In this document: in pieces, positions 1 to 64,000 of the stretch | Layout of the letters: every line of letters begins with the position of its first letter | How positions within the stretch are numbered: position 1 is the first letter of the stretch | NCBI RefSeq assembly: GCF_024055725.1 | Contig: NZ_JAMXMX010000015.1 | Span: 62,001 to 126,000 of the forward strand | Direction: 5' to 3' | From: Actinoallomurus spadix | Lineage (GTDB): Bacteria > Actinomycetota > Actinomycetes > Streptosporangiales > Streptosporangiaceae | DNA: 64,000 nt | Program-made: the position numbers and the translations under genes | Notes under the pieces: generated by a model | Databases searched by the model: none | The model's input: only the letters and a program-made list of their open reading frames with translations | What the model was told of the DNA's origin: nothing

Positions 1-308
1 CCCTTCGCGGCGATGCCGACGCACAGGACGACGTGGTTGCCGTCCCAGTCGACTCCGCCGGGGAAGCGCAGGACGCACAGCGCGTCGTGGCGTACGGCGT
101 CCTTGCCGGCGAGCGTGCCGTGCGGGATGGCGACGCCCTCGCCGACGTACGTCGAGATCGAGCGCTCGCGTTCCACCATGGCCTCGACGTACGTGGTGTC
201 GACGGCGCCGACGTCGAGCAGCGTCCGCCCGCACTGGCGGATCGCGTCGTCGCGGTCGGCCGCCACCGCGTCGAGGCGTACGGCGGCGCGGTCGAGCAGG
301 TCAGGCAC
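1..308 (-). CDS. PTS IIA component, fructose/mannitol type (3' end outside window)
   Basis: Cytoplasmic phosphocarrier of a sugar phosphotransferase system, which passes phosphate from HPr to the IIB protein. About 102 residues are visible from a GTG start at 308; the C-terminus lies beyond base 1. The motif VAIPHGTLAG near residue 70 carries the histidine that is phosphorylated in the fructose/mannitol IIA family, and the preceding STYVGEG stretch is also typical. The start overlaps the last 8 bases of the IIB gene, so the two are translationally coupled in one operon with IIC and the sugar kinase. The substrate cannot be decided from IIA alone. Confidence 0.9.
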   Translation of the reverse strand, partial: MPDLLDRAAVRLDAVAADRDDAIRQCGRTLLDVGAVDTTYVEAMVERERSISTYVGEGVAIPHGTLAGKDAVRHDALCVLRFPGGVDWDGNHVVLCVGIAAK

Positions 309-600
309 TGATCTCGCTCCCGTCCTTGATCGCCTTGACGAGGCGGGTCACCGCCGGGTCGCCGATGAACACCTGGAACGTGATGATCGGTTTGTCCGGC
401 GCGCCGGCCTTCGCCCGGGCGCCGAGGCCGGCGTGGCAGACCACGACGTCGGCGTCGGCGGGGATGTTGTTGACCGGGGTGTGCTCCACCGCGACCGCGT
501 TCTTCTTCAGCTCCTTGCGGAGCTGGCTGGCGAGCATGACGCTGCTGCCCATGCCCGCGTCGCAGGCCACGACCAGCTTCTTGACGTCCTTGCCGTTCAT
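301..600 (-). CDS. PTS IIB component, mannitol type
   Basis: Small cytoplasmic IIB protein of 99 residues, which takes phosphate from IIA onto a cysteine and gives it to the sugar bound by IIC. The phosphocysteine loop CDAGMGSS lies at residues 13-20, as in the mannitol IIB family (MtlA B-domain); the rest is a short Rossmann-like domain. Here IIB is a separate gene, whereas many mannitol enzymes II fuse it to IIC. It starts only 6 bases after the IIC stop and overlaps the IIA start. A purine-rich AGGGAG lies about 11 bases upstream of the ATG. Confidence 0.9.
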   Translation of the reverse strand: MNGKDVKKLVVACDAGMGSSVMLASQLRKELKKNAVAVEHTPVNNIPADADVVVCHAGLGARAKAGAPDKPIITFQVFIGDPAVTRLVKAIKDGSEISA

Positions 601-606
601 TCGTCG

Positions 607-1752
607 TCACGCTCCCTGGGGTTCGGGGTGGGTGGTGGGCTGCGCCGTCTCCTGCGGCGTCTCGTTCACGGCTCCGTCATCGGCCTCGGCGTCGGCCTCC
701 TTCTCGGCGAACCGCCCGAAGCCGAGGAGCAGGGAGCCGACGGCGAACGACACGCCCGCGGCGACCAGCACGCCCGCGAAGACGCCGAACCAGCCGCCCT
801 TCGGGGTCTCCGCCGCGTACGCGAAGATGCTGCCCGGCGACGGCGTGGCGACCAGGCCGGCGCCGGTGATCATGAACGTTCCGATGCCCGCGGCGCCGCC
901 CGCGATCGAGGCGAGGATCATACGGGGCTTCATCAGGATGTACGGGAAGTAGATCTCGTGGATCCCGCCGAGGAACTGGATGATGATCGCGGCGGGCACG
1001 CTGGGCCGCAGCGTCTTCGGCCCGAACAGCAGGTAGGCGACGAGAACGCCCAGGCCGGGGCCGGGGTTGGACTCCAGCATGAACAGGATCGACTTGCCGT
1101 GCCGGGCCGCCTCCGCGACACCGAGCGGGCCGAGCACGCCGTGGTTGACGGCGTTGTTGAGGAACAGCACCTTCGCGGGCTCGATCAGCACGGATGCGAA
1201 GGGCAGCAGGTGGTGGTTGATCAGCCACGTGACGCCGTGGCCGGCCGCGGTGGTGACGTTCCGCACGATGGGGGCGACGCCCCAGACCCCGAACAGGGCC
1301 GCGGCGCCGCCGATGATCCCGGCGGTGAAGTTGTCCACCAGCATCTCGAAGCCGGCCTTGGTCCGCTCGGCGGTGAACTCGTCGACCTTCTTCAGGACGT
1401 ACGCCGCCAGCGGTCCGAGGATCATCGCGCCGAGGAACATCGGGATCTTGGCGCCGACGACGACGCCGACGGTCGCGACCGCGCCCACCACGGCGCCGCG
1501 CTGGCCGTGCACCATGCGCCCGCCGGTGTAACCGATGAGCACCGGGAGCAGCAGTGTGATGATCGGGTCGACGAGGGCCGCGAACTGCTTGTCCGGCAGC
1601 CAGCCGGTCGGGATGAACAGCGCGGTGATCAGGCCCCAGGCGATGAAGGCCCCGATGTTGGGCATCACCATCCCGGCCAGATATCCGCCCAGGCGCTGGA
1701 TCTGGGCCTTGACGCCGGTACCGGTGACGGTGGGGGTGTACGCAGTGGCCAT
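607..1752 (-). CDS. PTS IIC membrane permease, mannitol type
   Basis: Integral membrane channel of the phosphotransferase system, 381 residues. The motif GGIHEIYFPY followed by ILMKPR is the hallmark of mannitol-type IIC. Hydrophobic segments recur through the protein, for example GYLAGMVMPNIGAFIAWGLI near the N-terminus, and a charged tail ends it. The ATG at 1752 was chosen because AGGAGG sits 6 bases upstream; the frame stays open further but without a comparable ribosome site. It lies 29 bases after the PfkB kinase gene. The family suggests mannitol, but the neighbouring kinase is of the FruK/LacC kind and no mannitol-1-phosphate dehydrogenase is in view, so the sugar is uncertain. Confidence 0.88.
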   Translation of the reverse strand: MATAYTPTVTGTGVKAQIQRLGGYLAGMVMPNIGAFIAWGLITALFIPTGWLPDKQFAALVDPIITLLLPVLIGYTGGRMVHGQRGAVVGAVATVGVVVGAKIPMFLGAMILGPLAAYVLKKVDEFTAERTKAGFEMLVDNFTAGIIGGAAALFGVWGVAPIVRNVTTAAGHGVTWLINHHLLPFASVLIEPAKVLFLNNAVNHGVLGPLGVAEAARHGKSILFMLESNPGPGLGVLVAYLLFGPKTLRPSVPAAIIIQFLGGIHEIYFPYILMKPRMILASIAGGAAGIGTFMITGAGLVATPSPGSIFAYAAETPKGGWFGVFAGVLVAAGVSFAVGSLLLGFGRFAEKEADAEADDGAVNETPQETAQPTTHPEPQGA

Positions 1753-1781
1753 GTAGGGCCTCCTAGTGATCTGCGTGTGGA

Positions 1782-2732
1782 TCAGGCGATGAGCGACCGG
1801 CCGAGGTCCGGACGCGTGTGGATGCGGACGATGTCGCGCCGGATGTCCTCCGGGCGCGGCATCCGGCTGGCGGGCAGGCCGACCGCTGCGGCCCCCCATG
1901 CCAGCCCTTCGGCCAGTGCCGGAGCCCCCCGTGCCCCGGCGGCCAGGAAACCGGCGAGCAGTGCGTCGCCCGCGCCGACGGTGCTGCGCGGCACGGCGAC
2001 CGGCGCCTCGCCGATCGTGACTCCCTCCTCTTCGACCAGTACGGCGCCGTCCGCGCCGAGACTCGCGAGCACGGTCCCGGCGCCGCGGTCCCGCAGCTCT
2101 TCCGCCGCCTCGACGACGTCGCCGACGCTGTCGACCGGGCGTCCGACGGCCTCGGCCAGCTCCTCACGGTTGGGTTTGATGAGGAACGGCCTCGCCTCGA
2201 CGGCGGCCAGGAGCGCCGGGCCGCTCGTGTCCACGGCGACCCGGACCCCGGCGGCGGTGAAGAACTCACACATCCGGGCGTAGATGCCGGTCGGCACGCC
2301 CGGTGGCACGCTGCCGCAGGTCACGACCCAGCTGGCACTCCCCATCTCGGCGAGCACCCGGTCGGCGACGGCGTCGAGCTCCTCGCGAGACAGGGGTTCG
2401 CCCGGCTCGTTGAGCTTGGTGACCACGCCGTCGGGTTCGACGACCGTGATGTTCGAACGGGTCCGGCCCGCGACCCGCACGGCGCCGAGCGGGATCCCGT
2501 CGGCCTCCAGGAGGTGGACGAGCTGGTCGCCGTCCGCCCCGCCGGCGGTCACCACCGCGACCGTCGGCACGTCGTTGGCCAGCAGCGCGCGGGAGACGTT
2601 CACTCCCTTGCCGCCCGGGTCGAGGCGCGCCGAGGTGGCACGGATCACGGTGCCGTGGACGAGGCGGTCCACCTCGATCGTGCGATCCAGGCTCGGATTG
2701 AGCGTCAGCGTGACGATCACGTGTTGGTTCAC
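1782..2732 (-). CDS. fruK: PfkB-family sugar kinase, 1-phosphofructokinase-like
   Basis: Predicted ATP-dependent kinase of 316 residues that phosphorylates a sugar phosphate, most like 1-phosphofructokinase (FruK) or tagatose-6-phosphate kinase (LacC). The N-terminal VTLTLNPSLDRTIEVD, the substrate motif DPGGKGVNVSRAL and the C-terminal STVGAGDALLAGF, with the catalytic aspartate in GAGD, are diagnostic of PfkB; GSVPPGVP favours the FruK/LacC branch. First gene of the PTS operon. The GTG at 2732 is used; a second GTG at 2720 would give an N-terminus closer to the family norm, and neither has a strong Shine-Dalgarno. A promoter and AAAC repeats lie directly upstream. Confidence 0.85.
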   Translation of the reverse strand: MNQHVIVTLTLNPSLDRTIEVDRLVHGTVIRATSARLDPGGKGVNVSRALLANDVPTVAVVTAGGADGDQLVHLLEADGIPLGAVRVAGRTRSNITVVEPDGVVTKLNEPGEPLSREELDAVADRVLAEMGSASWVVTCGSVPPGVPTGIYARMCEFFTAAGVRVAVDTSGPALLAAVEARPFLIKPNREELAEAVGRPVDSVGDVVEAAEELRDRGAGTVLASLGADGAVLVEEEGVTIGEAPVAVPRSTVGAGDALLAGFLAAGARGAPALAEGLAWGAAAVGLPASRMPRPEDIRRDIVRIHTRPDLGRSLIA

Positions 2733-2756
2733 CGCCGTTTCGTCTGTGTTTCCATT

Positions 2757-2786
2757 TGTTTACGCCCAGATTCGTGGGCTCGTCAA
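2757..2786 (-). promoter_or_regulatory. Promoter with possible DeoR-like operator for the PTS operon
   Basis: On the minus strand TTGACG (2781-2786) and TAAACA (2757-2762) are 18 bases apart, a fair vegetative promoter. From the -10 box towards the kinase start AAAC occurs three times at 10-11-base spacing (AAACAAATGG, AAACACAGAC, GAAACG). Such direct repeats resemble DeoR-family sugar-operon operators; no regulator gene is adjacent, so the link is inference. Confidence 0.45.
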
Positions 2787-2812
2787 GAGGTAAGCGGAAA
2801 TAGGGACAGACG

Positions 2813-2847
2813 AAAAAGCCGCCTCCCTCCGTACGGAGGAAGGCGGC
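2813..2847 (-). terminator. Rho-independent terminator after nudC
   Basis: A near-perfect hairpin occupies 2818-2847 (arms beginning GCCGCCT and ending AGGCGGC with the inner palindrome CTCCGTACGGAG). On the minus strand it is followed directly by TTTTT (2813-2817). It lies 24 bases past the nudC stop and separates nudC from the PTS operon. Confidence 0.85.
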
Positions 2848-2871
2848 CGGGGACGGGTCCAAAAGCGGCGG

Positions 2872-3774
2872 CTACCAGTCGCCGGGCAGGGCGCCGCCGT
2901 ACCAGCGCTCGATGAGCTGACGGGCGATCGAGACGCGACCGGGCAGCAGGACCTCCCCGGCCTCCGTCGCCGCCTTCAGCTCCTCACGGGTGTACCAGCG
3001 GGCACTGCGGATCTCCTCCTCGTCGACCCGCAGCTCCTGCCCGGGGTCCGCCGTCGCGAAGAAGCCGAGCATCAGGCTGCGCGGCAGCGGCCACGGCTGG
3101 CTGCCGAGGTACCGGCAGTCGCGCACGGTGACGCCGACCTCCTCGCGCACCTCACGGGCGACCGCCTGCTCCAGGGACTCCCCCGGCTCGACGAACCCGG
3201 CGAGGATCGACACGCGGTTCTCCGGCCACCGGACCCCGCTGGCCAGCAGGATCCGCTCCCCATCGTGCACCAACATGATCACGGCCGGGTCCGTACGCGG
3301 GAAGTGCTCCGACCCGTCCACCGTGCAGATCCGGGTGTGACCGGCCGACGCGAGGGTCGTCAGGGCCCCGCAGCGCGGGCAGTGGGTGTGCGTCGCGTGC
3401 CAGTTCTGCAGGCCGACCGCCTGGGTGAGCAGCCCGGCGTCCCGGTCGCTCAGCGCCGCCCCGGCCGTCCGCAGGTCCGCGGGCTCCGTGCCCTCGATCG
3501 CGGGCAGCGGAGCGGACACCGCGAAGTAGGCGACGCCGTCCCCGTCGGCGCCGAGCAGGTAGCGCTCGCCCTCCGGGGCCTCCTCGCGGCTCAGCAGGAC
3601 GAGCGCGGGGCCCGGCCGGACCAGCGCCCTGCCCCGCTCGACCACCAGCACCCGGCTGCGCGGGTCGTCCCAGGCCGCCGCCAGCCAGGTCTCGTCACGG
3701 CGACGCTCGCCCAACCGGTCGAGCGTGCCGCGGGAGAGCGCCAGCCAGTCCAGCGACTCATAGGCTTCCGTCAC
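2872..3774 (-). CDS. nudC: NAD(+) diphosphatase NudC (Nudix hydrolase)
   Basis: Cytoplasmic Nudix enzyme of 300 residues that hydrolyses NADH/NAD+ to NMN(H) and AMP and, in known family members, removes NAD caps from RNA. The Nudix box GFVEPGESLEQAVAREVREE continues into VG, and the NudC-specific motif SQPWPLPRSLM follows about 15 residues later. Upstream CPRCG is half of the zinc ribbon; the second half reads CTVDGSEH, with one cysteine where E. coli has two, a form I believe is usual in actinobacteria. It is transcribed behind the M20 peptidase (46-base gap) and ends at a strong terminator. Confidence 0.93.
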   Translation of the reverse strand: MTEAYESLDWLALSRGTLDRLGERRRDETWLAAAWDDPRSRVLVVERGRALVRPGPALVLLSREEAPEGERYLLGADGDGVAYFAVSAPLPAIEGTEPADLRTAGAALSDRDAGLLTQAVGLQNWHATHTHCPRCGALTTLASAGHTRICTVDGSEHFPRTDPAVIMLVHDGERILLASGVRWPENRVSILAGFVEPGESLEQAVAREVREEVGVTVRDCRYLGSQPWPLPRSLMLGFFATADPGQELRVDEEEIRSARWYTREELKAATEAGEVLLPGRVSIARQLIERWYGGALPGDW

Positions 3775-3789
3775 GTCAGGCCCTTTCTC

Positions 3790-3827
3790 GGCTCGCGTCC
3801 ACAGGTCTCCGGGCTCGCGTCTACAGG
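3790..3827. repeat. 16-bp direct repeat between M20 peptidase and nudC
   Basis: GGCTCGCGTCCACAGG (3790-3805) and GGCTCGCGTCTACAGG (3812-3827) differ by one base. The second copy contains the TAG stop codon of the peptidase gene read on the minus strand. It looks like a local duplication of the gene end. Confidence 0.6.
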
Positions 3828-5200
3828 CTCGTGGCGAACTCGTCCAGGAGGTACGCGGCGGTCTCCGCGCCCTTGAGCAGCAGCGGCATGTCGACCTTCT
3901 CGTTCGGCGCGTGGATCTGGTCCTCGTCCAGCCCGACGCCGAGGAACACCAGCGGCGCCTCCAGGATGTCGGTCAGGTCGGCCTCCGGGCCGCTGCCGCC
4001 CTCCCGGGTGAACAGCACCTCGGTGCCGAACGCCTTCTCCATCGCGCGCTTGGCGGCCTGCACGCCCGGCGAGTCGATCGGCGAGAAGCACGGCCGGACC
4101 CCGGGCCCGGGGATGCGGACCTCAGCGCGGATACCCGGCGGGGTGCGCTCGGCGACGTACTTACGGACCGCCTCCTGCACCTGCTCGGGCTCCTGCCCGG
4201 CGACGAGCCGGAACGACACCTTGGCGTGCGCCTCACGCGGCACGATCGTCTTGCCGCCGGGGCCGGTGTGACCACCCCACATCCCGTTGATCTCCGCGGT
4301 CGGCCGCGCCCAGACACGCTCCAGGGTGGTGAATCCCTCCTCGCCGTACGCCGCGCCGCTCTCACCGGCCGTCTCGAGCCACTTGCCCTCGTCGAAGGGG
4401 AACTTGGCGAACATCGCCCGCTCGTCCTCGGTCAGCTCCACGACCCCGTCGTAGAAGCCGTCGAGCGTCACGCGGCCCCGCTCGTCGTGCAGACCGGCGA
4501 GCAGCTCCGCCATGGCGTGCAGCGGGTTGGGCACCGCGCCGCCGAACGAGCCGGAGTGCAGGTCGATCGACGGGCCGTACAGCGAGATGTCCGCCTCGGT
4601 CAGCCCCCGCATGCCGGTGCACATCGACGGCACGTCCGCGGCCCACATCGTCGTGTCGCTGACGACGATCACGTCGCAGGCCAGCCGGTCCCTGTTGGCG
4701 CGCAGCAGGTCGGCGAAGTGCGGCGAACCGGACTCCTCCTCACCCTCGATCAGCATCTTCACGGTGACCGGCGGGGCGGTGCGGCCGCTCGCCGCGAGGT
4801 ACGCCCGCAGCCCGAGCGTGTGGAAGAACACCTGGCCCTTGTCGTCGGACGCGCCGCGGCCGATGAGCTGCTCACCCTTCTCGAACGGCGTGAACGGCGC
4901 GGTCTCCCACTCGTCGAGGGGCTCGACCGGCTGGACGTCATGGTGCCCGTACACAACTACCTTCGGCGCGGCCGGATCCTCGGCCGGCCACTCGGCGAAC
5001 ACCGCCGGCAGCCCGTCGGTCTCCCAGATCTCCACGGTCGGGAAGCCGGTCTCGCGCAGGTGGGCGGCGAGCCACTCCGCGGAGCGCCGCACGTCATCGC
5101 GCCGCCCTGGATCGCCGGAGATCGACGGAATGGCCAGCCACTCCTTCAGCGCGTCGAAGAACCCGCTCGCGTTGGCATCGATGTAGTCGCGTACGTCCAT
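3821..5200 (-). CDS. M20 family metallopeptidase (dipeptidase)
   Basis: Zinc-dependent exopeptidase of 459 residues, probably a cytosolic non-specific dipeptidase. Metal ligands of the M20 family are visible: YGHHDVQP (HxD), ASDDKG (bridging aspartate) and EGEEESGS (catalytic and metal glutamates), with later ligands in VVSDTTMW and near the C-terminal HAPNE. The lid/dimerisation domain starts around IDLHSGSFGG. Length and motif order are normal for M20A dipeptidases. The ATG at 5200 is preceded by AGAAGG about 8 bases upstream. It shares a transcript with nudC; in other actinomycetes a similar peptidase gene also lies near nudC. Confidence 0.92.
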   Translation of the reverse strand: MDVRDYIDANASGFFDALKEWLAIPSISGDPGRRDDVRRSAEWLAAHLRETGFPTVEIWETDGLPAVFAEWPAEDPAAPKVVVYGHHDVQPVEPLDEWETAPFTPFEKGEQLIGRGASDDKGQVFFHTLGLRAYLAASGRTAPPVTVKMLIEGEEESGSPHFADLLRANRDRLACDVIVVSDTTMWAADVPSMCTGMRGLTEADISLYGPSIDLHSGSFGGAVPNPLHAMAELLAGLHDERGRVTLDGFYDGVVELTEDERAMFAKFPFDEGKWLETAGESGAAYGEEGFTTLERVWARPTAEINGMWGGHTGPGGKTIVPREAHAKVSFRLVAGQEPEQVQEAVRKYVAERTPPGIRAEVRIPGPGVRPCFSPIDSPGVQAAKRAMEKAFGTEVLFTREGGSGPEADLTDILEAPLVFLGVGLDEDQIHAPNEKVDMPLLLKGAETAAYLLDEFATSL

Positions 5201-5245
5201 GAGCAGCCTTCTCGCAGGGGAAACATCCTCTGGCACTCTAGTCCG

Positions 5246-5626
5246 ATGACCGTGCTCATCGATCGCCCCCTCTGGCCGGCCCGTGGTCGGCTCTGGTCGC
5301 ACATGGTCAGCGACACGTCGTACGAGGAGCTGCACGCGTTCGCCGACCGGCTGGGCGTGCCGCGCCGTGCGTTCGACCGGGACCACTACGACGTGCCGGC
5401 GGAGGTGTACGACGCGGCCGTCGCCCTGGGCGCGGCACCGGTCGGCTCCCAGGAGCTGGTCGCCCGCCTGATCGCCGCGGGCCTCCGCCGTCGCAAACGG
5501 GCCCCGGCACCTCACGCGGTCATCAGCGCCGAGGATCGCCGTGCAGCACGGTCCGCGGCAGCGTCACCTGATGGCGGTCGCGCAGGACCACGGCGCGCCG
5601 TGAGCAACCACGATCCACGGCACTGA
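5246..5626 (+). CDS. DUF4031 domain protein
   Basis: Hypothetical protein of 126 residues. Its N-terminal 85 or so residues, with PLWPARGRLWSHMVSD and later DRDHYDVPAEVYD, match the DUF4031 family as I know it; the biochemical role is unknown. The C-terminal 40 residues are arginine- and alanine-rich and look unstructured. It is transcribed divergently from the M20 peptidase, 45 bases away, and converges on the HD-domain gene, ending 5 bases before that stop. No clear Shine-Dalgarno precedes the ATG, so the transcript may be nearly leaderless. Confidence 0.8.
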   Translation: MTVLIDRPLWPARGRLWSHMVSDTSYEELHAFADRLGVPRRAFDRDHYDVPAEVYDAAVALGAAPVGSQELVARLIAAGLRRRKRAPAPHAVISAEDRRAARSAAASPDGGRAGPRRAVSNHDPRH

Positions 5627-5630
5627 CGGT

Positions 5631-6227
5631 CTATGAGCGGCCGAGGAGCATGAGTTCGGTCTCGAGGTTGTGGCGGGCGGCGGACTCCCAGCGGTCGCGG
5701 CCCGGGGCCGTACGGAACAGGGCCGGCGCGTCGAGCAGGGCGCGCAGGACGTCGGCGCGGCCCTGGCGGAACGCCTCGTCCGGGACCGCGGCGTACTCCT
5801 CGCGCACGGCGGCGGCGTACGCGGCGTAACGCTCCGGACCGGCGGCCAGGATCGCCAGGTCGGCGTCGTTCAGGACGGCGCCGTTGTGGTCCTCCGGGGC
5901 CGGGTCGTGCGCCGCGGTCATGCGGACCAGCCGGGCGACCTCCGCGATCGTCTCGGACGGCAGGTCGGTGTCGGCCAGCATCCGCTCGGCGAGGATCGCG
6001 CTGCGCTCCTCGTTGTCGGCGCGCAGCGGCTGGTACACCGCGTCGTGGAACCACGCCGCCAGGCGCACCGTCTCGGCGTCGTCGGCCTCCCCGGCCAGCT
6101 CGTCGACCCGGTCGAGGACCTCGGCGAGGTGCACGGCGTCGTGGTAGCGGCGATGCGGCTCCTCGTAGCGGCGGATCAGCTCGGCGCCGAGGATCTCCGG
6201 GCCGGGCCACCGGGTCAGCAGGCTCAT
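5631..6227 (-). CDS. HD-domain metal-dependent phosphohydrolase
   Basis: Predicted metal-dependent phosphohydrolase of 198 residues. HD-superfamily signs are YHDAVHLAEVL near residue 28, AAWFHDAVY (HD pair) near residue 60, and the later VLNDADLAILA aspartates. The physiological substrate of this subgroup is not known. The ATG at 6227 shares a base with the TGA of the upstream ABC ATPase gene (TGATG), so translation is coupled. The frame is open far upstream, but that part overlaps the ATPase gene in another phase and is not used. Confidence 0.82.
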   Translation of the reverse strand: MSLLTRWPGPEILGAELIRRYEEPHRRYHDAVHLAEVLDRVDELAGEADDAETVRLAAWFHDAVYQPLRADNEERSAILAERMLADTDLPSETIAEVARLVRMTAAHDPAPEDHNGAVLNDADLAILAAGPERYAAYAAAVREEYAAVPDEAFRQGRADVLRALLDAPALFRTAPGRDRWESAARHNLETELMLLGRS

Positions 6228-7006
6228 CAGACGGCCCTCGCCGTCCAGCGCCCGCCGGTCTTGTCGATGGTGACGGGGTGGTCGAAGCACGCGCTGATCC
6301 GCTCGGTGGTCAGCACGTCGTCGGCGGTGCCGGAGGCCAGGACCTTCCCCTGGCGCAGCAGGATCGCGTGGGTGGTGCTGGCGGGCAGCTCCTCCAGGTG
6401 GTGCGTGACGAGGACGCTGGTCAGCGACGGCTGCGCGCGGCGGAGCTGGTCGATGGCGGTCAGCAGCTGCTCGCGGGCGGCGACGTCCAGGCCGGTGGCC
6501 GGCTCGTCGAGCAGGAGCAGGCGCGGCCGGGGCATGAGGGCGCGGGCGATGAGCGTGCGCCCGCGTTCGCCGTGCGAGAGGGTCGGCCAGCGGGCGTCGC
6601 GGCGGTGGTTCAGGCCGAGCAGGTCGATGAGCTCCTCGGCGTGGTCCATCTGCTCCGGGGTGGGTTTCCAGTGCGGGACCAGCTCGATCGAGCCGGTCGC
6701 GCCGGTGAGGACGACCTCGTGCACCGTGCGGCCGGACCGCAGCGGGTGGTGGGGGTTGACGTGGCCGATCCCGGCGCGCAGGTCGCGCACGTCGACCCGG
6801 CCGAGCCGGTGACCGAGGATCTCGACCTGCCCGCTCGTGGGGTGCTGGTAGGCGCCGACGAGGCTGAGCAGCGTGGACTTCCCGGCGCCGTTCGCACCGA
6901 GCAGCGCCCAGTGCTCGCCTTCGTGGACGGTGAGGGACACGTCGTCGAGCAATGCCCGGCCGTCCCGGACGAAGCGCACATCTTCCACACGGAGTACTGG
7001 AGTCAT
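6227..7006 (-). CDS. ABC transporter ATP-binding protein, orphan
   Basis: Cytoplasmic ATPase subunit of 259 residues. Walker A GANGAGKST, signature LSHGERGR, Walker B RLLLLDEPATGLD and the H-loop LVTHHLEEL are all intact. LSHGE replaces the usual LSGGQ, as in the ModF/YlmA-like branch. No permease or binding-protein gene is adjacent, so its partner is unknown. The ATG at 7006 starts the conserved domain; an upstream ATG at 7048 would add 14 residues. It is divergent from the siderophore operon, and the intervening 183 bases contain the iron box, so iron control of this gene is possible but unproved. Confidence 0.85.
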   Translation of the reverse strand: MTPVLRVEDVRFVRDGRALLDDVSLTVHEGEHWALLGANGAGKSTLLSLVGAYQHPTSGQVEILGHRLGRVDVRDLRAGIGHVNPHHPLRSGRTVHEVVLTGATGSIELVPHWKPTPEQMDHAEELIDLLGLNHRRDARWPTLSHGERGRTLIARALMPRPRLLLLDEPATGLDVAAREQLLTAIDQLRRAQPSLTSVLVTHHLEELPASTTHAILLRQGKVLASGTADDVLTTERISACFDHPVTIDKTGGRWTARAV

Positions 7007-7154
7007 CGCCAGTCGAGCGTACGGCACCTCCCGGGCCCGCAGGGGCACGACCGCGGCGTGCGGGCTTGGGCGACACGCGCGGACCTGGGCGACACGCGCG
7101 GGCGCGGCTGTTGCGTCCGGAGGCCGGCCACGCCACTATGGTCACTTCAATAAC

Positions 7155-7173
7155 TTAGGTAAGCCTAACCTGA
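7155..7173. promoter_or_regulatory. Iron box (IdeR/DmdR-type operator)
   Basis: TTAGGTAAGCCTAACCTGA closely matches the 19-bp actinobacterial iron box consensus TTAGGTTAGSCTAACCTAA, with a nearly perfect inverted repeat around AGCCT. It lies 17 bases before the start of the siderophore operon, where an iron-loaded DtxR-family repressor would block transcription. Confidence 0.9.
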
Positions 7174-7189
7174 CCTCATCGGGGGATGT

Positions 7190-8308
7190 GTGCGGCTCTA
7201 CATCGTCGCGGGCAAGCGGACCGACTCCGTCGCCCACGGCTTCCTGCCCGCGGCCGCCTCGCTCGGCCTCGACGTGACGCTGCTCACCGACCGGCCGTGG
7301 CCGGAGGAGACGGTCCAGTGCGACGTCACCGACCACCGGGCGATCATCGACGAGATCTCCCGGCGCGAGACCCCCGCGGCGATCTTCTCCAACAGCGACC
7401 ACCTGCAGGCGCCCACCGCGCTGGCCGCCGCGTACTTCGGGCTGCCGGGCAAGGACTGGCGGGCCGCGCTGCGCGCCAAGAACAAGGCGCTCATGCGCCG
7501 CGCGCTGGGCGGCGTCTTCGCGGTCGAGCTCCGGCCCGGCCAGGAGTCCCCAGCCCTCGACGGCGCCCCGTACCCGCTGGTCGTCAAGCCTCGTGAGGGC
7601 GTCGCCAGCGAGGACGTCTTCCTCGTGCGGGACCCGGCCGAGCTCACCGCGCGCTGCCGCGAGATCTGGCGCCGGCGGCCGGGCGCCCTCGTCGTCGAGG
7701 AGTACCTTCCCGGTGACCTGCACACCCTCGAGACGCTGAACGGCCGCGTCCTCGGCTCGTTCCGCACGACGCTGTCCCCACCGCCGCACTTCGTCGAGGA
7801 GCGTCTCGACTGGGCGCCGCCGCCCTGCGCCGGCCAGGTCCTCGATGCGCTGGAGCGGCTCGGGGTCGGCTTCGGCGCCTGCCACACCGAGTACGTCGTG
7901 CACGAGGGCCGCGCGCGGATCATCGAGGTGAACTACCGGATCATCGGCGACCACTGCGACTTCCTGCTCGGCGAGCTCCTCGGCGTGCCGATCTTCGAGT
8001 GGGTCCTCCGCGCCCACCTGGGGGAACCGGTGCCGGAGCCGCCGCCCTCCGGCGGCCACGCGGCGGTCGACTCGGTCCTCGCGGACCGGTCCGGCACGCT
8101 GACCATCGCGCCGGAGCGCCAGGAGTTCACCGACGACAGTGTCCGCGTGGCGTACTGGCCGGTCCGTACGGCCGGGGACGTCATCGCGCTCACCCGAACG
8201 AACCGCGACTATCTCGGCACGATCCGCGCGGTCGGTCCCGGCGCGGCCCGTGTCGACGCCGCGATCCGGCGGTTCCGCGCGCGGCACCGCTGGGAGATCG
8301 CCCCGTGA
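7190..8308 (+). CDS. ATP-grasp ligase of a siderophore operon (PvsA-like)
   Basis: Predicted ATP-grasp amide ligase of 372 residues, likely to join a carboxylate building block to an amino acid during siderophore assembly. ATP-grasp signs are YPLVVKPREGVASEDVFLV (ATP lysine and flexible loop), VVEEYLPGD (adenine-binding strand) and the metal site RIIEVNYRIIGDH. In the vibrioferrin pathway an ATP-grasp protein, PvsA, accompanies two NIS synthetases and a decarboxylase, and the same set occurs here. GTG start at 7190, with GGGGGA just upstream at rather short spacing. First gene of the operon behind the iron box; its TGA overlaps the next GTG (GTGA). Confidence 0.8.
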   Translation: MRLYIVAGKRTDSVAHGFLPAAASLGLDVTLLTDRPWPEETVQCDVTDHRAIIDEISRRETPAAIFSNSDHLQAPTALAAAYFGLPGKDWRAALRAKNKALMRRALGGVFAVELRPGQESPALDGAPYPLVVKPREGVASEDVFLVRDPAELTARCREIWRRRPGALVVEEYLPGDLHTLETLNGRVLGSFRTTLSPPPHFVEERLDWAPPPCAGQVLDALERLGVGFGACHTEYVVHEGRARIIEVNYRIIGDHCDFLLGELLGVPIFEWVLRAHLGEPVPEPPPSGGHAAVDSVLADRSGTLTIAPERQEFTDDSVRVAYWPVRTAGDVIALTRTNRDYLGTIRAVGPGAARVDAAIRRFRARHRWEIAP

Positions 8309-9840
8309 CCGGTGCGCCGGCGATCGCGTCCCCGCGGCTGCAGGAGGGGTACCTCGCCGCGCGGGTCCTGGACGCCCTGCTGCGCGAGGACTACGGCGGG
8401 CTGTCCCGCCACGCCGACGGGGACCGGCTTACGCTGCCCGGCGGCCGGGTCGTCGCGCTCACGTCCCGGGACGGCGGGTGCGGCCGGTATCCCGGCTTCC
8501 TCGCCGAGCGGGTCGTGGCCGGCGCCGTCGGGCTGGACGAGGTGCTCGCGGCCGTACGGGCGCTGGCCGACCCGCGCGACGACGTCGCGGCGTTCGACCG
8601 CGAGTGCCGGGAGACGCTGCGGGCGCTGCGCCTGTACGGGGCGGTGCGCCCGCGGCCGTCCGGTCCCACCCGGTACGACGCGCTCGCCGCCGCCCTGGAC
8701 CACCCGGTCTATCCGACCGCGCGGTGCCGCCTCGGCCTGGACGAGCGCGACCTGCTGGCGTACGCGCCCGAGTTCGGGCCGTCGTTCCGGCTCGCGTGGA
8801 CCGCCGTGCCCGGATCCCACCGCCACGGCGACCGCCCCGGCTGGTGGCCCGCCCCCGGCGACCTCGGACTGCCCGCCGGGCACGACGTGTTCCCCGTGCA
8901 TCCGCTGACCGCCCGCCTCGTCCGCACCGTGCCGGGCCCGGCCGTGACCGTACGGCCGACGCTGTCGATGCGGACGGTCGCCGTCGACGCCCGCGAGCAC
9001 CTGAAGCTCCCGCTGCCGACCAGCACGCTCGGCCTGCGCAACCGCAGGGTCATCGTGCCCGGCACGCTCGCCGACGGCGCGCTCGTCGAACGCCTGCTGC
9101 GCGCGATCGCGGACCGGGAACGCGCGCCGGTGCTGCTCGCCGACGAGCAGACGTACGGCCACGCGGACGACCCGCTGCTCGGATACCTCGTGCGCCGGCT
9201 GCCCGCCGACGGCGTCCCGGTCGCGGCGCTGCTCGCCCGGACGCCGGACGGACCGTACGTCATCGAGGAGCTGACCGACGACGTCGCGGAGTTCTTCGGG
9301 GCGTACCTCGCCGTCCTGTTCGACTGGAACGTCCTCCTGCTGGCGAGGTACGGCATCGCGCTGGAGGCCCACCAGCAGAACGTCTCGATCGTGCCCGGCG
9401 ACCCGCCGCACCTGCTGATCAAGGACAACGACGGGGCGCTCATCGACCTGGGACGGCTCGCCCGCGTGCTGGGCCGGGCGCCGGACCCGGCGGAGTTCGC
9501 CGACCCGCGGCTCCTCACGACAGACCCGGAGGCCCTGGCCCGCGTGTTCGTCACGATCACCGTGCACCTGTGCGCCGGGGCGCTCGCCTTCGGGCTCGCC
9601 GAACGCGGCCTGCTCGACCTGGACACGGGACTGGGCCTCGTCCGCGACCGGCTCGCCGCCGCGCTCGACGCGTACGACGACGGCTTCCTGCGGGCGCGCA
9701 CCCTCGACGCGGACCGCCTGCCCGTCAAGGCCATGGTCACCGCCGGAACGCTGGTCGACAAACAGCGCACCGGCGCCCAGGACATCAACAAGCACTACGG
9801 CCCGCCGGGCCCGAACTACCTCAAGAGGTCGACCACGTGA
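8305..9840 (+). CDS. NIS siderophore synthetase (IucA/IucC family), first
   Basis: Nonribosomal-peptide-synthetase-independent siderophore synthetase of 511 residues, which activates a carboxylate such as citrate as an adenylate and condenses it with an amine or alcohol. Family landmarks: HPVYPTARCR (variant of the HPxxKxR loop), HPLTARLV, the PTLSMRT nucleotide motif followed by LKLPLPTSTLGLRN, EAHQQN, and a C-terminal FhuF-like segment. The canonical lysine of HPxxKxR is replaced (TARCR), which also occurs in some family branches. GTG start overlaps the ATP-grasp stop by 4 bases, and its own stop overlaps the next GTG. Intermediate and substrate are not readable from sequence. Confidence 0.88.
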   Translation: MTGAPAIASPRLQEGYLAARVLDALLREDYGGLSRHADGDRLTLPGGRVVALTSRDGGCGRYPGFLAERVVAGAVGLDEVLAAVRALADPRDDVAAFDRECRETLRALRLYGAVRPRPSGPTRYDALAAALDHPVYPTARCRLGLDERDLLAYAPEFGPSFRLAWTAVPGSHRHGDRPGWWPAPGDLGLPAGHDVFPVHPLTARLVRTVPGPAVTVRPTLSMRTVAVDAREHLKLPLPTSTLGLRNRRVIVPGTLADGALVERLLRAIADRERAPVLLADEQTYGHADDPLLGYLVRRLPADGVPVAALLARTPDGPYVIEELTDDVAEFFGAYLAVLFDWNVLLLARYGIALEAHQQNVSIVPGDPPHLLIKDNDGALIDLGRLARVLGRAPDPAEFADPRLLTTDPEALARVFVTITVHLCAGALAFGLAERGLLDLDTGLGLVRDRLAAALDAYDDGFLRARTLDADRLPVKAMVTAGTLVDKQRTGAQDINKHYGPPGPNYLKRSTT

Positions 9841-11447
9841 CATCCCTCGCCCCCGCCGCGCCCTCCCTCGGAGGGCGGGTCGACCCGGACGCGGCCACGG
9901 CCCTCGCCCTGCTGAACTGCGCGGTGCGCGAACTCTGCGCGCCCGAGCAGCAGGTGCGGGTCGCCGGCGGGCACCTCGTGGCCCGCCTGCCCCGCGCCGG
10001 CGTCACGCTGCGCGCTCGCCTGCGCCGCCCTCCGCTGCTGAGCTTCCGCCTGGCCGGGCCGATCGAGGAACTCCGCGACCGCTGGACGGTCGTGGACTGG
10101 CGGCGGATCACCGCTCTGATCGCCGGCGAGCTGGAGCTGACGACCGGGGCGGCGAATCCCGAGTTCGCCGCGCAGGTGGCCGCCAGCCGCGACGCCATGG
10201 AGCTGATCGGCCGGCGCCGCCGGGCGGACGACGCGGACCCGTTCCTGGCGTCGGAACGCTCACTCGTCGCCGGGCACCGGTTCCACCCCTCCCCCAAGGC
10301 CCGGCAGGGCGCCGACTGGCCCGCGTACGCCCCGGAGCTCGGTGCCCGGTTCCCGCTGCGCTGGCTGGCCGTCCGGGCGGACGCGGTCGCCGAGGAGGGC
10401 GACGTCTCCGTCCTGGACCGGCTCGGCCCGCCCGTCCGCGCCGGGTACCGCGTCCTGCCCGCGCACCCGTGGCAGCTGGACCTGCTCCGCCCGGAGTCCG
10501 ACGCGATCGTCGACCTGGGACCGTACGGCCCGGAGGCGGCCCCGACGTCCTCCGTCCGCACCGTGTACGTGCCGGACGCGTTCTTGAAGTTCAGCCTCGA
10601 CGTCCGCATCACCAACTGCGTGCGCAAGAACGCCTGGTACGAGCTGTCCGGCGCGGTCGCGCTGACACGGGCGCTGCGGCCGGTGTTCGAGGAGCTGGCC
10701 GGTGACCTGCTCGCCGAACCCGGCTACCGGACCGTGTCCGTCGGCGGCACGCGCCTGCGCGAGGGCCTCGGCGTCATCGTCCGCGAGGGCGTCCGCGGCC
10801 TGCCCGGCACTCCCCTGCTGGCCGCCGCCATCGCCGATCCGGACGGCGACAGCCCGGCGGCCGTCTCCCGGCTCCTCGGTGACGACGCCACGCCCGAGCG
10901 GGTCCTGGCCTGGTGGGACGCCTACGCCGGGCACGTGGTGCCGCCGGTCCTGCACGCCTACCTGCGGCACGGCGTCGTCCTCGAACCGCACCTGCAGAAC
11001 GTCCTCATCGCCGTCGACGACGAGGGCACGCCGGTGCGCGCGGTGTTCCGGGACCTGGAGGGCACCAAGCTGCTGCCCGGGCCGTGGACGGCGTTCCTCG
11101 CGGACCTGCCCGATCCGGTGGCGCGCGCCCTCACGCACGACCCGGAGCGCGGCTGGAACCGCGTCGTCTACTGCCTGTTCGTCAACCACCTGGCCGAGGT
11201 CGCCGCCGCCGTCGCGGACCGGTACCCCTTGCTCGAACCCGCGCTGTGGCGGATCGTCCGGCGGCACGTGGCCCGCTGCGCCGAGGAGACGCCGGCGGAC
11301 ACGGACGGCGCCGCGCGGCTGCGTGCCCTGCTGGCCGGGGTTCCGCTGCCGGCCAAGGCGAACCTGCGCACCCGGTGGGCGCGGGACCCCGACCGGCAGG
11401 CGGCCTACGTCCCGGTGCCCAACCCGCTCGCCGAGGATCTCGCGTGA
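9837..11447 (+). CDS. NIS siderophore synthetase (IucA/IucC family), second
   Basis: Second NIS synthetase, 536 residues. It has the canonical motifs: GHRFHPSPKARQG (ATP-binding HPxxKxR), PAHPWQ, SSVRTVYVPDAFLKFSLD with the following RITNCVRKN, LEPHLQNVLI and RDLEGT. It is thus a more typical IucA/IucC enzyme than its upstream neighbour. Two NIS enzymes acting in sequence on one citrate or on its two arms is the arrangement of vibrioferrin, staphyloferrin B and achromobactin pathways. GTG start at 9837 within a GTGA overlap, and the stop overlaps the decarboxylase start, so all four operon genes are coupled. Confidence 0.92.
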   Translation: MTSLAPAAPSLGGRVDPDAATALALLNCAVRELCAPEQQVRVAGGHLVARLPRAGVTLRARLRRPPLLSFRLAGPIEELRDRWTVVDWRRITALIAGELELTTGAANPEFAAQVAASRDAMELIGRRRRADDADPFLASERSLVAGHRFHPSPKARQGADWPAYAPELGARFPLRWLAVRADAVAEEGDVSVLDRLGPPVRAGYRVLPAHPWQLDLLRPESDAIVDLGPYGPEAAPTSSVRTVYVPDAFLKFSLDVRITNCVRKNAWYELSGAVALTRALRPVFEELAGDLLAEPGYRTVSVGGTRLREGLGVIVREGVRGLPGTPLLAAAIADPDGDSPAAVSRLLGDDATPERVLAWWDAYAGHVVPPVLHAYLRHGVVLEPHLQNVLIAVDDEGTPVRAVFRDLEGTKLLPGPWTAFLADLPDPVARALTHDPERGWNRVVYCLFVNHLAEVAAAVADRYPLLEPALWRIVRRHVARCAEETPADTDGAARLRALLAGVPLPAKANLRTRWARDPDRQAAYVPVPNPLAEDLA

Positions 11448-12655
11448 CCCGCCGGCCGTCCGAAGACGGCGCGCCGCCGGAGGCGGTGTGCGAGGCCCCG
11501 CCGGAAACAGGACGCGAGGCTCCGCCGGAAGCGGTGCGGGACGCCCTGCCGGAGGCGGTGCGGGAGCGCGCCCTGGCGGTGGCGCCGCCGGCCTACGTCT
11601 ACGACCTGGCCGGGCTTCGGGCCCACGCCGCGGCCGTCCGGGCCGCGATCCCGGTGGAGCTCTACTACGCGGCGAAGGCCAACCCCGATCCGCGCCTGCT
11701 GGACGCGCTCGCGCCGCACGTCGACGGTGTCGAGGTCTCCTCCGGAGGCGAACTCGCCCATGTACGGGCGGTGCTGCCCGGGGTCCGGACGGCGTTCGGC
11801 GGTCCGGGCAAGACGGACGAGGAGCTGGCGGCGGCCGTCGGCGGCCGCCCGCCGGTCCACCGGCTGCACGTGGAGAGCCCGCATGAGCTGCGGCGTCTCG
11901 CCGCGCTACGCCGGGAGACGGACGTGCTGTTGCGGATCAACCTGCCGGTCGCGATCAGCGGCGCCGCCCTGCGGATGAGCGGCCCGTTCGGCATGGACTC
12001 CGAAGCCCTCGGCGCCTGCCTGGACCTCCTGGAGCGGGCGCCCTGGATCCGGCTGCGCGGCCTGCACGCGCACCTGGCGTCCGGACTGGCCGCCGGGCCG
12101 CTGCTGGAGGTCGCCGCCCAGGTCCTGGGCTGGGCGCGGACCTGGATGGAGGGGCCGGAGGAGGTCACCCTGGGCGGCGGCATGGCCGTCGACTACCGCG
12201 GCCCCGGCGCCCGTTTCGACTGGGCGGCGTACGGCGCGGGGCTGGCGTCGCTGCGCCGGCCCGGGGAGACGCTGCGGATCGAGCCCGGCCGCGCGCTGAC
12301 CGCGTACTGCGGGTGGTACGTCACGGACGTACTGGACGTGAAGCGGTCGCACGGCGAGTGGTACGCGGTGCTGCGCGGTGGCACCCACCACCTGCGCACC
12401 CCGGTGACGAAGGGCCACGACCAGCCGTTCACCGTGCTGCGCTCGGGGGGCGGCGGGCCGGTGGCGAGCGGTCCGGTGACGCTGGTCGGGCAGTTGTGCA
12501 CGCCGAAGGACGTGTTCGCCCGGCAGGTGCCGGTCGACCGCCTCGCCGTCGGTGACGTGGTGGCCTTCGCCCTCGCCGGCGCGTACGCCTGGAACATCTC
12601 CCACCACGATTTCCTCATGCACCCGAAACCGGCCTTCGCCTACGTCGACCATTGA
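11444..12655 (+). CDS. PLP-dependent amino acid decarboxylase (DAP/ornithine decarboxylase fold type III)
   Basis: Pyridoxal-phosphate enzyme of 403 residues, like those that decarboxylate an amino acid or its citryl conjugate in NIS siderophore routes (PvsE, SbnH). YYAAKAN near residue 73 holds the PLP lysine; HAHLASGL, LGGGMAVDY and RIEPGRALTAY form the phosphate-binding barrel; LCTPKDVFAR gives the partner-subunit cysteine region and GAYAWNISHHDF the C-terminal active-site strand. Residues 11-42 are four imperfect 8-residue repeats (PPEAV-type) before the catalytic fold begins. The gene ends the operon; no MFS exporter or uptake system follows, which is unusual. Confidence 0.88.
   Translation: MTRRPSEDGAPPEAVCEAPPETGREAPPEAVRDALPEAVRERALAVAPPAYVYDLAGLRAHAAAVRAAIPVELYYAAKANPDPRLLDALAPHVDGVEVSSGGELAHVRAVLPGVRTAFGGPGKTDEELAAAVGGRPPVHRLHVESPHELRRLAALRRETDVLLRINLPVAISGAALRMSGPFGMDSEALGACLDLLERAPWIRLRGLHAHLASGLAAGPLLEVAAQVLGWARTWMEGPEEVTLGGGMAVDYRGPGARFDWAAYGAGLASLRRPGETLRIEPGRALTAYCGWYVTDVLDVKRSHGEWYAVLRGGTHHLRTPVTKGHDQPFTVLRSGGGGPVASGPVTLVGQLCTPKDVFARQVPVDRLAVGDVVAFALAGAYAWNISHHDFLMHPKPAFAYVDH
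11474..11569 (+). repeat. Four 24-bp in-frame tandem repeats in the decarboxylase N-terminus
   Basis: Units at 11474-11497, 11498-11521, 11522-11545 and 11546-11569 each begin CCGCCGG or CTGCCGG and encode PPEAVCEA, PPETGREA, PPEAVRDA and LPEAVRER. They form an N-terminal extension outside the PLP barrel and may vary in number between strains. Confidence 0.8.
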
Positions 12656-12665
12656 TCTCGGCGGA

Positions 12666-12684
12666 GATATCCTCGGAGGATATC
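12666..12684. promoter_or_regulatory. Perfect 19-bp palindrome before the glycosyltransferase gene
   Basis: GATATCCTCGGAGGATATC has 9-base arms around a single central G. It lies 10 bases after the decarboxylase stop and 44 bases before the glycosyltransferase ATG, in a locally AT-richer stretch. It could be an operator for the downstream gene; no T-run follows, so a terminator role is less likely. Confidence 0.5.
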
Positions 12685-12728
12685 GAGCCCCCCGGCATTC
12701 AACGATGCTCGTCGTTTCAGGGGGCGAT

Positions 12729-13808
12729 ATGCGGTCGATATGCCTGTGCATGATCGTGAAAGACGAGGCGAAGGTCATCGAACGCTGCCTTCGCTCCGTA
12801 CGCGACCTCATCGACTATTGGGTCATCTCCGACACCGGGTCGACCGACGGGACGCAAGAACTGATCCGGGAAGCGCTCGCCGGAATCCCAGGCGAGCTAC
12901 TTCAGGAAGAATGGGTCGACTTCGGGCACAACCGCACGCTGAACATCAAGCAGGCGTTCGGCAAGGCCGACTATCTGCTCCTCATCGACGCGGACATGGT
13001 CGTACGGCGAGACGGCGACCTTCCGGAACTGACCGCCGATTCCTACATGGTGCGTCATTCCGGCGAAATGGAGTACCGCATCAAGCGACTCGTCAGAGGT
13101 GACATCGCATGGCGCTACGTCGGCTCGACGCACGAGTACCTGACGACCGACGACCGGGACCACGCCGTCAACCTCGACGCCCTGATCATCGACCATTTCG
13201 CCGACGGTGGTTCGCGCGGCGACAAGTTCGAGCGGGACGCGCGCCTGCTCCGCGCGGAGCTCGACCGGGATCCCGGCAATTCGCGGGCAGTCTTCTACCT
13301 CGCGCAGACGATGCGTGATCTCGGGGACGTGCGGGAGGCGCTCGACCTCTACGAACGGCGCGCGCGGATGGGCGACTGGCCGGAGGAGGTCTACTACTCC
13401 CTGTTCCAGACCGGCGTCCTCCGGGCCGAGCTAGACGACTGGCCCGGGGCCATGGACGCCCTCGTCCGAGCGTGGGAGTTCCGGCCGCAGCGACTGGAGG
13501 CGTGCTACGAACTGGCCTCGCGCCTGCGCCAGATGGACCGCCACCATGCGGCGTACGCCTTCGCCCGCGCCGGCCTGGATCGCCGCGAGCCCGACGACTG
13601 GCTGTTCGTCCAGCCGTGGGTCTACCGCTGGGGGCTGCTGTTCGAGTACTCCATCGCGGCGTACTGGGTGGGCGACCCGCGGGGCTCACTGGACGCGTGC
13701 GACCGCCTGCTGGCCATGCCGGAGCTCCCCGACGCCTTCAGGGAGCAGACCCGCGTCAACCGCGAGTTCGCCGTCCGCGCCCTCGCCCGGACGCGCCACC
13801 CGGCGTAG
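12729..13808 (+). CDS. Family 2 glycosyltransferase with TPR-like C-terminus
   Basis: Probable cytoplasmic GT-A fold glycosyltransferase of 359 residues. The N-terminal half shows GT2 signs: CMIVKDEAKVIERCLRSV, WVISDTGSTDGTQELI, and the DxD-like metal site LLLIDADMVV. Residues from about 170 on (NSRAVFYLAQTMRDLGDVREA onwards) form helical repeats with a TPR pattern. This composition is seen in TPR-glycosyltransferases of bacteria; donor and acceptor are unknown. The ATG at 12729 follows GGGGGCG at good spacing. It lies downstream of the siderophore operon but has its own palindrome-bearing leader, so it need not belong to that pathway. Confidence 0.82.
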   Translation: MRSICLCMIVKDEAKVIERCLRSVRDLIDYWVISDTGSTDGTQELIREALAGIPGELLQEEWVDFGHNRTLNIKQAFGKADYLLLIDADMVVRRDGDLPELTADSYMVRHSGEMEYRIKRLVRGDIAWRYVGSTHEYLTTDDRDHAVNLDALIIDHFADGGSRGDKFERDARLLRAELDRDPGNSRAVFYLAQTMRDLGDVREALDLYERRARMGDWPEEVYYSLFQTGVLRAELDDWPGAMDALVRAWEFRPQRLEACYELASRLRQMDRHHAAYAFARAGLDRREPDDWLFVQPWVYRWGLLFEYSIAAYWVGDPRGSLDACDRLLAMPELPDAFREQTRVNREFAVRALARTRHPA

Positions 13809-13844
13809 TGACCACCCGGACGCACCACCGGGCGTAGTGACCAC
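13787..13844 (+). repeat. Two tandem 29-bp copies across the glycosyltransferase stop codon
   Basis: Copies at 13787-13815 and 13816-13844 begin CCGGACGC and end GGCGTAGTGACCAC, with three mismatches. The first contains the TAG stop of the glycosyltransferase gene; the second repeats it. This is a small tail duplication. Confidence 0.7.
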
Positions 13845-14222
13845 CCCGGACCGGCCGACGGGACGACGGCCGCCTGCGCCGGGGATTCCGCGACGATAAT
13901 GTCGCCAATGGCCGGGCTTCAGGCCGGCGCCGGATCGGAGCGGCCGTCTTTATCCTGCGCACCGGAAGCGTCGACGTGGACGACGACTTTCACACTGACA
14001 CACGCTCCCCCGTTGCCACTCCAACTGCTGGTGCGCCACTGCGCCCTTAGCACTTCTGCCGTTACCATTCAATCTCCAAGCATGGACTCGGCTACCCAGA
14101 AGGCGACCAAAATGGCGCGCAGGCAAATGTCATCGCATATGACGCATCTTCGACTTGATCGTAACATGTCCTTATTTCGCGCCACCCGAATCACGCCAAG
14201 CGGCTGTCCGTAACAAGAGAAC
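13845..14222. other. Gene-free convergent gap of lower GC content
   Basis: The stretch between the glycosyltransferase and the giant NB-ARC gene has visibly less G+C than its surroundings, especially 14040-14220. Short open frames exist on both strands but show neither codon bias nor ribosome sites. I see short inverted repeats such as CGACGATAATGTCG at about 13890-13903 but no defined element. A decayed gene or a small RNA cannot be excluded. Confidence 0.5.
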
Positions 14223-14256
14223 GACCCGCGTACATCCATCCGGATGCACGCGGGTC
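14223..14256 (-). terminator. Hairpin terminator of the vWA-NB-ARC-TPR gene
   Basis: Arms GACCCGCGT (14223-14231) and ACGCGGGTC (14248-14256) pair perfectly, with an inner CATCC/GGATG stem. On the minus strand it lies 23 bases past the stop and is followed by a T-rich GTTCTCTTGTT. Convergent transcription from the glycosyltransferase side would also meet it. Confidence 0.8.
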
Positions 14257-14278
14257 GGCGGCGAACTGCCATGGGAGC

Positions 14279-17200
14279 CTAGGCGATGATCAGGTAGATA
14301 TCGCAGTTGGCGCGTATGTACTTGCCACCGGAGATCGTCGCGGGGTGGGCATCTCCCAGGACACGCCGGTAGCGGGCGAGCGTGTCGGTGAAGCGGGCCT
14401 CCGCCTCGGCGTCCTCTCCCAGCGCGCGGAGGTCGAGAGCGAGGTTCAGAGCGCACGCGAGCGTGGTCGGGTGGTCGTCACCGCCCGACTGGCGCGCGTG
14501 TTCCAGCGTCTCGACGTCCCGCTGCCGTGCCGTCTCCGCGTCGCCCATCGCGAAGATGTCGCTCGCCAGGTTGATGGCGCACGCCAGGCTCCGCGGGTGC
14601 CCCAGCCCCAGCTGCCGGACTAGATCCGAGAGGATCTCCTCATTCAGTTCGCGGGCCTTGGTCACCTGCCCCATGAGCCGCAGGGCGACCGCGAGATTCA
14701 GGCCGGCGGCCAGCGTGTTGGGATGCTCCGCGCCGTAGAGCCCGACGTACTGATCACGAACGGTGCGGCCGAGCTCGACCGCGCCGGCCAGATCCCCCGC
14801 CTGCCGCAGGCTGACGGTGTGGTTGAGCGCGGCCGCCACGGAGTCCGGCGAGCCGTCGCCGTACCGGGCGCGGCTCAGCTCCAGCGCCTGCGTGGACAAC
14901 CGCAGCGCCTCGTCGTGGTCGCCGGCCCGGCGCTCCATCGCCGAAAGGGCGTTCAGGTTCTCGATCGTCCCCGGGTGACTGTCGCCGTACTTCATCCGCA
15001 TCCGCTGGGTGATCTGGCGTTGGAGGTCCCGGGACTCCCGGAAGCGACCGAGCTCCATGCCGTCCACCGCCATGGCGGCCAACGCGCTGAAGGTGTTGAG
15101 GTGGTCTTCGCCGAGGACGCGGCTTCTGCGCCGGTGGGTGTCCTGGTCCAGTTCCTCGGCCTCCTTGGGCTGGCCGTTGAGCCGGAGGATCATGCCGAGG
15201 AAGAACGCGTGCTCGAGCGTGAACGGGTCATCCGGCCCGAACCGCCGCCGCGCCGCGGCGTACAGCTGCTGGTTGATCTCCAGGGCCTCGCCGAACTTGC
15301 CGAGGCAGCGCAGGTCCGCGCAGATGTACCCCTGCGCCTCGAGGGATCGCTCATGGTCGTCGCCGAGGTCGGCGACGAGGATCTCGCGCGCGTGCAGGTC
15401 GTGGCGGTACGCCTCCGAGTAGTGGCCGAGCGTGCGCAGCGCCTTGCCGAGCTTGAGTTCGGCGACCAGGGTCTGCTCGTGCCGCTCGCCCAGGCGTTCC
15501 GTCCAGACCTTGAAGGTGCGCCGGGCGAGGTCCTCGTATCCCTGGTAGTCGCCCCAGCGGTACAGGAAGTCGAACAGATTGATCACGAGCTGGTGCGCCC
15601 ACGGATCGTCGCACTCGATGAGCCTGGTGAACTCGACGTGGGGCAGCAGGCTGGCGTACAGCGGCCACGTGTCGGGCGACTCCGGATCGTTCGGGTCGGA
15701 GTTGGCGAGCAGCATGTGCGCGCAGTGGCGTAGTTCGGCGGTCTCCTGCGGGGTGAGCTGGTCGAGGAGCACCCGTTGGACCAGTCGATGCAGCTGGACC
15801 GTGTTGTGCCGGTGACTGATCTTCGCGAGCGCGTACTGGTTGATCGCTCGCAGGGCGCGTCCCAGCCGGATCGGGTCCGCGAGGGTCCGGACGAGCTCCT
15901 CCGGGCCGTCGATGTGCCGTCCGCCGGACAGCAGCCTGCGGGAGATCGGCTCGGGCGCGAAGAACGCGCAGACCCGCAGGAGCTGCAGGGCCGCCGGGTC
16001 GGTCTCGTGGAGCCGTTCGAGGGAGACGTTCCAGGCGGCGGCGACCGGGACGGGATAGTCCGGCGGAGCGCCCTGCGCCATCAGCTCGCTCGCCTTCTCG
16101 GAGAAGAGCTCGAGGTACTCGCCGACCGGCATGCCGGTCTCGGCGAGCCAGACGGCGGCCTGCTCGATCGCCAGTGGAAGGTCGCCCAGCGCGCTCGCGA
16201 GCTCGCCGGCGGTCTTGTCGTCGAGGTCGGGATCGCGCATCCGCAGTAGTTCGGTGCTCTCCGCCCGGTCGAAGACGTCGACCTCGAGGGTGTGGGCGAC
16301 GTGGGACCAGTGCGGATTACGGGAGGTCACCAGGACCTTGCCGGGGCCGTCCGTCGGGAAGAACTGGCGCACGCTGTCGAGATCCTCGGCGTTATCGAAG
16401 ATCAGCAGCCAGTTGCGGTACGGCCGGCCGATCCTGAGCGCCTCCAGCGCGGCGGGCACCGCGACGTTGACCTCACCGGCCACGGGCAGGCCGAGCTGGG
16501 CGGCGAGCTCGGTCAGAGACTGCCTGACCTGCCCCGTGCCTTCGGCGGGCACCCACCAGATGAGGTCATAGTCGGTCGTGTGGCGGTAGACGTACTCAAT
16601 GGCGAGCTGCGACTTGCCGACGCCGCCCATTCCGTGCAGCGCGTGCGGCAGCACCGCGGTGGTCCCCGCCCGCAGACGCTGATGCAGATCCGTGAGCAAC
16701 TCTTCACGACCGGTGAAGTTGATGTTGCGCGGCGGAACATTGCCCCAGACCGGGGGAGGTTCGTTGGGATCACGTTCCTCGGCCGGTGGGACGGTGCGGA
16801 CGGACACGCTGACTCCTGGGAAGGGGGCTATGGGTTCGGAAGCGAAAGACTCCTCAAGGGGAGTCGCGACCGCGACCTCATCACTCGGCAGCGCCATGGT
16901 GTCCTCACTGAGCATGTGGTTACGGTCAGTCATTAGATCATCACTCTCGGCTTCGGCGCGAGTCACCGGGTGCGTCGCACCGTTCTGGCCGAGTTTGCGC
17001 AGCTCGTCCCCAAGCCGGAGGGCCGGCCGGAGGTAGGGACCGCTCAGCGCCTGCAGCGCCTGGCGGACAGGATCGACGAACGCCGCCGAGCCTGCCGGGA
17101 CGGCCGGGACCTTGGCCTCGCCGGGCCGGCGCAGCAGTTCGGGGAGCCGCCCCAGCACGTCGACCCGGTCGGCAAGGCAGTCCGCGAGGGCCAGCAGCAC

Positions 17201-18616
17201 CTGAGCCGTCTCGGACCGGCGGCCGGCGGCGAGCAGCTCCGCCCGGACACCCGTGCGGAAGTCATGCGTCACGGTCACCGGCCCGGTGTCCAGCCGCCCG
17301 GCCCCGACCGGCCGGAGAAGACCACTGCCGATCACCTCTGACAGGTCCGAAGGCCGGGAGGACGGCAGCATGACGGCCTGGATGTGCCGCATCACGCGCA
17401 GGTGGAGGGGCACGGCCGCGAGGTAGACCGCGAGCCTGAAGGCGCTCGGCGAGGCCGCGGCGCGGAAGCGGCGTACGAGCTCGGACGGGTCGAGCGAGTC
17501 CGGCTTGTCCTCCGTCCCCCCGCCCGCCGGCCGGTGGTCCGGCCGGCAGAGCGCCACCGCGCCCCGCCACACGGAGGTCATTCCGCTGACGAAACGGGTC
17601 CAGCGATGGAGCTGGTCGGGCGTCATCTCGATGACCGGGACCGCCGGGCCCGCCGGGCCCGCCGAGTCGGCGCGGTAACGGTGATTGGACGCGGCGGGTT
17701 CCGGTGTCCGCAACACGTCCGGGACGGGGTTCAGGCCCGTACGACGCCATTGCCGCGCCGGGAGGGGATTGACGATGGCGACCGCGGCCGAGCGGGCCCA
17801 CAGGGCCACGGCCCGCTGGCCGGCTCCGTTGTGCCAGGCTTCGCCGACACCATCGCTGAGCACGAGGAGGAGCCGCCGCCCGGTCTCTCCCAGCCTGCTC
17901 AGCACGGCGGGGGCGAGCCGGGGCCCGTCCGGGGCGGAGGCCCGCAGCTCCGGGTCGGGCGCGTCCGTGTCGAACCTGTACGTGCGGATGAGACGGAACG
18001 CGGCCGTCGACTCCAGGAGACCGACGAATTCGCGCAGCTGAGGACGGTGCAGATAGGCGAACCGGCTGTCGTCCATCACGATGTCGAGGTCGAGCCATCG
18101 CTCGCCGGCCGGGCGGCATTCCGGCAGCCACAGCCCGTCCTCGGCCGCGCGTTCGGCGGTCGCGATCTCATCGATCTCGACCTCACCGCGCCGGGACTCC
18201 GTGCGGCGCTTGAGCGGGCGTAGCGCCCGGGCCAGCCCCCTCTGGTCGAGCAGGTGGGAAGGCTCGCCGAAACCGGTGGCGGGGCCGTCGCTCACCACGA
18301 GCGGCGCCGGGCCCGCGGACAGGGCCGGGACGAGCGGTTCGCGTGCCCCTGGCGGGCCTCCGGGCAGGTCATCGCTCAGCGCGGATTCGTCCGGCGGCGG
18401 GAGCGGGTCGTGTTCCGCCGCGGACTGCGGGACCGGCGGGACGGCGGGGGCCTTCGCGGGCTTCTCGTCCGGCCCCGCGTCACCACGGCGCTGGGCGGCC
18501 GCCGCCTGCTGAGCCGCGAGCCACACGGCGTCGCCCACTTCCGACCAGGAGAGCCTGTAGGGGGGTGGACTGCTCTCGCCCCCCGGCAGCACGGAGTCGG
18601 CCGGTCGGGATGTCAC
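14279..18616 (-). CDS. SAV_2336/degenerate vWA - NB-ARC - TPR giant signalling protein
   Basis: Large cytoplasmic protein of 1445 residues. Residues about 1-130 are proline-rich; about 170-480 match the SAV_2336 N-terminal domain family and read like a degenerate von Willebrand A domain (DIVMDDSRF in place of DxSxS, then LLLVLSDGVGEAW). NB-ARC ATPase follows around 630-900: Walker A HGMGGVGKSQ at about 660, Walker B-like WLLIFDNAEDL, GPGKVLVTSRNP, and LPLAIEQAA. From about 1040 to the end come some ten kinesin-light-chain-type TPRs of 42 residues (for example HPNTLAAGLNLAVALRLMGQ). The same architecture occurs in the TPR protein of FxSxx-COOH loci, but no FxSxx peptide or radical SAM gene is here. 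GTG start overlaps the MoxR stop. Probable sensor/oligomerisation hub of the VMAP system. Confidence 0.85.
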   Translation of the reverse strand: MTSRPADSVLPGGESSPPPYRLSWSEVGDAVWLAAQQAAAAQRRGDAGPDEKPAKAPAVPPVPQSAAEHDPLPPPDESALSDDLPGGPPGAREPLVPALSAGPAPLVVSDGPATGFGEPSHLLDQRGLARALRPLKRRTESRRGEVEIDEIATAERAAEDGLWLPECRPAGERWLDLDIVMDDSRFAYLHRPQLREFVGLLESTAAFRLIRTYRFDTDAPDPELRASAPDGPRLAPAVLSRLGETGRRLLLVLSDGVGEAWHNGAGQRAVALWARSAAVAIVNPLPARQWRRTGLNPVPDVLRTPEPAASNHRYRADSAGPAGPAVPVIEMTPDQLHRWTRFVSGMTSVWRGAVALCRPDHRPAGGGTEDKPDSLDPSELVRRFRAAASPSAFRLAVYLAAVPLHLRVMRHIQAVMLPSSRPSDLSEVIGSGLLRPVGAGRLDTGPVTVTHDFRTGVRAELLAAGRRSETAQVLLALADCLADRVDVLGRLPELLRRPGEAKVPAVPAGSAAFVDPVRQALQALSGPYLRPALRLGDELRKLGQNGATHPVTRAEAESDDLMTDRNHMLSEDTMALPSDEVAVATPLEESFASEPIAPFPGVSVSVRTVPPAEERDPNEPPPVWGNVPPRNINFTGREELLTDLHQRLRAGTTAVLPHALHGMGGVGKSQLAIEYVYRHTTDYDLIWWVPAEGTGQVRQSLTELAAQLGLPVAGEVNVAVPAALEALRIGRPYRNWLLIFDNAEDLDSVRQFFPTDGPGKVLVTSRNPHWSHVAHTLEVDVFDRAESTELLRMRDPDLDDKTAGELASALGDLPLAIEQAAVWLAETGMPVGEYLELFSEKASELMAQGAPPDYPVPVAAAWNVSLERLHETDPAALQLLRVCAFFAPEPISRRLLSGGRHIDGPEELVRTLADPIRLGRALRAINQYALAKISHRHNTVQLHRLVQRVLLDQLTPQETAELRHCAHMLLANSDPNDPESPDTWPLYASLLPHVEFTRLIECDDPWAHQLVINLFDFLYRWGDYQGYEDLARRTFKVWTERLGERHEQTLVAELKLGKALRTLGHYSEAYRHDLHAREILVADLGDDHERSLEAQGYICADLRCLGKFGEALEINQQLYAAARRRFGPDDPFTLEHAFFLGMILRLNGQPKEAEELDQDTHRRRSRVLGEDHLNTFSALAAMAVDGMELGRFRESRDLQRQITQRMRMKYGDSHPGTIENLNALSAMERRAGDHDEALRLSTQALELSRARYGDGSPDSVAAALNHTVSLRQAGDLAGAVELGRTVRDQYVGLYGAEHPNTLAAGLNLAVALRLMGQVTKARELNEEILSDLVRQLGLGHPRSLACAINLASDIFAMGDAETARQRDVETLEHARQSGGDDHPTTLACALNLALDLRALGEDAEAEARFTDTLARYRRVLGDAHPATISGGKYIRANCDIYLIIA

Positions 18617-19713
18617 TCAGGCACCGCCGACTGGCTCAAGCGTTTCCAGAGCAGGTCCAGCAGTCGTTCGCCCGGGTCGCCGGCGCGGTAGGCGCCCGAG
18701 GTCGCCAGGAAGACGGCGTTCAGCAACTGGTCGGCCGCGATCTCCGGCCGAGTGCGCCGGAGGGCGACGAATCGCCCGAGCAGCTCCTCCGTCTGCGCGT
18801 CCGCCGCCTCCGCGAGGTGGGCGGTCACCATGTCGACCAGTTGCTCCTCGGTCGGCGGCCGCAGCTCGAAGCGGATGCACCGGCGCAGGAACGCGGGCGG
18901 GAACTCGCGCTCGCCGTTGCTGGTGATGATGACGACGGGGAACGCGCGGCATCGGACGAGCCCGCGCTCGACCTCCGCGGTCGCATCGCCGTCGGCGGTG
19001 TGGACCCTGACTTCGGGCCACCGGCCGCGCACCCGGACGAGCTCGGGGATGGAGTATTCACCGTCTTCGAGGACGTCCAGGAGGTCGTTGGGGAGGTCGC
19101 CGTCTCCCTTGTCCAGCTCGTCGATCAGCAGGACCCGCGGCAGCTCGAAGGGCAACAGCGCGGTGCCGAGCGGACCGAGCTGGATGTACTCGCCGATCGT
19201 CGGCTCGTCCTCACCGCGGTGGCGGTTGACCGCGGCGTCCTGGGCGCGGCCGATGGCGTCGTAGTCGTACAGCCCCGACCGTCGCGTGCTCCGGCTGCTG
19301 ATCGGCCACCGGAGCACGCGGCCGAGCTTCAGCTCGCGGCTGATCCGGTAGGCGAGGCTCGACTTGCCCACCCCGGGACGACCGGTCACCAGCAACGGCC
19401 GGCGGAGGTAGATCGCCGCGTTGACCGCGTCGGCCTCCTCGGGGTCCGCGTGACGCGAAGGGCCACCGGCGAGCCGGCCGAGTCGCCGGTCCGACTCTTC
19501 GGGTTCGTCCGGCGGTGGCGGCTGAACGGGCTCTCCGGTGAACGTCCGCCACGGGGGCGGCGGGGGCAGCACATCGCTCAGGCGCACGTCGTGCAGCGGA
19601 CGGCCGGTGCCGCGGTAGATCCACCACGTGGGTGTCGGGGACAAGGGCGCGTCGCCGTGCGGTTGGCCGTGCTCGGCTGCTGGCCGTACGCCAGGTGACT
19701 GGTCGGCGCCCAT
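18613..19713 (-). CDS. MoxR-type AAA+ ATPase
   Basis: AAA+ ATPase of 366 residues, expected to act as an NTP-driven chaperone on a vWA partner. After a proline-rich N-terminal 90 residues come Walker A TGRPGVGKSS (about residue 110), Walker B VLLIDELDKGD with the following PNDLLDVLEDG, sensor 1 IITSNGEREFPPAFLRR and a C-terminal lid with sensor 2. MoxR ATPases typically pair with vWA proteins; here the next gene starts within its stop codon (GTGA) and encodes a vWA-like domain. The VMAP genes lie upstream in the same orientation after a 197-base gap, which could hold a separate promoter. Confidence 0.88.
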   Translation of the reverse strand: MGADQSPGVRPAAEHGQPHGDAPLSPTPTWWIYRGTGRPLHDVRLSDVLPPPPPWRTFTGEPVQPPPPDEPEESDRRLGRLAGGPSRHADPEEADAVNAAIYLRRPLLVTGRPGVGKSSLAYRISRELKLGRVLRWPISSRSTRRSGLYDYDAIGRAQDAAVNRHRGEDEPTIGEYIQLGPLGTALLPFELPRVLLIDELDKGDGDLPNDLLDVLEDGEYSIPELVRVRGRWPEVRVHTADGDATAEVERGLVRCRAFPVVIITSNGEREFPPAFLRRCIRFELRPPTEEQLVDMVTAHLAEAADAQTEELLGRFVALRRTRPEIAADQLLNAVFLATSGAYRAGDPGERLLDLLWKRLSQSAVPE

Positions 19714-19910
19714 GAAAGAGCGACCCCTTCTATCGCGTGAGTCGTTCCGGTAGGGGATAGGTTCGCTGCATGACAGGACTCGAATATCGACAACTGACGA
19801 GACGCCCTTGCATCAGCATCCCGCGACGCCATGTGATGCGCAAGCGGATGTGCTGATTTGGAACGCTCTATTCCGTGATTCAGAGCGGTCCTCATCACCG
19901 GCCGATCGCG

Positions 19911-21341
19911 TCAGGGAGGTTGTATCGGGCCGTCCACATCGAGGAAGTGCCCGTGATCATCCCAGAGAAGGGAGATGTGCAGGCCGTAGGCGGAGGTCGC
20001 GCCCTCCGCGATAATCGCGTCCTGCCGCAGCCGTTTGATCTCCGGCGGCAGGCGGCGGGCATTGATGGCGCCTATCGCGGCACCGAAATCGGCCGTAGAG
20101 TCCGAATCCCGACACCACAACACCACTGGCAGACCTGCGTGCAGCGCAGTTCTCAGCTGTGATCGACCGGGATCCACTTCCGGCGACGAGTCCAGGATAC
20201 AGGCGACGGCCGCGGCTTGATCAAGATAAGCGCGGAGTTTTCGGGCGTCTCCGTTGAACTCCGGTGGCGTCGGATGGATTCGGCAGTCGTGACTGGGATC
20301 CGCGAGCATCCGGGACCTGCGACGCCAGGCATGGTGCCACGACGTTTTCGAAAGTCGATCCCGGCTGCGCACGACCACTTCGAACTCCGCACCGATCGGA
20401 ATCGACTGATCGTCAAGGGGATCACGGAACCACTGGTCGACGTCGAGGTTGATGAGTTCGAACGGCAGCACGAACTCGATGGTCAGGGGGTCGTTGAACC
20501 GGCTCGCCCAGTCCGAGACGGCCTCCTGTATCAGGTCGGCCACGCGATCGCGGATGTCGTCGCCCCCGCAGCCCTCCACCGTTCCGGCCGGTTCGGGACG
20601 CCACTCGGCCGGGTGGCACTGCCTCCAGTGCGTGATGACGTACTTCCCCGGCCCCTCGGTCAGCGACGGCTCGATCATGACGATCAGATGCAGCGGAAGG
20701 CCGGCGGCGGGCCACCTGCGGTCGTCACGGAGCGCCTGGAGGGAGTCGGCCGCCTCCTCCGCTCCCACGGCGCGGAGCAGCTCCGTCTGGTGGGCGATCC
20801 ACGCCCGGAGGTCCTCCGCCACGCCCTTGGCCTCGGGGGCCTGGGCGAAGAGCGTCGCGAACAGGAGATGCGGCGGCGTGCCGTCGGGCCGGGCGTTCGC
20901 GTCGAGCAGGATCGAGAACGCCTCCCACGCGTCATGCAGGTGGCCGGGAGGCGTCTGGGTCCCGCCGCAGGCGATGTAGAAGATCCGTGTCAGCTGCGGG
21001 ATCGTACGGCCCTCCAGCAGCCGGCGGACGGCCGTGCAGTCGGCTGCGGGCAGGACCTCCTCGACCGGGCTGACCAGGCGCCGTACGAGGGCGGTGCCCG
21101 GCAGCTCCTTGGCGACGAAATCGAGGAAACGGACCATCGCCTTCAACGCGCCCGGCCGGTCCGCGCACGCCGCCACCACGTTGTAGAGGTGGATCTTGGG
21201 ATAGTCCGAGTCCCGTACGTCCAGGGGGCCGTCCAGCTCGCGCCCGATGTGATCGACCATCGCGTCGCGGTACGACCGGTCGAGCAGCACGGGAATGCTT
21301 ACCAGCGCCTCGGCGATCCGAGGCACATCGACGCCGGTCAC
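19911..21341 (-). CDS. EAD2 - VMAP-C protein (vWA-MoxR-associated protein)
   Basis: Protein of 476 residues. The first 90 residues match effector-associated domain 2, an adaptor of conflict systems (IAEALVSIPVLLDRSYRDAM, NVVAACADRPGALKAMVRFL). The C-terminal 260 residues match the VMAP C-terminal domain as I know it: HWRQCHPAEWRPEPAGT, FVLPFELINLDVDQWF, EFEVVVRSRDRL, then WHHAWRRRSRML and a final block with LPVVLWCRD and HISLLWDDHGHFLDV. VMAP proteins are the third component of vWA-MoxR ternary systems; their biochemical activity is unsettled. I chose GTG 21341 because it overlaps the upstream stop by 4 bases; GTG 21362 would add 7 residues. Confidence 0.82.
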   Translation of the reverse strand: MTGVDVPRIAEALVSIPVLLDRSYRDAMVDHIGRELDGPLDVRDSDYPKIHLYNVVAACADRPGALKAMVRFLDFVAKELPGTALVRRLVSPVEEVLPAADCTAVRRLLEGRTIPQLTRIFYIACGGTQTPPGHLHDAWEAFSILLDANARPDGTPPHLLFATLFAQAPEAKGVAEDLRAWIAHQTELLRAVGAEEAADSLQALRDDRRWPAAGLPLHLIVMIEPSLTEGPGKYVITHWRQCHPAEWRPEPAGTVEGCGGDDIRDRVADLIQEAVSDWASRFNDPLTIEFVLPFELINLDVDQWFRDPLDDQSIPIGAEFEVVVRSRDRLSKTSWHHAWRRRSRMLADPSHDCRIHPTPPEFNGDARKLRAYLDQAAAVACILDSSPEVDPGRSQLRTALHAGLPVVLWCRDSDSTADFGAAIGAINARRLPPEIKRLRQDAIIAEGATSAYGLHISLLWDDHGHFLDVDGPIQPP

Positions 21342-22219
21342 GTCGAGCCGTTCCGCAGCCACGGGGCCGCGATCTCTCGTACCCGTCTCATGGGCAGTGA
21401 GTCGCCTTCGACGAAGGTGAGCACCTCGATCAGCTCTCGCACCCCTCCCGGGTGATCGTCACAGGTGCGGACCAGGCCGAGCAGGTGGAGCCGGGCCCGC
21501 GCGTCGTACCGGACCGTCGCCGCGATGTCGCGGCGGAGCTGACCGATGACCGAGGTCCGGCCGGCGTCATCGGCGAGCGAGGGAACCGCCTCCAGCGCAC
21601 GGACCAGCGCGAGGACGTCCCCCTCTCCCGCCGGCGCCACCGCTCCTCCTACCGGCGCCACCGCTCCTCCCGCCGGCGCCACCGCTCCTCCCGCCGGCAC
21701 CTCCGCGCCCGAGGCGCGCAGAGCGCGCACCTCGGCCAGCACGGCGTCGGCGTTGAGCTGGGCGGCGAGCGGGGCGAGACCCGCGTTCATCGTGGCGGCG
21801 CGCTGGAGGGCCGTGATGAACAGGTCGGGGAGCACATTGAGGGCATGCGCCGGATCGAGCCCGATCTGCTCGAAATAGGATTGGCCGGATACCGCGATAT
21901 CCGGGTCGGCCAGCGGGCGGAGTTGCTCGCGGATATTTTCGACGAGCGCCTCTCGGACGGAGGAACGCCCCTCGCCGCCGTCATTCACCACGACGGGCGA
22001 CATCTCGAATCGTTCCACGATGGCCCTGGTGACGTGCTCACGCCGATTCGCCGGAAGCGGTGCGACGAACGTTCCGATGGCCTCGTCCATCGCCTCCGCG
22101 AGCGCCCGACGTTCAGGTGGACCGAAAATCCTTTTTGAAACCACCCGCAAAGTGCGGTCTCCGAGGAGTTGAACGAGCCAGCCGACGATCGCTTCCGTGA
22201 GCACACTCCGATTGTGCAT
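21338..22219 (-). CDS. Helical-domain protein with C-terminal EAD2 adaptor
   Basis: Protein of 293 residues, first gene of the minus-strand VMAP locus. The N-terminal 170 residues are predicted helical (LVQLLGDRTLRVVSKRIFG, RRALAEAMDEAI, ALNVLPDLFITALQRAA) and do not match an enzyme I recognise; they resemble N-terminal helical modules of actinobacterial NACHT-like proteins. A linker of AVAPAGG repeats follows, then an EAD2 domain (LVRALEAVPSLADDAGRTSV, LLGLVRTCDDHPGGVRELIE). EAD2 in two adjacent genes suggests homotypic pairing. ATG 22219 has GGGTGA 5 bases upstream; GTG 22228 and GTG 22204 are alternatives. Its effector or sensor role is unknown. Confidence 0.72.
   Translation of the reverse strand: MHNRSVLTEAIVGWLVQLLGDRTLRVVSKRIFGPPERRALAEAMDEAIGTFVAPLPANRREHVTRAIVERFEMSPVVVNDGGEGRSSVREALVENIREQLRPLADPDIAVSGQSYFEQIGLDPAHALNVLPDLFITALQRAATMNAGLAPLAAQLNADAVLAEVRALRASGAEVPAGGAVAPAGGAVAPVGGAVAPAGEGDVLALVRALEAVPSLADDAGRTSVIGQLRRDIAATVRYDARARLHLLGLVRTCDDHPGGVRELIEVLTFVEGDSLPMRRVREIAAPWLRNGST
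21629..21709 (-). repeat. 21-bp tandem repeats encoding the AVAPAGG linker
   Basis: Copies at 21629-21649, 21650-21670 and 21671-21691 share CCGGCGCCACCGCTCCTCC, with a decayed fourth to about 21709. Read on the minus strand each gives seven residues of the type GGAVAPA between the helical domain and EAD2. Copy number is likely to vary. Confidence 0.85.
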
Positions 22220-22699
22220 CAGAGTCACCCGGTTAAGACGAAAATGGTCCAGGAGCCGTCTTTCGTAACGGAGGTCCCGGGAGTCGCGACCCGCCCGTCA
22301 TGGCCTCGGTGCGGCCGCGGCGAAGAATTTCGCCGAAGAATCGCGCCGGACCTCAGGCCGACCTGCGGGGCGAGAGCAGCAGGCCGACGATGGCCGGCGA
22401 AGTGGCCAGAATGCCGAGGTGGTGGGCGATCACGCCCGCGCTACGTCACCCGGCGTACGCCCCCGCCGGCCGGAGCCCGGACCCGTACCGTCCGGCGTCG
22501 TGAAAGCTTCACCGTTTTCATAGGCGCTGACCTGCGTGAACGCTGACAGAGACCGGACCCGGTTGACCCTCCGGGGACGCCGTCTCCACGATGACCGGCA
22601 GACGCACCTCGATCCGCCGGCGTGATCGGGGATCCTCCGCCCCCCTTCCGGTTCATCGACGCGGCAGTACAGCAGAGTCCCTCACGGAAAGGACGGAAC
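22220..22699. other. Divergent intergenic region between VMAP locus and cellulase
   Basis: About 480 bases without a supported gene. It should carry promoters for both the VMAP operon (minus) and the cellulase (plus). The only structure noticed is the small inverted repeat GTGAAAGCTTCAC at about 22500. No CebR-type TGGGAGCGCTCCCA box was seen. Confidence 0.5.
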
Positions 22700-24043
22700 A
22701 TGCGCGACCTCCCCTGGCGTGCCGGCCGCTGGAAAGCGGCCATCGCCACGATGGCCGTCGCCTGCGCGGCCGTCACCGCCGGTCTGGTCACCGGCGACGC
22801 CCAGGCCGGCACGCTGTCCGGCAGCCTCTATCGCGACCCGAGCTCCCAGGTCGTCCGGTGGGTCCAGGCCAACTCGGGCGACGCGCGTACCCCTGTCATC
22901 CGTGACAAGGTCGCCAGTCAGCCACAGGCCCGCTGGCTGGCGGCGTTCGATCCCGGCACGGTGACCTCCGAGGTCGCCGGCGTGGTCAACGCCGCGAGCT
23001 CCGCGAACCAGATCCCCGTGCTGGCGGTGTACGAGATCCCCAATCGCGACTGCGGCGGCGCCAGCGCCGGCGGCGCCCCCGACTACACCCAGTACCAGCA
23101 GTGGGTCTCGGCGTTCGCCCAGGGGATGGGCGGTCGTACGGTCATCGTGATCCTGGAGACCGACGCGCTCGCCCTGCAGACCTGCCTGAGCGGTTCCGAG
23201 GTGGGGGCCCGTGACCAGGCGATCTCCCAGGCCGTACAGACGATCAAACGGGCCGATTCGAACGCCAAGGTGTACCTCGACGGCGGTCACTCGGCCTGGA
23301 ACTCCGCCACCGAGCAGGGAAGCCGCCTCAAGGCCGCAGGCGTCCAGTACGCCGACGGGTTCTTCACCAACGTGTCGAACTTCCAGCCGCTGTCGAACGA
23401 GGCGGCGTACGGCCGGTCGATCATCTCCTACCTGCAGTCCCAGGGCATCTCCGGCAAGCACCAGATCATCGACACCAGCCGCAACGGCGGTTCCGTCGGC
23501 GCGCAGGGCGACTGGTGCGGCGACGACAACACCGACCACCGCATCGGCGCCTACCCGACCCTCGACACCGGCGACCAGAACGTCGACGGCTACCTGTGGA
23601 TCAAACCGCCGGGTGAGGCCGACGGCTGCGCCTACCCGGCCGGGAACTTCGTTCCCGACCTCGCCTACAACCTCGCCAAGGACGCTCCCAACCCGCCGAC
23701 CTCGCCCGGTCCGACACCGACGACCACACCGACCCCGCCTCCGGGCGGCCGTACCTGCACGGCGACCTACCAGACGACGAGCTCCTGGCAGGGAGGCTTC
23801 CAAGGCCAGATCTCCGTCACCGCCGGAAGCTCCGCGATCAGCGGCTGGAAGCTCACCATTCCGCTGCCCGGCGGCGTCTCGATCGGCCAGCTCTGGAACG
23901 GCACCCTGACCACCAGCGGTTCCACCGCCACCGTCACGAACGTGTCGTGGAACGGCACGCTCGCGGCCGGTGCCACCGCCCAGATCGGCTTCACCGCCAC
24001 CGGCACCGCCTCCTCCCTCACCCCCGCCTGCACCGCATCGTGA
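22700..24043 (+). CDS. Secreted GH6 cellulase with CBM2
   Basis: Exported glycoside hydrolase of 447 residues, expected to cleave beta-1,4-glucan by inversion. A signal peptide covers about residues 1-36 (basic RAGRWK, hydrophobic core, cleavage after DAQA). The GH6 domain (about 40-335) shows AVYEIPNRDCGG, VILETDALAL (catalytic acid region, usual E-P-D here E-T-D), YLDGGHSAW, FFTNVSNF, DTSRNG and LWIKPPGEADG. A Pro/Thr linker is followed by a family 2 cellulose-binding module (about 352-447) framed by cysteines CTATYQ and PACTAS, with binding tryptophans such as SSWQGGF and LWNG. Good ribosome site GGAAAGGACGGA. Probably an endoglucanase or cellobiohydrolase; which cannot be told. Confidence 0.93.
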   Translation: MRDLPWRAGRWKAAIATMAVACAAVTAGLVTGDAQAGTLSGSLYRDPSSQVVRWVQANSGDARTPVIRDKVASQPQARWLAAFDPGTVTSEVAGVVNAASSANQIPVLAVYEIPNRDCGGASAGGAPDYTQYQQWVSAFAQGMGGRTVIVILETDALALQTCLSGSEVGARDQAISQAVQTIKRADSNAKVYLDGGHSAWNSATEQGSRLKAAGVQYADGFFTNVSNFQPLSNEAAYGRSIISYLQSQGISGKHQIIDTSRNGGSVGAQGDWCGDDNTDHRIGAYPTLDTGDQNVDGYLWIKPPGEADGCAYPAGNFVPDLAYNLAKDAPNPPTSPGPTPTTTPTPPPGGRTCTATYQTTSSWQGGFQGQISVTAGSSAISGWKLTIPLPGGVSIGQLWNGTLTTSGSTATVTNVSWNGTLAAGATAQIGFTATGTASSLTPACTAS

Positions 24044-24104
24044 ACGGCGCGCGGGCCCGACTCGAAGCCCACGGCGGTGACGGTCGGGTCCGCGCCGCAT
24101 CGAA

Positions 24105-24121
24105 GGCCCGCCAGGCGGGCC
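24105..24121. terminator. Possible terminator after the cellulase gene
   Basis: GGCCCGCCAGGCGGGCC is a perfect palindrome with 8-base arms, 62 bases past the cellulase stop. The loop is very short and no T-run follows, so this is tentative. Confidence 0.35.
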
Positions 24122-24287
24122 CGGCCCCGTACGCAGGGGGAAGCCGCTGGTGAGCGGCCCCGGTTCGGTTAGGGTCGAGAGAAAGACAGCGCGGATCCGG
24201 CCACTGCCCCGGACGTCTCGTGACGGCGGTCACCGGCGCTGCCCGGCGGTCCGCGACGGCACCAGATCCCCGCCGAGGGAGCCTGCC

Positions 24288-25499
24288 ATGCTCTCAGAAC
24301 AGTCCCGGCCCGTCGTCGCGGCGACGCTTCCGGTGGTCGCCGAGCACATCGGTGAGATCGCCCAGCGCTTCTACGAGCACATGTTCCGAGTGCATCCCGA
24401 GCTCCTGGACGGCACCTTCAACCGGGGGAACCAGGCCAGCGGGGAGCAGCAGCTCGCACTGGCCGGTTCGGTGGCGGCGTACGCCGGCAAGCTGCTGGAG
24501 ACGCCGCAGCGGACGCCGGAGCACCTGCTGTCCCGGATCGCGCACAAGCACGCGTCGCTCGGTATCCGCCCCGATCAGTACCAGATCGTCAACGACCACC
24601 TGATGTGGGCGATCGCCGACGTCCTCGGGGAGACCGTCACCCCGCAGGTCGCCGCCGCCTGGAACGAGGTCTACTGGCTGATGGCCCACAGCCTCATCCA
24701 CGAGGAGCGCGGCCTGTACGGCGCCCGCGGGGTCACGCCCGAGACCGTGTGGCGGCCGTGGGAGGTCGAGAAGAAGTTCCGGGAGACCCGGGACGTCGTC
24801 ACCTTCGTGGTCAAGCGGATCGACGATCGCCTGGTGAAGACCTCACTGCCCGGTCAGTACGTCACGGTCCGGATGCGGATGCCGGACGGGATCCTCCAGC
24901 CGCGCCAGTACAGCCTGACGCGGGCCGATGACGGGTGCCATCGCCAGTTCTCGGTGAAGCGGATCCAGGCCGACGACGGTAGGCCGGCCGGCGAGATGTC
25001 GACGCTCCTGCACGATGCGGTGAACGTGGGCGACGTCCTGACGATGTCGCTCCCGTATGGGAACGTCGTGCTCGACGACTCCGGACGGCCCGTCGTCTTC
25101 GCCTCGGCGGGGATCGGGATCACCCCGATGGCCGGAATGCTCTCCCACCTGGAGAAGGCCGAGTCCAGGCTGCCCATCACGATGCTTCACGCCGATTATG
25201 AAGAGGCCACCTTTCCCCTGCGCCGCCAAGTGCTCAATGACATCGTGGAGCTGCCGCACGCGGAGCTGTACGTCTGGTACGAGAAGGGCGCGCACAGCAT
25301 CGAACCGGTGAACGGCGTCTTCGCCGGGATCATGGACCTGTCCGTGGTCGACCTGCCGGGCAACGCGATCTACTACCTGTGCGGTCCGATGCCGTTCATG
25401 CGGGCGCTGCGGAGTGCGCTCCTCGCGCGGGGCGTCGTACCCGGCGACATCCACTACGAGGTCTTCGGCCCCGACCTCTGGCAGGCCGACCTGGACTGA
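24288..25499 (+). CDS. hmp: Flavohaemoprotein (nitric oxide dioxygenase, Hmp type)
   Basis: Cytoplasmic enzyme of 403 residues that converts NO and O2 to nitrate using NAD(P)H. An N-terminal globin (1-140) has the B10 tyrosine in RFYEHMF and the proximal histidine in HKHASLGI; the FAD-binding domain (150-255) carries PRQYSLTRA; and the NAD domain (265-403) has FASAGIGITPM, YLCGPMPFM and the terminal EVFGPD. All three Hmp modules are complete. ATG 24288 is preceded by GAGGGAG at 7 bases. It stands alone as a transcript after the cellulase; no NsrR-type gene is next to it. The globin is a little short at the N-terminus but keeps the key residues. Confidence 0.92.
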   Translation: MLSEQSRPVVAATLPVVAEHIGEIAQRFYEHMFRVHPELLDGTFNRGNQASGEQQLALAGSVAAYAGKLLETPQRTPEHLLSRIAHKHASLGIRPDQYQIVNDHLMWAIADVLGETVTPQVAAAWNEVYWLMAHSLIHEERGLYGARGVTPETVWRPWEVEKKFRETRDVVTFVVKRIDDRLVKTSLPGQYVTVRMRMPDGILQPRQYSLTRADDGCHRQFSVKRIQADDGRPAGEMSTLLHDAVNVGDVLTMSLPYGNVVLDDSGRPVVFASAGIGITPMAGMLSHLEKAESRLPITMLHADYEEATFPLRRQVLNDIVELPHAELYVWYEKGAHSIEPVNGVFAGIMDLSVVDLPGNAIYYLCGPMPFMRALRSALLARGVVPGDIHYEVFGPDLWQADLD

Positions 25500-25540
25500 C
25501 CCGTACGCCGCCGGGGGTCGCGCGTCGCGGGACGGGGCGC

Positions 25541-26680
25541 TCAGGGCCGGGCGTCGTCGCCGAAGTCGGGTACGCCGGCGGACAGCAGGTGCTCCGCGCC
25601 GCCTTCGAGGGCCGTGGCCGTCTCGACGGAGCGCGGGAGCATGGTCTTCTCGTAGGCGCGGACGGCGTCGTCGACGGTGGCCGCGGTCGCGAGAGCGAGG
25701 GCGAGTTCGGCGGCGTCGAGCATGGCGAGGTTGACGCCGACGCCGAGTGGGGGCATGAGGTGGGCGGCGTCGCCGAGCAGGGTCACCGTCGGGCTGTGCT
25801 CCCAGGTGTGCGGGACCGGGAGGGCGAAGATCGGACGGTCGACGTACGGCCCGTCGTTGTCAGTGATCATCTGGCGCATGCGCGGTGACCAGTGGGCGTA
25901 CTCGTCGAGGAGCAGGACGCGGATGCCGTCGGTGTCGTCGGCGGTCAGGCCGCTCGCGGTGATCCAGTCGACCGGGACCCGCCGGATGACGTAGACGCGA
26001 AGGCGGTCTCCGCCGTTCCGCTGGGCGAACAGGCCGCGCTCGCCGTCACCCGCGGCGGCGCTGCCCTGACCGACCAGCTCGGCGATACCGGGATGCCGGT
26101 CCTCGACCTCGGAGAACCACGCCTCCAGGAAGCTCACCCCGGTGTACGCGGGGACGGCGGGGGACACGGCCGGGCGTACGCGGGAGAAGGCGCCGTCGGC
26201 GCCGATGACCAGGTCGGCCTCGGCGGTGGTGCCGTCGGCGAAGTGCAACCGCCGCGGCCCGTCGGCGGGCCCGCTGATCGTGTCGAGGGCACGGCCCCAG
26301 CGCACGGTGCCCGGCTGCAGGGAGCCGAGCAGCAGGTCGCGCAGCCGACCGCGGTCGATCTCCGGTTTGAAGAGCTCGTCGGCCTCCGGGACGTGGTGGA
26401 ACAGGATCGTACCGGTCGGGTCCAGCTGGCGCATCTCCTGCCCTTCGGGGCGGGCCAGCTCGAAGAACTCGTCGAGCAGGCCGGCCTCGCGCAGGGCGAT
26501 CTGGCCGTTGTCGGCGTGCAGGTCGAGGGTGCCGCCCTGGTCGCGCGCGCCGGGGCCCGGGTCACGGTCGTAGACGGTGACGGCCAGGCCATGCCGCTGG
26601 AGGACGCGGGCGCAGGTCAGTCCGCCGGGTCCGGCGCCGATGATGCCGATCCGGGCGTGGGCGGGTGCCGGGGAGTTCAT
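25541..26680 (-). CDS. FAD-dependent monooxygenase, TetX-like
   Basis: Class A flavoprotein monooxygenase of 379 residues. N-terminal GIIGAGPGGLTCARVL binds FAD ADP, DLVIGADGAFSRVR is the DG motif, and LLGDAAHLMPPLGVGVNLAM is the GD motif that contacts the FAD ribityl chain. The early GARDQGGTLDLH segment resembles TetX and related aromatic hydroxylases. Substrate is unknown; a resistance role should not be assumed. It is transcribed divergently from a TetR gene 122 bases away, the usual layout for a repressor-controlled detoxification enzyme. ATG at 26680. Confidence 0.87.
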   Translation of the reverse strand: MNSPAPAHARIGIIGAGPGGLTCARVLQRHGLAVTVYDRDPGPGARDQGGTLDLHADNGQIALREAGLLDEFFELARPEGQEMRQLDPTGTILFHHVPEADELFKPEIDRGRLRDLLLGSLQPGTVRWGRALDTISGPADGPRRLHFADGTTAEADLVIGADGAFSRVRPAVSPAVPAYTGVSFLEAWFSEVEDRHPGIAELVGQGSAAAGDGERGLFAQRNGGDRLRVYVIRRVPVDWITASGLTADDTDGIRVLLLDEYAHWSPRMRQMITDNDGPYVDRPIFALPVPHTWEHSPTVTLLGDAAHLMPPLGVGVNLAMLDAAELALALATAATVDDAVRAYEKTMLPRSVETATALEGGAEHLLSAGVPDFGDDARP

Positions 26681-26739
26681 GGTCGTGTCTCCGATCAGGG
26701 AGGAACGGATGGGTTCCTGATGGCTCCAAGCAAAGCAGA

Positions 26740-26783
26740 CCGAGTCGAAAAGTGCAACAAGTCAACTTTCATTCCGGTACTAT
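26740..26783. promoter_or_regulatory. Divergent control region of monooxygenase and TetR genes
   Basis: An AT-richer stretch contains the imperfect inverted repeat GAAAAGTGCAAC / GTCAACTTTC (about 26747-26770) and TACTAT (26778-26783), a possible -10 box 19 bases before the TetR ATG. It is the likely operator of the divergent TetR repressor. Confidence 0.4.
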
Positions 26784-26802
26784 TGGTTGATAGGTTCTTC
26801 CC

Positions 26803-27381
26803 ATGACGACGCCCCCCGTCGGCCGCCGCGAACGCAAGAAGGCGGCCACCCGGCAAGCGATCGCCGACGCCGCACTGCGGCTCTTCCTGGAGCGCGGGTA
26901 CGAGCAGGTGAGCGTCCGCGACATCGCCGACGCGGCCGACGTGGCGACCGCCACGGTGTTCAAGCACTTCCCCGGCAAGGAGGCGCTGGTCTTCGACGAG
27001 GAGGAGGCCAGGGAGTCCGAGCTGGTCGCCGCGGTACGGCGGCGCGCCGCCCGTCAGAGCGTCCTCGACGCCCTCCGGCAGCACGTCCTCGACACCTGGC
27101 TGCCCATCGCGGCGCATCCGCAGCGGGCCGAGTTCGTCGAGCTGGTGGAGTCCACGCCGGCCCTCCGCGCGTACGCCGAACGCATGTGGACCCGCCACAC
27201 CGACGCCCTCGGCGCCGCCATCGCCGACGAGATCGGCGCCGACCACGACGACCTCGCGTGCGCGGCGCTCGCTCGATTCGTCCTCGAGATCCCGGCCCTC
27301 ACCCGCGGCCGACAGGACCGCCGAGCCGCCGTCGACACGGTCTTCGACATCCTCGCCCACGGCTGGGGCTCGTCCGGCTGA
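26803..27381 (+). CDS. TetR-family transcriptional regulator
   Basis: Repressor of 192 residues. The N-terminal helix-turn-helix reads ATRQAIADAALRLFLERGYE then SVRDIADAADVATATVFKHF, typical TetR; the variable C-terminal ligand domain gives no ligand clue. Divergent orientation to the TetX-like monooxygenase implies control of that gene and autoregulation. ATG at 26803; the leader is short and lacks a strong Shine-Dalgarno, so the transcript may have almost no leader. Confidence 0.88.
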   Translation: MTTPPVGRRERKKAATRQAIADAALRLFLERGYEQVSVRDIADAADVATATVFKHFPGKEALVFDEEEARESELVAAVRRRAARQSVLDALRQHVLDTWLPIAAHPQRAEFVELVESTPALRAYAERMWTRHTDALGAAIADEIGADHDDLACAALARFVLEIPALTRGRQDRRAAVDTVFDILAHGWGSSG

Positions 27382-27519
27382 GGGTCACCCGAGCAGGTGC
27401 GCCGACGCGCCCCCTCGGGGTGGACGCCTACGAGGAGGTACGGACGTCGCTCGTCGCCCGGCCCGCCGAACGGAACACGCGCGGGACCGGCCGGGGCCGA
27501 GGACCGGGCCGGGACGCGC

Positions 27520-28020
27520 TCATCCCCGGCGCTCGGCCGAGCCCTGCGATGGGGTCGTGGCGACCGGGGCCCACAGGCGATCGGCGTCACCGGCGGCGAG
27601 ACTCCCCCGATAGACGTCGATCTTGTGGTCGATGAGCTCGAGGTTGTCCTGGAGCTCCGCCAGCTTGGCGACCACGTCGGCGCGATGGGCCTCCAGCAGG
27701 GCCAGCCGTTCCGCCTCGTTACCCGGACCGGCCGCGACCAGCTCGGCGTACCGGCGGATGCCCCTGATCGGCATCCCGGTGGCACGCAGCTTCGTGCAGA
27801 TCACGATCCATTTGAGGTCGAGCTCGTGATAGCGGCGGCGGCCGCCGCTCGTACGGCCGACGGGACTGACGACCAGGCCGGCGCGCTCGTAGTACCGGAG
27901 GGTGTGCACGCTGACCCCGGTGCGCCGGGCCGCCTCGGCGATGGGCACGCCGTCGGCGGGCACGGCATAGTGCCCCCGCTTCGGGCCGGCGTGCGCCGGC
28001 TGCCTCTTGACTTCGAGCAC
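27520..28020 (-). CDS. MerR-family transcriptional regulator
   Basis: Regulator of 166 residues. MerR helix-turn-helix: VPIAEAARRTGVSVHTLRYY followed by ERAGLV and the wing GRRRYHELDL; a long dimerisation helix follows (RLALLEAHRADVVAKLAEL). No cysteine metal site is visible, so it likely senses an organic ligand or stress. GTG 28020 falls about 8 bases after a minus-strand TAGGAT box, fitting a leaderless mRNA; internal GTGs at 27963 and 27948 are alternatives. It is divergent from an SDR gene with 24 bases between starts, and its GTG lies inside the presumed operator. Confidence 0.87.
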   Translation of the reverse strand: MLEVKRQPAHAGPKRGHYAVPADGVPIAEAARRTGVSVHTLRYYERAGLVVSPVGRTSGGRRRYHELDLKWIVICTKLRATGMPIRGIRRYAELVAAGPGNEAERLALLEAHRADVVAKLAELQDNLELIDHKIDVYRGSLAAGDADRLWAPVATTPSQGSAERRG

Positions 28021-28037
28021 GCTCTAAATCCTAGCGT
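28007..28037 (+). promoter_or_regulatory. MerR-type promoter with 19-bp spacer before the SDR gene
   Basis: TTGACT (28007-28012) and TAGCGT (28032-28037) are 19 bases apart, the overlong spacing typical of MerR-activated promoters, and the palindrome GAGCACGCTC lies within the spacer. The predicted start of transcription coincides with the SDR ATG at 28045, so the mRNA should be leaderless. Confidence 0.7.
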
Positions 28038-28044
28038 CGCGGCC

Positions 28045-28764
28045 ATGTCCACTCCTGATTCATCCCGAGGCGCCCCCACGATCCTGATCGTCGGAGCCGG
28101 GCGCGGGCTCGGGCACGCCCTGGCGGAACAGTTCTTCGCGAGGGACTGGAACGTCATCGGCACGGTCCGGCCCGGCTCGTCGCGCACCAGGCTCCATGAT
28201 CTGGCCGAGACCGCCGGCGGCCGGGTGGAGATCGAGACCCTCGACATCAACGAGCCGCCGCAGATCACGGCCCTGCGCGACCGCCTGGCGGGCAGGGCTC
28301 TCGACATCCTGTTCGTCAACGCCGGGATCACCACGGCCGAGGAGCACGTCACGATCGGAGAGGTGACGACCGAGGAGTTCACGCGCGTGATGGTCACGAA
28401 CGCGCTGAGTCCGATGCGCGTCATCGAGTCGCTCCAGGACCTGGTCCCGGCCACCGGCCTCATCGGTGCCATGTCGTCCGGGCAGGGCAGCATCGGCAAC
28501 AACGAGACCGGGATGCGGGAGGTCTACCGCGGCAGCAAGGCGGCGCTGAACATGTTCATGCGGAGCTTCGCGGCCCGGCAGCCCGACCCGCCACGAACGA
28601 TGCTGGTCATGGCGCCCGGATGGATCCGCACGGACCTGGGCGGGCCGGACGCGCCGTTCACCATCGAGGAGACCATCCCCCGGCTGGTCGACGTCATGCT
28701 CGCCCAGAAGGGGACCCCCGGCCTGCGGTTCCTCGACCGCTTCGGCCGACCCGTCCCCTGGTGA
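28045..28764 (+). CDS. Short-chain dehydrogenase/reductase
   Basis: NAD(P)-dependent oxidoreductase of 239 residues. Cofactor motif ILIVGAGRGLGHALAEQF (TGxxxGxG type), FVNAGITT (NAG motif), and catalytic serine/tyrosine/lysine in MSSGQGS and YRGSKAALNMF (YxxxK) are present; APGWIRTDLGG is the usual C-terminal anchor. Substrate unknown. Controlled, by position, by the divergent MerR regulator through the 19-bp-spaced promoter; probably leaderless. Confidence 0.9.
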   Translation: MSTPDSSRGAPTILIVGAGRGLGHALAEQFFARDWNVIGTVRPGSSRTRLHDLAETAGGRVEIETLDINEPPQITALRDRLAGRALDILFVNAGITTAEEHVTIGEVTTEEFTRVMVTNALSPMRVIESLQDLVPATGLIGAMSSGQGSIGNNETGMREVYRGSKAALNMFMRSFAARQPDPPRTMLVMAPGWIRTDLGGPDAPFTIEETIPRLVDVMLAQKGTPGLRFLDRFGRPVPW

Positions 28765-28815
28765 CCCGCACCCGGCCGGTGCGGTCCTCCCGACAGGCCC
28801 GGCCGCCCATGCGGC

Positions 28816-29697
28816 TCAAGGTCTGGTCGCGAACGTCCAGCGGTTGACGGCGAGCGCGTCGGGGCGGTCTGGTTCGGGGAGCGGGCCACGCCCGTAGCGG
28901 CGGGTGAAGTCGAACGCGGTGTGGACCGACACGTCCCAGCCCCGGGTGGCCAGATCGGCGGCGGAGTCGGGTCGCGGCTCCAGGTCGAACATGGCGAGGA
29001 GGTCGATGCCGGTCCGTTTCGCCACCGAGTAGATCGGGCTCTCGCGGACGGCCGTCGACTCGGGGCCGAGCTTGACCTCGTAGGCCAGCGCGCTCCCGTG
29101 CGGGCTCAGCGCGTCCACCGTCCCGATGAGGGAGCGCTCGGCGGCCGGGGGCAGGTAGAGCAGCAGGCCCTCGGCGATCCAGGCGGTGGCCACGGCGGGG
29201 TCGAAGCCCGCGCCGGTCAGCGCCCCGGTCCAGTCGTCACGTAGATCGGCCGCGACCGTGACGCGCTCGGTCTTCGGCGCGGCACCCAGCTCGCCCAGCA
29301 CCCGATCCTTGAACGCCAGGACACCCTCCTGGTCGAGCTCGAAGACCCTGCGGCCGGGCGGCCAGTCGAGGCGGTACGCCCGCGTGTCGAGACCGGCTCC
29401 GAACAGCACCACCTGCCGGGCCCCCGCGTCCACCCGCCGCAGGACGAAGTCGTCGAAGACCCGCGTCCGTAAGCCGAAGTAGCGCCCCAGCCGGCCCCAC
29501 AACGGATCGACCTCGCCGTCCGGGACCTGCTGGGGACGCACGGGCCAATCGGCGGACGCCCGTGCCGCGCGCACGAAGTGCTCGGCGTAGACGTCCTGGG
29601 CCAGGGTGTCTCGGCGGTGCGTCTCGATCGCCCGCGCCGCGGCGACCATGAGGGCGGTCAGCCCGACGCCTTCCTCCACACCGGTGATGTCGGCCAT
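28816..29697 (-). CDS. SAM-dependent methyltransferase, TIGR00027/leucine carboxyl methyltransferase-like family
   Basis: Methyltransferase of 293 residues. The actinobacterial family is recognised from VGLTALMVAAARAIETHR, the LRTRVFDDFVLRRVDAGARQ block, the SAM-binding VVLFGAGLDTRAYRLDWP, VFELDQEGVLAFK and WIAEGLLLYLPP. Mycobacteria and other actinomycetes have many paralogues; substrates are mostly unknown. ATG at 29697 has GGAGAGG-like purines upstream. It stands alone, convergent with the SDR gene. Confidence 0.9.
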   Translation of the reverse strand: MADITGVEEGVGLTALMVAAARAIETHRRDTLAQDVYAEHFVRAARASADWPVRPQQVPDGEVDPLWGRLGRYFGLRTRVFDDFVLRRVDAGARQVVLFGAGLDTRAYRLDWPPGRRVFELDQEGVLAFKDRVLGELGAAPKTERVTVAADLRDDWTGALTGAGFDPAVATAWIAEGLLLYLPPAAERSLIGTVDALSPHGSALAYEVKLGPESTAVRESPIYSVAKRTGIDLLAMFDLEPRPDSAADLATRGWDVSVHTAFDFTRRYGRGPLPEPDRPDALAVNRWTFATRP

Positions 29698-29815
29698 GGG
29701 GTGCTCCTCTCCGGGCCCGCCGTGCGGCCGGCGTACTCGCCATCATGCCGCGAGGCGGCGGGCCGGGCCGGTGCCCGTCACGGGCATCGGCCCGGCGCCG
29801 GCCGCGCGCCGCGCG

Positions 29816-30331
29816 TCAGACCAAGGTGTCACCGACGGCGTGGACGCCTCTGGCGAGGAAGTAGTCCTCGATGGCGGTCCGCCACTCGCCCGCGGAGACC
29901 TGACCGGTCCCGTACGGGTCGAATGCCCGGAAGAGCGCCTCGACGTTCTCCTCCGGGAATCCGACGGCCCGCATGCCCCGCACGAAGTCGGCGTGCTGGA
30001 CGTAGCCGTCATCGTCCCGGTCGCAGATCGCGGTGAGCGCGTCGGCGTACGGCCGGACGTTCACCTCGTAGCCGGTGGGCTCGTGGAACCGTGCGTACTC
30101 CTCGTAGGTCAGCTTCCCGTCGTGGTTCTCGTCGAGGGCGCCGGCCAGGCCCTCCCAGTAGCGCCGGCATCCCGCGTGGAACGCCTGCGCCTTGGCCGAG
30201 CCCTCCGGGACGTCCAGGGCCCGGGCGACCCGGTGCGCGAGCCTGTCGAAGTCGTCGGCCTCCAGGTAGCCGTTCGAGTCCGTGTCGAGCGCGTTGAACG
30301 CGGCCTTGATCCGATCCAGCCGTGCATCCAT
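29816..30331 (-). CDS. EF-hand calcium-binding protein
   Basis: Small acidic cytoplasmic protein of 171 residues with four EF-hand loops: DTDSNGYLEADD (about 17-28), DENHDGKLTYEE (about 67-78), DRDDDGYVQHAD (about 103-114) and DPYGTGQVSAGE (about 137-148). The first three have full calcium ligand sets; the fourth has hydrophobic/neutral residues at two ligand positions and may bind weakly. Architecture and length resemble actinobacterial calerythrin-type calcium sensors or buffers. ATG 30331 has GGAGG 9 bases upstream. No partner gene is evident next to it. Confidence 0.9.
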   Translation of the reverse strand: MDARLDRIKAAFNALDTDSNGYLEADDFDRLAHRVARALDVPEGSAKAQAFHAGCRRYWEGLAGALDENHDGKLTYEEYARFHEPTGYEVNVRPYADALTAICDRDDDGYVQHADFVRGMRAVGFPEENVEALFRAFDPYGTGQVSAGEWRTAIEDYFLARGVHAVGDTLV

Positions 30332-30534
30332 CGGGGGAACCTCCAGGGAAGGCGTGATGCCGCGATGCGGACGGTGACACCGTAACCACCTATAGTGATC
30401 GAACACAGCCTTCCCGGATGGAGCGGCCGACATCGGCCATCGCCGCCGTACACCCCGCGGCGCGCCCCTCACCTCCGGGCAGCGGAACCACTCCCGGGCA
30501 GCGGGACCGCCGCCGCCCCTCGCGTCGGTCGTGG

Positions 30535-30945
30535 TCAGCGGTAGAAGACGGCGACGCCACCGTGGTGGGAGCATGCGCCCTGATGGTGGGCGGCGTACGA
30601 GTAGGTGCCGTCATTGCAGCGCGCCGTCGCGCCGGCCGGATGGCCGGGCGGCTTGGGGGCCGCCACGGGCCGCTTCGGCCGGCTCGGCGCCCGATGCGGC
30701 TTCGGCGGGTGCGGCCGGTGGGCAGGGATTCGGCCGGTGCCCGCGTGGGCCGTCGGAGTCGACGAGCCCTCCGGTGTCGAAGACGGCGGGGGCGGGAGGA
30801 CCGCGGAGGGCGAGTCGGCCGGTGTCGTGGACGTGCCGGCCCAGGCGGAGGGCGTGGCCGCCCCGCCGGCGTCGGTCGCGGTCGTGCGGCATCCGCCGAG
30901 CAGCAGTGCCGCGCCGAGGATCAGGGCCGGTGTCCGATGGCGCAT
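30535..30945 (-). CDS. DUF3761-like lipoprotein
   Basis: Predicted lipoprotein of 136 residues. The signal peptide ends in the lipobox LLGGC near residue 20; a long Pro/Ser/Thr-rich spacer with a basic HRPHPPKPHRAPSRPKRP segment follows. The last 30 residues, TARCNDGTYSYAAHHQGACS then HHGGVAVFY, match the DUF3761 short domain, with two conserved cysteines and clustered histidines that could bind metal or wall ligands. ATG 30945 follows GGGAGACGGCG. Anchored outside the membrane; function unknown. Confidence 0.82.
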   Translation of the reverse strand: MRHRTPALILGAALLLGGCRTTATDAGGAATPSAWAGTSTTPADSPSAVLPPPPSSTPEGSSTPTAHAGTGRIPAHRPHPPKPHRAPSRPKRPVAAPKPPGHPAGATARCNDGTYSYAAHHQGACSHHGGVAVFYR

Positions 30946-31074
30946 CGCCGTCTCCCGTCGTAGAGGACGCGAGTTGGACGGCCGCATACCGGGGTGGGTT
31001 GCCACAAACTCGGGTGGTGGCGACATACGGCCAATCGCGCGCGATACGTAACGCGGGGAACCGGTGAGCGCGCG

Positions 31075-31443
31075 TCAGGCGGTGGCCGAGACGTCGCGGT
31101 AGTACTGGATCTTCCCGCGAAGGTGTTTCCGCTGGGCGAGCAGCGTCTCGATCTGCCGGTCGATGCGCTCGTCGTGCGCCTCGAGGAGGGCGATGCGCTC
31201 ACCGAGCGTCGCGTCGCCGCCCCGGGACAACTCGGCGTAGCGCCGCATCTCCGCGATCGGCATCCCGGTGTCCCGGAGGCAGCGCAGGATGCCGAGGAAG
31301 CCCAGGTCATCGGCGCTGAAACGGCGCCGTCCCGCGGCCGTACGGTCGATCCGGTCGAGCAGGCCGATCTTCTCGTAGTAGCGGAGCGTGTCGATGCTGA
31401 AGCCGGTCTTCTCCGCCGTCTGGGCCGGTGAATAGAACGTCAC
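31075..31443 (-). CDS. MerR-family transcriptional regulator (controls adjacent aldo/keto reductase remnant)
   Basis: Regulator of about 122 residues. The helix-turn-helix is YSPAQTAEKTGFSIDTLRYY with EKIGLL and the wing AAGRRRFSADDL, followed by the dimerisation helix ERIALLEAHDERIDRQIETL. No metal-binding cysteines are seen. GTG 31443 was chosen because a minus-strand promoter with 19-base spacing ends 7-8 bases before it (leaderless geometry); GTG 31458 would add five residues. Its own promoter and the plus-strand promoter of the aldo/keto reductase carry the same operator, yet the target gene is truncated. Confidence 0.87.
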   Translation of the reverse strand: MTFYSPAQTAEKTGFSIDTLRYYEKIGLLDRIDRTAAGRRRFSADDLGFLGILRCLRDTGMPIAEMRRYAELSRGGDATLGERIALLEAHDERIDRQIETLLAQRKHLRGKIQYYRDVSATA

Positions 31444-31450
31444 ATCGTCG

Positions 31451-31533
31451 ATGATCACACCTGGAGCGCGCTCCAGGTCAAGCTCCAGGAGTCGCCACCG
31501 GCTTGACCTGGAGCGCGCTCCAGATCGCAGAGT
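31451..31533. promoter_or_regulatory. Twin MerR-type promoters with a 22-bp inverted-repeat operator
   Basis: 31461-31482 and 31502-31523 are perfect inverted copies containing the palindrome CTGGAGCGCGCTCCAG and TTGACC. Plus strand: TTGACC (31503-31508), 19-base spacer, CAGAGT (31528-31533). Minus strand: TTGACC (31477-31482 region), 19-base spacer, GATCAT (31451-31456). The MerR protein thus likely controls both its own gene and the reductase remnant. Confidence 0.75.
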
Positions 31534-31571
31534 GTGTCGCGTCCCGATCAACCCCACGACAGGACGCGATC

Positions 31572-31900
31572 ATGCGGCAACGGACACTCGCCGACGGAAC
31601 GGCCGTCAGCGCGCTCTGCCTCGGCGCCATGTGGTTCGGCACCCGGACCGACGAGAAGACGGCGTACGCCATCCTCGACCGGTTCGTCGAGACCGGCGGC
31701 ACCCTCATCGACACCGCCGACAACTACGCCTTCTGGGCCGGCGCCGGCGGGGAGAGCGAGACGGTGCTCGGCCGCTGGCTGGCCGACCGTGGCGCGCGCG
31801 ACCAGGTGGTGCTCAGCACCAAAGTGGGCGCGCAGCCGACCGTCCCGGGCACGACCTGGCGGGAGAGCGGCGAGGGACTGTCGGGGCGCGAGCCCGCCGG
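31572..31900 (+). pseudogene. Aldo/keto reductase, 3'-truncated
   Basis: Only the first 105 or so residues of an aldo/keto reductase remain (families normally have about 320). The start (MRQRTLADGTAVSALCLG), the catalytic aspartate/tyrosine region IDTADNYAFW and the lysine region VVLSTKVG are intact, but homology stops at TTWRESGEGLSG near 31887. The open frame then runs to 31991 through the antisense of adnB, giving an arginine-rich nonsense tail. The promoter and MerR regulator upstream are intact. The break lies just outside the adnB stop (31901), so a deletion removed the reductase 3' part without harming adnB. Confidence 0.8.
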
Positions 31901-34900
31901 TCAGGCGGTGGGGATCCGGTCGAGGAGGTCGGCGAGGCCGTCGGCGTCGAGGAGGTCGGCGGGACGGATCGTCCGGTTCGCCGCGACGTAGTGGAACGCG
32001 GCGCTGACCTTCTCGACCGGCACGCCGGCGAGCTGGGCCCAGGCGATGCGGTACGCGGCGAGCTGCACCGCCACGACCCGCGCCTCGTCACCGGCCGGCG
32101 GCCGGCCGGTCTTCCAGTCGACGACCTCGTACCCTCCGTCGCCGGTACGGAAGACCGCGTCCATCCGGCCACGGATCAGCCGGTCGCCGATCATCGTCTC
32201 GAACGGCACCTCGACCTCGTGGGGTTCGCGGTCGGCCCAGGCGCTGCGTTCGAACGCCACCCGCAGCGTGTCCAGCTCGTCGTCGCCTCCGGCGTCCTCG
32301 TCGGAGGCGCCGGGCAGGTCGTCGAGGTCGAGCAGCCGCTGCTGGCCCCAGCGGGACTCCAGCCAGCGGTGGAACGCGGTGCCGCGCCGGGCGTACGGGG
32401 CCGGGGGCCGGGGCAGCGGCCGGCGGATCTGGCGGGCCAGCGCCGCCGGGTCGCGGGCCAGGGTGACCAGGGAGGACACCGACAGGTGGGCGGGCAGGTC
32501 CACCGCCAGGCCGTCGGCGCCGCGGGCGCGGTCGCGTTCGGCCAGGAGCAGCTCCACGTCGCGGGCCCAGGCGGCGGCCCGGCGGCGGTCGCGCGGGGTT
32601 AGCGGGAGGTAGCCGAGCCGGACCCGGCCCTGCATGGCGTCCTCGACCATCCGGGCGCCCTCGGCCACCGCGTCGTACCGTTCGCCCTCGGGCAGGGCCG
32701 GCCAGGACGCGGTGTCCTGCTCGGCGAGCAGCGGGTTCTCCTCGTCCAGGGGCTCGTCGGCCCAGTAGCCGACCTGGCCGGCGCCGGCCTCGCACGCCTC
32801 CCGGATCTCCTCCAGGAACGGCGACGGCCGCAGCGGGCGGCTTGCGGTGCCCCAGCGGTACCCCGTCGTGATCAGCAGGTGGCGGGCCCGGGTGACCGCG
32901 ACGTACGCCAGGCGGCGCTCCTCGCGCAGGTCGCGTTCGGCGGTGGCGGCGTTGAACGCCTCGACGTCGTCCTTCTGCAGGCCGATCAGCGGCGGCAGGT
33001 CCGCGCGGTCGCCGCGCAGCGGGTACGGCAGGACGCGGGCGTTCTCCGTCCAGCGGGAGGAGTTCTGCGGCTTGGCGGGGAAGACCGAGCCGGAGTTCGG
33101 GGTCTCGGTCCTCGTCGGGTTCCACACCAGGCCCGGGATGGCCACGACGTCCCACTCCAGGCCCTTGGCGGCGTGCACGGTCAGCAGCTTGACGCTGTTG
33201 GTCTCCCCGACCCGGCCCGCCTCCAGGCCGAACTCCTCCGTCTCGGCGGCCTTCAGGTAGGCGAGGAACGCGCTCAGCGTCGGGTCCTCCGCGTCGCCCG
33301 CGAAGGACGCCGCCGCGTCGACGAACGCGTCCAGGTCGGCGCGGGCGGTCACCGGGTCCAGGCCCGGCCGGGAGGCGACCTCGATGTCCAGGCCGAGGGT
33401 GCGTTCCACCTCCGTCACCAGGTCGGGCAGCGGCAGGCCGACGTGGCGGCGCAGGACGCGCAGCTCGTCGCGGAGGCGTTCGAGCCGGGCGTACCCCTCC
33501 GGGCTGAAGTTCTCCGCCGGGCCCAGGTCGTCGAGGGCGTCGACGAGGCTGCCGTGCTCGTCGTTCAGCTCCTGGACGACCTGCCGGAGCGGGTCGGCGG
33601 TCGTCGTCTCCGGCTCCTCGAAGGGGTCGGCCGGGTCCGGGTCCGCCGCGGGACCGGCGTCGGGGTGCAGGTCACGCGCTCCCTCGCGGGCGAGTTCGCG
33701 GGCACGGCGGCCGAGGGAGACCAGGTCGCGGGGGCCCAGGCGCCAGCGCGGCCCGGTGAGCAGCCGGGCCAGCGAGGCGCCGGCCGTCGGGTCGTGCACG
33801 ACCCGGAGGGTCGCGACGACGTCCTGCACCTCCGGGACGGTGAGCAGCCCGCCGAGGCCCACCACCTCGACCGGGACGCCGCGCGCCTCCAGCGCCGCCC
33901 GGATCAGCGGGAACTGCGCCCGCTTACGGGCCAGGACGGCGACGTCGGACGGCTGCAGGCCGGGGCCGTGCCGGCTGGTCTTCTCCCACGGCTCCCCGTC
34001 GGGCGCGAGGTCCTTCGGCTGCCGCAGGAGGCCGGCGATGCGGTGGGCGAGCCGCTCGGCCTCGTCCTCGACCGTGTCGAGCAGCGCGCACTCGACCCGC
34101 CCGCGGCCCTGCTGCGCGGCGCCGGGCCACAGCCGGGGGACGTCCTTCGCCTCCTCCCGCAGCTCGCCCTGGATGCGGGCGGCCGCGTCGAGGACGCGTT
34201 CGCCGTTGCGGAAGCTCGTCGACAGCTGCCGCATCGGCGCGGGACGCTCGCCGTGCGGGAAGTCACGGACGAAGCCGAGGAGGTTCCCCGCGCTCGCGCC
34301 CCGCCAGCCGTAGATCGACTGGCACGGGTCGCCGACGGCCGTGACCGGGTGGCCGCCGCCGAACAGCGACTTCAGCAGCACGAGCTGCGCGTGGCTGGTG
34401 TCCTGGTACTCGTCCAGGAGCACGGCGGCATAGCGCGAACGCTCGATCTGGCCGACCTCCGGATGCTCGGCGGCGATCCGCGCGGCGAGCGCCATCTGGT
34501 CGCCGTGGTCGAGGACCTCCCGCCTCGCCTTCGCCCGCTGGTACGCCTCGACCAGCGGCAGCAGCTGCTCGCGCGTCGCCTGGGCGTCGGTGACGCGGCC
34601 CTGATGCTTCTTGGTGGGCTTCTTGACCTCCGCGACCCGCTCGCGCAGCCAGGCGCCGACCCTGCGCACGTCCTCGGGGGTGCGCAGGTGCTCCGCCAGC
34701 TCCCCCGACAGCCCGATCACGGCCTTCGTTACGGTGTCGGGTCCCCAGTCGACGGCGTCCATCGGCCCGTCGTACGCGTCGACGACCCGCGCCGCGATCT
34801 GCCAGGCCACCGCCGGGGTGACCAGCCGCATCGTCGGCTCCAGCGCCGCCCGCAGCGCGTGGTCCCCGAAGAGCCGCGCGGCGTACGCGTGGTACGTCGA

Positions 34901-35215
34901 GACCGTCGGCTCACCGTCGAGGATCTCCGGGTCGATGAGGTCGTCGTGCTCACGGAGCTGGTCGAGCCGCCGGCGTACGCGCTCGGCCAGCTCGGCCGCG
35001 GCCTTGCGGGTGAACGTCAGGCCCAGCACCCGCTCGGGCCGGATCAGGCCGTTCGCGACCAGCCACACGACGCGGGCCGCCATCGTCTCGCTCTTGCCGG
35101 ACCCCGCCCCCGCGATGACCGCCATCGGCGCGAGCGGCGCCTCGATCACGGCGGCCTGGTCCGGCGTCGGCTCAGGAACCCCGAGCCGCTGCGCCAGCTC
35201 CTGCGGACTGATCAC
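31901..35215 (-). CDS. adnB: Helicase-nuclease AdnB (UvrD-like motor with RecB-like nuclease)
   Basis: Large subunit of 1104 residues of the actinobacterial AdnAB machine that resects double-strand ends. Superfamily 1 motifs: Walker A IAGAGSGKSETMA near residue 35, VLGLTFTRKAA, LLDEYQDTSHAQ, GDPCQSIYGWRGA, VKLLTVHAAKGLEWD and YVAVTRARHLL. The C-terminal PD-(D/E)XK nuclease reads GRMDAVF and EVVDWKTGRPP. No iron-sulfur cysteine cluster, unlike its partner. GTG 35215 with GAGGGG 6 bases upstream. It follows adnA after 51 bases in the same operon. The gene is complete although its 3' neighbour is truncated. Confidence 0.93.
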   Translation of the reverse strand: MISPQELAQRLGVPEPTPDQAAVIEAPLAPMAVIAGAGSGKSETMAARVVWLVANGLIRPERVLGLTFTRKAAAELAERVRRRLDQLREHDDLIDPEILDGEPTVSTYHAYAARLFGDHALRAALEPTMRLVTPAVAWQIAARVVDAYDGPMDAVDWGPDTVTKAVIGLSGELAEHLRTPEDVRRVGAWLRERVAEVKKPTKKHQGRVTDAQATREQLLPLVEAYQRAKARREVLDHGDQMALAARIAAEHPEVGQIERSRYAAVLLDEYQDTSHAQLVLLKSLFGGGHPVTAVGDPCQSIYGWRGASAGNLLGFVRDFPHGERPAPMRQLSTSFRNGERVLDAAARIQGELREEAKDVPRLWPGAAQQGRGRVECALLDTVEDEAERLAHRIAGLLRQPKDLAPDGEPWEKTSRHGPGLQPSDVAVLARKRAQFPLIRAALEARGVPVEVVGLGGLLTVPEVQDVVATLRVVHDPTAGASLARLLTGPRWRLGPRDLVSLGRRARELAREGARDLHPDAGPAADPDPADPFEEPETTTADPLRQVVQELNDEHGSLVDALDDLGPAENFSPEGYARLERLRDELRVLRRHVGLPLPDLVTEVERTLGLDIEVASRPGLDPVTARADLDAFVDAAASFAGDAEDPTLSAFLAYLKAAETEEFGLEAGRVGETNSVKLLTVHAAKGLEWDVVAIPGLVWNPTRTETPNSGSVFPAKPQNSSRWTENARVLPYPLRGDRADLPPLIGLQKDDVEAFNAATAERDLREERRLAYVAVTRARHLLITTGYRWGTASRPLRPSPFLEEIREACEAGAGQVGYWADEPLDEENPLLAEQDTASWPALPEGERYDAVAEGARMVEDAMQGRVRLGYLPLTPRDRRRAAAWARDVELLLAERDRARGADGLAVDLPAHLSVSSLVTLARDPAALARQIRRPLPRPPAPYARRGTAFHRWLESRWGQQRLLDLDDLPGASDEDAGGDDELDTLRVAFERSAWADREPHEVEVPFETMIGDRLIRGRMDAVFRTGDGGYEVVDWKTGRPPAGDEARVVAVQLAAYRIAWAQLAGVPVEKVSAAFHYVAANRTIRPADLLDADGLADLLDRIPTA

Positions 35216-35266
35216 GGCGTCCCCTCGTCGTACGGGACGGTCACGGCGCGCCCGTCCGCGGGACGG

Positions 35267-38200
35267 TCACGGCGCCACCTGGCCGCCATCGTCATGTGCC
35301 GGGCAGGACCCGCGTACGGGGCAGGTCCGGCAGTGGTTGTCGTCGCGGCGCGCCTCGAACACCGGGCTCGCCATGCCCTCGGCGACGCGGTCGACGAGTC
35401 TACGCGGCCACTGCGGATCCTCGTCCGCCGACGGAGGCGGCTGCGTCTGGACGCGCACCCGCGCGGTCAGGGACGCCTTGCCGACCTGGATGAGCTCCGC
35501 GCCGCCCGGCTCGATCAGGCCCTTGTCGGCGAACGCGCCCAGCATCACGGCGAGCTGGTACACGCCGAGCTGCGGGTGGCGGGCGAGATCCTCGTCGGGC
35601 ACCTTGGTGCCGGAGGTCTTGATGTCGACGATCCAGGCGCGGCCGTCGTCGTCGCGCTCCGCGCGGTCGATCCGGCCGCGGATCGTGACCCGGCCCAGAT
35701 CGATGCTGAACGGCTCCTCGATCGACACCAGCTCGCGGGCGTCGGCGCGCCGGTGCCAGTCCAGGAACTTCTCGATCATCCCCTGGGCCTGTTCGCGCTG
35801 CTTGTCGGAGTACCAGGCGCTGCGGAAGTCCAGGTCGTCCCAGATCTCGTCGAGCCGCTTGTCGATGTCGGCGTCGCTCACGCCCTCGTCGGTGGCGACG
35901 AGCTCGGCCACCGCGTGGATGACCCGGCCCATCGTCGCGAACTCCCCCGCGCCGCCGTCCTCCGCGCCGACGCAGGAGGCCAGCAGCCAGCGCAGCCCGC
36001 ACTTCTCGAACGTCTCGACCTGGGACGGCGACAGCACCAGCGTCTCGTCCTCCCGGAACGCCGGTCCGGGGTCGGACAGCTCCGTCAGGGGGTACCAGTC
36101 GCGCGGGTCGGCGCCCTGGACCCCGGCGCGGGCGAGCCGGGCCAGGTGCCCGGCCGCGGCCCGGCGCAGCGGCACGGGGGTCTTCGGGTCGGCGACGGCC
36201 GAGCGCAGGTCGGCGACGAGGGCGCGCAGGGACAGCCACCGGGTCCGCTCGTCGAGCTGGGCGTGCTCGGCCTCGTCGGGGACCAGCTCGCGCAGGAACC
36301 GCGACGGCCGGTCCTCGGCGTCCTCCCCGCCGACCGCGGTCACGACGAGCCGCTTCCTGGCCCGCGTCACGGCGACGTAGAACAGCCGCCGCTCCTCCTC
36401 CAGCATCTTCGCCGCCAGCGACGCGCCTGCCTCCACCCCGGTGGCTCCGCCCCACCGCCCCCCCTTATCGAGGTCGACGACGCCGGTCGCGGCCTCGATC
36501 AGCTCCTCGCTGCCCAGCAGCGAGCCACGCAGCCGCAGGTCGGGCCAGAGGCCCTCCTGCACGCCCGCGACGACGACCAGGTCCCATTCAAGGCCCTTGG
36601 ACCGGTGCGCGGTGAGGATCCGCACCGCCTCCCCCTGCGGCGCCTGCTCGGCGAGGGTGTCACCGGGGATCTCCTGCGAGGCCAGGTCGTCCAGGAACAC
36701 CTCCGGGCCCGCCTGCGGCAGCCGGTCGGTGAACCGCGCCGCCATGTCGAACAGCGCGACGACCGCGTCGAGGTCCCGGTCGGCCGCCGCGCCCCGGGCC
36801 CCGCCGCGGACGCTCTGCTCCAGGAGCCGGTCGGCCAGACCACTTTCCTGCCACACCGCCCACAGGACCTCCTCGGCCCCGCCACCACCCTGGACGGTCT
36901 CCCGCGCCAGGGCGATCAGCCTGGCGACGCGCTCCGCCGGTTCGCGGACCTTCGGGTGGATCAGCACCAGCTCACGCGGGTCGTTCAGCGCCCGTACGAG
37001 CAGTCCCTCGCCCTTCTCGTCCCCCGACAGCGTCGCCAGGTCGCGCAGCGCGCGGCGGAGCCGGCGCAGGCCGAGGGCGTCCGCGCCGCCCAGCGGGCCC
37101 AGCACGAGCTCCTCGGCGGCCTCCTCGTCGAGCAGGGCGGGCCGCAGCGCCGCCCGCAGCAGCACGATGAACGGCCGGGCGCCCGGCTCGTTCACCAGCG
37201 GCACCTCGTCACCCGCCACGACCACGGGCACGCCCGCGGCGGCCAGCGCGCGGCGCAGCGGCGGCACCTGCCGCACCGCGGACCGTACGAGCACCGCCAT
37301 CCGCGACCAGGGGACGTTCTCCAGCAGATGGGCGCGGCGCAGCTCGTCGGCGACCAGCGCGGCCTCCTGGTTCGCGCTGTCGGCCTCGACGACCCGGACC
37401 GCCCGCGCGTCCGCGCCGTCGTCGTCGGCCGCCTCCACCGGCAGCAGCTCCCGATGCCGCCCCGCCAGCGCGCCGAGCGGCAGCCGGGCCGCGACCCGGC
37501 GGGACGCCTCCAGGATCACCGGGCCCATCCGCCGGCACGTCCGCAGTGAGACGATCGGCGCCTCCTCGCCCGTCACCGTACGGAACCGCTCGGGGAACTC
37601 CAGGATCCCGCGCACGTCCGCGCCCCGGAACCCGTAGATCGACTGGTCCGGATCACCCACGACGATCAGGTCCCGCCCGCCCCCGGCCAGCTGCTGGAGG
37701 AGGTACTCCTGGGCGGGGTCGGTGTCCTGGTACTCGTCGACCAGCACGACGTCGTACGCGGCGCGCTCCCGCCGTCGTACGTCCTCGTCCGTGAGCAGCC
37801 CGGCGGCGGCCCGGATCAGCTCCGCGTAGTCATAGGCGACGATCGGATCGACGTCGAAGCGCTGTTCGTACCGGTCCAGGAACCGTCCGGCGGCGTACCA
37901 GTCGTCCCGGTGGTGCCCGCGGCCCAGCGTCACCAGGTCATCGGGCCCGAGACCGCGCTCGACGGCCCGCAGGATGAAGTCCCGCAGCTCCTCGGCGAAC
38001 CCCCGCGTCTTCAACGTCTCGTGCAGCCGCGACGGCCAGTCCCGCGCGCCGTCCGCGACCTCACCGTGGACCAGCCGGCGGACCTCCAGGAGGTGCTCCG
38101 GGCCCGACAGCAGCCGCGGCGGCTCCTCGCCGTCCAGGACCGCCTCGCGGCGCAGCAGCGCGTACGCGTACGAGTGGAACGTCAGGGCCAGCGGCGTCCG

Positions 38201-38482
38201 GGTGGTACGCCGCAGCCGGCCGGTGATGCGCTGCCGCAACTCCCCCGCGGCCTTCCGGCCGAACGTCAGGACCAGCACCCGCTCCGGGTCGACACCGCGG
38301 TTCTCGATCCGGTCCACGACCGTCTCGGCGATCGTCGTCGTCTTGCCCGTCCCCGGCCCGGCCAGCACGAGCAGCGGCCCGCCCGCGTGCGCGACGACCC
38401 GCCGCTGGTGCTCGTCGAGCACCGGCGGCGGCGCCTGGGCGGAACCGGCGCGCCGGACGAGACGGTAGGACGCTGATGACAC
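35267..38482 (-). CDS. adnA: Helicase-nuclease AdnA (UvrD-like with Fe-S nuclease)
   Basis: Partner subunit of 1071 residues. N-terminal Walker A LLVLAGPGTGKTTTIAE, VLVLTFGRKAAGELR, VDEYQDTDPAQE, GDPDQSIYGFRGADVRGI and LTAHRSKGLEWDLVVV give a UvrD-like motor; the C-terminus has a RecB-type nuclease (GRIDRAE, WIVDIKTSG). Cysteines in FEKCGLRWLL and in CRTCPVRGSC fit the 4Fe-4S staple of AddB/AdnA-type nucleases. Together with AdnB it forms the heterodimer that in mycobacteria drives end resection and recombination. GTG start at 38482. The neighbouring rhomboid-like gene is divergent with a 144-base gap. Confidence 0.93.
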   Translation of the reverse strand: MSSASYRLVRRAGSAQAPPPVLDEHQRRVVAHAGGPLLVLAGPGTGKTTTIAETVVDRIENRGVDPERVLVLTFGRKAAGELRQRITGRLRRTTRTPLALTFHSYAYALLRREAVLDGEEPPRLLSGPEHLLEVRRLVHGEVADGARDWPSRLHETLKTRGFAEELRDFILRAVERGLGPDDLVTLGRGHHRDDWYAAGRFLDRYEQRFDVDPIVAYDYAELIRAAAGLLTDEDVRRRERAAYDVVLVDEYQDTDPAQEYLLQQLAGGGRDLIVVGDPDQSIYGFRGADVRGILEFPERFRTVTGEEAPIVSLRTCRRMGPVILEASRRVAARLPLGALAGRHRELLPVEAADDDGADARAVRVVEADSANQEAALVADELRRAHLLENVPWSRMAVLVRSAVRQVPPLRRALAAAGVPVVVAGDEVPLVNEPGARPFIVLLRAALRPALLDEEAAEELVLGPLGGADALGLRRLRRALRDLATLSGDEKGEGLLVRALNDPRELVLIHPKVREPAERVARLIALARETVQGGGGAEEVLWAVWQESGLADRLLEQSVRGGARGAAADRDLDAVVALFDMAARFTDRLPQAGPEVFLDDLASQEIPGDTLAEQAPQGEAVRILTAHRSKGLEWDLVVVAGVQEGLWPDLRLRGSLLGSEELIEAATGVVDLDKGGRWGGATGVEAGASLAAKMLEEERRLFYVAVTRARKRLVVTAVGGEDAEDRPSRFLRELVPDEAEHAQLDERTRWLSLRALVADLRSAVADPKTPVPLRRAAAGHLARLARAGVQGADPRDWYPLTELSDPGPAFREDETLVLSPSQVETFEKCGLRWLLASCVGAEDGGAGEFATMGRVIHAVAELVATDEGVSDADIDKRLDEIWDDLDFRSAWYSDKQREQAQGMIEKFLDWHRRADARELVSIEEPFSIDLGRVTIRGRIDRAERDDDGRAWIVDIKTSGTKVPDEDLARHPQLGVYQLAVMLGAFADKGLIEPGGAELIQVGKASLTARVRVQTQPPPSADEDPQWPRRLVDRVAEGMASPVFEARRDDNHCRTCPVRGSCPAHDDGGQVAP

Positions 38483-38626
38483 ATATGTGATTGCAGCAGA
38501 TCATCGGGGGTGATCGTGACAGGGTTGCGCCATGTCGCCGATGTGGCAGCCGTCCATCACCGCCGCAGACCCCGATTCCAGGGCCGGAATCACGGCGGAA
38601 CACGCGGACGTTCGGGGGAGGCGCCG

Positions 38627-39373
38627 ATGATCGTGCTGGCCGTGACGGTCCTCGCGCTGGCCTGGTACGTCCTGTGCTGGCTCAGCCTGCTGTGGAGCGG
38701 CGCCCGGCGGGCCGTCGACCGGCTGTCACCGTACACCCGGTGGCTGCACGCCTGGATCCTGTCGGCCCCCGCGACGTTCACCTATGTCGCGATCTTCACC
38801 GCGTTCACGCTCGTCCAGCGGACGACGCCGCCCCACCTCATCGACGTGCTCACCCGCGTCAACAGCACCAACCTCGTCCGCCTGCACCGCGCGCCGCTCG
38901 CGGTGCTGGCCGACAGCGCCCTGTGGGTCGCGGACCGCGGCTCGGGCCTCACCCTGTACATCCTCGCGTTCGTCACCGTCGTCGCCTGGGCCGAACGGCG
39001 GTACGGCCCGCCCCGCATGATCGTCATCTTCCTCTCCGGCCACGTCCTCGGCACCCTGCTCACCGCGCTGGTCGAACTCCACGCCATCGAATCGGGCCGG
39101 GCGTCCTACCACCTCGCGCGCACCACCGACGTCGGAGTGAGCTACATGATGGTCGCCGGATGCGTCGCGGCGGTCCTGCTCATGCGCGGCTGGTGGCTCG
39201 CGGCCGGCATCACGGCGCTCGCCGTCGGCGTGGTCTGGCCGGTGATCTCCAACCACACCATCTGGGCCCTCGGTCACCTGCTGGCCGCCCTGTGCGGACT
39301 GGTCGTCGCCGCCCTCACGCGGTACCTCGGCGGAATCAGAACACCCCGTGACCTGCGCCCGTGCCTGGAGTGA
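38627..39373 (+). CDS. Rhomboid-like integral membrane protein
   Basis: Membrane protein of 248 residues with about six hydrophobic segments (first IVLAVTVLALAWYVLCWLS). It matches the actinobacterial rhomboid-like family: ERRYGPPRMIVIFLSGHVLG, a serine in DVGVSYMMVAG where rhomboid proteases have the nucleophile, and a histidine in ALGHLLAALCG in the last segment. Both catalytic positions appear kept, but the full GxSG motif is not (GVSY), so protease activity is uncertain. ATG 38627 is preceded by GGGGGAGG at 6 bases. Substrate unknown. Confidence 0.78.
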   Translation: MIVLAVTVLALAWYVLCWLSLLWSGARRAVDRLSPYTRWLHAWILSAPATFTYVAIFTAFTLVQRTTPPHLIDVLTRVNSTNLVRLHRAPLAVLADSALWVADRGSGLTLYILAFVTVVAWAERRYGPPRMIVIFLSGHVLGTLLTALVELHAIESGRASYHLARTTDVGVSYMMVAGCVAAVLLMRGWWLAAGITALAVGVVWPVISNHTIWALGHLLAALCGLVVAALTRYLGGIRTPRDLRPCLE

Positions 39374-39620
39374 GCCCGAGCCCGGTCCAGGCGATGGTGA
39401 TCATTCGACGGCTGTCCGGAGTCAGCGTGCCGTCGTCGGCGCCGTAGACGCTCTATGCCGTCACCGTGGGCGCTTCGCCGTCGGCAGTGACGCTGCAATG
39501 TCCGTGATGCCTTGATGGAAGGCAACACCGGCGGCAGCGCGAGGCTGGAACCAGGCTCTGCGCAGTTACGTCTCAGAGGCGGATTGATCCCCGTTTCATA
39601 GACTTTTCCGGGAGTGGCCG

Positions 39621-40625
39621 GTGGCCGGTTCGAAGAAGATCCCTCGTCCCTCCGGACGTATCAGCCGTGGCAAGGCGATCGCCGCCGCAGTGGTGCTCCT
39701 GGTCGTCGCGGTGCCGACGCTCAACGGCTTCTTCGGGTCGTTCGAGCGCACCACCGGAGGCGAGGTGGCGGTCGTCCGCAACGGCGGGATGCTCGACAAC
39801 AACAAGATCCGTCAGATCATCGACCCCGGGTCCGGGATGACCTGGATCGGGTGGTGGTCGCACGTCCACAAGTACCCCGCGCAGCAACGGTTCTACACGA
39901 TCACCTCCGACTCCGGGCGCGGCGAGCGCGCCGGCGTGGACGTCGTGACGGTACCGAGCAGCGACGGCGTCAACATGGGCATCGAGGGCACGCTTTACTT
40001 CAACCTGAACCTCGACCACGCGACGCTGCGGAGATTCGACGACAGGTTCGGGACGCGGAAGTTCACCGGCGCGGACGGCAAGACGCGGTACGCCTATGAC
40101 GGTGATGGGGGATGGTCCGGGTTCCTGGACCAGATCGTCCGGCCCGTCATCGAGAACGACCTGCGCACCCAGATCAACAGCTTCCGCTGCGCGGAGCTGG
40201 TCTCCTCCTGCGCGCTCGTGCAGAACAACGCGGGCGGTAAGCAGCAGCAGACGTCGCTGAAGGTCCAGAGCAACAACGCCAACATCGCCAAGGTGCAGAA
40301 CGCCATCAACACTAGCCTCGAACAGGATCTGCAGCAGACCCTCGGGCTCCCCTTCCTGACGAACCTGCACTTCAACCTGGCCCGCATCACGCTGCCGGAG
40401 CAGGTGCAGCAGGCCGTGGACAGCGCCCAGGCGGCGTTCGCGAAGGTCACGGAGTCGCAGGCTCAGGTCGCGCAGGCCCGCGCCGAGGCGGAGGCCAACC
40501 GCGCCCGGCAGGAGGGCTACAACAAGTGCCCGACGTGCGCCGACATCGAGAAGCTGAAGGCGCTGCCCAAGGGCATCACGGTATACGCCCCGGGCAGCGA
40601 CCGGGTGGCGCTCCCGACCCGATAG
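39621..40625 (+). CDS. SPFH/band 7 domain membrane protein
   Basis: Protein of 334 residues with one N-terminal membrane helix (AIAAAVVLLVVAVPTLNGFF) and an SPFH domain (about 45-230; EVAVVRNGGML, YTITSD, GTLYFNLNLDH). A long helical tail with alternating Q/A and charged residues follows (AFAKVTESQAQVAQARAEAE), then CPTCADIEKLKALPKGITVY. The CPTC pair just before the end may be redox or metal-active. Bacterial SPFH proteins scaffold membrane microdomains. GTG 39621 has GGGAG at 6 bases. The next gene lies 9 bases downstream and probably encodes a partner. Confidence 0.85.
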   Translation: MAGSKKIPRPSGRISRGKAIAAAVVLLVVAVPTLNGFFGSFERTTGGEVAVVRNGGMLDNNKIRQIIDPGSGMTWIGWWSHVHKYPAQQRFYTITSDSGRGERAGVDVVTVPSSDGVNMGIEGTLYFNLNLDHATLRRFDDRFGTRKFTGADGKTRYAYDGDGGWSGFLDQIVRPVIENDLRTQINSFRCAELVSSCALVQNNAGGKQQQTSLKVQSNNANIAKVQNAINTSLEQDLQQTLGLPFLTNLHFNLARITLPEQVQQAVDSAQAAFAKVTESQAQVAQARAEAEANRARQEGYNKCPTCADIEKLKALPKGITVYAPGSDRVALPTR

Positions 40626-40634
40626 GAGATCCCG

Positions 40635-40928
40635 ATGCGCGTCCTCACGCTCCCGCTCGCACTCCTCGTCGCGGCCGCGCTCGCCGTCCTCCTCGTCGCC
40701 GTGCTCAGCCGCTCCGGCCGGGCGGAACCGCCGCGCTGGGAGGCCGCCACGGAGTTGCGGGACGGCGTGACGATCGTGCTCGTACGGCAGGTCGCCGACG
40801 GGCGGGAGCTGGGCCGTCAGGTCGTCACCGAGCTACCGGCAGACGCCCCGGACTGGGAAACGCGCTACCACGAGGCGATGGCCGCCGCCCGATCCCGGGC
40901 GGCGGCCCTCCGCACCGAAGCAGACTGA
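40635..40928 (+). CDS. Small membrane-anchored protein next to SPFH
   Basis: Hypothetical protein of 97 residues. One strongly hydrophobic N-terminal segment (VLTLPLALLVAAALAVLLVA) anchors a short hydrophilic domain with ELRDGVTIVLVRQVADGREL and a helical end rich in R and A. It has AGGAGAT 6 bases before the ATG and shares a transcript with the SPFH gene. I recognise no family; position suggests it cooperates with the SPFH protein. Between this gene and the ATL gene (40929-41121) I see nothing definite. Confidence 0.75.
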   Translation: MRVLTLPLALLVAAALAVLLVAVLSRSGRAEPPRWEAATELRDGVTIVLVRQVADGRELGRQVVTELPADAPDWETRYHEAMAAARSRAAALRTEAD

Positions 40929-41121
40929 CCAGAAAAGCGCCTTGCGCAACCGCGAAGCAAAGTCGCGGACAGCTGCCTGGCACCTCCTCGCGTTAACGCC
41001 CTTCGAACCACCAGCCCGCCGCCGGTCCGCTGCACTCACGTCGCCGGCCCGAAGCCTCCGCGCCGCTGCCGGCCCGGCGTGCTCATGGTGGTGCTGCTGG
41101 TCGGTCTCGTTGTGGAGGTGG

Positions 41122-41436
41122 TCAGCCGGTCTCGGCCGCTTCGCCGGTCCAGCGGGCGAGGCGCATGTCGACGCGGTCGCCGCGCAGCGGCGTGCCCTCG
41201 GCCCGGTAGTGCTGCAGGGCTCGCCGCTCATGGCACTGCGGGGGCGAGCCGTCCGCCCGAATGACGCGCCACCAGGGCACGCCGCCGCCCCACAACGCCA
41301 TCACCCGGCCGACCTGACGGGGTCCGCCCTCGCCGAGGTACTCGGCGATGTCCCCGTACGCCATGACGCGGCCCGGCGGGATCCGTTCGACGACGTCGAG
41401 AACACGTTCGGCGTAATCCGTCGGGTCACCCCGCAT
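41122..41436 (-). CDS. Alkyltransferase-like protein (MGMT family without active cysteine)
   Basis: DNA-damage-recognition protein of 104 residues, homologous to the DNA-binding domain of O6-alkylguanine-DNA alkyltransferase. The expected PCHRV active-site motif reads PWWRV, with tryptophan in place of the nucleophilic cysteine, the definition of the ATL class, which flags alkylated guanine for nucleotide excision repair. GRVMAYGDIAEYLG and the arginine-rich end are typical. The ATG overlaps the S8 protease gene by 11 bases. In Mycobacterium an ATL gene also lies close to adnA/adnB. Confidence 0.92.
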   Translation of the reverse strand: MRGDPTDYAERVLDVVERIPPGRVMAYGDIAEYLGEGGPRQVGRVMALWGGGVPWWRVIRADGSPPQCHERRALQHYRAEGTPLRGDRVDMRLARWTGEAAETG

Positions 41437-42634
41437 GGTCGTCCTCCGAACCTCGGCGGATGCGTACGCGCCGGATGTACAGCACGGTGGTCGTCAGTGC
41501 GCCGGCGAACCCGAACAGCGCGGCGACGCCCACCCAGCCGCCCAGGATGACGAGGCCCGGGGGGTGGCGTTCGACCTGGATCGGCCGCATCGGCCCGTCG
41601 TCGAAGCGGCCGGTCTTGCCGGCCGCGGTGAGCCGGTAGCCCTCCAGCCGGTCGGCGGCGGCCAGCGCCGCCGGGGCGTTGACCTCGCCGAAGCCCACCT
41701 TCTCGTCGTATCCGGCGGCCGGACGGCCCTTGGCGCTCGCGGTGATCGCCTGGGCGACCAGCGCGGGGGCCATGTTGCGATGGCGGGCGCGGATCAGGGC
41801 GACGACCCCCGAGACGAGCGCGCCGGCCTGGCTCGTGCCCTCACCGATCCAGTAGCTGTCGCCCGGTCCGGCGCCGACGACGTCCGCGCCCGGCGCTGCG
41901 ATCTGGACGCTCGCGTTGCGGTCGGAGAACTTCGCCGCGACGCCCCGGCGCGTCACCGCGGCGACCGCGATGACACCGGGGAAGGCGGCCGGATAGGACA
42001 GCCGGGTCAGGCCGTCCTTGTCGACCTTCTTGTCGCCGTCGTTGCCCGCCGAGGCGACCACCACCACGCCCTTGGAGATGGCGTACGCGATGGCGGCGCG
42101 CTCTTCGCGGCCGGCGCTCGGCCCGCCGAGGGACATGTTGATCACGTCGGCGCCGTGGTCCGCCGCGTAGCGGACGGCCTTCGGCAGCGCCGAGCGGTAC
42201 TCCGCCGTGGTGCGGAACGACTTGTAGCCCTTCTCCCCCGGGTCGGCGATCATCCGCAGGGACAGCAGGCGCGCCTCGGGCGCCACGCCGATCACGCCGT
42301 CGCCCGCGCCGTGCCCGTGCCCGGCGATCAGGGAGCCCATCCACGTGCCGTGGAGGCGGCCCGGGTCGTGAGCGACCGTGCGGATGAAGTCGGGGCCCGT
42401 GGTCACCACGCCGGACAGGTCGCGGTGCGATCCGTCGATTCCGGTGTCGAGGACGGCGACGGTGACGCCCTTGCCCTTGGTCGTGCGCCACGCCTGCGGG
42501 GCTCCGAGGGCGTCGAGCACCCACTGCTCCCGGTCGCGTACGGTGTCGGCCCGCGCGGCGGTGCCCGGCAGCGCCGGCAGCAGGGCGACCGTCAGCGCCA
42601 GGCCCGCCGTCAGGACGCGCCTCAGCACTTCCAC
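41426..42634 (-). CDS. Membrane-anchored S8 serine protease (mycosin-like)
   Basis: Subtilisin-fold protease of 402 residues with a signal peptide (about 1-29), the catalytic triad in VAVLDTGIDG, LHGTWMGSLIAGHG and GEGTSQAGALVSG, oxyanion asparagine in SAGNDGD, and one C-terminal membrane helix (LVILGGWVGVAALFGFAG) before a short basic tail. Architecture equals that of mycosins of type VII secretion, but no ESX/EccC gene is near. It is co-transcribed after a membrane protein (overlap 13 bases) and before the ATL gene. GTG 42634 used; GTG 42628 is an alternative. Confidence 0.9.
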   Translation of the reverse strand: MEVLRRVLTAGLALTVALLPALPGTAARADTVRDREQWVLDALGAPQAWRTTKGKGVTVAVLDTGIDGSHRDLSGVVTTGPDFIRTVAHDPGRLHGTWMGSLIAGHGHGAGDGVIGVAPEARLLSLRMIADPGEKGYKSFRTTAEYRSALPKAVRYAADHGADVINMSLGGPSAGREERAAIAYAISKGVVVVASAGNDGDKKVDKDGLTRLSYPAAFPGVIAVAAVTRRGVAAKFSDRNASVQIAAPGADVVGAGPGDSYWIGEGTSQAGALVSGVVALIRARHRNMAPALVAQAITASAKGRPAAGYDEKVGFGEVNAPAALAAADRLEGYRLTAAGKTGRFDDGPMRPIQVERHPPGLVILGGWVGVAALFGFAGALTTTVLYIRRVRIRRGSEDDHAG

Positions 42635-43443
42635 TCCCGCTTCTCGGAGCAGTCGGGCTGGACCGGGAGCGCGAGGGCGCCGGCGATGTTCCGGCCGACC
42701 TCGGGGGCGAGCTGGAACCAGCCGCCGTGCGGTTTGCGCACGGCGGAGGAGGGACGGCCGTCCGTCTGCCCGGCCACGGTCATCACGACGTACGGGCCGG
42801 CGCGGTCGGCGGTGGCGAGCTGCCGCGTGGACTCGGCGAACCGGGCGGCGATGGTCTGCGGGAACGCCAGGGGGCGCAGGAACGGGCCGGCCGCGCCGGG
42901 ATCCGTGGGCGCCAGGGACTCTCCGGCCAGGCTCGCGGAGCGCTCGTCGGGCAGGGCGGCGAGGCCCACGGTCAGGATGATGCCCTGGGTCTGGTCGACG
43001 TAGGTCGCCCGGAGCAGCGCCCGGCAGCCGTAACGGGAGAGGACGGCCGCGGGGACGGGGTCGATGCCGGTGCCGCAGCCCCTCTCGGGGGCGATGCCGA
43101 CCAGCGCGGCGTGCTCGATTCCGCCCTGTTCGGAGGTGTACGGGACGGAGTCAGGGAAGATCTTCTCGGCGGGCCAGGTGCGCCAGCGGTCCCGGACCTC
43201 CTCGCCCGCCGCGCGGTAGAGCTCCCACGCGGTCGGCTTGCGGTGGAACTCCCAATAGACCCTGGCGGTCGACAGGGCACCGACCGCCAGGTAACCGACG
43301 GTCGTCACGATGGCCACCCCGAGCCACAGGCGACGACGCGCGTACCAGGGCACGGGCTCTGGTGGTGGCTCCTCTGGTGGGTCCCACGCCCCCCATCCGC
43401 CGGGCCCGGTCGTCGGCCAGCTCGGATCGGAGGTTCGCGCCAT
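42622..43443 (-). CDS. Single-pass membrane protein preceding the S8 protease
   Basis: Hypothetical protein of 273 residues. Residues 1-35 are cytoplasmic and proline-rich (PPEEPPPEPVPW), followed by one helix (LWLGVAIVTTVGYLAVGAL) and an extracytoplasmic domain with cysteines in RGCGTG, RYGCRALL and a terminal DCSEKREWKC that could form disulfides. I do not recognise a named domain. The stop overlaps the S8 protease start, so the two are coupled and the protein may be a protease substrate or chaperone. No clear ribosome site: a TAACCT box 8 bases before ATG 43443 may allow leaderless expression. Confidence 0.75.
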   Translation of the reverse strand: MARTSDPSWPTTGPGGWGAWDPPEEPPPEPVPWYARRRLWLGVAIVTTVGYLAVGALSTARVYWEFHRKPTAWELYRAAGEEVRDRWRTWPAEKIFPDSVPYTSEQGGIEHAALVGIAPERGCGTGIDPVPAAVLSRYGCRALLRATYVDQTQGIILTVGLAALPDERSASLAGESLAPTDPGAAGPFLRPLAFPQTIAARFAESTRQLATADRAGPYVVMTVAGQTDGRPSSAVRKPHGGWFQLAPEVGRNIAGALALPVQPDCSEKREWKC

Positions 43444-43514
43444 ATCTGACAAGGTTACTGGGCGATCCGCCGCCGCCGGTGAGAACCGGGACAGGGGTGA
43501 ATCTCTGTGACGCA

Positions 43515-43549
43515 GAGAGGCTCCGGGGTGCGTCACCCCGGAGCCTCTC
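43515..43549 (-). terminator. Hairpin terminator after moeZ
   Basis: GAGAGGCTCCGGGGTG (43515-43530) pairs perfectly with CACCCCGGAGCCTCTC (43534-43549) around a 3-base loop. It lies 85 bases past the moeZ stop on the minus strand; no T-run, as is common in actinomycetes. Confidence 0.85.
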
Positions 43550-43633
43550 ACCGTCGTGGCGGGAGCTTTCGTCCGTCGTGTCGGCGCCTGGGCCGGTGCG
43601 TACGTCGGCGCCGTCACCGGCCGAGGACGTCCG

Positions 43634-44812
43634 TCAGTACGCCGGCTTGTCGGGCTCGATCTGGTTGATCCAGGCCAGCACGCCGCCGCCGAGGTGCGCG
43701 GCGTCGGAGAACCCGGCGTTCTTGACGATCGCGAGGCACTCGGCGCTGCGGGCGCCGGACTTGCAGTGCAGCACGACGCGCTTGTCCTGCGGCAGCCGCT
43801 CCAGAGCAGCGCCGGACAGGAACTCGCCCTTCGGGATCAGCGTGGCGCCGGGGATGTTCACGATCTCGTACTCGTTGGGCTCCCGGACGTCGACGAGGAA
43901 GATGTCGCCGTTGTCCAGCAGGTCCTTGAGCTCGGTCGCGGTGATCGTGGAGTCCTTGGTCGCGTCCGCGGCCTCCTCGGAGATCGCGCCGCAGAACGCC
44001 TCGTAGTCGTCGAGGAGCTCGGTGATCGTGGGGTTCTTACCGCACAGCGGGCACTCGGGGTCCTTGCGGACCTTGACGCTGCGGTAGTTCATCTCGAGGG
44101 CGTCGTAGATCATCAGGCGTCCGACGAGCGGCTCGCCGATGCCCGCGATCAGCTTGATCGCCTCGTTGACCTGGATGGAGCCGATCGACGCGCAGAGCAC
44201 GCCGAGGACGCCGCCCTCGGCGCAGGACGGCACCATGCCGGGCGGCGGCGGCTCGGGGTAGAGGCAGCGGTAGCAGGGGCCGTGCTCGGCCCAGAACACC
44301 GACGCCTGGCCGTCGAAGCGGTAGATCGAGCCCCAGACGTACGGCTTGCCCAGCAGCACGGCGGCGTCGTTGACCATGTAGCGGGTGGCGAAGTTGTCGG
44401 TGCCGTCGACGATCAGGTCGTAGCCGCTGAAGATGTCCATGACGTTGTCGTTGGACAGCGCCTCGTTGTGGACGATGACGTCGATCAGCGGGTTGATCTC
44501 GCGGACCGACGCGGCGGCCGACTCGGCCTTCGGCCGGCCCACGTCGGACTGGCCGTGGATGATCTGGCGCTGCAGGTTGGATTCGTCGACGACGTCGAAG
44601 TCGATGATGCCGAGGGTGCCCACGCCGGCGGCGGCGAGGTAGAGCAGGGCCGGTGAGCCGAGCCCGCCCGCACCCACGCACAGCACCTTGGCGTTCTTCA
44701 GCCGCTTCTGTCCGTCCATCCCGACGTCCGGGATGATCAGGTGGCGCGAGTAGCGCCTGACCTCGTCGACGGAGAGCTCGCTGGCGGGCTCTACCAGTGG
44801 TGGCAACGACAC
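43634..44812 (-). CDS. moeZ: MoeZ-type adenylyltransferase/sulfurtransferase
   Basis: Bifunctional enzyme of 392 residues that adenylates and thiolates C-terminal GG of sulfur-carrier proteins (thiamine, molybdopterin, cysteine routes). N-terminal E1-like domain: VLCVGAGGLGSPALLYLAAA, DFDVVDESNLQRQ, DGTDNFATR; zinc pairs CYRC and CPLC; active-site region GGVLGVLCASIG. C-terminal rhodanese domain (about 295-392) has the persulfide cysteine in VVLHCKSGARSAE. GTG 44812 has AGGAGA 7 bases upstream. In Mycobacterium the moeB1/moeZ gene is likewise near adnAB. Confidence 0.95.
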   Translation of the reverse strand: MSLPPLVEPASELSVDEVRRYSRHLIIPDVGMDGQKRLKNAKVLCVGAGGLGSPALLYLAAAGVGTLGIIDFDVVDESNLQRQIIHGQSDVGRPKAESAAASVREINPLIDVIVHNEALSNDNVMDIFSGYDLIVDGTDNFATRYMVNDAAVLLGKPYVWGSIYRFDGQASVFWAEHGPCYRCLYPEPPPPGMVPSCAEGGVLGVLCASIGSIQVNEAIKLIAGIGEPLVGRLMIYDALEMNYRSVKVRKDPECPLCGKNPTITELLDDYEAFCGAISEEAADATKDSTITATELKDLLDNGDIFLVDVREPNEYEIVNIPGATLIPKGEFLSGAALERLPQDKRVVLHCKSGARSAECLAIVKNAGFSDAAHLGGGVLAWINQIEPDKPAY

Positions 44813-44921
44813 GGTTGTCTCCTGCGCGTGCTGGAATTGTGATGCGGACGCCGTCGTCCTGGACTTCACAACTCTGTCACGCGCCCCCGCATTCCCGCTC
44901 CTGGGCCCGTCGAGCCGGTCG

Positions 44922-45836
44922 TCAGCCCGCGGCGGTGTCGGGCAGGCGCAGGCGGGCGTCCTCGAGCAGCGCGCGGAACTCTCGCGCGACGGTCTCGGGG
45001 CGCTCCATCTGCGCGACGTGGCCGACGTCGGGCAGGACGACCACGCGGGAGCGCTTGAACACCCGGCCGGCGCGGGCTGCCATCCGCGGGTCGACGAGCC
45101 GGTCGTGCCGGCCATAGATGACGAGGGTGGGCGCGGTGACGCGCGCGGCGTAGCGCCAGAGGGAGCGTCGCATGTACGCGGTGACGATGCCGCGCGACGA
45201 CGCGATGAGCGCCTCGGCGTTGTGGGTCAGCCCGTCCCTGCGGCGGACATCCTCGACGAGCTCCATGACCCGGTCGGGGTGCAGGCCGGTCGGGTCCGCG
45301 AAGCACATCTCCAGGGTGCCCTGGACGCGTTGTTCGGCGGGCAGCGCGGCCAGCCGCCGGACCGCCCAGGGGCCGATGCCGGGCATGGTGGTGGCAAGGA
45401 TGCGCGCCGGCCCGTACCTGGGCCGCAGGTCGGGCAGGGCCGGGGAGATCAGTGTGAGGGAGCGCACCAGGTCGGGGCGGGTGCCCGCGAGCCGGGTGGC
45501 GATGGCTCCGCCGAGGGAGTTGCCGAACAGGTGGACCGGTCCCCGGCCGCGCTTCTCGATGAGCCGCGCGACGATGATCGTGTGGGCGTCGACGGAGTAG
45601 TCGTGGTCCGGTGGAGGCGGGGAGTACCCGAATCCGGGCAGGTCGACGGCTTCGCCGGCGAGCTCGCCGGACAGCAGGCCCATGAGGTCGGTCCAGTTGG
45701 CCGAGGAGCCGGCGAGGCCGTGTACGAACAGCGCCGGGTCGGTGTCCTCACGGGAGGGTGACGCCGTGCGCACGAAGACCTCGCGGTCGCCCAGCCGGAC
45801 CGCCTCGCCCGGCCATTGCGGAATCGGTGTGCTCAT
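44922..45836 (-). CDS. Alpha/beta-fold hydrolase (LipV-like)
   Basis: Serine hydrolase of 304 residues. Oxyanion motif LFVHGLAGSS, nucleophile elbow FGNSLGGAIA, acid in YGRHDRLVDP and histidine in PDVGHVAQ give the complete triad. No signal peptide; likely a cytosolic esterase or lipase-like enzyme with unknown substrate. ATG 45836. Transcribed from the region after the DEAD-box helicase terminator and before moeZ (109-base gap). A related hydrolase sits at the same place in mycobacteria (lipV), which supports common ancestry of this segment. Confidence 0.88.
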   Translation of the reverse strand: MSTPIPQWPGEAVRLGDREVFVRTASPSREDTDPALFVHGLAGSSANWTDLMGLLSGELAGEAVDLPGFGYSPPPPDHDYSVDAHTIIVARLIEKRGRGPVHLFGNSLGGAIATRLAGTRPDLVRSLTLISPALPDLRPRYGPARILATTMPGIGPWAVRRLAALPAEQRVQGTLEMCFADPTGLHPDRVMELVEDVRRRDGLTHNAEALIASSRGIVTAYMRRSLWRYAARVTAPTLVIYGRHDRLVDPRMAARAGRVFKRSRVVVLPDVGHVAQMERPETVAREFRALLEDARLRLPDTAAG

Positions 45837-45993
45837 CCTGCTCGCGGCGTGGGGCCTCCGGCCGGATGGTCGGAGAGGAGCCGCCGCTGCCTCCTCTCTG
45901 CTGTACCGAACGCGGTTCCACGATAACCGCGTGGGCGCGCGCCCCGTCGACCGGGCATGATCCCGCGCGTCCGCCTTGACCTGATCTTGAGGG

Positions 45994-46032
45994 ACGCGGG
46001 GCCCCGCACCGTCTCGGTGCGGGGCCCCGCGT
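45994..46032 (-). terminator. Strong hairpin terminator after the DEAD-box helicase
   Basis: ACGCGGGGCCCCGCACCG (45994-46011) and CGGTGCGGGGCCCCGCGT (46015-46032) form an 18-base perfect stem with a TCT loop, 17 bases past the helicase stop. No T-run. Confidence 0.9.
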
Positions 46033-46049
46033 GGATGCCGATCGGTCGG

Positions 46050-47555
46050 TCAGCGCGCCGCTTCGGGGCGCGGACGGCGGTCGTCGTGGCGGACCGCGCC
46101 GGCGCGGCCGCCGGGGCGGGACCCGCCCGGCGCGCCGCCGGAACGGGGCTCCCGGCGCGGCCGGTGGGTGTCCCGGCGTTCGCCGTCGCGGTGCTCGGGA
46201 CGCCCCTCGCGGCGCTCGGCCGGGCGCCCGGAACGGTGCTCGCCGTCGAAACGGCCGTCCTGACGCGCCTCTCCGCGGCCCTCGAAGCGGCCGCCGGGAC
46301 GCCGGTCGCGACGGCCGCCCGGACGCGGCCCGCGACGCGGCGCACGCGGCTCGGGCTCGGGCGGGACCGGGATACCGCTCGGCGGCTGCGCCCCGGTGAT
46401 GCGGACGAGGGCGTCGTCACCGGCGGTGACCTTCGACCGCAGCGCGCGAACACCGGCGCGGCGCATCATCCGCTCGGTGTTGCGCACCTCGTTGTGGGCG
46501 ACCAGCGTGGCGACGGTGCCGCGCTCGCCCGCCCGCGCGGTGCGGCCGGCGCGGTGGAGGTAGTCCTTGTGGTCGGCGGCCGGGTCGACGTGCACGACCA
46601 GGCTGACGTCGTCGACGTGGATGCCGCGGGCGGCCACGTCGGTGGCGATCAGCACCCCGACCTTGCCCTCGCGGAACTCGGCGAGGGTGCGGGTCCGGGC
46701 GGCCTGGGTCTTGCCGCCGTGCAGCGCGCCGGCGCGGACGCCGACGCGGGCGAGCTTCTTGGCCAGCGCGTCCACGCCGTGCTTGGTGCGGACGAACATG
46801 ATCGTGCGGCCTTCGCGGCCGGCGACCTCGGCGATGACGTCCTGCTTGTCGGCGCGGTCGACGATGAACAGGTGGTGGTCCATGGTCTCCACCGGCGCGG
46901 CGGCCGGGGCGATCGAGTGGGTCACCGGGTCGTGCAGGTAGCGGCGGACGAGCTTGTCGACGTCGCCGTCGAGGGTGGCGGAGAACAGCAGCCGCTGGCC
47001 GTCGCCGGGGATCTGGTCGAGGAGCCGGGAGACCGCGGGGAGGAAGCCCAGGTCGCACATGTGGTCGGCCTCGTCGAGGACCGTGATCCGCACGTCCGCG
47101 AGCGAGCACTCGCCGCGCTCGATCAGATCGGTCAGCCGCCCGGGGGTGGCGACCAGCACGTCGACACCGCGGCGGAGCGCCTGGATCTGCTTGCTCATCG
47201 ACATGCCGCCGACGACGATCTTGGTGTGCAGCCCGAGGCTGCGGCCCAGGGGGCCGAGGGCGTCCTGGACCTGCATGGCCAGTTCGCGGGTGGGGACGAG
47301 GATGAGCGCGCGGGGCCGCGTCGGGGCGGCCTGCTCGCCGGCGAGCCCGGCCAGCAGCGGCAGACCGAACGCGAGCGTCTTGCCCGATCCGGTCTGGCCG
47401 CGTCCGAGCACGTCACGCCCGGCGATGGCGTCGGGGACGCAGGCGACCTGGATGGGGAACGGCGCGGTGATGCCGCGGCGTTCGAGCGCCGACACGAGGG
47501 GGGTCGGCAGGCCGAGTTCAGCGAAAGTGGACAAGGTCGAAGGACCGTCAGTCAA
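46050..47555 (-). CDS. DEAD-box ATP-dependent RNA helicase with basic RG-rich tail
   Basis: RNA helicase of about 501 residues. Motifs in order: Q motif FAELGLPTPL...FPIQVACVP, GRGQTGSGKTLAFG (I), VPTRELAMQV (Ia), VATPGRLTDL, LDEADHMCDLGF (II), FSATLDGDVD (III), MFVRTKHGVDALAK, ATDVAARGIHVDDV (V), YLHRAGRTARAGERG (VI). The last 90 residues are R/G/P-rich (RRGPRPGGRRDRRPGGRFEG) and should bind RNA. A TTG start at 47555 is chosen: AGAGG lies 7 bases before it and the family N-terminus begins there; longer ATG/GTG options upstream lack a site. Its ribosome site is inside a hairpin, hinting at translational control. Confidence 0.85.
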   Translation of the reverse strand: MTDGPSTLSTFAELGLPTPLVSALERRGITAPFPIQVACVPDAIAGRDVLGRGQTGSGKTLAFGLPLLAGLAGEQAAPTRPRALILVPTRELAMQVQDALGPLGRSLGLHTKIVVGGMSMSKQIQALRRGVDVLVATPGRLTDLIERGECSLADVRITVLDEADHMCDLGFLPAVSRLLDQIPGDGQRLLFSATLDGDVDKLVRRYLHDPVTHSIAPAAAPVETMDHHLFIVDRADKQDVIAEVAGREGRTIMFVRTKHGVDALAKKLARVGVRAGALHGGKTQAARTRTLAEFREGKVGVLIATDVAARGIHVDDVSLVVHVDPAADHKDYLHRAGRTARAGERGTVATLVAHNEVRNTERMMRRAGVRALRSKVTAGDDALVRITGAQPPSGIPVPPEPEPRAPRRGPRPGGRRDRRPGGRFEGRGEARQDGRFDGEHRSGRPAERREGRPEHRDGERRDTHRPRREPRSGGAPGGSRPGGRAGAVRHDDRRPRPEAAR

Positions 47556-47562
47556 GAAAGAA

Positions 47563-47590
47563 CCTCTCGGAAATGGCCCGCCTCGAGAGG
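47563..47590 (-). promoter_or_regulatory. Hairpin covering the helicase ribosome-binding site
   Basis: Minus strand CCTCTCG (47584-47590) pairs with CGAGAGG (47563-47569) around a 14-base loop. The second arm is the Shine-Dalgarno of the TTG start at 47555, so folding would hide it. Confidence 0.5.
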
Positions 47591-47736
47591 TGCCGCGAGG
47601 GTGGGGAACCCGCGGACTCTTAGCCGGCCGTAGGCGCGAGCGCGCCTGTACAGGAATCACTGAGCTTACAGGGGCGTCCAACGCGCCAGAGGGGATCTTC
47701 ATTCCCGGCCGGGCGGGCGCGTTTCCGCCGAGCCCG

Positions 47737-48711
47737 TCAGGCGGTCTTGCGGGCGCCGCTCTTCGTCTTGGCCTTGGTGTCCGTGGTCTTCTTCGTGGCG
47801 GCGGTCTTCGCCTCGGGCTTGCCGCCACCGCGGCCGCCCGTGCCCCGGCCGCCCTTCGCCGCGCCGTCCTTGTGGGCCCGGGTGCCGTCCTTCGCGGAGC
47901 CGGCGGCCTTGCGGGTCTCCCCGTCGCCGCGTTCCGTACGGCCCTTCTTGGCCGCCTCGACGCTCGCCCGCAGCGCGCTGAGCAGGTCGGCGCCGGCCGG
48001 GGCCTCCTCGGCCGCCTCCGGCGTGACGACCTCCCGGCCCTCGACCTTGGCCTGGATGACCGCCTCCAGTGCCTCGCGGTACTCGTCCTTGTACTCGCCC
48101 GGGTCGAAGTCGCCCGTCATCGTGTCGATGAGCGAGGACGCCATCTGCAGCTCCTGGGGGCGGACGTCGACGTCCTCGTCCATGAACGGGAAGTCCGCCT
48201 CGCGCACCTCGTCCGGCCACAGCATCGTCTCGAGGACGAACACGCCGTCCCGTACGCGCAGGGTCCCGAGCGACTCGCGCTGCCGGAGCGCGACCTTGAC
48301 CACGGCGACCTTGTCAGAGTCCTCGAGGGCGTCGCGCAGCAGGACGTACGGCTTGACGCCCTGGGCGTCCGGTTCGAGGTAGTAGGTCTTGGCGAAGTAG
48401 ATCGGGTCGACCTGGTCCTCCGGCGTGAACTGCAGGACGTCGATGCGGCGGCTGGTCGACAGCGGCAGGTCGGCGAAGTCCTCGTCGGTGAGGACGACCG
48501 TGTCCCCGGTCGGCAGTTCGTACCCCTTGGCGATGTCGGAGTACGGCACCTCCTCGCCGTCGACGGTGCAGACGCGCTTGTACTTGATCCGGCCGCCGTC
48601 CTCACGGTGGACCTGATGGAACGCCACGTCACGCTGCTCGGTGGCGGAGTAGAGCTTCACCGGGATCGTGACGAGCCCGAACGAGATCGCGCCCTTCCAG
48701 ATGCTGCGCAT
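47737..48711 (-). CDS. ku: Non-homologous end-joining protein Ku
   Basis: Ring-forming DNA end-binding protein of 324 residues, a homodimer that loads on double-strand breaks and recruits the ligase/polymerase. The core begins MRSIWKGAISFGLVTIPVKL and includes RIKYKRVC, YELPTGDTVVLTDEDFADL, FAKTYYLEPD and VLLRDALEDS, as in bacterial Ku. From about residue 245 a long basic tail (KKGRTERG, KTAATKKTTDTKAKTKSG) extends the protein, as found in actinomycete Ku proteins and thought to modulate DNA threading. Divergent from the LigD-type ligase gene, 208 bases away, so both sides may share control. Confidence 0.94.
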   Translation of the reverse strand: MRSIWKGAISFGLVTIPVKLYSATEQRDVAFHQVHREDGGRIKYKRVCTVDGEEVPYSDIAKGYELPTGDTVVLTDEDFADLPLSTSRRIDVLQFTPEDQVDPIYFAKTYYLEPDAQGVKPYVLLRDALEDSDKVAVVKVALRQRESLGTLRVRDGVFVLETMLWPDEVREADFPFMDEDVDVRPQELQMASSLIDTMTGDFDPGEYKDEYREALEAVIQAKVEGREVVTPEAAEEAPAGADLLSALRASVEAAKKGRTERGDGETRKAAGSAKDGTRAHKDGAAKGGRGTGGRGGGKPEAKTAATKKTTDTKAKTKSGARKTA

Positions 48712-48919
48712 GGGGTGTCCCTACCCTCCGACCTGCCGATCTACCTGCGAGGCCGTCCGAAATGCGATAACTCGAATGTATGCGCAGGTCGCGGTGGGGC
48801 GAAGTGTCCCCCGGGTGAGCGGGCCGTACGCGCCGCACCACGGACGGACCCTGGCTCGGCCATGGGACCGTGCCGGACCGGTGAAACCACCGGGCTCCCG
48901 GGCGTCAGAAGGGAGCGGC

Positions 48920-49915
48920 ATGGGCAGAAATGATCGTATGGGTGACCCCATGCCCTCTGATGTCCAGCCGATGCTCGCGACCCCGGGCGGGCTGCCGGAC
49001 GACGCCGACCGCTGGGGCCTGGAGCTCAAGTGGGACGGCGTTCGCGCGATGGTGTACGTCTCCGGCGGGCGGGTCCGGGCGGCCGGCCGCCGCGGCCTGG
49101 ACGCGACCCACCGCTATCCGGAGCTGCAGGTCCTCGCGGACCTCCTGCCCGGTCAGGCGGCGGTCGTCGACGGCGAGGTGGTGGCCTTCGACGAGCGCGG
49201 CCTGCCCAGTTTCCAGCGCCTGCAGCACCGGATGCACGTGGAGCACCCGGATCCGATGCTGGCCCGCCGCGTTCCGGTGCACTTCATCGCGTTCGACCTG
49301 CTGTATCTGGACGGCTACCTGCTGTACGACCTGCCGTACCGCGACCGGCGGGCGCTGCTGGACGAGCTGGAGCTGGCCGCCGGGCCCGTCGAGGCCCCGC
49401 CGTACCTGCCGGGCACGGCCGTGGACCAGGTCGACGAGCTGCTCGCGTACACCAGGGAGCAGGGCCTGGAGGGCCTGATCGCCAAGCGGCTCGACTCGCC
49501 GTACCGGCCCGGCCGGCGCGTTGATCACTGGCGGAAGATCAAGAACTTCCGTACGCAGGAGGTCGTCATCGGCGGCTGGAAGCCCGGGCAGGGCCGCCGG
49601 GAGGGCGGGGTCGGGTCCCTACTGCTCGGCGTCTACGACGACGGCGGCCTGCGCTTCGTCGGGCACGTCGGCACCGGGTTCACGGACGCGGCGCTGGACG
49701 ACCTCCACAAGATCATCACTCCGTTGGAGCGATCCACCAGCCCGTACGCCACGGAGATCCCGCGCGAGTACGCCCGCGCCGCGCACTGGGTGGAGCCCTG
49801 GCTCGTCGGCGAGGTGGAGTTCGCCCGCTGGACCCTGGACGGGATGCTGCTGCACGCCTCCTGGCGGGGGCTCCGCCCCGACGTCGACCCCGGAGAGGTC
49901 CGCGCCGAGCCGTAG
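48920..49915 (+). CDS. ATP-dependent DNA ligase (LigD ligase domain / LigC type)
   Basis: Stand-alone DNA ligase of 331 residues that seals breaks in NHEJ. The nucleotidyl lysine lies in LELKWDGVRAMV (KxDG), followed by VVDGEVVAFD, FIAFDLLYLDG, GLEGLIAKRLDSPYRPGRR, and the OB-fold FRTQEVVIGGWKPGQGRR with GVGTGF-like end motif GHVGTGFTD. No polymerase or phosphoesterase domain is fused; the polymerase is the next gene. ATG 48920 has GGGAG 5 bases upstream. An 83-base gap separates it from the polymerase gene. Confidence 0.93.
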   Translation: MGRNDRMGDPMPSDVQPMLATPGGLPDDADRWGLELKWDGVRAMVYVSGGRVRAAGRRGLDATHRYPELQVLADLLPGQAAVVDGEVVAFDERGLPSFQRLQHRMHVEHPDPMLARRVPVHFIAFDLLYLDGYLLYDLPYRDRRALLDELELAAGPVEAPPYLPGTAVDQVDELLAYTREQGLEGLIAKRLDSPYRPGRRVDHWRKIKNFRTQEVVIGGWKPGQGRREGGVGSLLLGVYDDGGLRFVGHVGTGFTDAALDDLHKIITPLERSTSPYATEIPREYARAAHWVEPWLVGEVEFARWTLDGMLLHASWRGLRPDVDPGEVRAEP

Positions 49916-49998
49916 CCCGTACACGGCCGGCCGGTGGTTGAAAGCGGCGCTGCCGGGGAGATGGCCCGTGAGCAGGCCGAGCCCCCCGAGGAGAGCCG

Positions 49999-50895
49999 GT
50001 GAGCGACACCAAGACGAGCGTCCGGGTCGACGGCGTCCAGCTGACGCTGTCCAACCTCGACAAGGTCATGTACCCCCGGCATGGCTTCACGAAGGGCGAG
50101 GTCATCGACTACTACGCGCGGATCGCCCCGGTGCTCCTCCCCCACCTGAAGGACCGGCCGGCGACGCGCCTGCGCTACCCCGACGGCGTGGAGGGGCAGA
50201 CGTTCTTCGAGAAGAACGCGCCCTCCCACACTCCCGCGTGGGTGCGCACCGCCTGCCTGCCGACGCCCGGCGGGAGCCGCGACGCGGTGAACTTCGTGAT
50301 CATCGACGGGCTGCCGGCCCTGGTCTGGTGCGCGAATCTGGCCGCGCTCGAACTCCACGTGCCGCAGTGGCGGGTCGGCCCCCGGGGCGCGCAGCGTGAG
50401 CCGGACCTGCTGGTCTTCGACCTCGACCCCGGCCCGCCCGCCACGGTCGAGGAGGCCCGCGAGGTCGCCTGCCTGCTGCGCGACCTGCTCGCGGCGGACG
50501 GGCTGCGGTCGTTCCCGAAGACGAGCGGCAAGAAGGGCCTGCACCTGTACGTCCCGGTCAAGGAGACCTCCGACCGGCACACGTCCGCCTACGCCAAGGA
50601 GGCTGCGCGCAGGCTCGAGCGGGAACACCCGGACCTGGTGGTCAGCCGGATGGAGAAGAGGCTGCGCTCCGGCAAGGTCTTCGTCGACTGGAGCCAGAAC
50701 AACCGGCACAAGACCACGGTCGCGCCGTACTCTTTGCGAGCCGCCGAAGAGCCCTCCGTCTCCACGCCGGTGACGTGGGACGAAGTGGACTCCGGCGCGG
50801 CGTTGTGGTTCGGACCGGACGAGGTGCGCGAGCGCGTCGAGCGGCACGGGGACCTTCTGGAGCCGCTGCTGACGCTGCGTCAGAAGCTGCCGTGA
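49999..50895 (+). CDS. NHEJ DNA polymerase/primase (LigD polymerase domain)
   Basis: Archaeo-eukaryotic primase-fold polymerase of 298 residues that fills gaps at joined ends. LSNLDKVMYP begins the family domain; the metal site is LLVFDLDPGP (DxD), with PKTSGKKGLHLYVPV (SxGxKGxH) and VFVDWSQNNRHKT (third aspartate) completing it. It is a free-standing protein here while in many bacteria it is part of LigD. GTG 49999 with GGAGAGCC upstream. Operon with the ligase; divergent ku completes a split NHEJ set. No separate 3'-phosphoesterase gene was found. Confidence 0.94.
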   Translation: MSDTKTSVRVDGVQLTLSNLDKVMYPRHGFTKGEVIDYYARIAPVLLPHLKDRPATRLRYPDGVEGQTFFEKNAPSHTPAWVRTACLPTPGGSRDAVNFVIIDGLPALVWCANLAALELHVPQWRVGPRGAQREPDLLVFDLDPGPPATVEEAREVACLLRDLLAADGLRSFPKTSGKKGLHLYVPVKETSDRHTSAYAKEAARRLEREHPDLVVSRMEKRLRSGKVFVDWSQNNRHKTTVAPYSLRAAEEPSVSTPVTWDEVDSGAALWFGPDEVRERVERHGDLLEPLLTLRQKLP

Positions 50896-51046
50896 AGGCC
50901 CGCCGCGCGTACACGAAGCTGTCCGGTGCGTCACCATTACTCGGAGGGACCACAATCGTGGGCGGTGGTCACGGCGCCGGAACGTCGCCGTGAGCGCCGG
51001 TGGAGGTGACACGCGCACGGCGCGTGGAATGGGGAAGGATGATCAG

Positions 51047-52387
51047 GTGACGGACGACGCGCAGGACAGGCGCTATGACGTCGTCGTGCTGGGCGGAGGC
51101 TCCGGCAAGAACATCGCCGCCGACCTGGCGCGGGCGGGCCGTTCGGTCGCGCTCGTAGAGGACCGCCTGGTCGGCGGGGAGTGCCCGTATTTCGCGTGCA
51201 TGCCGTCCAAGACGCTGCTGCACTCGGCGCGGCTCGGTGAGACGTGGGAGCACGCGGTCGCGCGCCGCGACGAGGTGACCCGTCACCTCGACGACGCGGC
51301 CACCGCCGCCCAGATGGCCGAGGCCGGTGTGACCGTCGTGCGCGGCCGCGGCCGGGTCGTACGGCCCGGCGTGGTCGAGGTCGAGGGCGCCGAGTACGGC
51401 TACACCGACCTGGTGGTGGCCACCGGCAGCGAGCCGGTACGGCCCTCGGTCGAGGGCATCGACGAGGTGCCCACCTGGACCAGTGACGAGGCCCTGACGC
51501 GGCCCGACCTGCCGCGCCGGCTGATCGTGCTCGGCGGCGGCGCGGTCGGCTGCGAGCTGACCCAGATCTACGCGGCGTTCGGCTCGCACGTCACTTTGGT
51601 CGAGCCGGCCGAGCGGCTGCTGTCGGCCGAGGCCCCGTTCGCAGGCGAGACGCTCGCCGACGCGCTGCGGAGGATGGGCGCCGACCTGCGGCTCGGCGTG
51701 GCTGCGACGCGCGCGGAGCGCACCGAGACGGGGCTGCGCCTGGTGCTGTCCGACGGCAACCACATCGATGCGGACCGGATCCTCATCGCGGCGGGCCGGC
51801 GCCCGCGTGTCGCGGACCTGGGGCTGGAGACGATCGGCGTCCGCGTCGACCCGGAGCGCGGCATCGCCGTCGACGCCACCTGCCACGCCGCCATGGCCTC
51901 GGAGGCCACCGACGGCACCCACGTGTGGGCGGCCGGGGACGTGACCGGCGTCGCGCCGTACACCCACACCGCGAACTACCAGGCCGCGGTGGTGGTCTCC
52001 AACGTCCTGGGCAAGCGCCGGGAGGCGGACTACCGCGCGATCCCCCGTGCCGTCTACACGACGCCCTCGGTGTACGCGGTGGGCGTCTCCCCACTGGCCG
52101 CGAGCGGGCTGGAACTGATCGCGGCGGGGTACGACCTGTCCGGGACCGCCCGTGCCGCCGTGGAGGACGACGACCGCGGCCGGGTGGAGCTGTACGCCGA
52201 CCGGGCCCGGGGCGTTCTCGTGGGCGCCGCCGCGGTCGGGCTCTACGCTGAGGAATGGATGAGCGAGATCACGTTGGCGATCCGGGCCGAGACGCCGCTT
52301 CGGATCCTCACCGATGTGGTCCACGCCTTCCCGACGTACGGTGAGGCCTTCGAACCGGTCCTGCGCGAACTGGCCGAGCAGCTCTGA
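51047..52387 (+). CDS. FAD/NAD(P) pyridine nucleotide-disulfide oxidoreductase
   Basis: Flavoprotein of 446 residues with the two-dinucleotide-fold plan of dihydrolipoamide dehydrogenase or mercuric/glutathione reductase. FAD motif [20 protein letters not shown]; redox centre [16 protein letters not shown], where the cysteines are four apart as usual though the intervening YFA is not the common LNVG; NAD motif [13 protein letters not shown]; and FAD-binding [13 protein letters not shown]. The C-terminal dimer domain has HAFPTYGEA where the classical enzymes have HAHPT, so the catalytic histidine-glutamate pair is altered. GTG 51047 follows GGGGAAGGA at 7 bases; two upstream starts are possible. 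Substrate uncertain. Confidence 0.85.
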
Positions 52388-52410
52388 GACTCTCTTGGGG
52401 GAGAGACGCC

Positions 52411-52590
52411 ATGCCCGATGACGAGATCGAATTGAGCCTCGAGGCTCCCGAGGCCGACGCCGCCGAGCAGCACGTGGCGGTGCGCGACGCCGAGGGCCCG
52501 TGGCCCACCACGTTCCCGGTCGAGGTCAACGAGGCCGACGCCGCGGAGCAGAGGTACGAGATCGACCTCGACGAGGACGACTACCGGTGA
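52411..52590 (+). CDS. Short acidic protein with duplicated EADAAEQ motif
   Basis: Open frame of 59 residues, too short for most gene callers. It has a fine ribosome site (GGGGGAGAGACGCC before ATG) and starts 23 bases after the oxidoreductase stop, so it is probably co-transcribed. The protein is very acidic and holds EADAAEQ twice (residues about 14-20 and 41-47), ending in IDLDEDDYR. Similar EADAxEQ...DDEYR endings occur in small actinobacterial proteins of unknown function. Codon use is strongly G/C at third positions, supporting a real gene. It may be an intrinsically disordered interaction peptide. Confidence 0.7.
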
Positions 52591-52742
52591 CCCGCGTGGG
52601 ACGCCGCTCACGCGCACGGGGACACCGCCGTCACGCCGGCGTCGCCGGGTTCCCCCGGGCCGGGGTTACCCGGTCGTAGGATGGTAGCCCTCAGCGCGCG
52701 CGGCGCCTCGGCGTCGCCCGGACAGGTGATCGGAGAACTCAC

Positions 52743-53363
52743 GTGACCGCAACCCCGGACGCCCGCCCCCGGGGCACGAGGCTCCCGCGGCTGGCCCGCC
52801 GCCGCCAGTTGCTGGGCGCCGCCCAGGAGGTGTTCGTCGCGCAGGGCTACCACGCCGCCGCGATGGACGAGATCGCCGAACGCGCAGGCGTCAGCAAGCC
52901 CGTGCTGTACCAGCACTTCCCGGGCAAGCTCGAGCTGTACCTCGCGCTGCTGGACGAGCACGCCGAAGGGCTCGTCCAGCGGCTGCGCGGCGCGCTGGCC
53001 TCGACGCCGGACAACAAGCTGCGCGTGCAGCGGACCATCGAGGCGTTCTACGACTTCGTGGCCGGGGAGGGCGAGGCGTACCGCCTGGTCTTCGAGTCCG
53101 ACCTGCGCAACGTCGCCGCCGTTCGCGCCCGGGTGGACCGCACGAACCAGCTGTGCGCCGAGATGATCGCGCAGGTCATCCAGGAGGACACCGGCGTCTC
53201 CAGCGACGAGGCGCACCTCCTGGGCATGGGGCTGGTCGGCATGGCCGAGGTCAGCGCGCGCTACTGGCTGTCGCAGCGCGGCGAGATCACCAAGGACCAG
53301 GCCGAGCACCTCATCGCGCGGCTGCAGTGGCGCGGCATCGGCGGTTTCCCGCGCACCACCTGA
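52743..53363 (+). CDS. TetR-family transcriptional regulator
   Basis: Regulator of 206 residues with the helix-turn-helix RRQLLGAAQEVFVAQGYHAA and MDEIAERAGVSKPVLYQHFP. The C-terminal ligand domain (EAFYDFVAGEGEAYRLVFES onwards) is all-helical with no ligand clue. GTG start at 52743. It immediately precedes the DUF3107 gene (127-base gap); the same TetR-DUF3107 pair is adjacent in mycobacteria, so this is a conserved actinobacterial block and not an accessory repressor. Confidence 0.88.
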   Translation: MTATPDARPRGTRLPRLARRRQLLGAAQEVFVAQGYHAAAMDEIAERAGVSKPVLYQHFPGKLELYLALLDEHAEGLVQRLRGALASTPDNKLRVQRTIEAFYDFVAGEGEAYRLVFESDLRNVAAVRARVDRTNQLCAEMIAQVIQEDTGVSSDEAHLLGMGLVGMAEVSARYWLSQRGEITKDQAEHLIARLQWRGIGGFPRTT

Positions 53364-53490
53364 CCTCCGCGCTCCCCTCCACCGCCCCGTCCGTGCACCG
53401 GTCCGTGCGATAGTGCCGGTAAGTCGGATCCAGCCGACCTGAGGTACGCCAGGGGCGGTCCCGCCACCGCCCCGCGACGGAGGGAAGAAC

Positions 53491-53718
53491 GTGCAGGTAC
53501 GGATCGGTGTGCAGTCGGTGCCCAAGGAGCTCGTCGTCGAGACCTCGCTGTCCGCCGACGAGGTGGAGCACGCGGTGCACGACGCGGTGGCCGAAGAAGG
53601 CGGTGTCTTCATGCTCCGCAGCAGGGACGGCGCCCGGGTGGTCGTGCCGGCGGACAAGCTCGCCTACGTCGAGATCGCCGAGTCGGAGTCCCGGAGCGTC
53701 GGCTTCGGCTCCTACTGA
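53491..53718 (+). CDS. DUF3107 family protein
   Basis: Small cytosolic protein of 75 residues matching the DUF3107 family (MQVRIGVQSVPKELVVET start, then KLAYVEIAESESRSVGFG end), conserved in actinobacteria with unknown function. GTG 53491 has GGAGGGAAGAAC directly upstream. Downstream, TTCCAA-AAA-TTGGAA (53746-53760) is a small palindrome in the leader of the next gene. Confidence 0.9.
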   Translation: MQVRIGVQSVPKELVVETSLSADEVEHAVHDAVAEEGGVFMLRSRDGARVVVPADKLAYVEIAESESRSVGFGSY

Positions 53719-53745
53719 CCCCTCCCGAAGATTCGTTCCGACTTT

Positions 53746-53760
53746 TTCCAAAAATTGGAA
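53746..53760. promoter_or_regulatory. AT-rich palindrome before the GlsB-like gene
   Basis: TTCCAAAAATTGGAA has 6-base arms with a 3-base centre, 79 bases upstream of the GlsB-like ATG and 28 bases after the DUF3107 stop. It could be an operator or a weak transcription end. No promoter hexamers were identified beside it. Confidence 0.35.
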
Positions 53761-53838
53761 TGAGTCCTTCGGAGGGGGGCATACAGACCGCGCGAATCCG
53801 AAGCGCCGGATCCGGTCCGGCAGGAGGTGGTCTGAGAA

Positions 53839-54099
53839 ATGCTGATGACAATAATCTGGTTCATCATTATCGGTGCCATCATCGGGGCTGTCGCGCGTCT
53901 GGTCGTGCCCGGCCCGAACCCGATGGGCATCGCTCTGACGATCCTGATCGGAATCGTCGGCGCGGTGATCGGCGGTGTCATCGCGAACGCGCTCGGGGCC
54001 GGCAGCATCATCGCCTTCATCATTTCGGTCCTGGTGGCCGCCGCCGGTGTCGCGCTGATCAGCCGCGGCAAATGGGGCTCGCGTCGCGGCGTGTTCTGA
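53839..54099 (+). CDS. GlsB/YeaQ/YmgE family membrane protein
   Basis: Small membrane protein of 86 residues with three hydrophobic segments (IIWFIIIGAIIGAVA, IALTILIGIVGAVIGGVIA, SIIAFIISVLVAAAGVALI) joined by glycine-rich turns and a short basic end. It fits the transglycosylase-associated GlsB/YeaQ/YmgE family, often linked to stress or membrane homeostasis; the enzyme activity implied by the name is not shown. ATG 53839 after AGGAGGTGGTCTG; ATG 53845 is an alternative. Ends before a strong bidirectional hairpin. Confidence 0.9.
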   Translation: MLMTIIWFIIIGAIIGAVARLVVPGPNPMGIALTILIGIVGAVIGGVIANALGAGSIIAFIISVLVAAAGVALISRGKWGSRRGVF

Positions 54100-54144
54100 T
54101 CGGCCCGCCACGGACCCGTCCACACGAAACCTGACCTGACCCCC

Positions 54145-54178
54145 GGTGAGGCCCCCGCTCCTGAGCGGGGGCCTCACC
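54145..54178. terminator. Strong hairpin between convergent genes
   Basis: GGTGAGGCCCCCGCTC (54145-54160) pairs perfectly with GAGCGGGGGCCTCACC (54163-54178). It lies 45 bases past the GlsB-like stop and 132 bases past the kinase stop on the other strand, so it can end both transcripts. Confidence 0.9.
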
Positions 54179-54310
54179 GCGTGTCCAGGGCCGGTACGAG
54201 GCCACCCCCGGACCACGGCTCGTATGGGTTACGCACCCGGACCCGGGGCGCGTACGGAGGGTCCGCGCCCCGGACCGGGGCGCGTGTAGGGCCGCGGACC
54301 CGCGCCGGGG

Positions 54311-56284
54311 TCAGGAGTGGGTGGGCGCCGGCGCCACCGTCTTCGTCCCGGTCCCGGGGCGGGATGCCTTGGCCGTCGCCACGAACTCCGGACGGACGTA
54401 CGTGCCCAGCTTCGCGTACGGCACGTCGAACGCCCGGCCGACGTCGGCGTGCGGGCAGCCCAGGTCGATCCAGTTACGGATCGTGAACGTGATCCCGGTC
54501 ACGGTCGGGGAGATCTCGAGCCCGCGGCCCAGGTCACGGCCGGTCAGAGGGCGACCGGGGGCGCAGACGGCGCCGTTGCCCTGCGGATCGAGAACCCTCG
54601 CGAGGCCGTGTGCCCCTGCCGCCGTCCGCGCGGCGGGAAGCAGCAGGTCCGCGGTCCCCAGCGCCCGGCCCGTCGCCAGGTCCAGGATCACGGTGAATTG
54701 CGAGCTGGCGGGGATCTGCCGGTTCGCGTCACTGCTGTCGGCGAACGTGTACGTCACGGAGAGCAGTTTCGGGCCGCCGAGCCCCACCGCCGCGGCGGAT
54801 TCCAGTGTGCCGGTCGGCGCGCTGCCCGCCTGGGCCGGCTGCATGACGAACGCGGTCTTGAACTCGGCGAGGGTCTTGTCGACCGGCGTCCGGAGGGCCT
54901 TGTTGATCTTGGCCTGCACCGTCTGGTCCTTCAGTCCGCTCACCTGGACGTACCGCGTGATCATGGTGCGCCCGCGGCGGAGCGTCCTGCTGGAGGCCGC
55001 GACGTTCACGGTGAGCGGCTGCGCGGCGGCCGCCGGGCGCGTCCGCCTGGCCGCCGGGTGCCCGCCCCCTCCCCGGGAGACGACGACGGCGGTCCCGGCC
55101 GATCCGACGACGACGGCGCCGGCGATCGCCACCGCCGCCTTGGCACCGGCGCTCGAGAGGAGGCCCTTCGCCGCACCCTGGGCCGCGGCGTGTCCGGCAC
55201 CGCCCGCCGCGTGCGCCCCACCACCGCCGGCCCCGGCGGCTCCGCCACCGGCTCCCGTGGCCCCGCTGCCGGCCGTGGCCCCCGTTCCGCCGGCGCCACC
55301 GCCCGCCGCGCCGCTCGCGGCGGCACCGCTCCCCGCCACCGAACCACCGCCGCCACCCGCGGCGCCGCCGGCGGCGATGCCACCGGCCGGCGCGCCCGAG
55401 CCGCTCGCCAGGATCGCCGCGAGGGGGAACAGCGCGGCCAGCCCGGCAGCCGCCTCGGCCAGCCGCCGCCAACCGTCGGATTCCCAGTCCGGCCCGTAGG
55501 CGTCCGTGGCCACGTTCTCCAGCTCGGTCACGAACGCCGCCGCACCGACCGGCCGTTCGGCGGGATGCTTGGCCATCCCCCGGGCGACCAGGCCGCGTAC
55601 CGCGTCCGGGAGCTCGTGGAGGGGGACCCGCGCGTTGGTGTGCTGGATCCGGTAGGTCTGGGGCGTGTCTCCCTGGAAGGGAGTATGACCGGTAACACAC
55701 TCGAAGAAGACGCAGGTCGCCGCGTACACGTCGGTGGCCGGGGCCGCGGGCGCGCCCTGCCACTGCTCCGGCGCCATGTAGGGCGGCGTGCCCAGGATCT
55801 CCCCGCTCTGCCCGGATCGCAGCGCGATGCCGAAGTCGATCAGCTTGCTCTGGCCGCCGGCCTGCACCAGGACGTTCTGGGGCTTGTAGTCGCGGTGTAC
55901 GACGCCGCGCTCGTGCGCGGTCCCCAGCCCGAGGAGGGAGCCCTTGAGCACCGCCAGGGCCGCCTGCGGTTCGAGGGGTGCGTCCCGGTCGAGGAGTTCG
56001 CGCAGCGCGATGCCGTCGACCGCCTCCATCACGATCGCCGCGCCGTCGCCGGACTCGACGAAGTCGTACAGGCGCGCGATGTGCGGGCTGTCGAGCTGCC
56101 GCAGTATCCGCGCCTCGGCCCGGAAGCCACCGACGAACCGCTGATCGGCGAGGAGGTCGGCGGTCAGGTATTTGACCGCCACATGCGCGCCGGACGCGTC
56201 ATGCCGGGCGAGCACGACCCGTCCGAAGCCGCCCTTGCCAAGCTCACGCACTTCCGAGTAGCCGGGAAGCGCCCAATCGCCCAA
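54311..56284 (-). CDS. Transmembrane Ser/Thr kinase with glycine-rich linker and RsiV-like outer domain
   Basis: Receptor-like Hanks kinase of 657 residues. Kinase domain about 8-265: GKGGFGRVVLA loop, AVKYL lysine, VVHRDYKPQNVLV catalytic loop (Y for the usual L), IDFGIAL and GTPPYMAPEQW. Then a roughly 130-residue Gly/Ala/Ser spacer (GGAAGGGGGSVAG type), one membrane helix around AVAIAGAVVVGSAGTAVVV, and an outer domain with NVAAS, VQAKINKALRTPVDKTLAEF and FTVILDLATGRALGTADLL that resembles DUF3298/RsiV-like ligand domains. TTG start at 56284 is supported by GGAGGAGG 6 bases upstream. Confidence 0.87.
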   Translation of the reverse strand: MGDWALPGYSEVRELGKGGFGRVVLARHDASGAHVAVKYLTADLLADQRFVGGFRAEARILRQLDSPHIARLYDFVESGDGAAIVMEAVDGIALRELLDRDAPLEPQAALAVLKGSLLGLGTAHERGVVHRDYKPQNVLVQAGGQSKLIDFGIALRSGQSGEILGTPPYMAPEQWQGAPAAPATDVYAATCVFFECVTGHTPFQGDTPQTYRIQHTNARVPLHELPDAVRGLVARGMAKHPAERPVGAAAFVTELENVATDAYGPDWESDGWRRLAEAAAGLAALFPLAAILASGSGAPAGGIAAGGAAGGGGGSVAGSGAAASGAAGGGAGGTGATAGSGATGAGGGAAGAGGGGAHAAGGAGHAAAQGAAKGLLSSAGAKAAVAIAGAVVVGSAGTAVVVSRGGGGHPAARRTRPAAAAQPLTVNVAASSRTLRRGRTMITRYVQVSGLKDQTVQAKINKALRTPVDKTLAEFKTAFVMQPAQAGSAPTGTLESAAAVGLGGPKLLSVTYTFADSSDANRQIPASSQFTVILDLATGRALGTADLLLPAARTAAGAHGLARVLDPQGNGAVCAPGRPLTGRDLGRGLEISPTVTGITFTIRNWIDLGCPHADVGRAFDVPYAKLGTYVRPEFVATAKASRPGTGTKTVAPAPTHS

Positions 56285-56368
56285 CTTCGTCCTCCTCCGT
56301 CAAGAGGGGGAAAGTACTGGATACGCACGGTTACTGGAAGCAACGCCACGCGCCATCTGCGATCGACG

Positions 56369-57013
56369 TCAGTCGCGCAGGACGACGGCCCGCATCCGCG
56401 CCTGGTGACGGTCGACGATCCGGCCGAACATCGCCGCCACGCCCTCCTCGCCGAACAGCGCCCCCACCTCGGGATTCTGCTCCGCGAGCGCGTGGGCCTG
56501 GCTCAGCGCCTCACCCACGAGGCGCCGGGCCCACAGCCCCAGCCGGGACGCCAGCCGGGCGTCGTTCTCCGCCGCCGCGCGCAACCGCTCGGTCAGAATC
56601 TCCGCGTGGCCGGAATCGGCCAAGGATTCGTGGACCACCGCACGTGTGCCGGGATCGGCCTTCTCCACGGCCTCACGGTAGAGGTCGGCCAGGATGGAGT
56701 CGGCGACGTACACCTTGGTCAGCGCCTCCATCGCGTCGGCGGGCCGCGCACGCTCGTGGAACGCGCTGATCGCGTCCTGGTAGGGCCGCATCGCCTCGTA
56801 CGGGTCCGCACCGGCCTCGATCAGCCGGTCGCGCAGCAGCTCGAACTGGGCGAACGCCCCGGTCGCCAGGCCGGCGAGCACGACCTTGTCCTCGTAGGAG
56901 GCCGCCCGGCCCGCGTCCGCCGCCCGCTGCTCGAACGCGGTCAACCGAACGCACGCCAGCAGTCCGTAGAGGGCGTGTGGCCGGGCGGAAAAAGGGGGTA
57001 CGGCCGAAGACAT
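56369..57013 (-). CDS. Ferritin-like fold protein, MiaE-like family
   Basis: Helical protein of 214 residues from the actinobacterial ferritin-like group next to RhlE helicases. Helices contain E/D and H pairs typical of di-iron four-helix bundles (LTAFEQRAADA, AFAQFELLRDRL, AISAFHERARP, HAEILTERLRAA), but a full E-ExxH set is not certain by eye. In mycobacteria a ferritin-like gene is divergent from rhlE, as here, suggesting shared control. ATG 57013 has no strong ribosome site. tRNA-modifying (MiaE-type) or storage roles are both possible. Confidence 0.75.
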   Translation of the reverse strand: MSSAVPPFSARPHALYGLLACVRLTAFEQRAADAGRAASYEDKVVLAGLATGAFAQFELLRDRLIEAGADPYEAMRPYQDAISAFHERARPADAMEALTKVYVADSILADLYREAVEKADPGTRAVVHESLADSGHAEILTERLRAAAENDARLASRLGLWARRLVGEALSQAHALAEQNPEVGALFGEEGVAAMFGRIVDRHQARMRAVVLRD

Positions 57014-57235
57014 GAAATGAAATCGTACGCCGAAGCGTTGGACTAGGACGGCAGGGGCTTTTGAATCCCGCCCCGGCCAGCTACACTGCGTGTCGAACTG
57101 TGACCGGTCGCTGCAGAGCGCGACCCCATACCCGGTCACACCCTAGGAAGATTTTGTCGGCTGGTCCCTCCCGCGCGAAGGCGCGATCGCATGCGACGAC
57201 CGGCGGGTGCCGCAGAGCCCTGCCGGAGACGGCGC

Positions 57236-59242
57236 ATGAGGCGCAACCGCGAGACGGCTCGCCGCGCCACCGGTCACGGTGCGCACGCGGCGTTGAGCGG
57301 ACCCGCACACTGGAGGCTGAAGGCCCTGACGACGTTTCATGAGCTCGGGATTGTCCCCGAAATAGCAGACGCCCTCGAAACAGAGGGCATTGTCGAACCG
57401 TTCCCGATCCAGCTGCTCGCGATTCCCATCGGTCTCGGCGGGCACGACATCATCGGTCAGGCACGCACGGGCACCGGCAAGACCCTGGCCTTCGGCATTC
57501 CGCTGCTGCAGCGCATCGAGCACGGCGGGAAGAAGCCGCAGGCCCTGGTCATCGTGCCGACGCGTGAGCTGGCCGTCCAGGTCACCGACGACCTGACCAC
57601 CGCCGGCGGCAAGCTCGGCAGCCGGGTCCTTTCGGTGTACGGCGGCCGCGCGTACGAGCCGCAGATCGACGCCCTCAAGAACGGCGTCGAGGTCGTCGTC
57701 GGCACGCCCGGGCGACTGCTCGACCTGGTCAAGCAGAAGTACCTCGACCTGTCCCAGGTCTCGGTGCTCGTCCTGGACGAGGCCGACCGCATGCTCGACC
57801 TCGGCTTCCTGCCCGACATCGAGCGTCTCGTCGCCAAGGTGCCCGAGCGGCGTCAGACGATGCTGTTCTCGGCCACCATGCCCGGCGAGATCGTCGCGCT
57901 GTCGCGCAAGTACCTCACCCGGCCGACGAACGTACGGGCCGAGTCGCACGATGAGTCCGAGACCACTCCGCAGGTCACGCAGCACGTCTTCCAGGCACAC
58001 CAGATGGACAAGCCCGAGCTGCTCGCCCGGGTCCTGCAGGCGCGCGACCGCGGCCTGACCATGGTGTTCTGCCAGACCAAGCGGGCCTGCGACCGGGTCG
58101 CCGAGGACCTCACCCGGCGTGGCTTCGCCGCCGCCGCCGTGCACGGGGACCTCGGGCAGGGGCAGCGGGAGCGCGCCCTGCGAGCCTTCCGGTCCGGCAA
58201 GATCGACGTGCTCGTCGCCACGGACGTGGCGGCGCGCGGCCTCGACGTCGACGACGTCACCCACGTCGTCAACTACGAGTGCCCGGACGCCGCCGACACC
58301 TACGTGCACCGCATCGGCCGTACCGGCCGCGCGGGCAAGGAGGGCATCGCGGTCACGCTCGTCGACTGGGCGGATCTGCAGCGCTGGAAGCTGATCAACA
58401 CCGCGCTCGGCCTGGACTTTGCCGAGCCGGTCGAGACCTACTCCACCTCCGAGCACCTGTACGAGGTGCTGGACATCCCGTCCGACATCACCGGCGTCCT
58501 GCCGAAGGCGCAGCGGGACCGGGCCGGGCTGGAGGCCGAAGAGGTCGAGGACATCGGCGAGACCGGTCGCAGCCGGTCGCACGGCCGCCAGGAGGAGCCG
58601 CGCCGCCCGGCACGGCAGCGGACCCGCTCCCGGCAGCGCACGCGCAGCGGGCACCCCGTCGACGGCGACGCGGTCACGGCGGAGGAGACGGCCCGGCGGC
58701 ACACGCGCCGGAAGGCGGAGCCGGCGACGCACCCCGCCGAGCCCGCGCCGACCTTCGCCGAGGTGACGGCGCAGGCGCCCGAGGTCGCCACCGACGCGCA
58801 GGAGGCTCCTACGGCCACGCAGGAGGCCCCTGCGACCACGCAGGAGGCTCCTACGACCACGCAGGAGGCTCCTACGACCACGCAGGAGGTCCCTGCGACC
58901 ACGCAGGAGGCCATGGCTCCCGCACGCCGTACGCGCCGGCGCGCCGTGGAGACGGGGGACACCGTGTCGGCGACCGAGGCGAGCACCGAGGTGGTCGAGA
59001 CGGTCGAGGCGGAGAAGGCTCCCGCGGCGTTCGACACGGACGACGCGGTGCCCGAGGCGCCGGCGGCACGGCCCGAGCCCGCCACGGCCCCCGTGGTGAT
59101 CAGCCCGGCGGGCATCCCGATGGTGCAGTTCCTGCCGCCGCCGATCGACGTGACGGACGAGGTGCCGGAGTACGTCGAGCCGGTACGCCCGGCGGCCAGG
59201 AAGAAGCGCCGTACGCGCGGCGGAGCGCGCGAGTCCGTCTGA
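57236..59242 (+). CDS. rhlE: RhlE-like DEAD-box RNA helicase with repeat-rich tail
   Basis: Helicase of about 668 residues. Core motifs: TTFHELGIVPE, GQARTGTGKTLAFGIPLL, VPTRELAVQV, GTPGRLLDLV, LDEADRMLDLGFLPD, LFSATMPGEIV, MVFCQTKRACDRVAEDL, ATDVAARGLDVDDV and YVHRIGRTGRAGKEG. The 200-residue tail is Arg- then Ala/Pro/Thr-rich, with five to six copies of a seven-residue QEAPTTT-type repeat, and ends KKRRTRGGARESV. Starts: ATG 57236 has CGGAGA 6 bases upstream; ATG 57191 is longer; CTG 57328 would match the shortest family members. Divergent from the ferritin-like gene. Confidence 0.87.
   Translation: MRRNRETARRATGHGAHAALSGPAHWRLKALTTFHELGIVPEIADALETEGIVEPFPIQLLAIPIGLGGHDIIGQARTGTGKTLAFGIPLLQRIEHGGKKPQALVIVPTRELAVQVTDDLTTAGGKLGSRVLSVYGGRAYEPQIDALKNGVEVVVGTPGRLLDLVKQKYLDLSQVSVLVLDEADRMLDLGFLPDIERLVAKVPERRQTMLFSATMPGEIVALSRKYLTRPTNVRAESHDESETTPQVTQHVFQAHQMDKPELLARVLQARDRGLTMVFCQTKRACDRVAEDLTRRGFAAAAVHGDLGQGQRERALRAFRSGKIDVLVATDVAARGLDVDDVTHVVNYECPDAADTYVHRIGRTGRAGKEGIAVTLVDWADLQRWKLINTALGLDFAEPVETYSTSEHLYEVLDIPSDITGVLPKAQRDRAGLEAEEVEDIGETGRSRSHGRQEEPRRPARQRTRSRQRTRSGHPVDGDAVTAEETARRHTRRKAEPATHPAEPAPTFAEVTAQAPEVATDAQEAPTATQEAPATTQEAPTTTQEAPTTTQEVPATTQEAMAPARRTRRRAVETGDTVSATEASTEVVETVEAEKAPAAFDTDDAVPEAPAARPEPATAPVVISPAGIPMVQFLPPPIDVTDEVPEYVEPVRPAARKKRRTRGGARESV
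58799..58912 (+). repeat. 21-bp tandem repeats in the RhlE-like helicase tail
   Basis: Five copies of a unit starting CAGGAGG (58799, 58820, 58841, 58862, 58883) plus a partial sixth encode QEAPTAT, QEAPATT, QEAPTTT, QEAPTTT and QEVPATT. Two adjacent copies are identical, indicating recent expansion. Confidence 0.88.
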
Positions 59243-59256
59243 CGGACGACCGAAGG

Positions 59257-59282
59257 AGGGGCGTGATCACGATCACGCCCCT
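59257..59282 (+). terminator. Hairpin terminator after the RhlE-like helicase
   Basis: AGGGGCGTGAT and ATCACGCCCCT form an 11-base perfect stem around CACG, 14 bases past the stop, followed by TATTC. Confidence 0.8.
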
Positions 59283-59341
59283 TATTCATGTTCCGGCCCC
59301 GGCGCGGGGCGGATCCGTCGGTCCGCCCTCCGATCCGGGGC

Positions 59342-61168
59342 TCAGTCGCCGCCTTCGAGCCGTGAGATCCGGTAGTCGTCGAAGTCGACGACCGTCTGAC
59401 CACCGTGCGCTCCGCTGCCGCGCATCACCACGAGACCCGTCTGCCCGACCGCCAACGGATCCTGTCCGTCCATGGCCTCGGCGGTGAGCCGGCCGTTCAC
59501 CCAGAGGCGGAGGCGGACTTTCGCCCCCTGAGGCTCACACTGGATCATCAAGTGATTCGTGCTCGGCGAGCCGCCCCCGGCGACCGTGTCCCGATAGCCC
59601 CGGACCCGCGGAACCATGGCCAGCGTCCATGAGCCGGCTCTGGTCACCTCGCGGATGAAGGCTTCGTGGCCGTCCGGCCGCACCAGGAAGACGTAGCCGT
59701 CGAGGATCCGGTAGTCCGGCCCTCGGCACCCCAGGCCCATCGCGCCGTCGCCGGGTCCGGCCACGACGGCCGCGTCGACGTCCGCCTCCAGGCGGGAAGG
59801 CAGGTCCTGCGACGGGTACGGCGCGGGCTTCGAATCGTTGTCCGCCCGGCCCTCGGCCGTCATCCGGTAGCGACCCGCGACATAGGACGTGTACCTGTCG
59901 CGGTCCCAGGTCGGGGCGTCGGGCAAGAAGCTGCTGGTGTAGACGGGGACGGTCCTCGTCGCCCCTCCGAACGGCATCAGCGCGACGACCGCACCGATCG
60001 CGACGGCGGCCCCGGCGGTGGCCGCGGCGATCCAGGCGATACGCCGGGTCCTGAGGCGGTGCCGCCCCTCGTCTCCTTCCCGCGCCGGTCCGGCCGGCTC
60101 CGTACCCGCGGGCGCCCCCGTCGCGAGGAGGGTGGCGCCCGGATCGGCCGCGGCACCGGGTGACGCCTGCCCGGTCGCCTGCTCCGGCCGGGGCGCGGTC
60201 GCCGCCGGGCCGGTGCTCGGCCGACCGGACGAAAGCTCGGGAAGCCGCCCGGCCGACCGGTCCCCGGCACCCGCGTCGCCCGACGACCGCGCCGCGTCAC
60301 CCGACGGCGGCACTCGGTCGGCCGGTGGCCGCGCCGGATCGGCTCGCACGTGCCCTGTCAGGCCGGACAGCAGTTCCCGTGCCGACGGGCGCCGCGCCGG
60401 GTCCTTGTCGAGCGCCCGCTCCACCAGCGGCCGTACCGCCTCGTCCAGACCGTCGAGCGACGGCTCCTCGTGCATGATCCGGTAAAGCACGGCCGGCAGT
60501 TCTCCGCCGGAGAACGGTGTGCCGCCCGTACCGGCGAAGGCCACCACGGCGCCCCAGGCGAAGATGTCGGACGCCGTCGTCGCGCGCTTCCCCTGGATGA
60601 CCTCCGGGGCCATGTAGGCCGGGGTGCCGACGAGCTGCCCCGGCCGAGTCGCCTCGGTCACGCTGTCGAGGGCACGCGCGATGCCGAAGTCGATGACCCG
60701 GGGGCCCATCGGGGCCAGCAGCACGTTCGCGGGCTTGAGGTCTCGGTGCACGATCCCCGCACCGTGGATCGCGCCCAGAGCCGTCGCCACTCCGACCGCC
60801 AGATGGTCGAGGCTCGCTCCGCGCAGCGGCCCCGACTCCCGTACGAACGCGGCGAGGTCGGGCCCGGCCAGGTACTCGGTGACGATGTAGAGCGGCTCCT
60901 CGTCGGTCCGGGCGTCGATCACCGGAGCGGTGCAGAACCGGCGGACCCGGCGGGCGGCCTCCACCTCGCGGCGGAACCGATGACGGAAGGTGGGATCCTG
61001 CGCGAAGTCGACGTTGATCACCTTGACCGCCACGCGCTCGCCGGAGGCGGACTCGGCGAGGTACACCGTGCCCATCCCGCCGTGGCCGATCACCCCGAGC
61101 AGGCGGTACGGCCCCAGCTCCGCCGGATCGGTGGTGGGCAGCGGGCCGATCCGGTCGTCCGCCGACAT
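59342..61168 (-). CDS. Transmembrane Ser/Thr kinase with jelly-roll-like outer domain
   Basis: Receptor-like kinase of 608 residues. The kinase domain (about 20-270) has GHGGMGTVYLA, AVKVI, IVHRDLKPANVLL, VIDFGIARAL and GTPAYMAPEVIQG, all catalytic residues present. A Pro/Ala/Ser-rich spacer (about 275-385) leads to one membrane helix (IAWIAAATAGAAVAIGAVVAL). The outer 200 residues (GRYRMTAEGR, YVFLVRPDGHEAFIREV, VRLRLWVNGRLTAEAMDG, VVDFDDYRISRL) look like a concanavalin/DUF1080-type beta sandwich that could bind glycans. ATG 61168 with GAAGAGG directly upstream. No linked substrate gene. Confidence 0.87.
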   Translation of the reverse strand: MSADDRIGPLPTTDPAELGPYRLLGVIGHGGMGTVYLAESASGERVAVKVINVDFAQDPTFRHRFRREVEAARRVRRFCTAPVIDARTDEEPLYIVTEYLAGPDLAAFVRESGPLRGASLDHLAVGVATALGAIHGAGIVHRDLKPANVLLAPMGPRVIDFGIARALDSVTEATRPGQLVGTPAYMAPEVIQGKRATTASDIFAWGAVVAFAGTGGTPFSGGELPAVLYRIMHEEPSLDGLDEAVRPLVERALDKDPARRPSARELLSGLTGHVRADPARPPADRVPPSGDAARSSGDAGAGDRSAGRLPELSSGRPSTGPAATAPRPEQATGQASPGAAADPGATLLATGAPAGTEPAGPAREGDEGRHRLRTRRIAWIAAATAGAAVAIGAVVALMPFGGATRTVPVYTSSFLPDAPTWDRDRYTSYVAGRYRMTAEGRADNDSKPAPYPSQDLPSRLEADVDAAVVAGPGDGAMGLGCRGPDYRILDGYVFLVRPDGHEAFIREVTRAGSWTLAMVPRVRGYRDTVAGGGSPSTNHLMIQCEPQGAKVRLRLWVNGRLTAEAMDGQDPLAVGQTGLVVMRGSGAHGGQTVVDFDDYRISRLEGGD

Positions 61169-61258
61169 CCTCTTCAGGCCCCCGTATCACCTCACAGCAC
61201 AACGATCATGCAGACTAACGGAGACGGAGGTGCGGGCCGACGGAAACGGAGGCGTTCC

Positions 61259-61987
61259 TCAGCCGGCGGTGGACAGGCCGGTCTGACGGAGCCGCAGGGC
61301 GCAGCGCGGCCGGTCGGTGATGAGGACGGTCACCCGCTCGTCGCCGAGGAACCGCCGCATCCGTGACTCGTCGTTGACCGTCCAGACCATGGCCGGAATC
61401 CCCAGCCGGCCGCACATCCGCAGCACGGTGGCCCGCGCCAGCCGGCGGTGGACGGCGAGCCAGTCGGCGCCGCACTCGCGCATGCGGCGCAGCGGGTACA
61501 GCTCCTGAATCCGGGTCGGGGCCTTCATCAGCCACGAGACCTCGCGGAGGCTGCGCCCCAGCGACAGAGCGGCGGTCACCTGCGGGAACTCCCGTTTGAT
61601 CCGGGCGATCGAGGAGTCCTCCAGCGTCGTCGCGACGAAGCCCTCCGGACCAAGGGTGTCGAGGGCGAGCGTGATGATCTCCGCCTCGTCGCCGACCTCC
61701 TTGAGGTCGAGGTGCCCCTTCATGCGGCCCGCGATCAGGGACATGACGTCGTGGACGCGCGGCACGCGCAGACCCGCGGCGGCGCACAGCTCCTCATAGG
61801 TCAGGCCCGCCACGGGGCGGTTCGCGACGCGTTGGTCGTGGAAGACGACGAACTCTCCGTCACAGGTGCGGCGGATGTCGAACTCGACGTACTCCGCGCC
61901 CGTCGTCAAAGCGCTCTCGTACGCCTCCCAGGTGGCGGCCCGGGCGACCTCGGATCCGCCCTTGTGGGCGGAGACGGCAGCCGTCAT
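61259..61987 (-). CDS. Glycerophosphodiester phosphodiesterase (GDPD)
   Basis: Calcium- or magnesium-dependent phosphodiesterase of 242 residues that hydrolyses glycerophosphodiesters to glycerol-3-phosphate and an alcohol. SAHKGGSEVARAAT replaces the canonical HRG start (HKG), followed by GAEYVEFDIRRTCDGEFVVF (metal glutamate/aspartate), HDQRVANRP (catalytic histidine), HLDLKEVG and MVWTVNDESRM. No signal peptide, so cytosolic. The HKG change is also found in other actinobacterial homologues to my knowledge. ATG at 61987; divergent from the hydrolase gene. Confidence 0.9.
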   Translation of the reverse strand: MTAAVSAHKGGSEVARAATWEAYESALTTGAEYVEFDIRRTCDGEFVVFHDQRVANRPVAGLTYEELCAAAGLRVPRVHDVMSLIAGRMKGHLDLKEVGDEAEIITLALDTLGPEGFVATTLEDSSIARIKREFPQVTAALSLGRSLREVSWLMKAPTRIQELYPLRRMRECGADWLAVHRRLARATVLRMCGRLGIPAMVWTVNDESRMRRFLGDERVTVLITDRPRCALRLRQTGLSTAG

Positions 61988-62078
61988 GCCTTGAGGGTAC
62001 CTTCGCGAACCCCAGCGGATCACCAGCCAAATCGCTAAGATGGTGTCGATATTGGCATGTGCAAGTAAGCTCCTGCCA

Positions 62079-62948
62079 GTGAGTACGCCCCGGTTCCTCA
62101 GTCTGCCTCCCGGCGTTCGCCGCACGGACATCAACACCTCGCGCGGCACGTTCGCCGTGCTCGAGGCGCTCCCGGGCTCCGGCGTCTGCGAGCGGGGACC
62201 CGCACTGCTGGTGCCCGGCTTCACCGGCAGCAAAGAGGACTTCATCGCGGTGCTGCAGACCCTCGCGGGCGGCGGGCGCCGCGTCGTCGCGCTCGACATG
62301 CGCGGCCAGCACGAGACTCCCGGCCCGGACGATCCGGCGGCCTACACCTGCGCCGAGCTCGGCGCGGACATCGCCGCCGTCATGGAGCACTTCGACGACC
62401 AGGTGCACCTCGTCGGGCACTCCTTCGGCGGTCTCGTGACCCGCGAGGCGGTGATGACCGACCCCGCTCTGCCGGCGTCGTACACGCTGATGAGCTCGGG
62501 GCCGGCCGCGATCGGAGGGTCACGCGAGGTCGAGGCCCGCGTCCTGCTCGCCGCGCTGCCCAAGGTCGGGCTGGAACACCTGTGGGCGACCCGGATCGAG
62601 CCCGAGGTGATCACCAAGGGCGTCGCTCCGGAGATCGTGTCGTTCCTGCACCGGCGGATGTTCATGAACTCCCCCGCGGGCCTGATGGCCATGGCCCGCG
62701 AGGTCCTGTCCAGCCCGGACCGGGTGGACGACCTCGCCAAGGTCACCGAGGACGCCGACCTCCCCGTGCTCGTCCTGTACGGCGAGAACGACGACGGCTG
62801 GGAGCCCTCCGAACAGGCCGCCATGGCCGAACGCCTGAACGCCCGCAAGGTGGTCATCCCCGGCGCGGCCCACTCTCCCGCCGTCGAGGCGCCGGAGACC
62901 ACCGCGAGCGCGCTGACCTCGTTCTGGAACGACGCCGAACGCGCCTGA
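62079..62948 (+). CDS. Alpha/beta-fold hydrolase
   Basis: Serine hydrolase of about 289 residues. LLVPGFTGSKEDF (oxyanion region), VALDMRGQHETPG, LVGHSFGGLVTREAV (nucleophile elbow), LYGENDDGWEP (acid) and GAAHSPAVEAP (histidine) complete the triad. No signal peptide; substrate unknown. I chose GTG 62079 because TAAGCT lies 7 bases before it (leaderless geometry) and the family similarity starts there; ATG 62040 is open in frame but gives an unusual hydrophobic start. Confidence 0.85.
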   Translation: MSTPRFLSLPPGVRRTDINTSRGTFAVLEALPGSGVCERGPALLVPGFTGSKEDFIAVLQTLAGGGRRVVALDMRGQHETPGPDDPAAYTCAELGADIAAVMEHFDDQVHLVGHSFGGLVTREAVMTDPALPASYTLMSSGPAAIGGSREVEARVLLAALPKVGLEHLWATRIEPEVITKGVAPEIVSFLHRRMFMNSPAGLMAMAREVLSSPDRVDDLAKVTEDADLPVLVLYGENDDGWEPSEQAAMAERLNARKVVIPGAAHSPAVEAPETTASALTSFWNDAERA

Positions 62949-63045
62949 CCGCCCCCGGCCGGGACCCGTCGCGGAAAGCTCCGAGACACGCTTTGAGACA
63001 ACAAACGACTGGCGTCTCATGTAACTGAGCACTTACCATGACGGC

Positions 63046-63942
63046 ATGGAAGCGACCGTCCAGCCTCCCCAGAGCGTGACCTGGCAGGTGCACATCGACC
63101 GGTCGATGTGGGTCGGCGGGGTCCGCGGCCTCATGCTGCAGGCGCTGCACCCGATCGCCATGCGCGGAGTCTGGCAGAACAGCGATTTTCAGAACGACCC
63201 GATCGGCCGGCTCCAGCGCACGGCCGACTTCGTCGGCGTGGTCACCTGGGGGACACCCGAAGAGGCCGACCGCATCGGCCGCCGGGTCAGGGACATCCAC
63301 CGGGCGCTGCGGATCAAGGACCCGGACACCGGGCGCGTCCACCGCGTCGACGACCCTGAACTCCTGCTGTGGGTGCACTGCGCGGAGGTCTCCTCCTACC
63401 TGGAGGTCGCGCGCCGCTCCGGGCTGCGGCTCACCGACCGGCAGGCCGACCGCTACCTCGCCGAGCAGCGCCGCAGCGCCACCTACGTCGGCCTGCACGA
63501 GGAGGACGTGCCGGGCAGCCTGGCGGAGATGAGGGCGTTCTTCGCGGAGATGCGCCCGCGGCTGAAGGTCACCCCGGAGGCCCGCTCCACCGTACGCTTC
63601 CTGCTGTGGCCGAGGCTGCCCGAAGAGATGCGCTGGCTGTCGGCCGGCAAGCCGATGTACGTTCCGTTCGGCGCGCTCTGCTACTACTCCCTCCCCGGCT
63701 GGGCCCGGCGGATGTACGGCATCCTGCCCGAGGTCCCGGGCCCGGTCGTGACGGCGGCGCTCAGGTCCTTCCGCCTGGCGGCCAACGCCCTCCCGGAGAA
63801 GGTCCACGATCTGACGTTCCAGCAGGCGACCAAGGACATGCTCGAAGGCGCCCGGCAGCGGCTCGCCGCCGAGGGCTATGACCTCGGCAAGGGCCTGCAA
63901 GGCCTGCGTGACCCCCGCCGCTGGCCGCGAGCCGCCGCCTGA
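63046..63942 (+). CDS. Oxygenase MpaB family protein (DUF2236)
   Basis: Predicted haem-dependent oxygenase-like protein of 298 residues of the MpaB/latex-clearing DUF2236 family. Family features: GGVRGLMLQALHPIAMRGVW near residue 25 with its histidine, DFVGVVTWGTPEEADR, LLLWVHCAEVSSYLEVAR (histidine/cysteine) and YVPFGALCYYSLPGWARR. Actinomycetes have many members with unknown substrates. ATG 63046 has no Shine-Dalgarno, but TACCAT ends 7 bases before it, fitting a leaderless transcript. TGAGAC and GTCTCA (62994-62999, 63014-63019) form an inverted repeat upstream. Between the stop and base 64000 I see nothing. Confidence 0.87.
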   Translation: MEATVQPPQSVTWQVHIDRSMWVGGVRGLMLQALHPIAMRGVWQNSDFQNDPIGRLQRTADFVGVVTWGTPEEADRIGRRVRDIHRALRIKDPDTGRVHRVDDPELLLWVHCAEVSSYLEVARRSGLRLTDRQADRYLAEQRRSATYVGLHEEDVPGSLAEMRAFFAEMRPRLKVTPEARSTVRFLLWPRLPEEMRWLSAGKPMYVPFGALCYYSLPGWARRMYGILPEVPGPVVTAALRSFRLAANALPEKVHDLTFQQATKDMLEGARQRLAAEGYDLGKGLQGLRDPRRWPRAAA

Positions 63943-64000
63943 GCCTCCTGCGCGTCCGCGAGCGTTACCAGGTCCTGACGGCCTGCTCCCGGATCGTACG

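Follow-up and report, generated by a model that had tools for sequence, protein, structure and literature searches.

Organization of the locus

The window, a stretch of 64,000 nucleotides from Actinoallomurus spadix, comprises bases 62001–126000 of the 180,987-base contig C6 in a genome assembly (G000) of 8.0 Mb and 71 contigs with a completeness of 98.3%. A gene for a MerR-family regulator and a frame encoding part of an aldo/keto reductase (AKR) are divergently oriented, and the AKR frame converges with the downstream member of two helicase-nuclease genes that we take to be adnA and adnB (Table 1). The NCBIfam matches listed for the adnA- and adnB-like proteins were all below cut-offs. Eight Actinoallomurus genomes including that of the window were compared, and the MerR/AKR pair beside adnB was traced in three of these: the window, the congener G001, and Actinoallomurus purpureus (G007).

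Table 1. Features of the merR/AKR/adnB region, numbered from the first base of the window.
Feature	Position	Strand	Remarks
AKR frame, 5' remnant part	31572–31882	+	approximately 104 native codons; by homology to intact orthologues and Pfam
Stretch from last AKR-like base to adnB stop	31883–31900	+	18 bp; deletion junction in or beside it
Readthrough tail of the truncated AKR frame	31901–31991	+	antisense to the adnB 3' end; stop codon at 31989–31991
AKR-promoter operator 21-mer (candidate)	31503–31523	+	-35 TTGACC; 19-bp spacer with palindrome CTGGAGCGCGCTCCAG; -10-like CAGAGT at 31528–31533
merR-promoter operator 21-mer (candidate)	31461–31481	-	identical in sequence to the AKR-side 21-mer, opposite strand; 19-bp spacer
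MerR-family regulator, intact	31075–31443	-	putative GTG start at 31443; a longer frame opens at 31557
adnB-like UvrD helicase/PDDEXK nuclease, intact	31901–35215	-	convergent with the AKR frame; by Pfam and congener alignment
adnA-like UvrD helicase/PDDEXK nuclease	35267–38482	-	upstream of adnB; by Pfam

Truncation of the AKR gene

The AKR frame (31572–31991) consists of 139 codons plus a stop. Its only Pfam match was to Aldo_ket_red (PF00248), with frame residues 15–90 covering profile positions 2–78 of 291, and it thus lacks the complete (beta/alpha)8 barrel, or full PF00248 profile, of a functional AKR. AKRs carry a catalytic Asp-Tyr-Lys-His set, which is incomplete here: by eye, the remnant has DTADNY and STKVG and ends before the YWAH of its orthologues. 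By homology it represents the early barrel segments, while the C-terminal two thirds are gone entirely, as is the YWAH segment; the final approximately 35 codons of the frame are unmatched bases and adnB antisense. The sequence-only reading had the reductase stop after about a third of its length exactly where adnB begins. The length was right, since approximately 104 native codons stand against 324 in G001 and 326 in G007, but 31901 is the end of adnB and not its beginning. A natural subfamily of short AKRs ending at this position was not seen among the matches listed, where every frame other than that of the window is open for at least 256 aa (the 44-gene operator set described below is uninformative on short AKRs, because entry required at least 250 aa and at least 42% identity).

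In both G001 and G007, merR, AKR, and adnB occur in the order and orientation of the window, and the AKR gene is full-length (324 and 326 aa, respectively). The end of the reductase had been read as a deletion junction, to be checked against full-length homologues in relatives; this comparison returned intact orthologues at the syntenic place in both congeners, as expected for a pseudogene formed by deletion, and it is on these that we base the inference of a deletion. Alignment of the window to the intact orthologues fails at approximately 31882, and similarity on the adnB side resumes at approximately 31899. BLAST alignments ended at 31883 against G007 and at 31909 against G001, the latter being read as a chance extension. 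Approximately 16 bp (31883–31898) have no clear match in either congener, although a short GGCGCG is reminiscent of intergenic sequence in G001. According to the alignment coordinates, the last AKR-like base and the adnB stop are separated by 18 bp in the window, whereas the corresponding blocks measure 671 bp in G001 and 819 bp in G007. A deletion of approximately 0.65–0.8 kb has therefore almost certainly removed the AKR codons from about 105 to the end.

An assembly artefact, namely a misjoin dropping approximately 0.65 kb, is very improbable. The junction sequence (31822–31962, 141 bases) matched the genome over its full length only once, and seven further hits covered 33–49 bp at 80–88% identity; the single full-length match makes a repeat-driven misassembly unlikely. 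The junction lies far inside the 181-kb contig, and adnB is complete immediately past it, with residues 1–1104 aligning in G001 and G007. In addition, the missing part was found nowhere else in the assembly: a search of the window's own genome with the C-terminal 218 residues of the G001 AKR gave a best match of 44%, which is the AKR on contig C18, itself a complete gene, and a relocated C-terminal part was accordingly dismissed. Ku is encoded at C6:110142–110684 (window 48142–48684), 16 kb from the deletion on the same contig, so that end joining would be a possible route. Small deletions commonly disrupt one member of a regulator-target pair, and we regard the AKR locus, as far as can be read from its sequence, as a real and clean deletion pseudogene that is ordinary as an event.

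Length differences were also observed elsewhere on this flank. G001 is approximately 0.5 kb longer between the EF-hand and DUF3761 genes (window 30451–30511 versus L028 5699–6275), and G007 is approximately 4.8 kb longer between DUF3761 and merR (window 31053–31094 versus L029 2050–6861). These differences indicate that the region next to adnB is variable within this clade.

Compared with G001, dN/dS values were nearly equal for the remnant (0.174), merR (0.181), and adnB (0.176). Nine substitutions were placed on the window branch of the remnant, six of them synonymous and three non-synonymous, and three more were unplaceable. Two codons present in all four relatives compared (G001, G007, and two Actinomadura loci) are missing from the remnant, a difference that could be early decay. 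The changes on the window branch are too few to date the event. That the deletion is recent, as had been claimed, is plausible and compatible with the open frame and a dN/dS value equal to that of adnB, but nine placed substitutions and two missing codons leave it unproven.

Transcription towards adnB

With the AKR promoter intact, transcription had been predicted to run antisense into the adnB 3' end. The geometry agrees with this prediction; as a consequence of the deletion, however, it does not hold, since in G001, where the AKR is intact, its stop codon lies just 13 bp from that of the convergent adnB gene (155 bp in G007). No terminator-like site was detected in the stretches of the window, G001, and G007 that were scanned, by a scan that depends on a T-run and performs poorly on GC-rich sequence. 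Given the short gap in G001 and the lack of a terminator in these stretches, transcripts starting at the AKR promoter probably reached adnB before the deletion, which would only have shortened the distance to the promoter. An intact promoter aimed into adnB and a frame open to 31991 would also suit a functional short protein of 139 codons or a regulatory antisense RNA against adnB. We consider either highly unlikely: the sole Pfam match is a partial AKR domain, most of the AKR fold is gone, and the convergence already present in G001 needs no new role.

A candidate operator in the divergent promoters

The MerR regulator and the twin promoters had been described as undamaged, and both descriptions were borne out. 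The protein matches Pfam MerR_1 and MerR-DNA-bind, with PF13411, PF00376, and PF09278 all above cut-off and the N-terminal MerR winged helix-turn-helix present, and aligns with both congeners. The promoters are two divergent TTGACC-N19 copies with an identical 16-bp palindrome. On the merR side, the palindrome is perfect in the window and has one mismatch in G001 and two in G007.

The candidate MerR-type operator, the 21-mer TTGACCTGGAGCGCGCTCCAG, was searched in G000 with the middle four bases free. Exactly three copies occur in the 8.0-Mb assembly and none at one or two mismatches; another 25 sites were found at three mismatches, giving 28 in all versus 53 for a reversed control pattern. The 16-bp palindrome CTGGAGCGCGCTCCAG likewise has exactly three genome copies, two of which are those in the merR/AKR divergent promoters. 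The three operator sites have the form TTGACC-N19-(CAGAGT, GATCAT, GAGGCT), placing the palindrome in a 19-bp spacer, within the 19–20 bp expected of MerR promoters; the -10 elements match the consensus poorly and were positioned from the spacing, and the figure of 19 bp partly depends on the -10 chosen. A sigma-70 scan with spacers of 16–18 bp returned no promoter in 31000–32400. An operator within an over-long promoter spacer is given as a hallmark of MerR regulators in a section of PMC9909328, and an over-long spacer with the operator inside is used as a criterion in a passage of PMC5045206. In literature searches with operator text, matches were listed only to the shortest string, with mostly mammalian or virological titles, and we make no claim that the operator is absent from print.

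Palindromes with one mismatch on contigs C22 and C55 were rejected as MerR targets; they lie in ORF-covered stretches and have three to six mismatches to the 21-mer. Other MerR proteins of G000 are at most 44% identical to this regulator (44% for a second MerR in the window at 27520–28020, 44% for one on C69, and 38% for one on C16). Those on C69 and C16 were discarded as readers of the operator, their best site within 250 bp upstream having 9–10 mismatches, as was the second window MerR, which faces a related but different site. A distantly related regulator may read the operator.

The second MerR gene of the window is divergent from a gene for a short-chain dehydrogenase (SDR, by Pfam) at 27520–28764. 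This pair takes up approximately 2 kb, and the flanking blocks are only approximately 270 bp apart in G001, which looks like a gain in the window or a loss in G001. The start of the SDR gene carries the related site TTGACTTCGAGCACGCTC. In A. purpureus, contig C22 (L151 6151–7632) encodes a second MerR (40%) and a second AKR (36%), each preceded by a similar palindrome with two and one mismatches, respectively.

An unlinked AKR gene behind the third operator copy

The third exact operator precedes an intact AKR gene of 312 aa on contig C18, with the 19-bp spacing of the window promoters. The C18 AKR shares 63% identity with the remnant over 81 residues and 48% with the G001 AKR. No match to the window MerR was obtained in the first 20 kb of C18 (tblastn, E ≤ 1e-8). 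The contig starts 4.8 kb upstream of the AKR gene, and a MerR gene farther upstream is addressed by the whole-genome MerR search alone. By eye, the cluster (L148 2861–5803) comprises an XRE-type regulator, an SDR, and the operator-bearing AKR, which may be read from the promoter of the preceding SDR-like gene on the same strand. Among the matches listed for the seven congeners, no counterpart of the C18 AKR exceeded 48% identity, and across 200 sampled family genomes, the window's own and the congeners included, matches at E 1e-70 or better reached no more than 52%. As no close counterpart occurs in the congeners or the family sample, the C18 AKR may have been acquired. This unlinked third site goes beyond the sequence-only reading: because the C18 AKR follows the one exact operator copy outside the window, that gene is the likely remaining target of the surviving MerR, which probably acts on it in trans, as a new or a retained regulator.

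Distribution of the operator among AKR and MerR homologues

AKR homologues were collected if they aligned to the G001 AKR over at least 250 aa with an identity of 42% or more, yielding 45 distinct genes, one of which had its upstream DNA cut off (n = 44). With up to four mismatches to the window 21-mer allowed, searching from 200 bp upstream, the operator was present at 31 of the 44 genes and at none of 880 base-shuffled controls. Its absence from the other 13 counts against regulation in trans; at one of these loci (L012), an exact palindrome instead precedes a MerR gene co-oriented with the AKR. A divergent MerR gene was found within 1.6 kb of 16 of the 31 operator-bearing AKR genes. The remaining 15, including the C18 gene, had no MerR gene in the approximately 1.5 kb examined on the upstream side.

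Apart from the C18 gene, these AKRs come from 14 genomes, seven of which belong to one genus (g48), and are therefore not independent. Ten of the 14 genomes encode a MerR of this type elsewhere (E ≤ 1e-35); none was found in the other four, which again counts against a trans role. Nine of the ten MerR genes carry the operator (up to four mismatches) within their own 250 bp upstream, the tenth being without it, and for eight of these nine the locus of approximately 3.3 kb contains no AKR, seven of the eight being in genus g48. By these sequence searches, unlinked MerR and AKR genes with a putative common operator recur in the family; independent cases are few and mostly from one genus.

Proposed fate of the regulator

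Taken together, we propose that this Actinoallomurus lineage ancestrally carried a divergent merR/AKR pair convergent to adnB, and that a deletion in the window lineage took the AKR codons from about 105 to the end and spared adnB. The AKR would now be a remnant, presumably inactive with two thirds of its barrel missing. MerR, the merR promoter, and the AKR promoter were left intact. From knowledge of the family and the anatomy of the promoters, MerR very probably still works, and would bind the palindrome that the 19-bp spacer contains, untwisting the promoter on a signal. It would then have become, or stayed, a trans regulator of the unlinked C18 AKR. We assign a probability of about 0.65 to this explanation as a whole, with the AKR deleted and an intact MerR acting in trans on the C18 AKR.

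Alternatively, with the junction equally real, MerR could be a leftover without a useful target, the deletion being young and the C18 operator vestigial or belonging to another regulator. The equal constraint on remnant, merR, and adnB compared with G001, as if time had been too short, and the four of 14 family genomes that have an operator-bearing AKR and no close MerR are consistent with such a course. We nevertheless consider it rather unlikely, given three exact 21-mers with nothing at one or two mismatches, a merR-side palindrome that is perfect in the window and imperfect in both congeners, and the absence from G000 of any other MerR above 44% identity. A trans role on the C18 AKR thus remains our preferred reading. 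As a tentative extension, held at well under even odds, a hand-over may have taken place: the species gained, or alone kept, a C18 AKR with the operator of the resident MerR, the linked AKR became dispensable and was deleted, and MerR was kept in trans.

The locus represents ordinary gene decay with a modest regulatory twist, the hand-over being one modest new lead. The case is unusually clean, as the ancestral state is present in two congeners and the candidate regulator sites reduce to three exact ones. With it one can ask whether service to an unlinked paralogue lets a MerR regulator persist after the loss of its linked target; the common MerR/AKR operator provides a signature that is traceable through related genera.

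Comparison with known systems

The adnA- and adnB-like genes resemble those of the AdnAB helicase-nuclease in being an adjacent UvrD-type helicase pair with a PDDEXK domain in each protein, with no notable difference. The divergent merR/AKR pair with an AKR-side operator in a 19-bp spacer occurs in G001, G007, Actinomadura alba (L031), and Actinomadura sp. (L032). The AKRs of the latter three are 77–84% identical to the G001 AKR, and the MerR proteins of all four are 69–92% identical to that of the window. The AKR comprises 324–326 aa in the congeners, with 321 residues covered in the Actinomadura loci, compared to approximately 104 codons in the window. In the Actinomadura loci, DNA similarity to the window ends at 31882 and no adnB match follows.

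Among named MerR regulators, the window protein is most like those of the NmlR/AdhR type, which act in formaldehyde and carbonyl stress. NmlR is its best NCBIfam match, at 93.1 bits and thus far under the equivalog cut-off of 175, so that the protein is not assigned to NmlR itself, and it shares with this type an operator in an over-long 19-bp spacer. The two differ in their linked genes: the window MerR is linked to an AKR, whereas NmlR of H. influenzae is linked to adhC/estD, as described in a section of PMC9909328.
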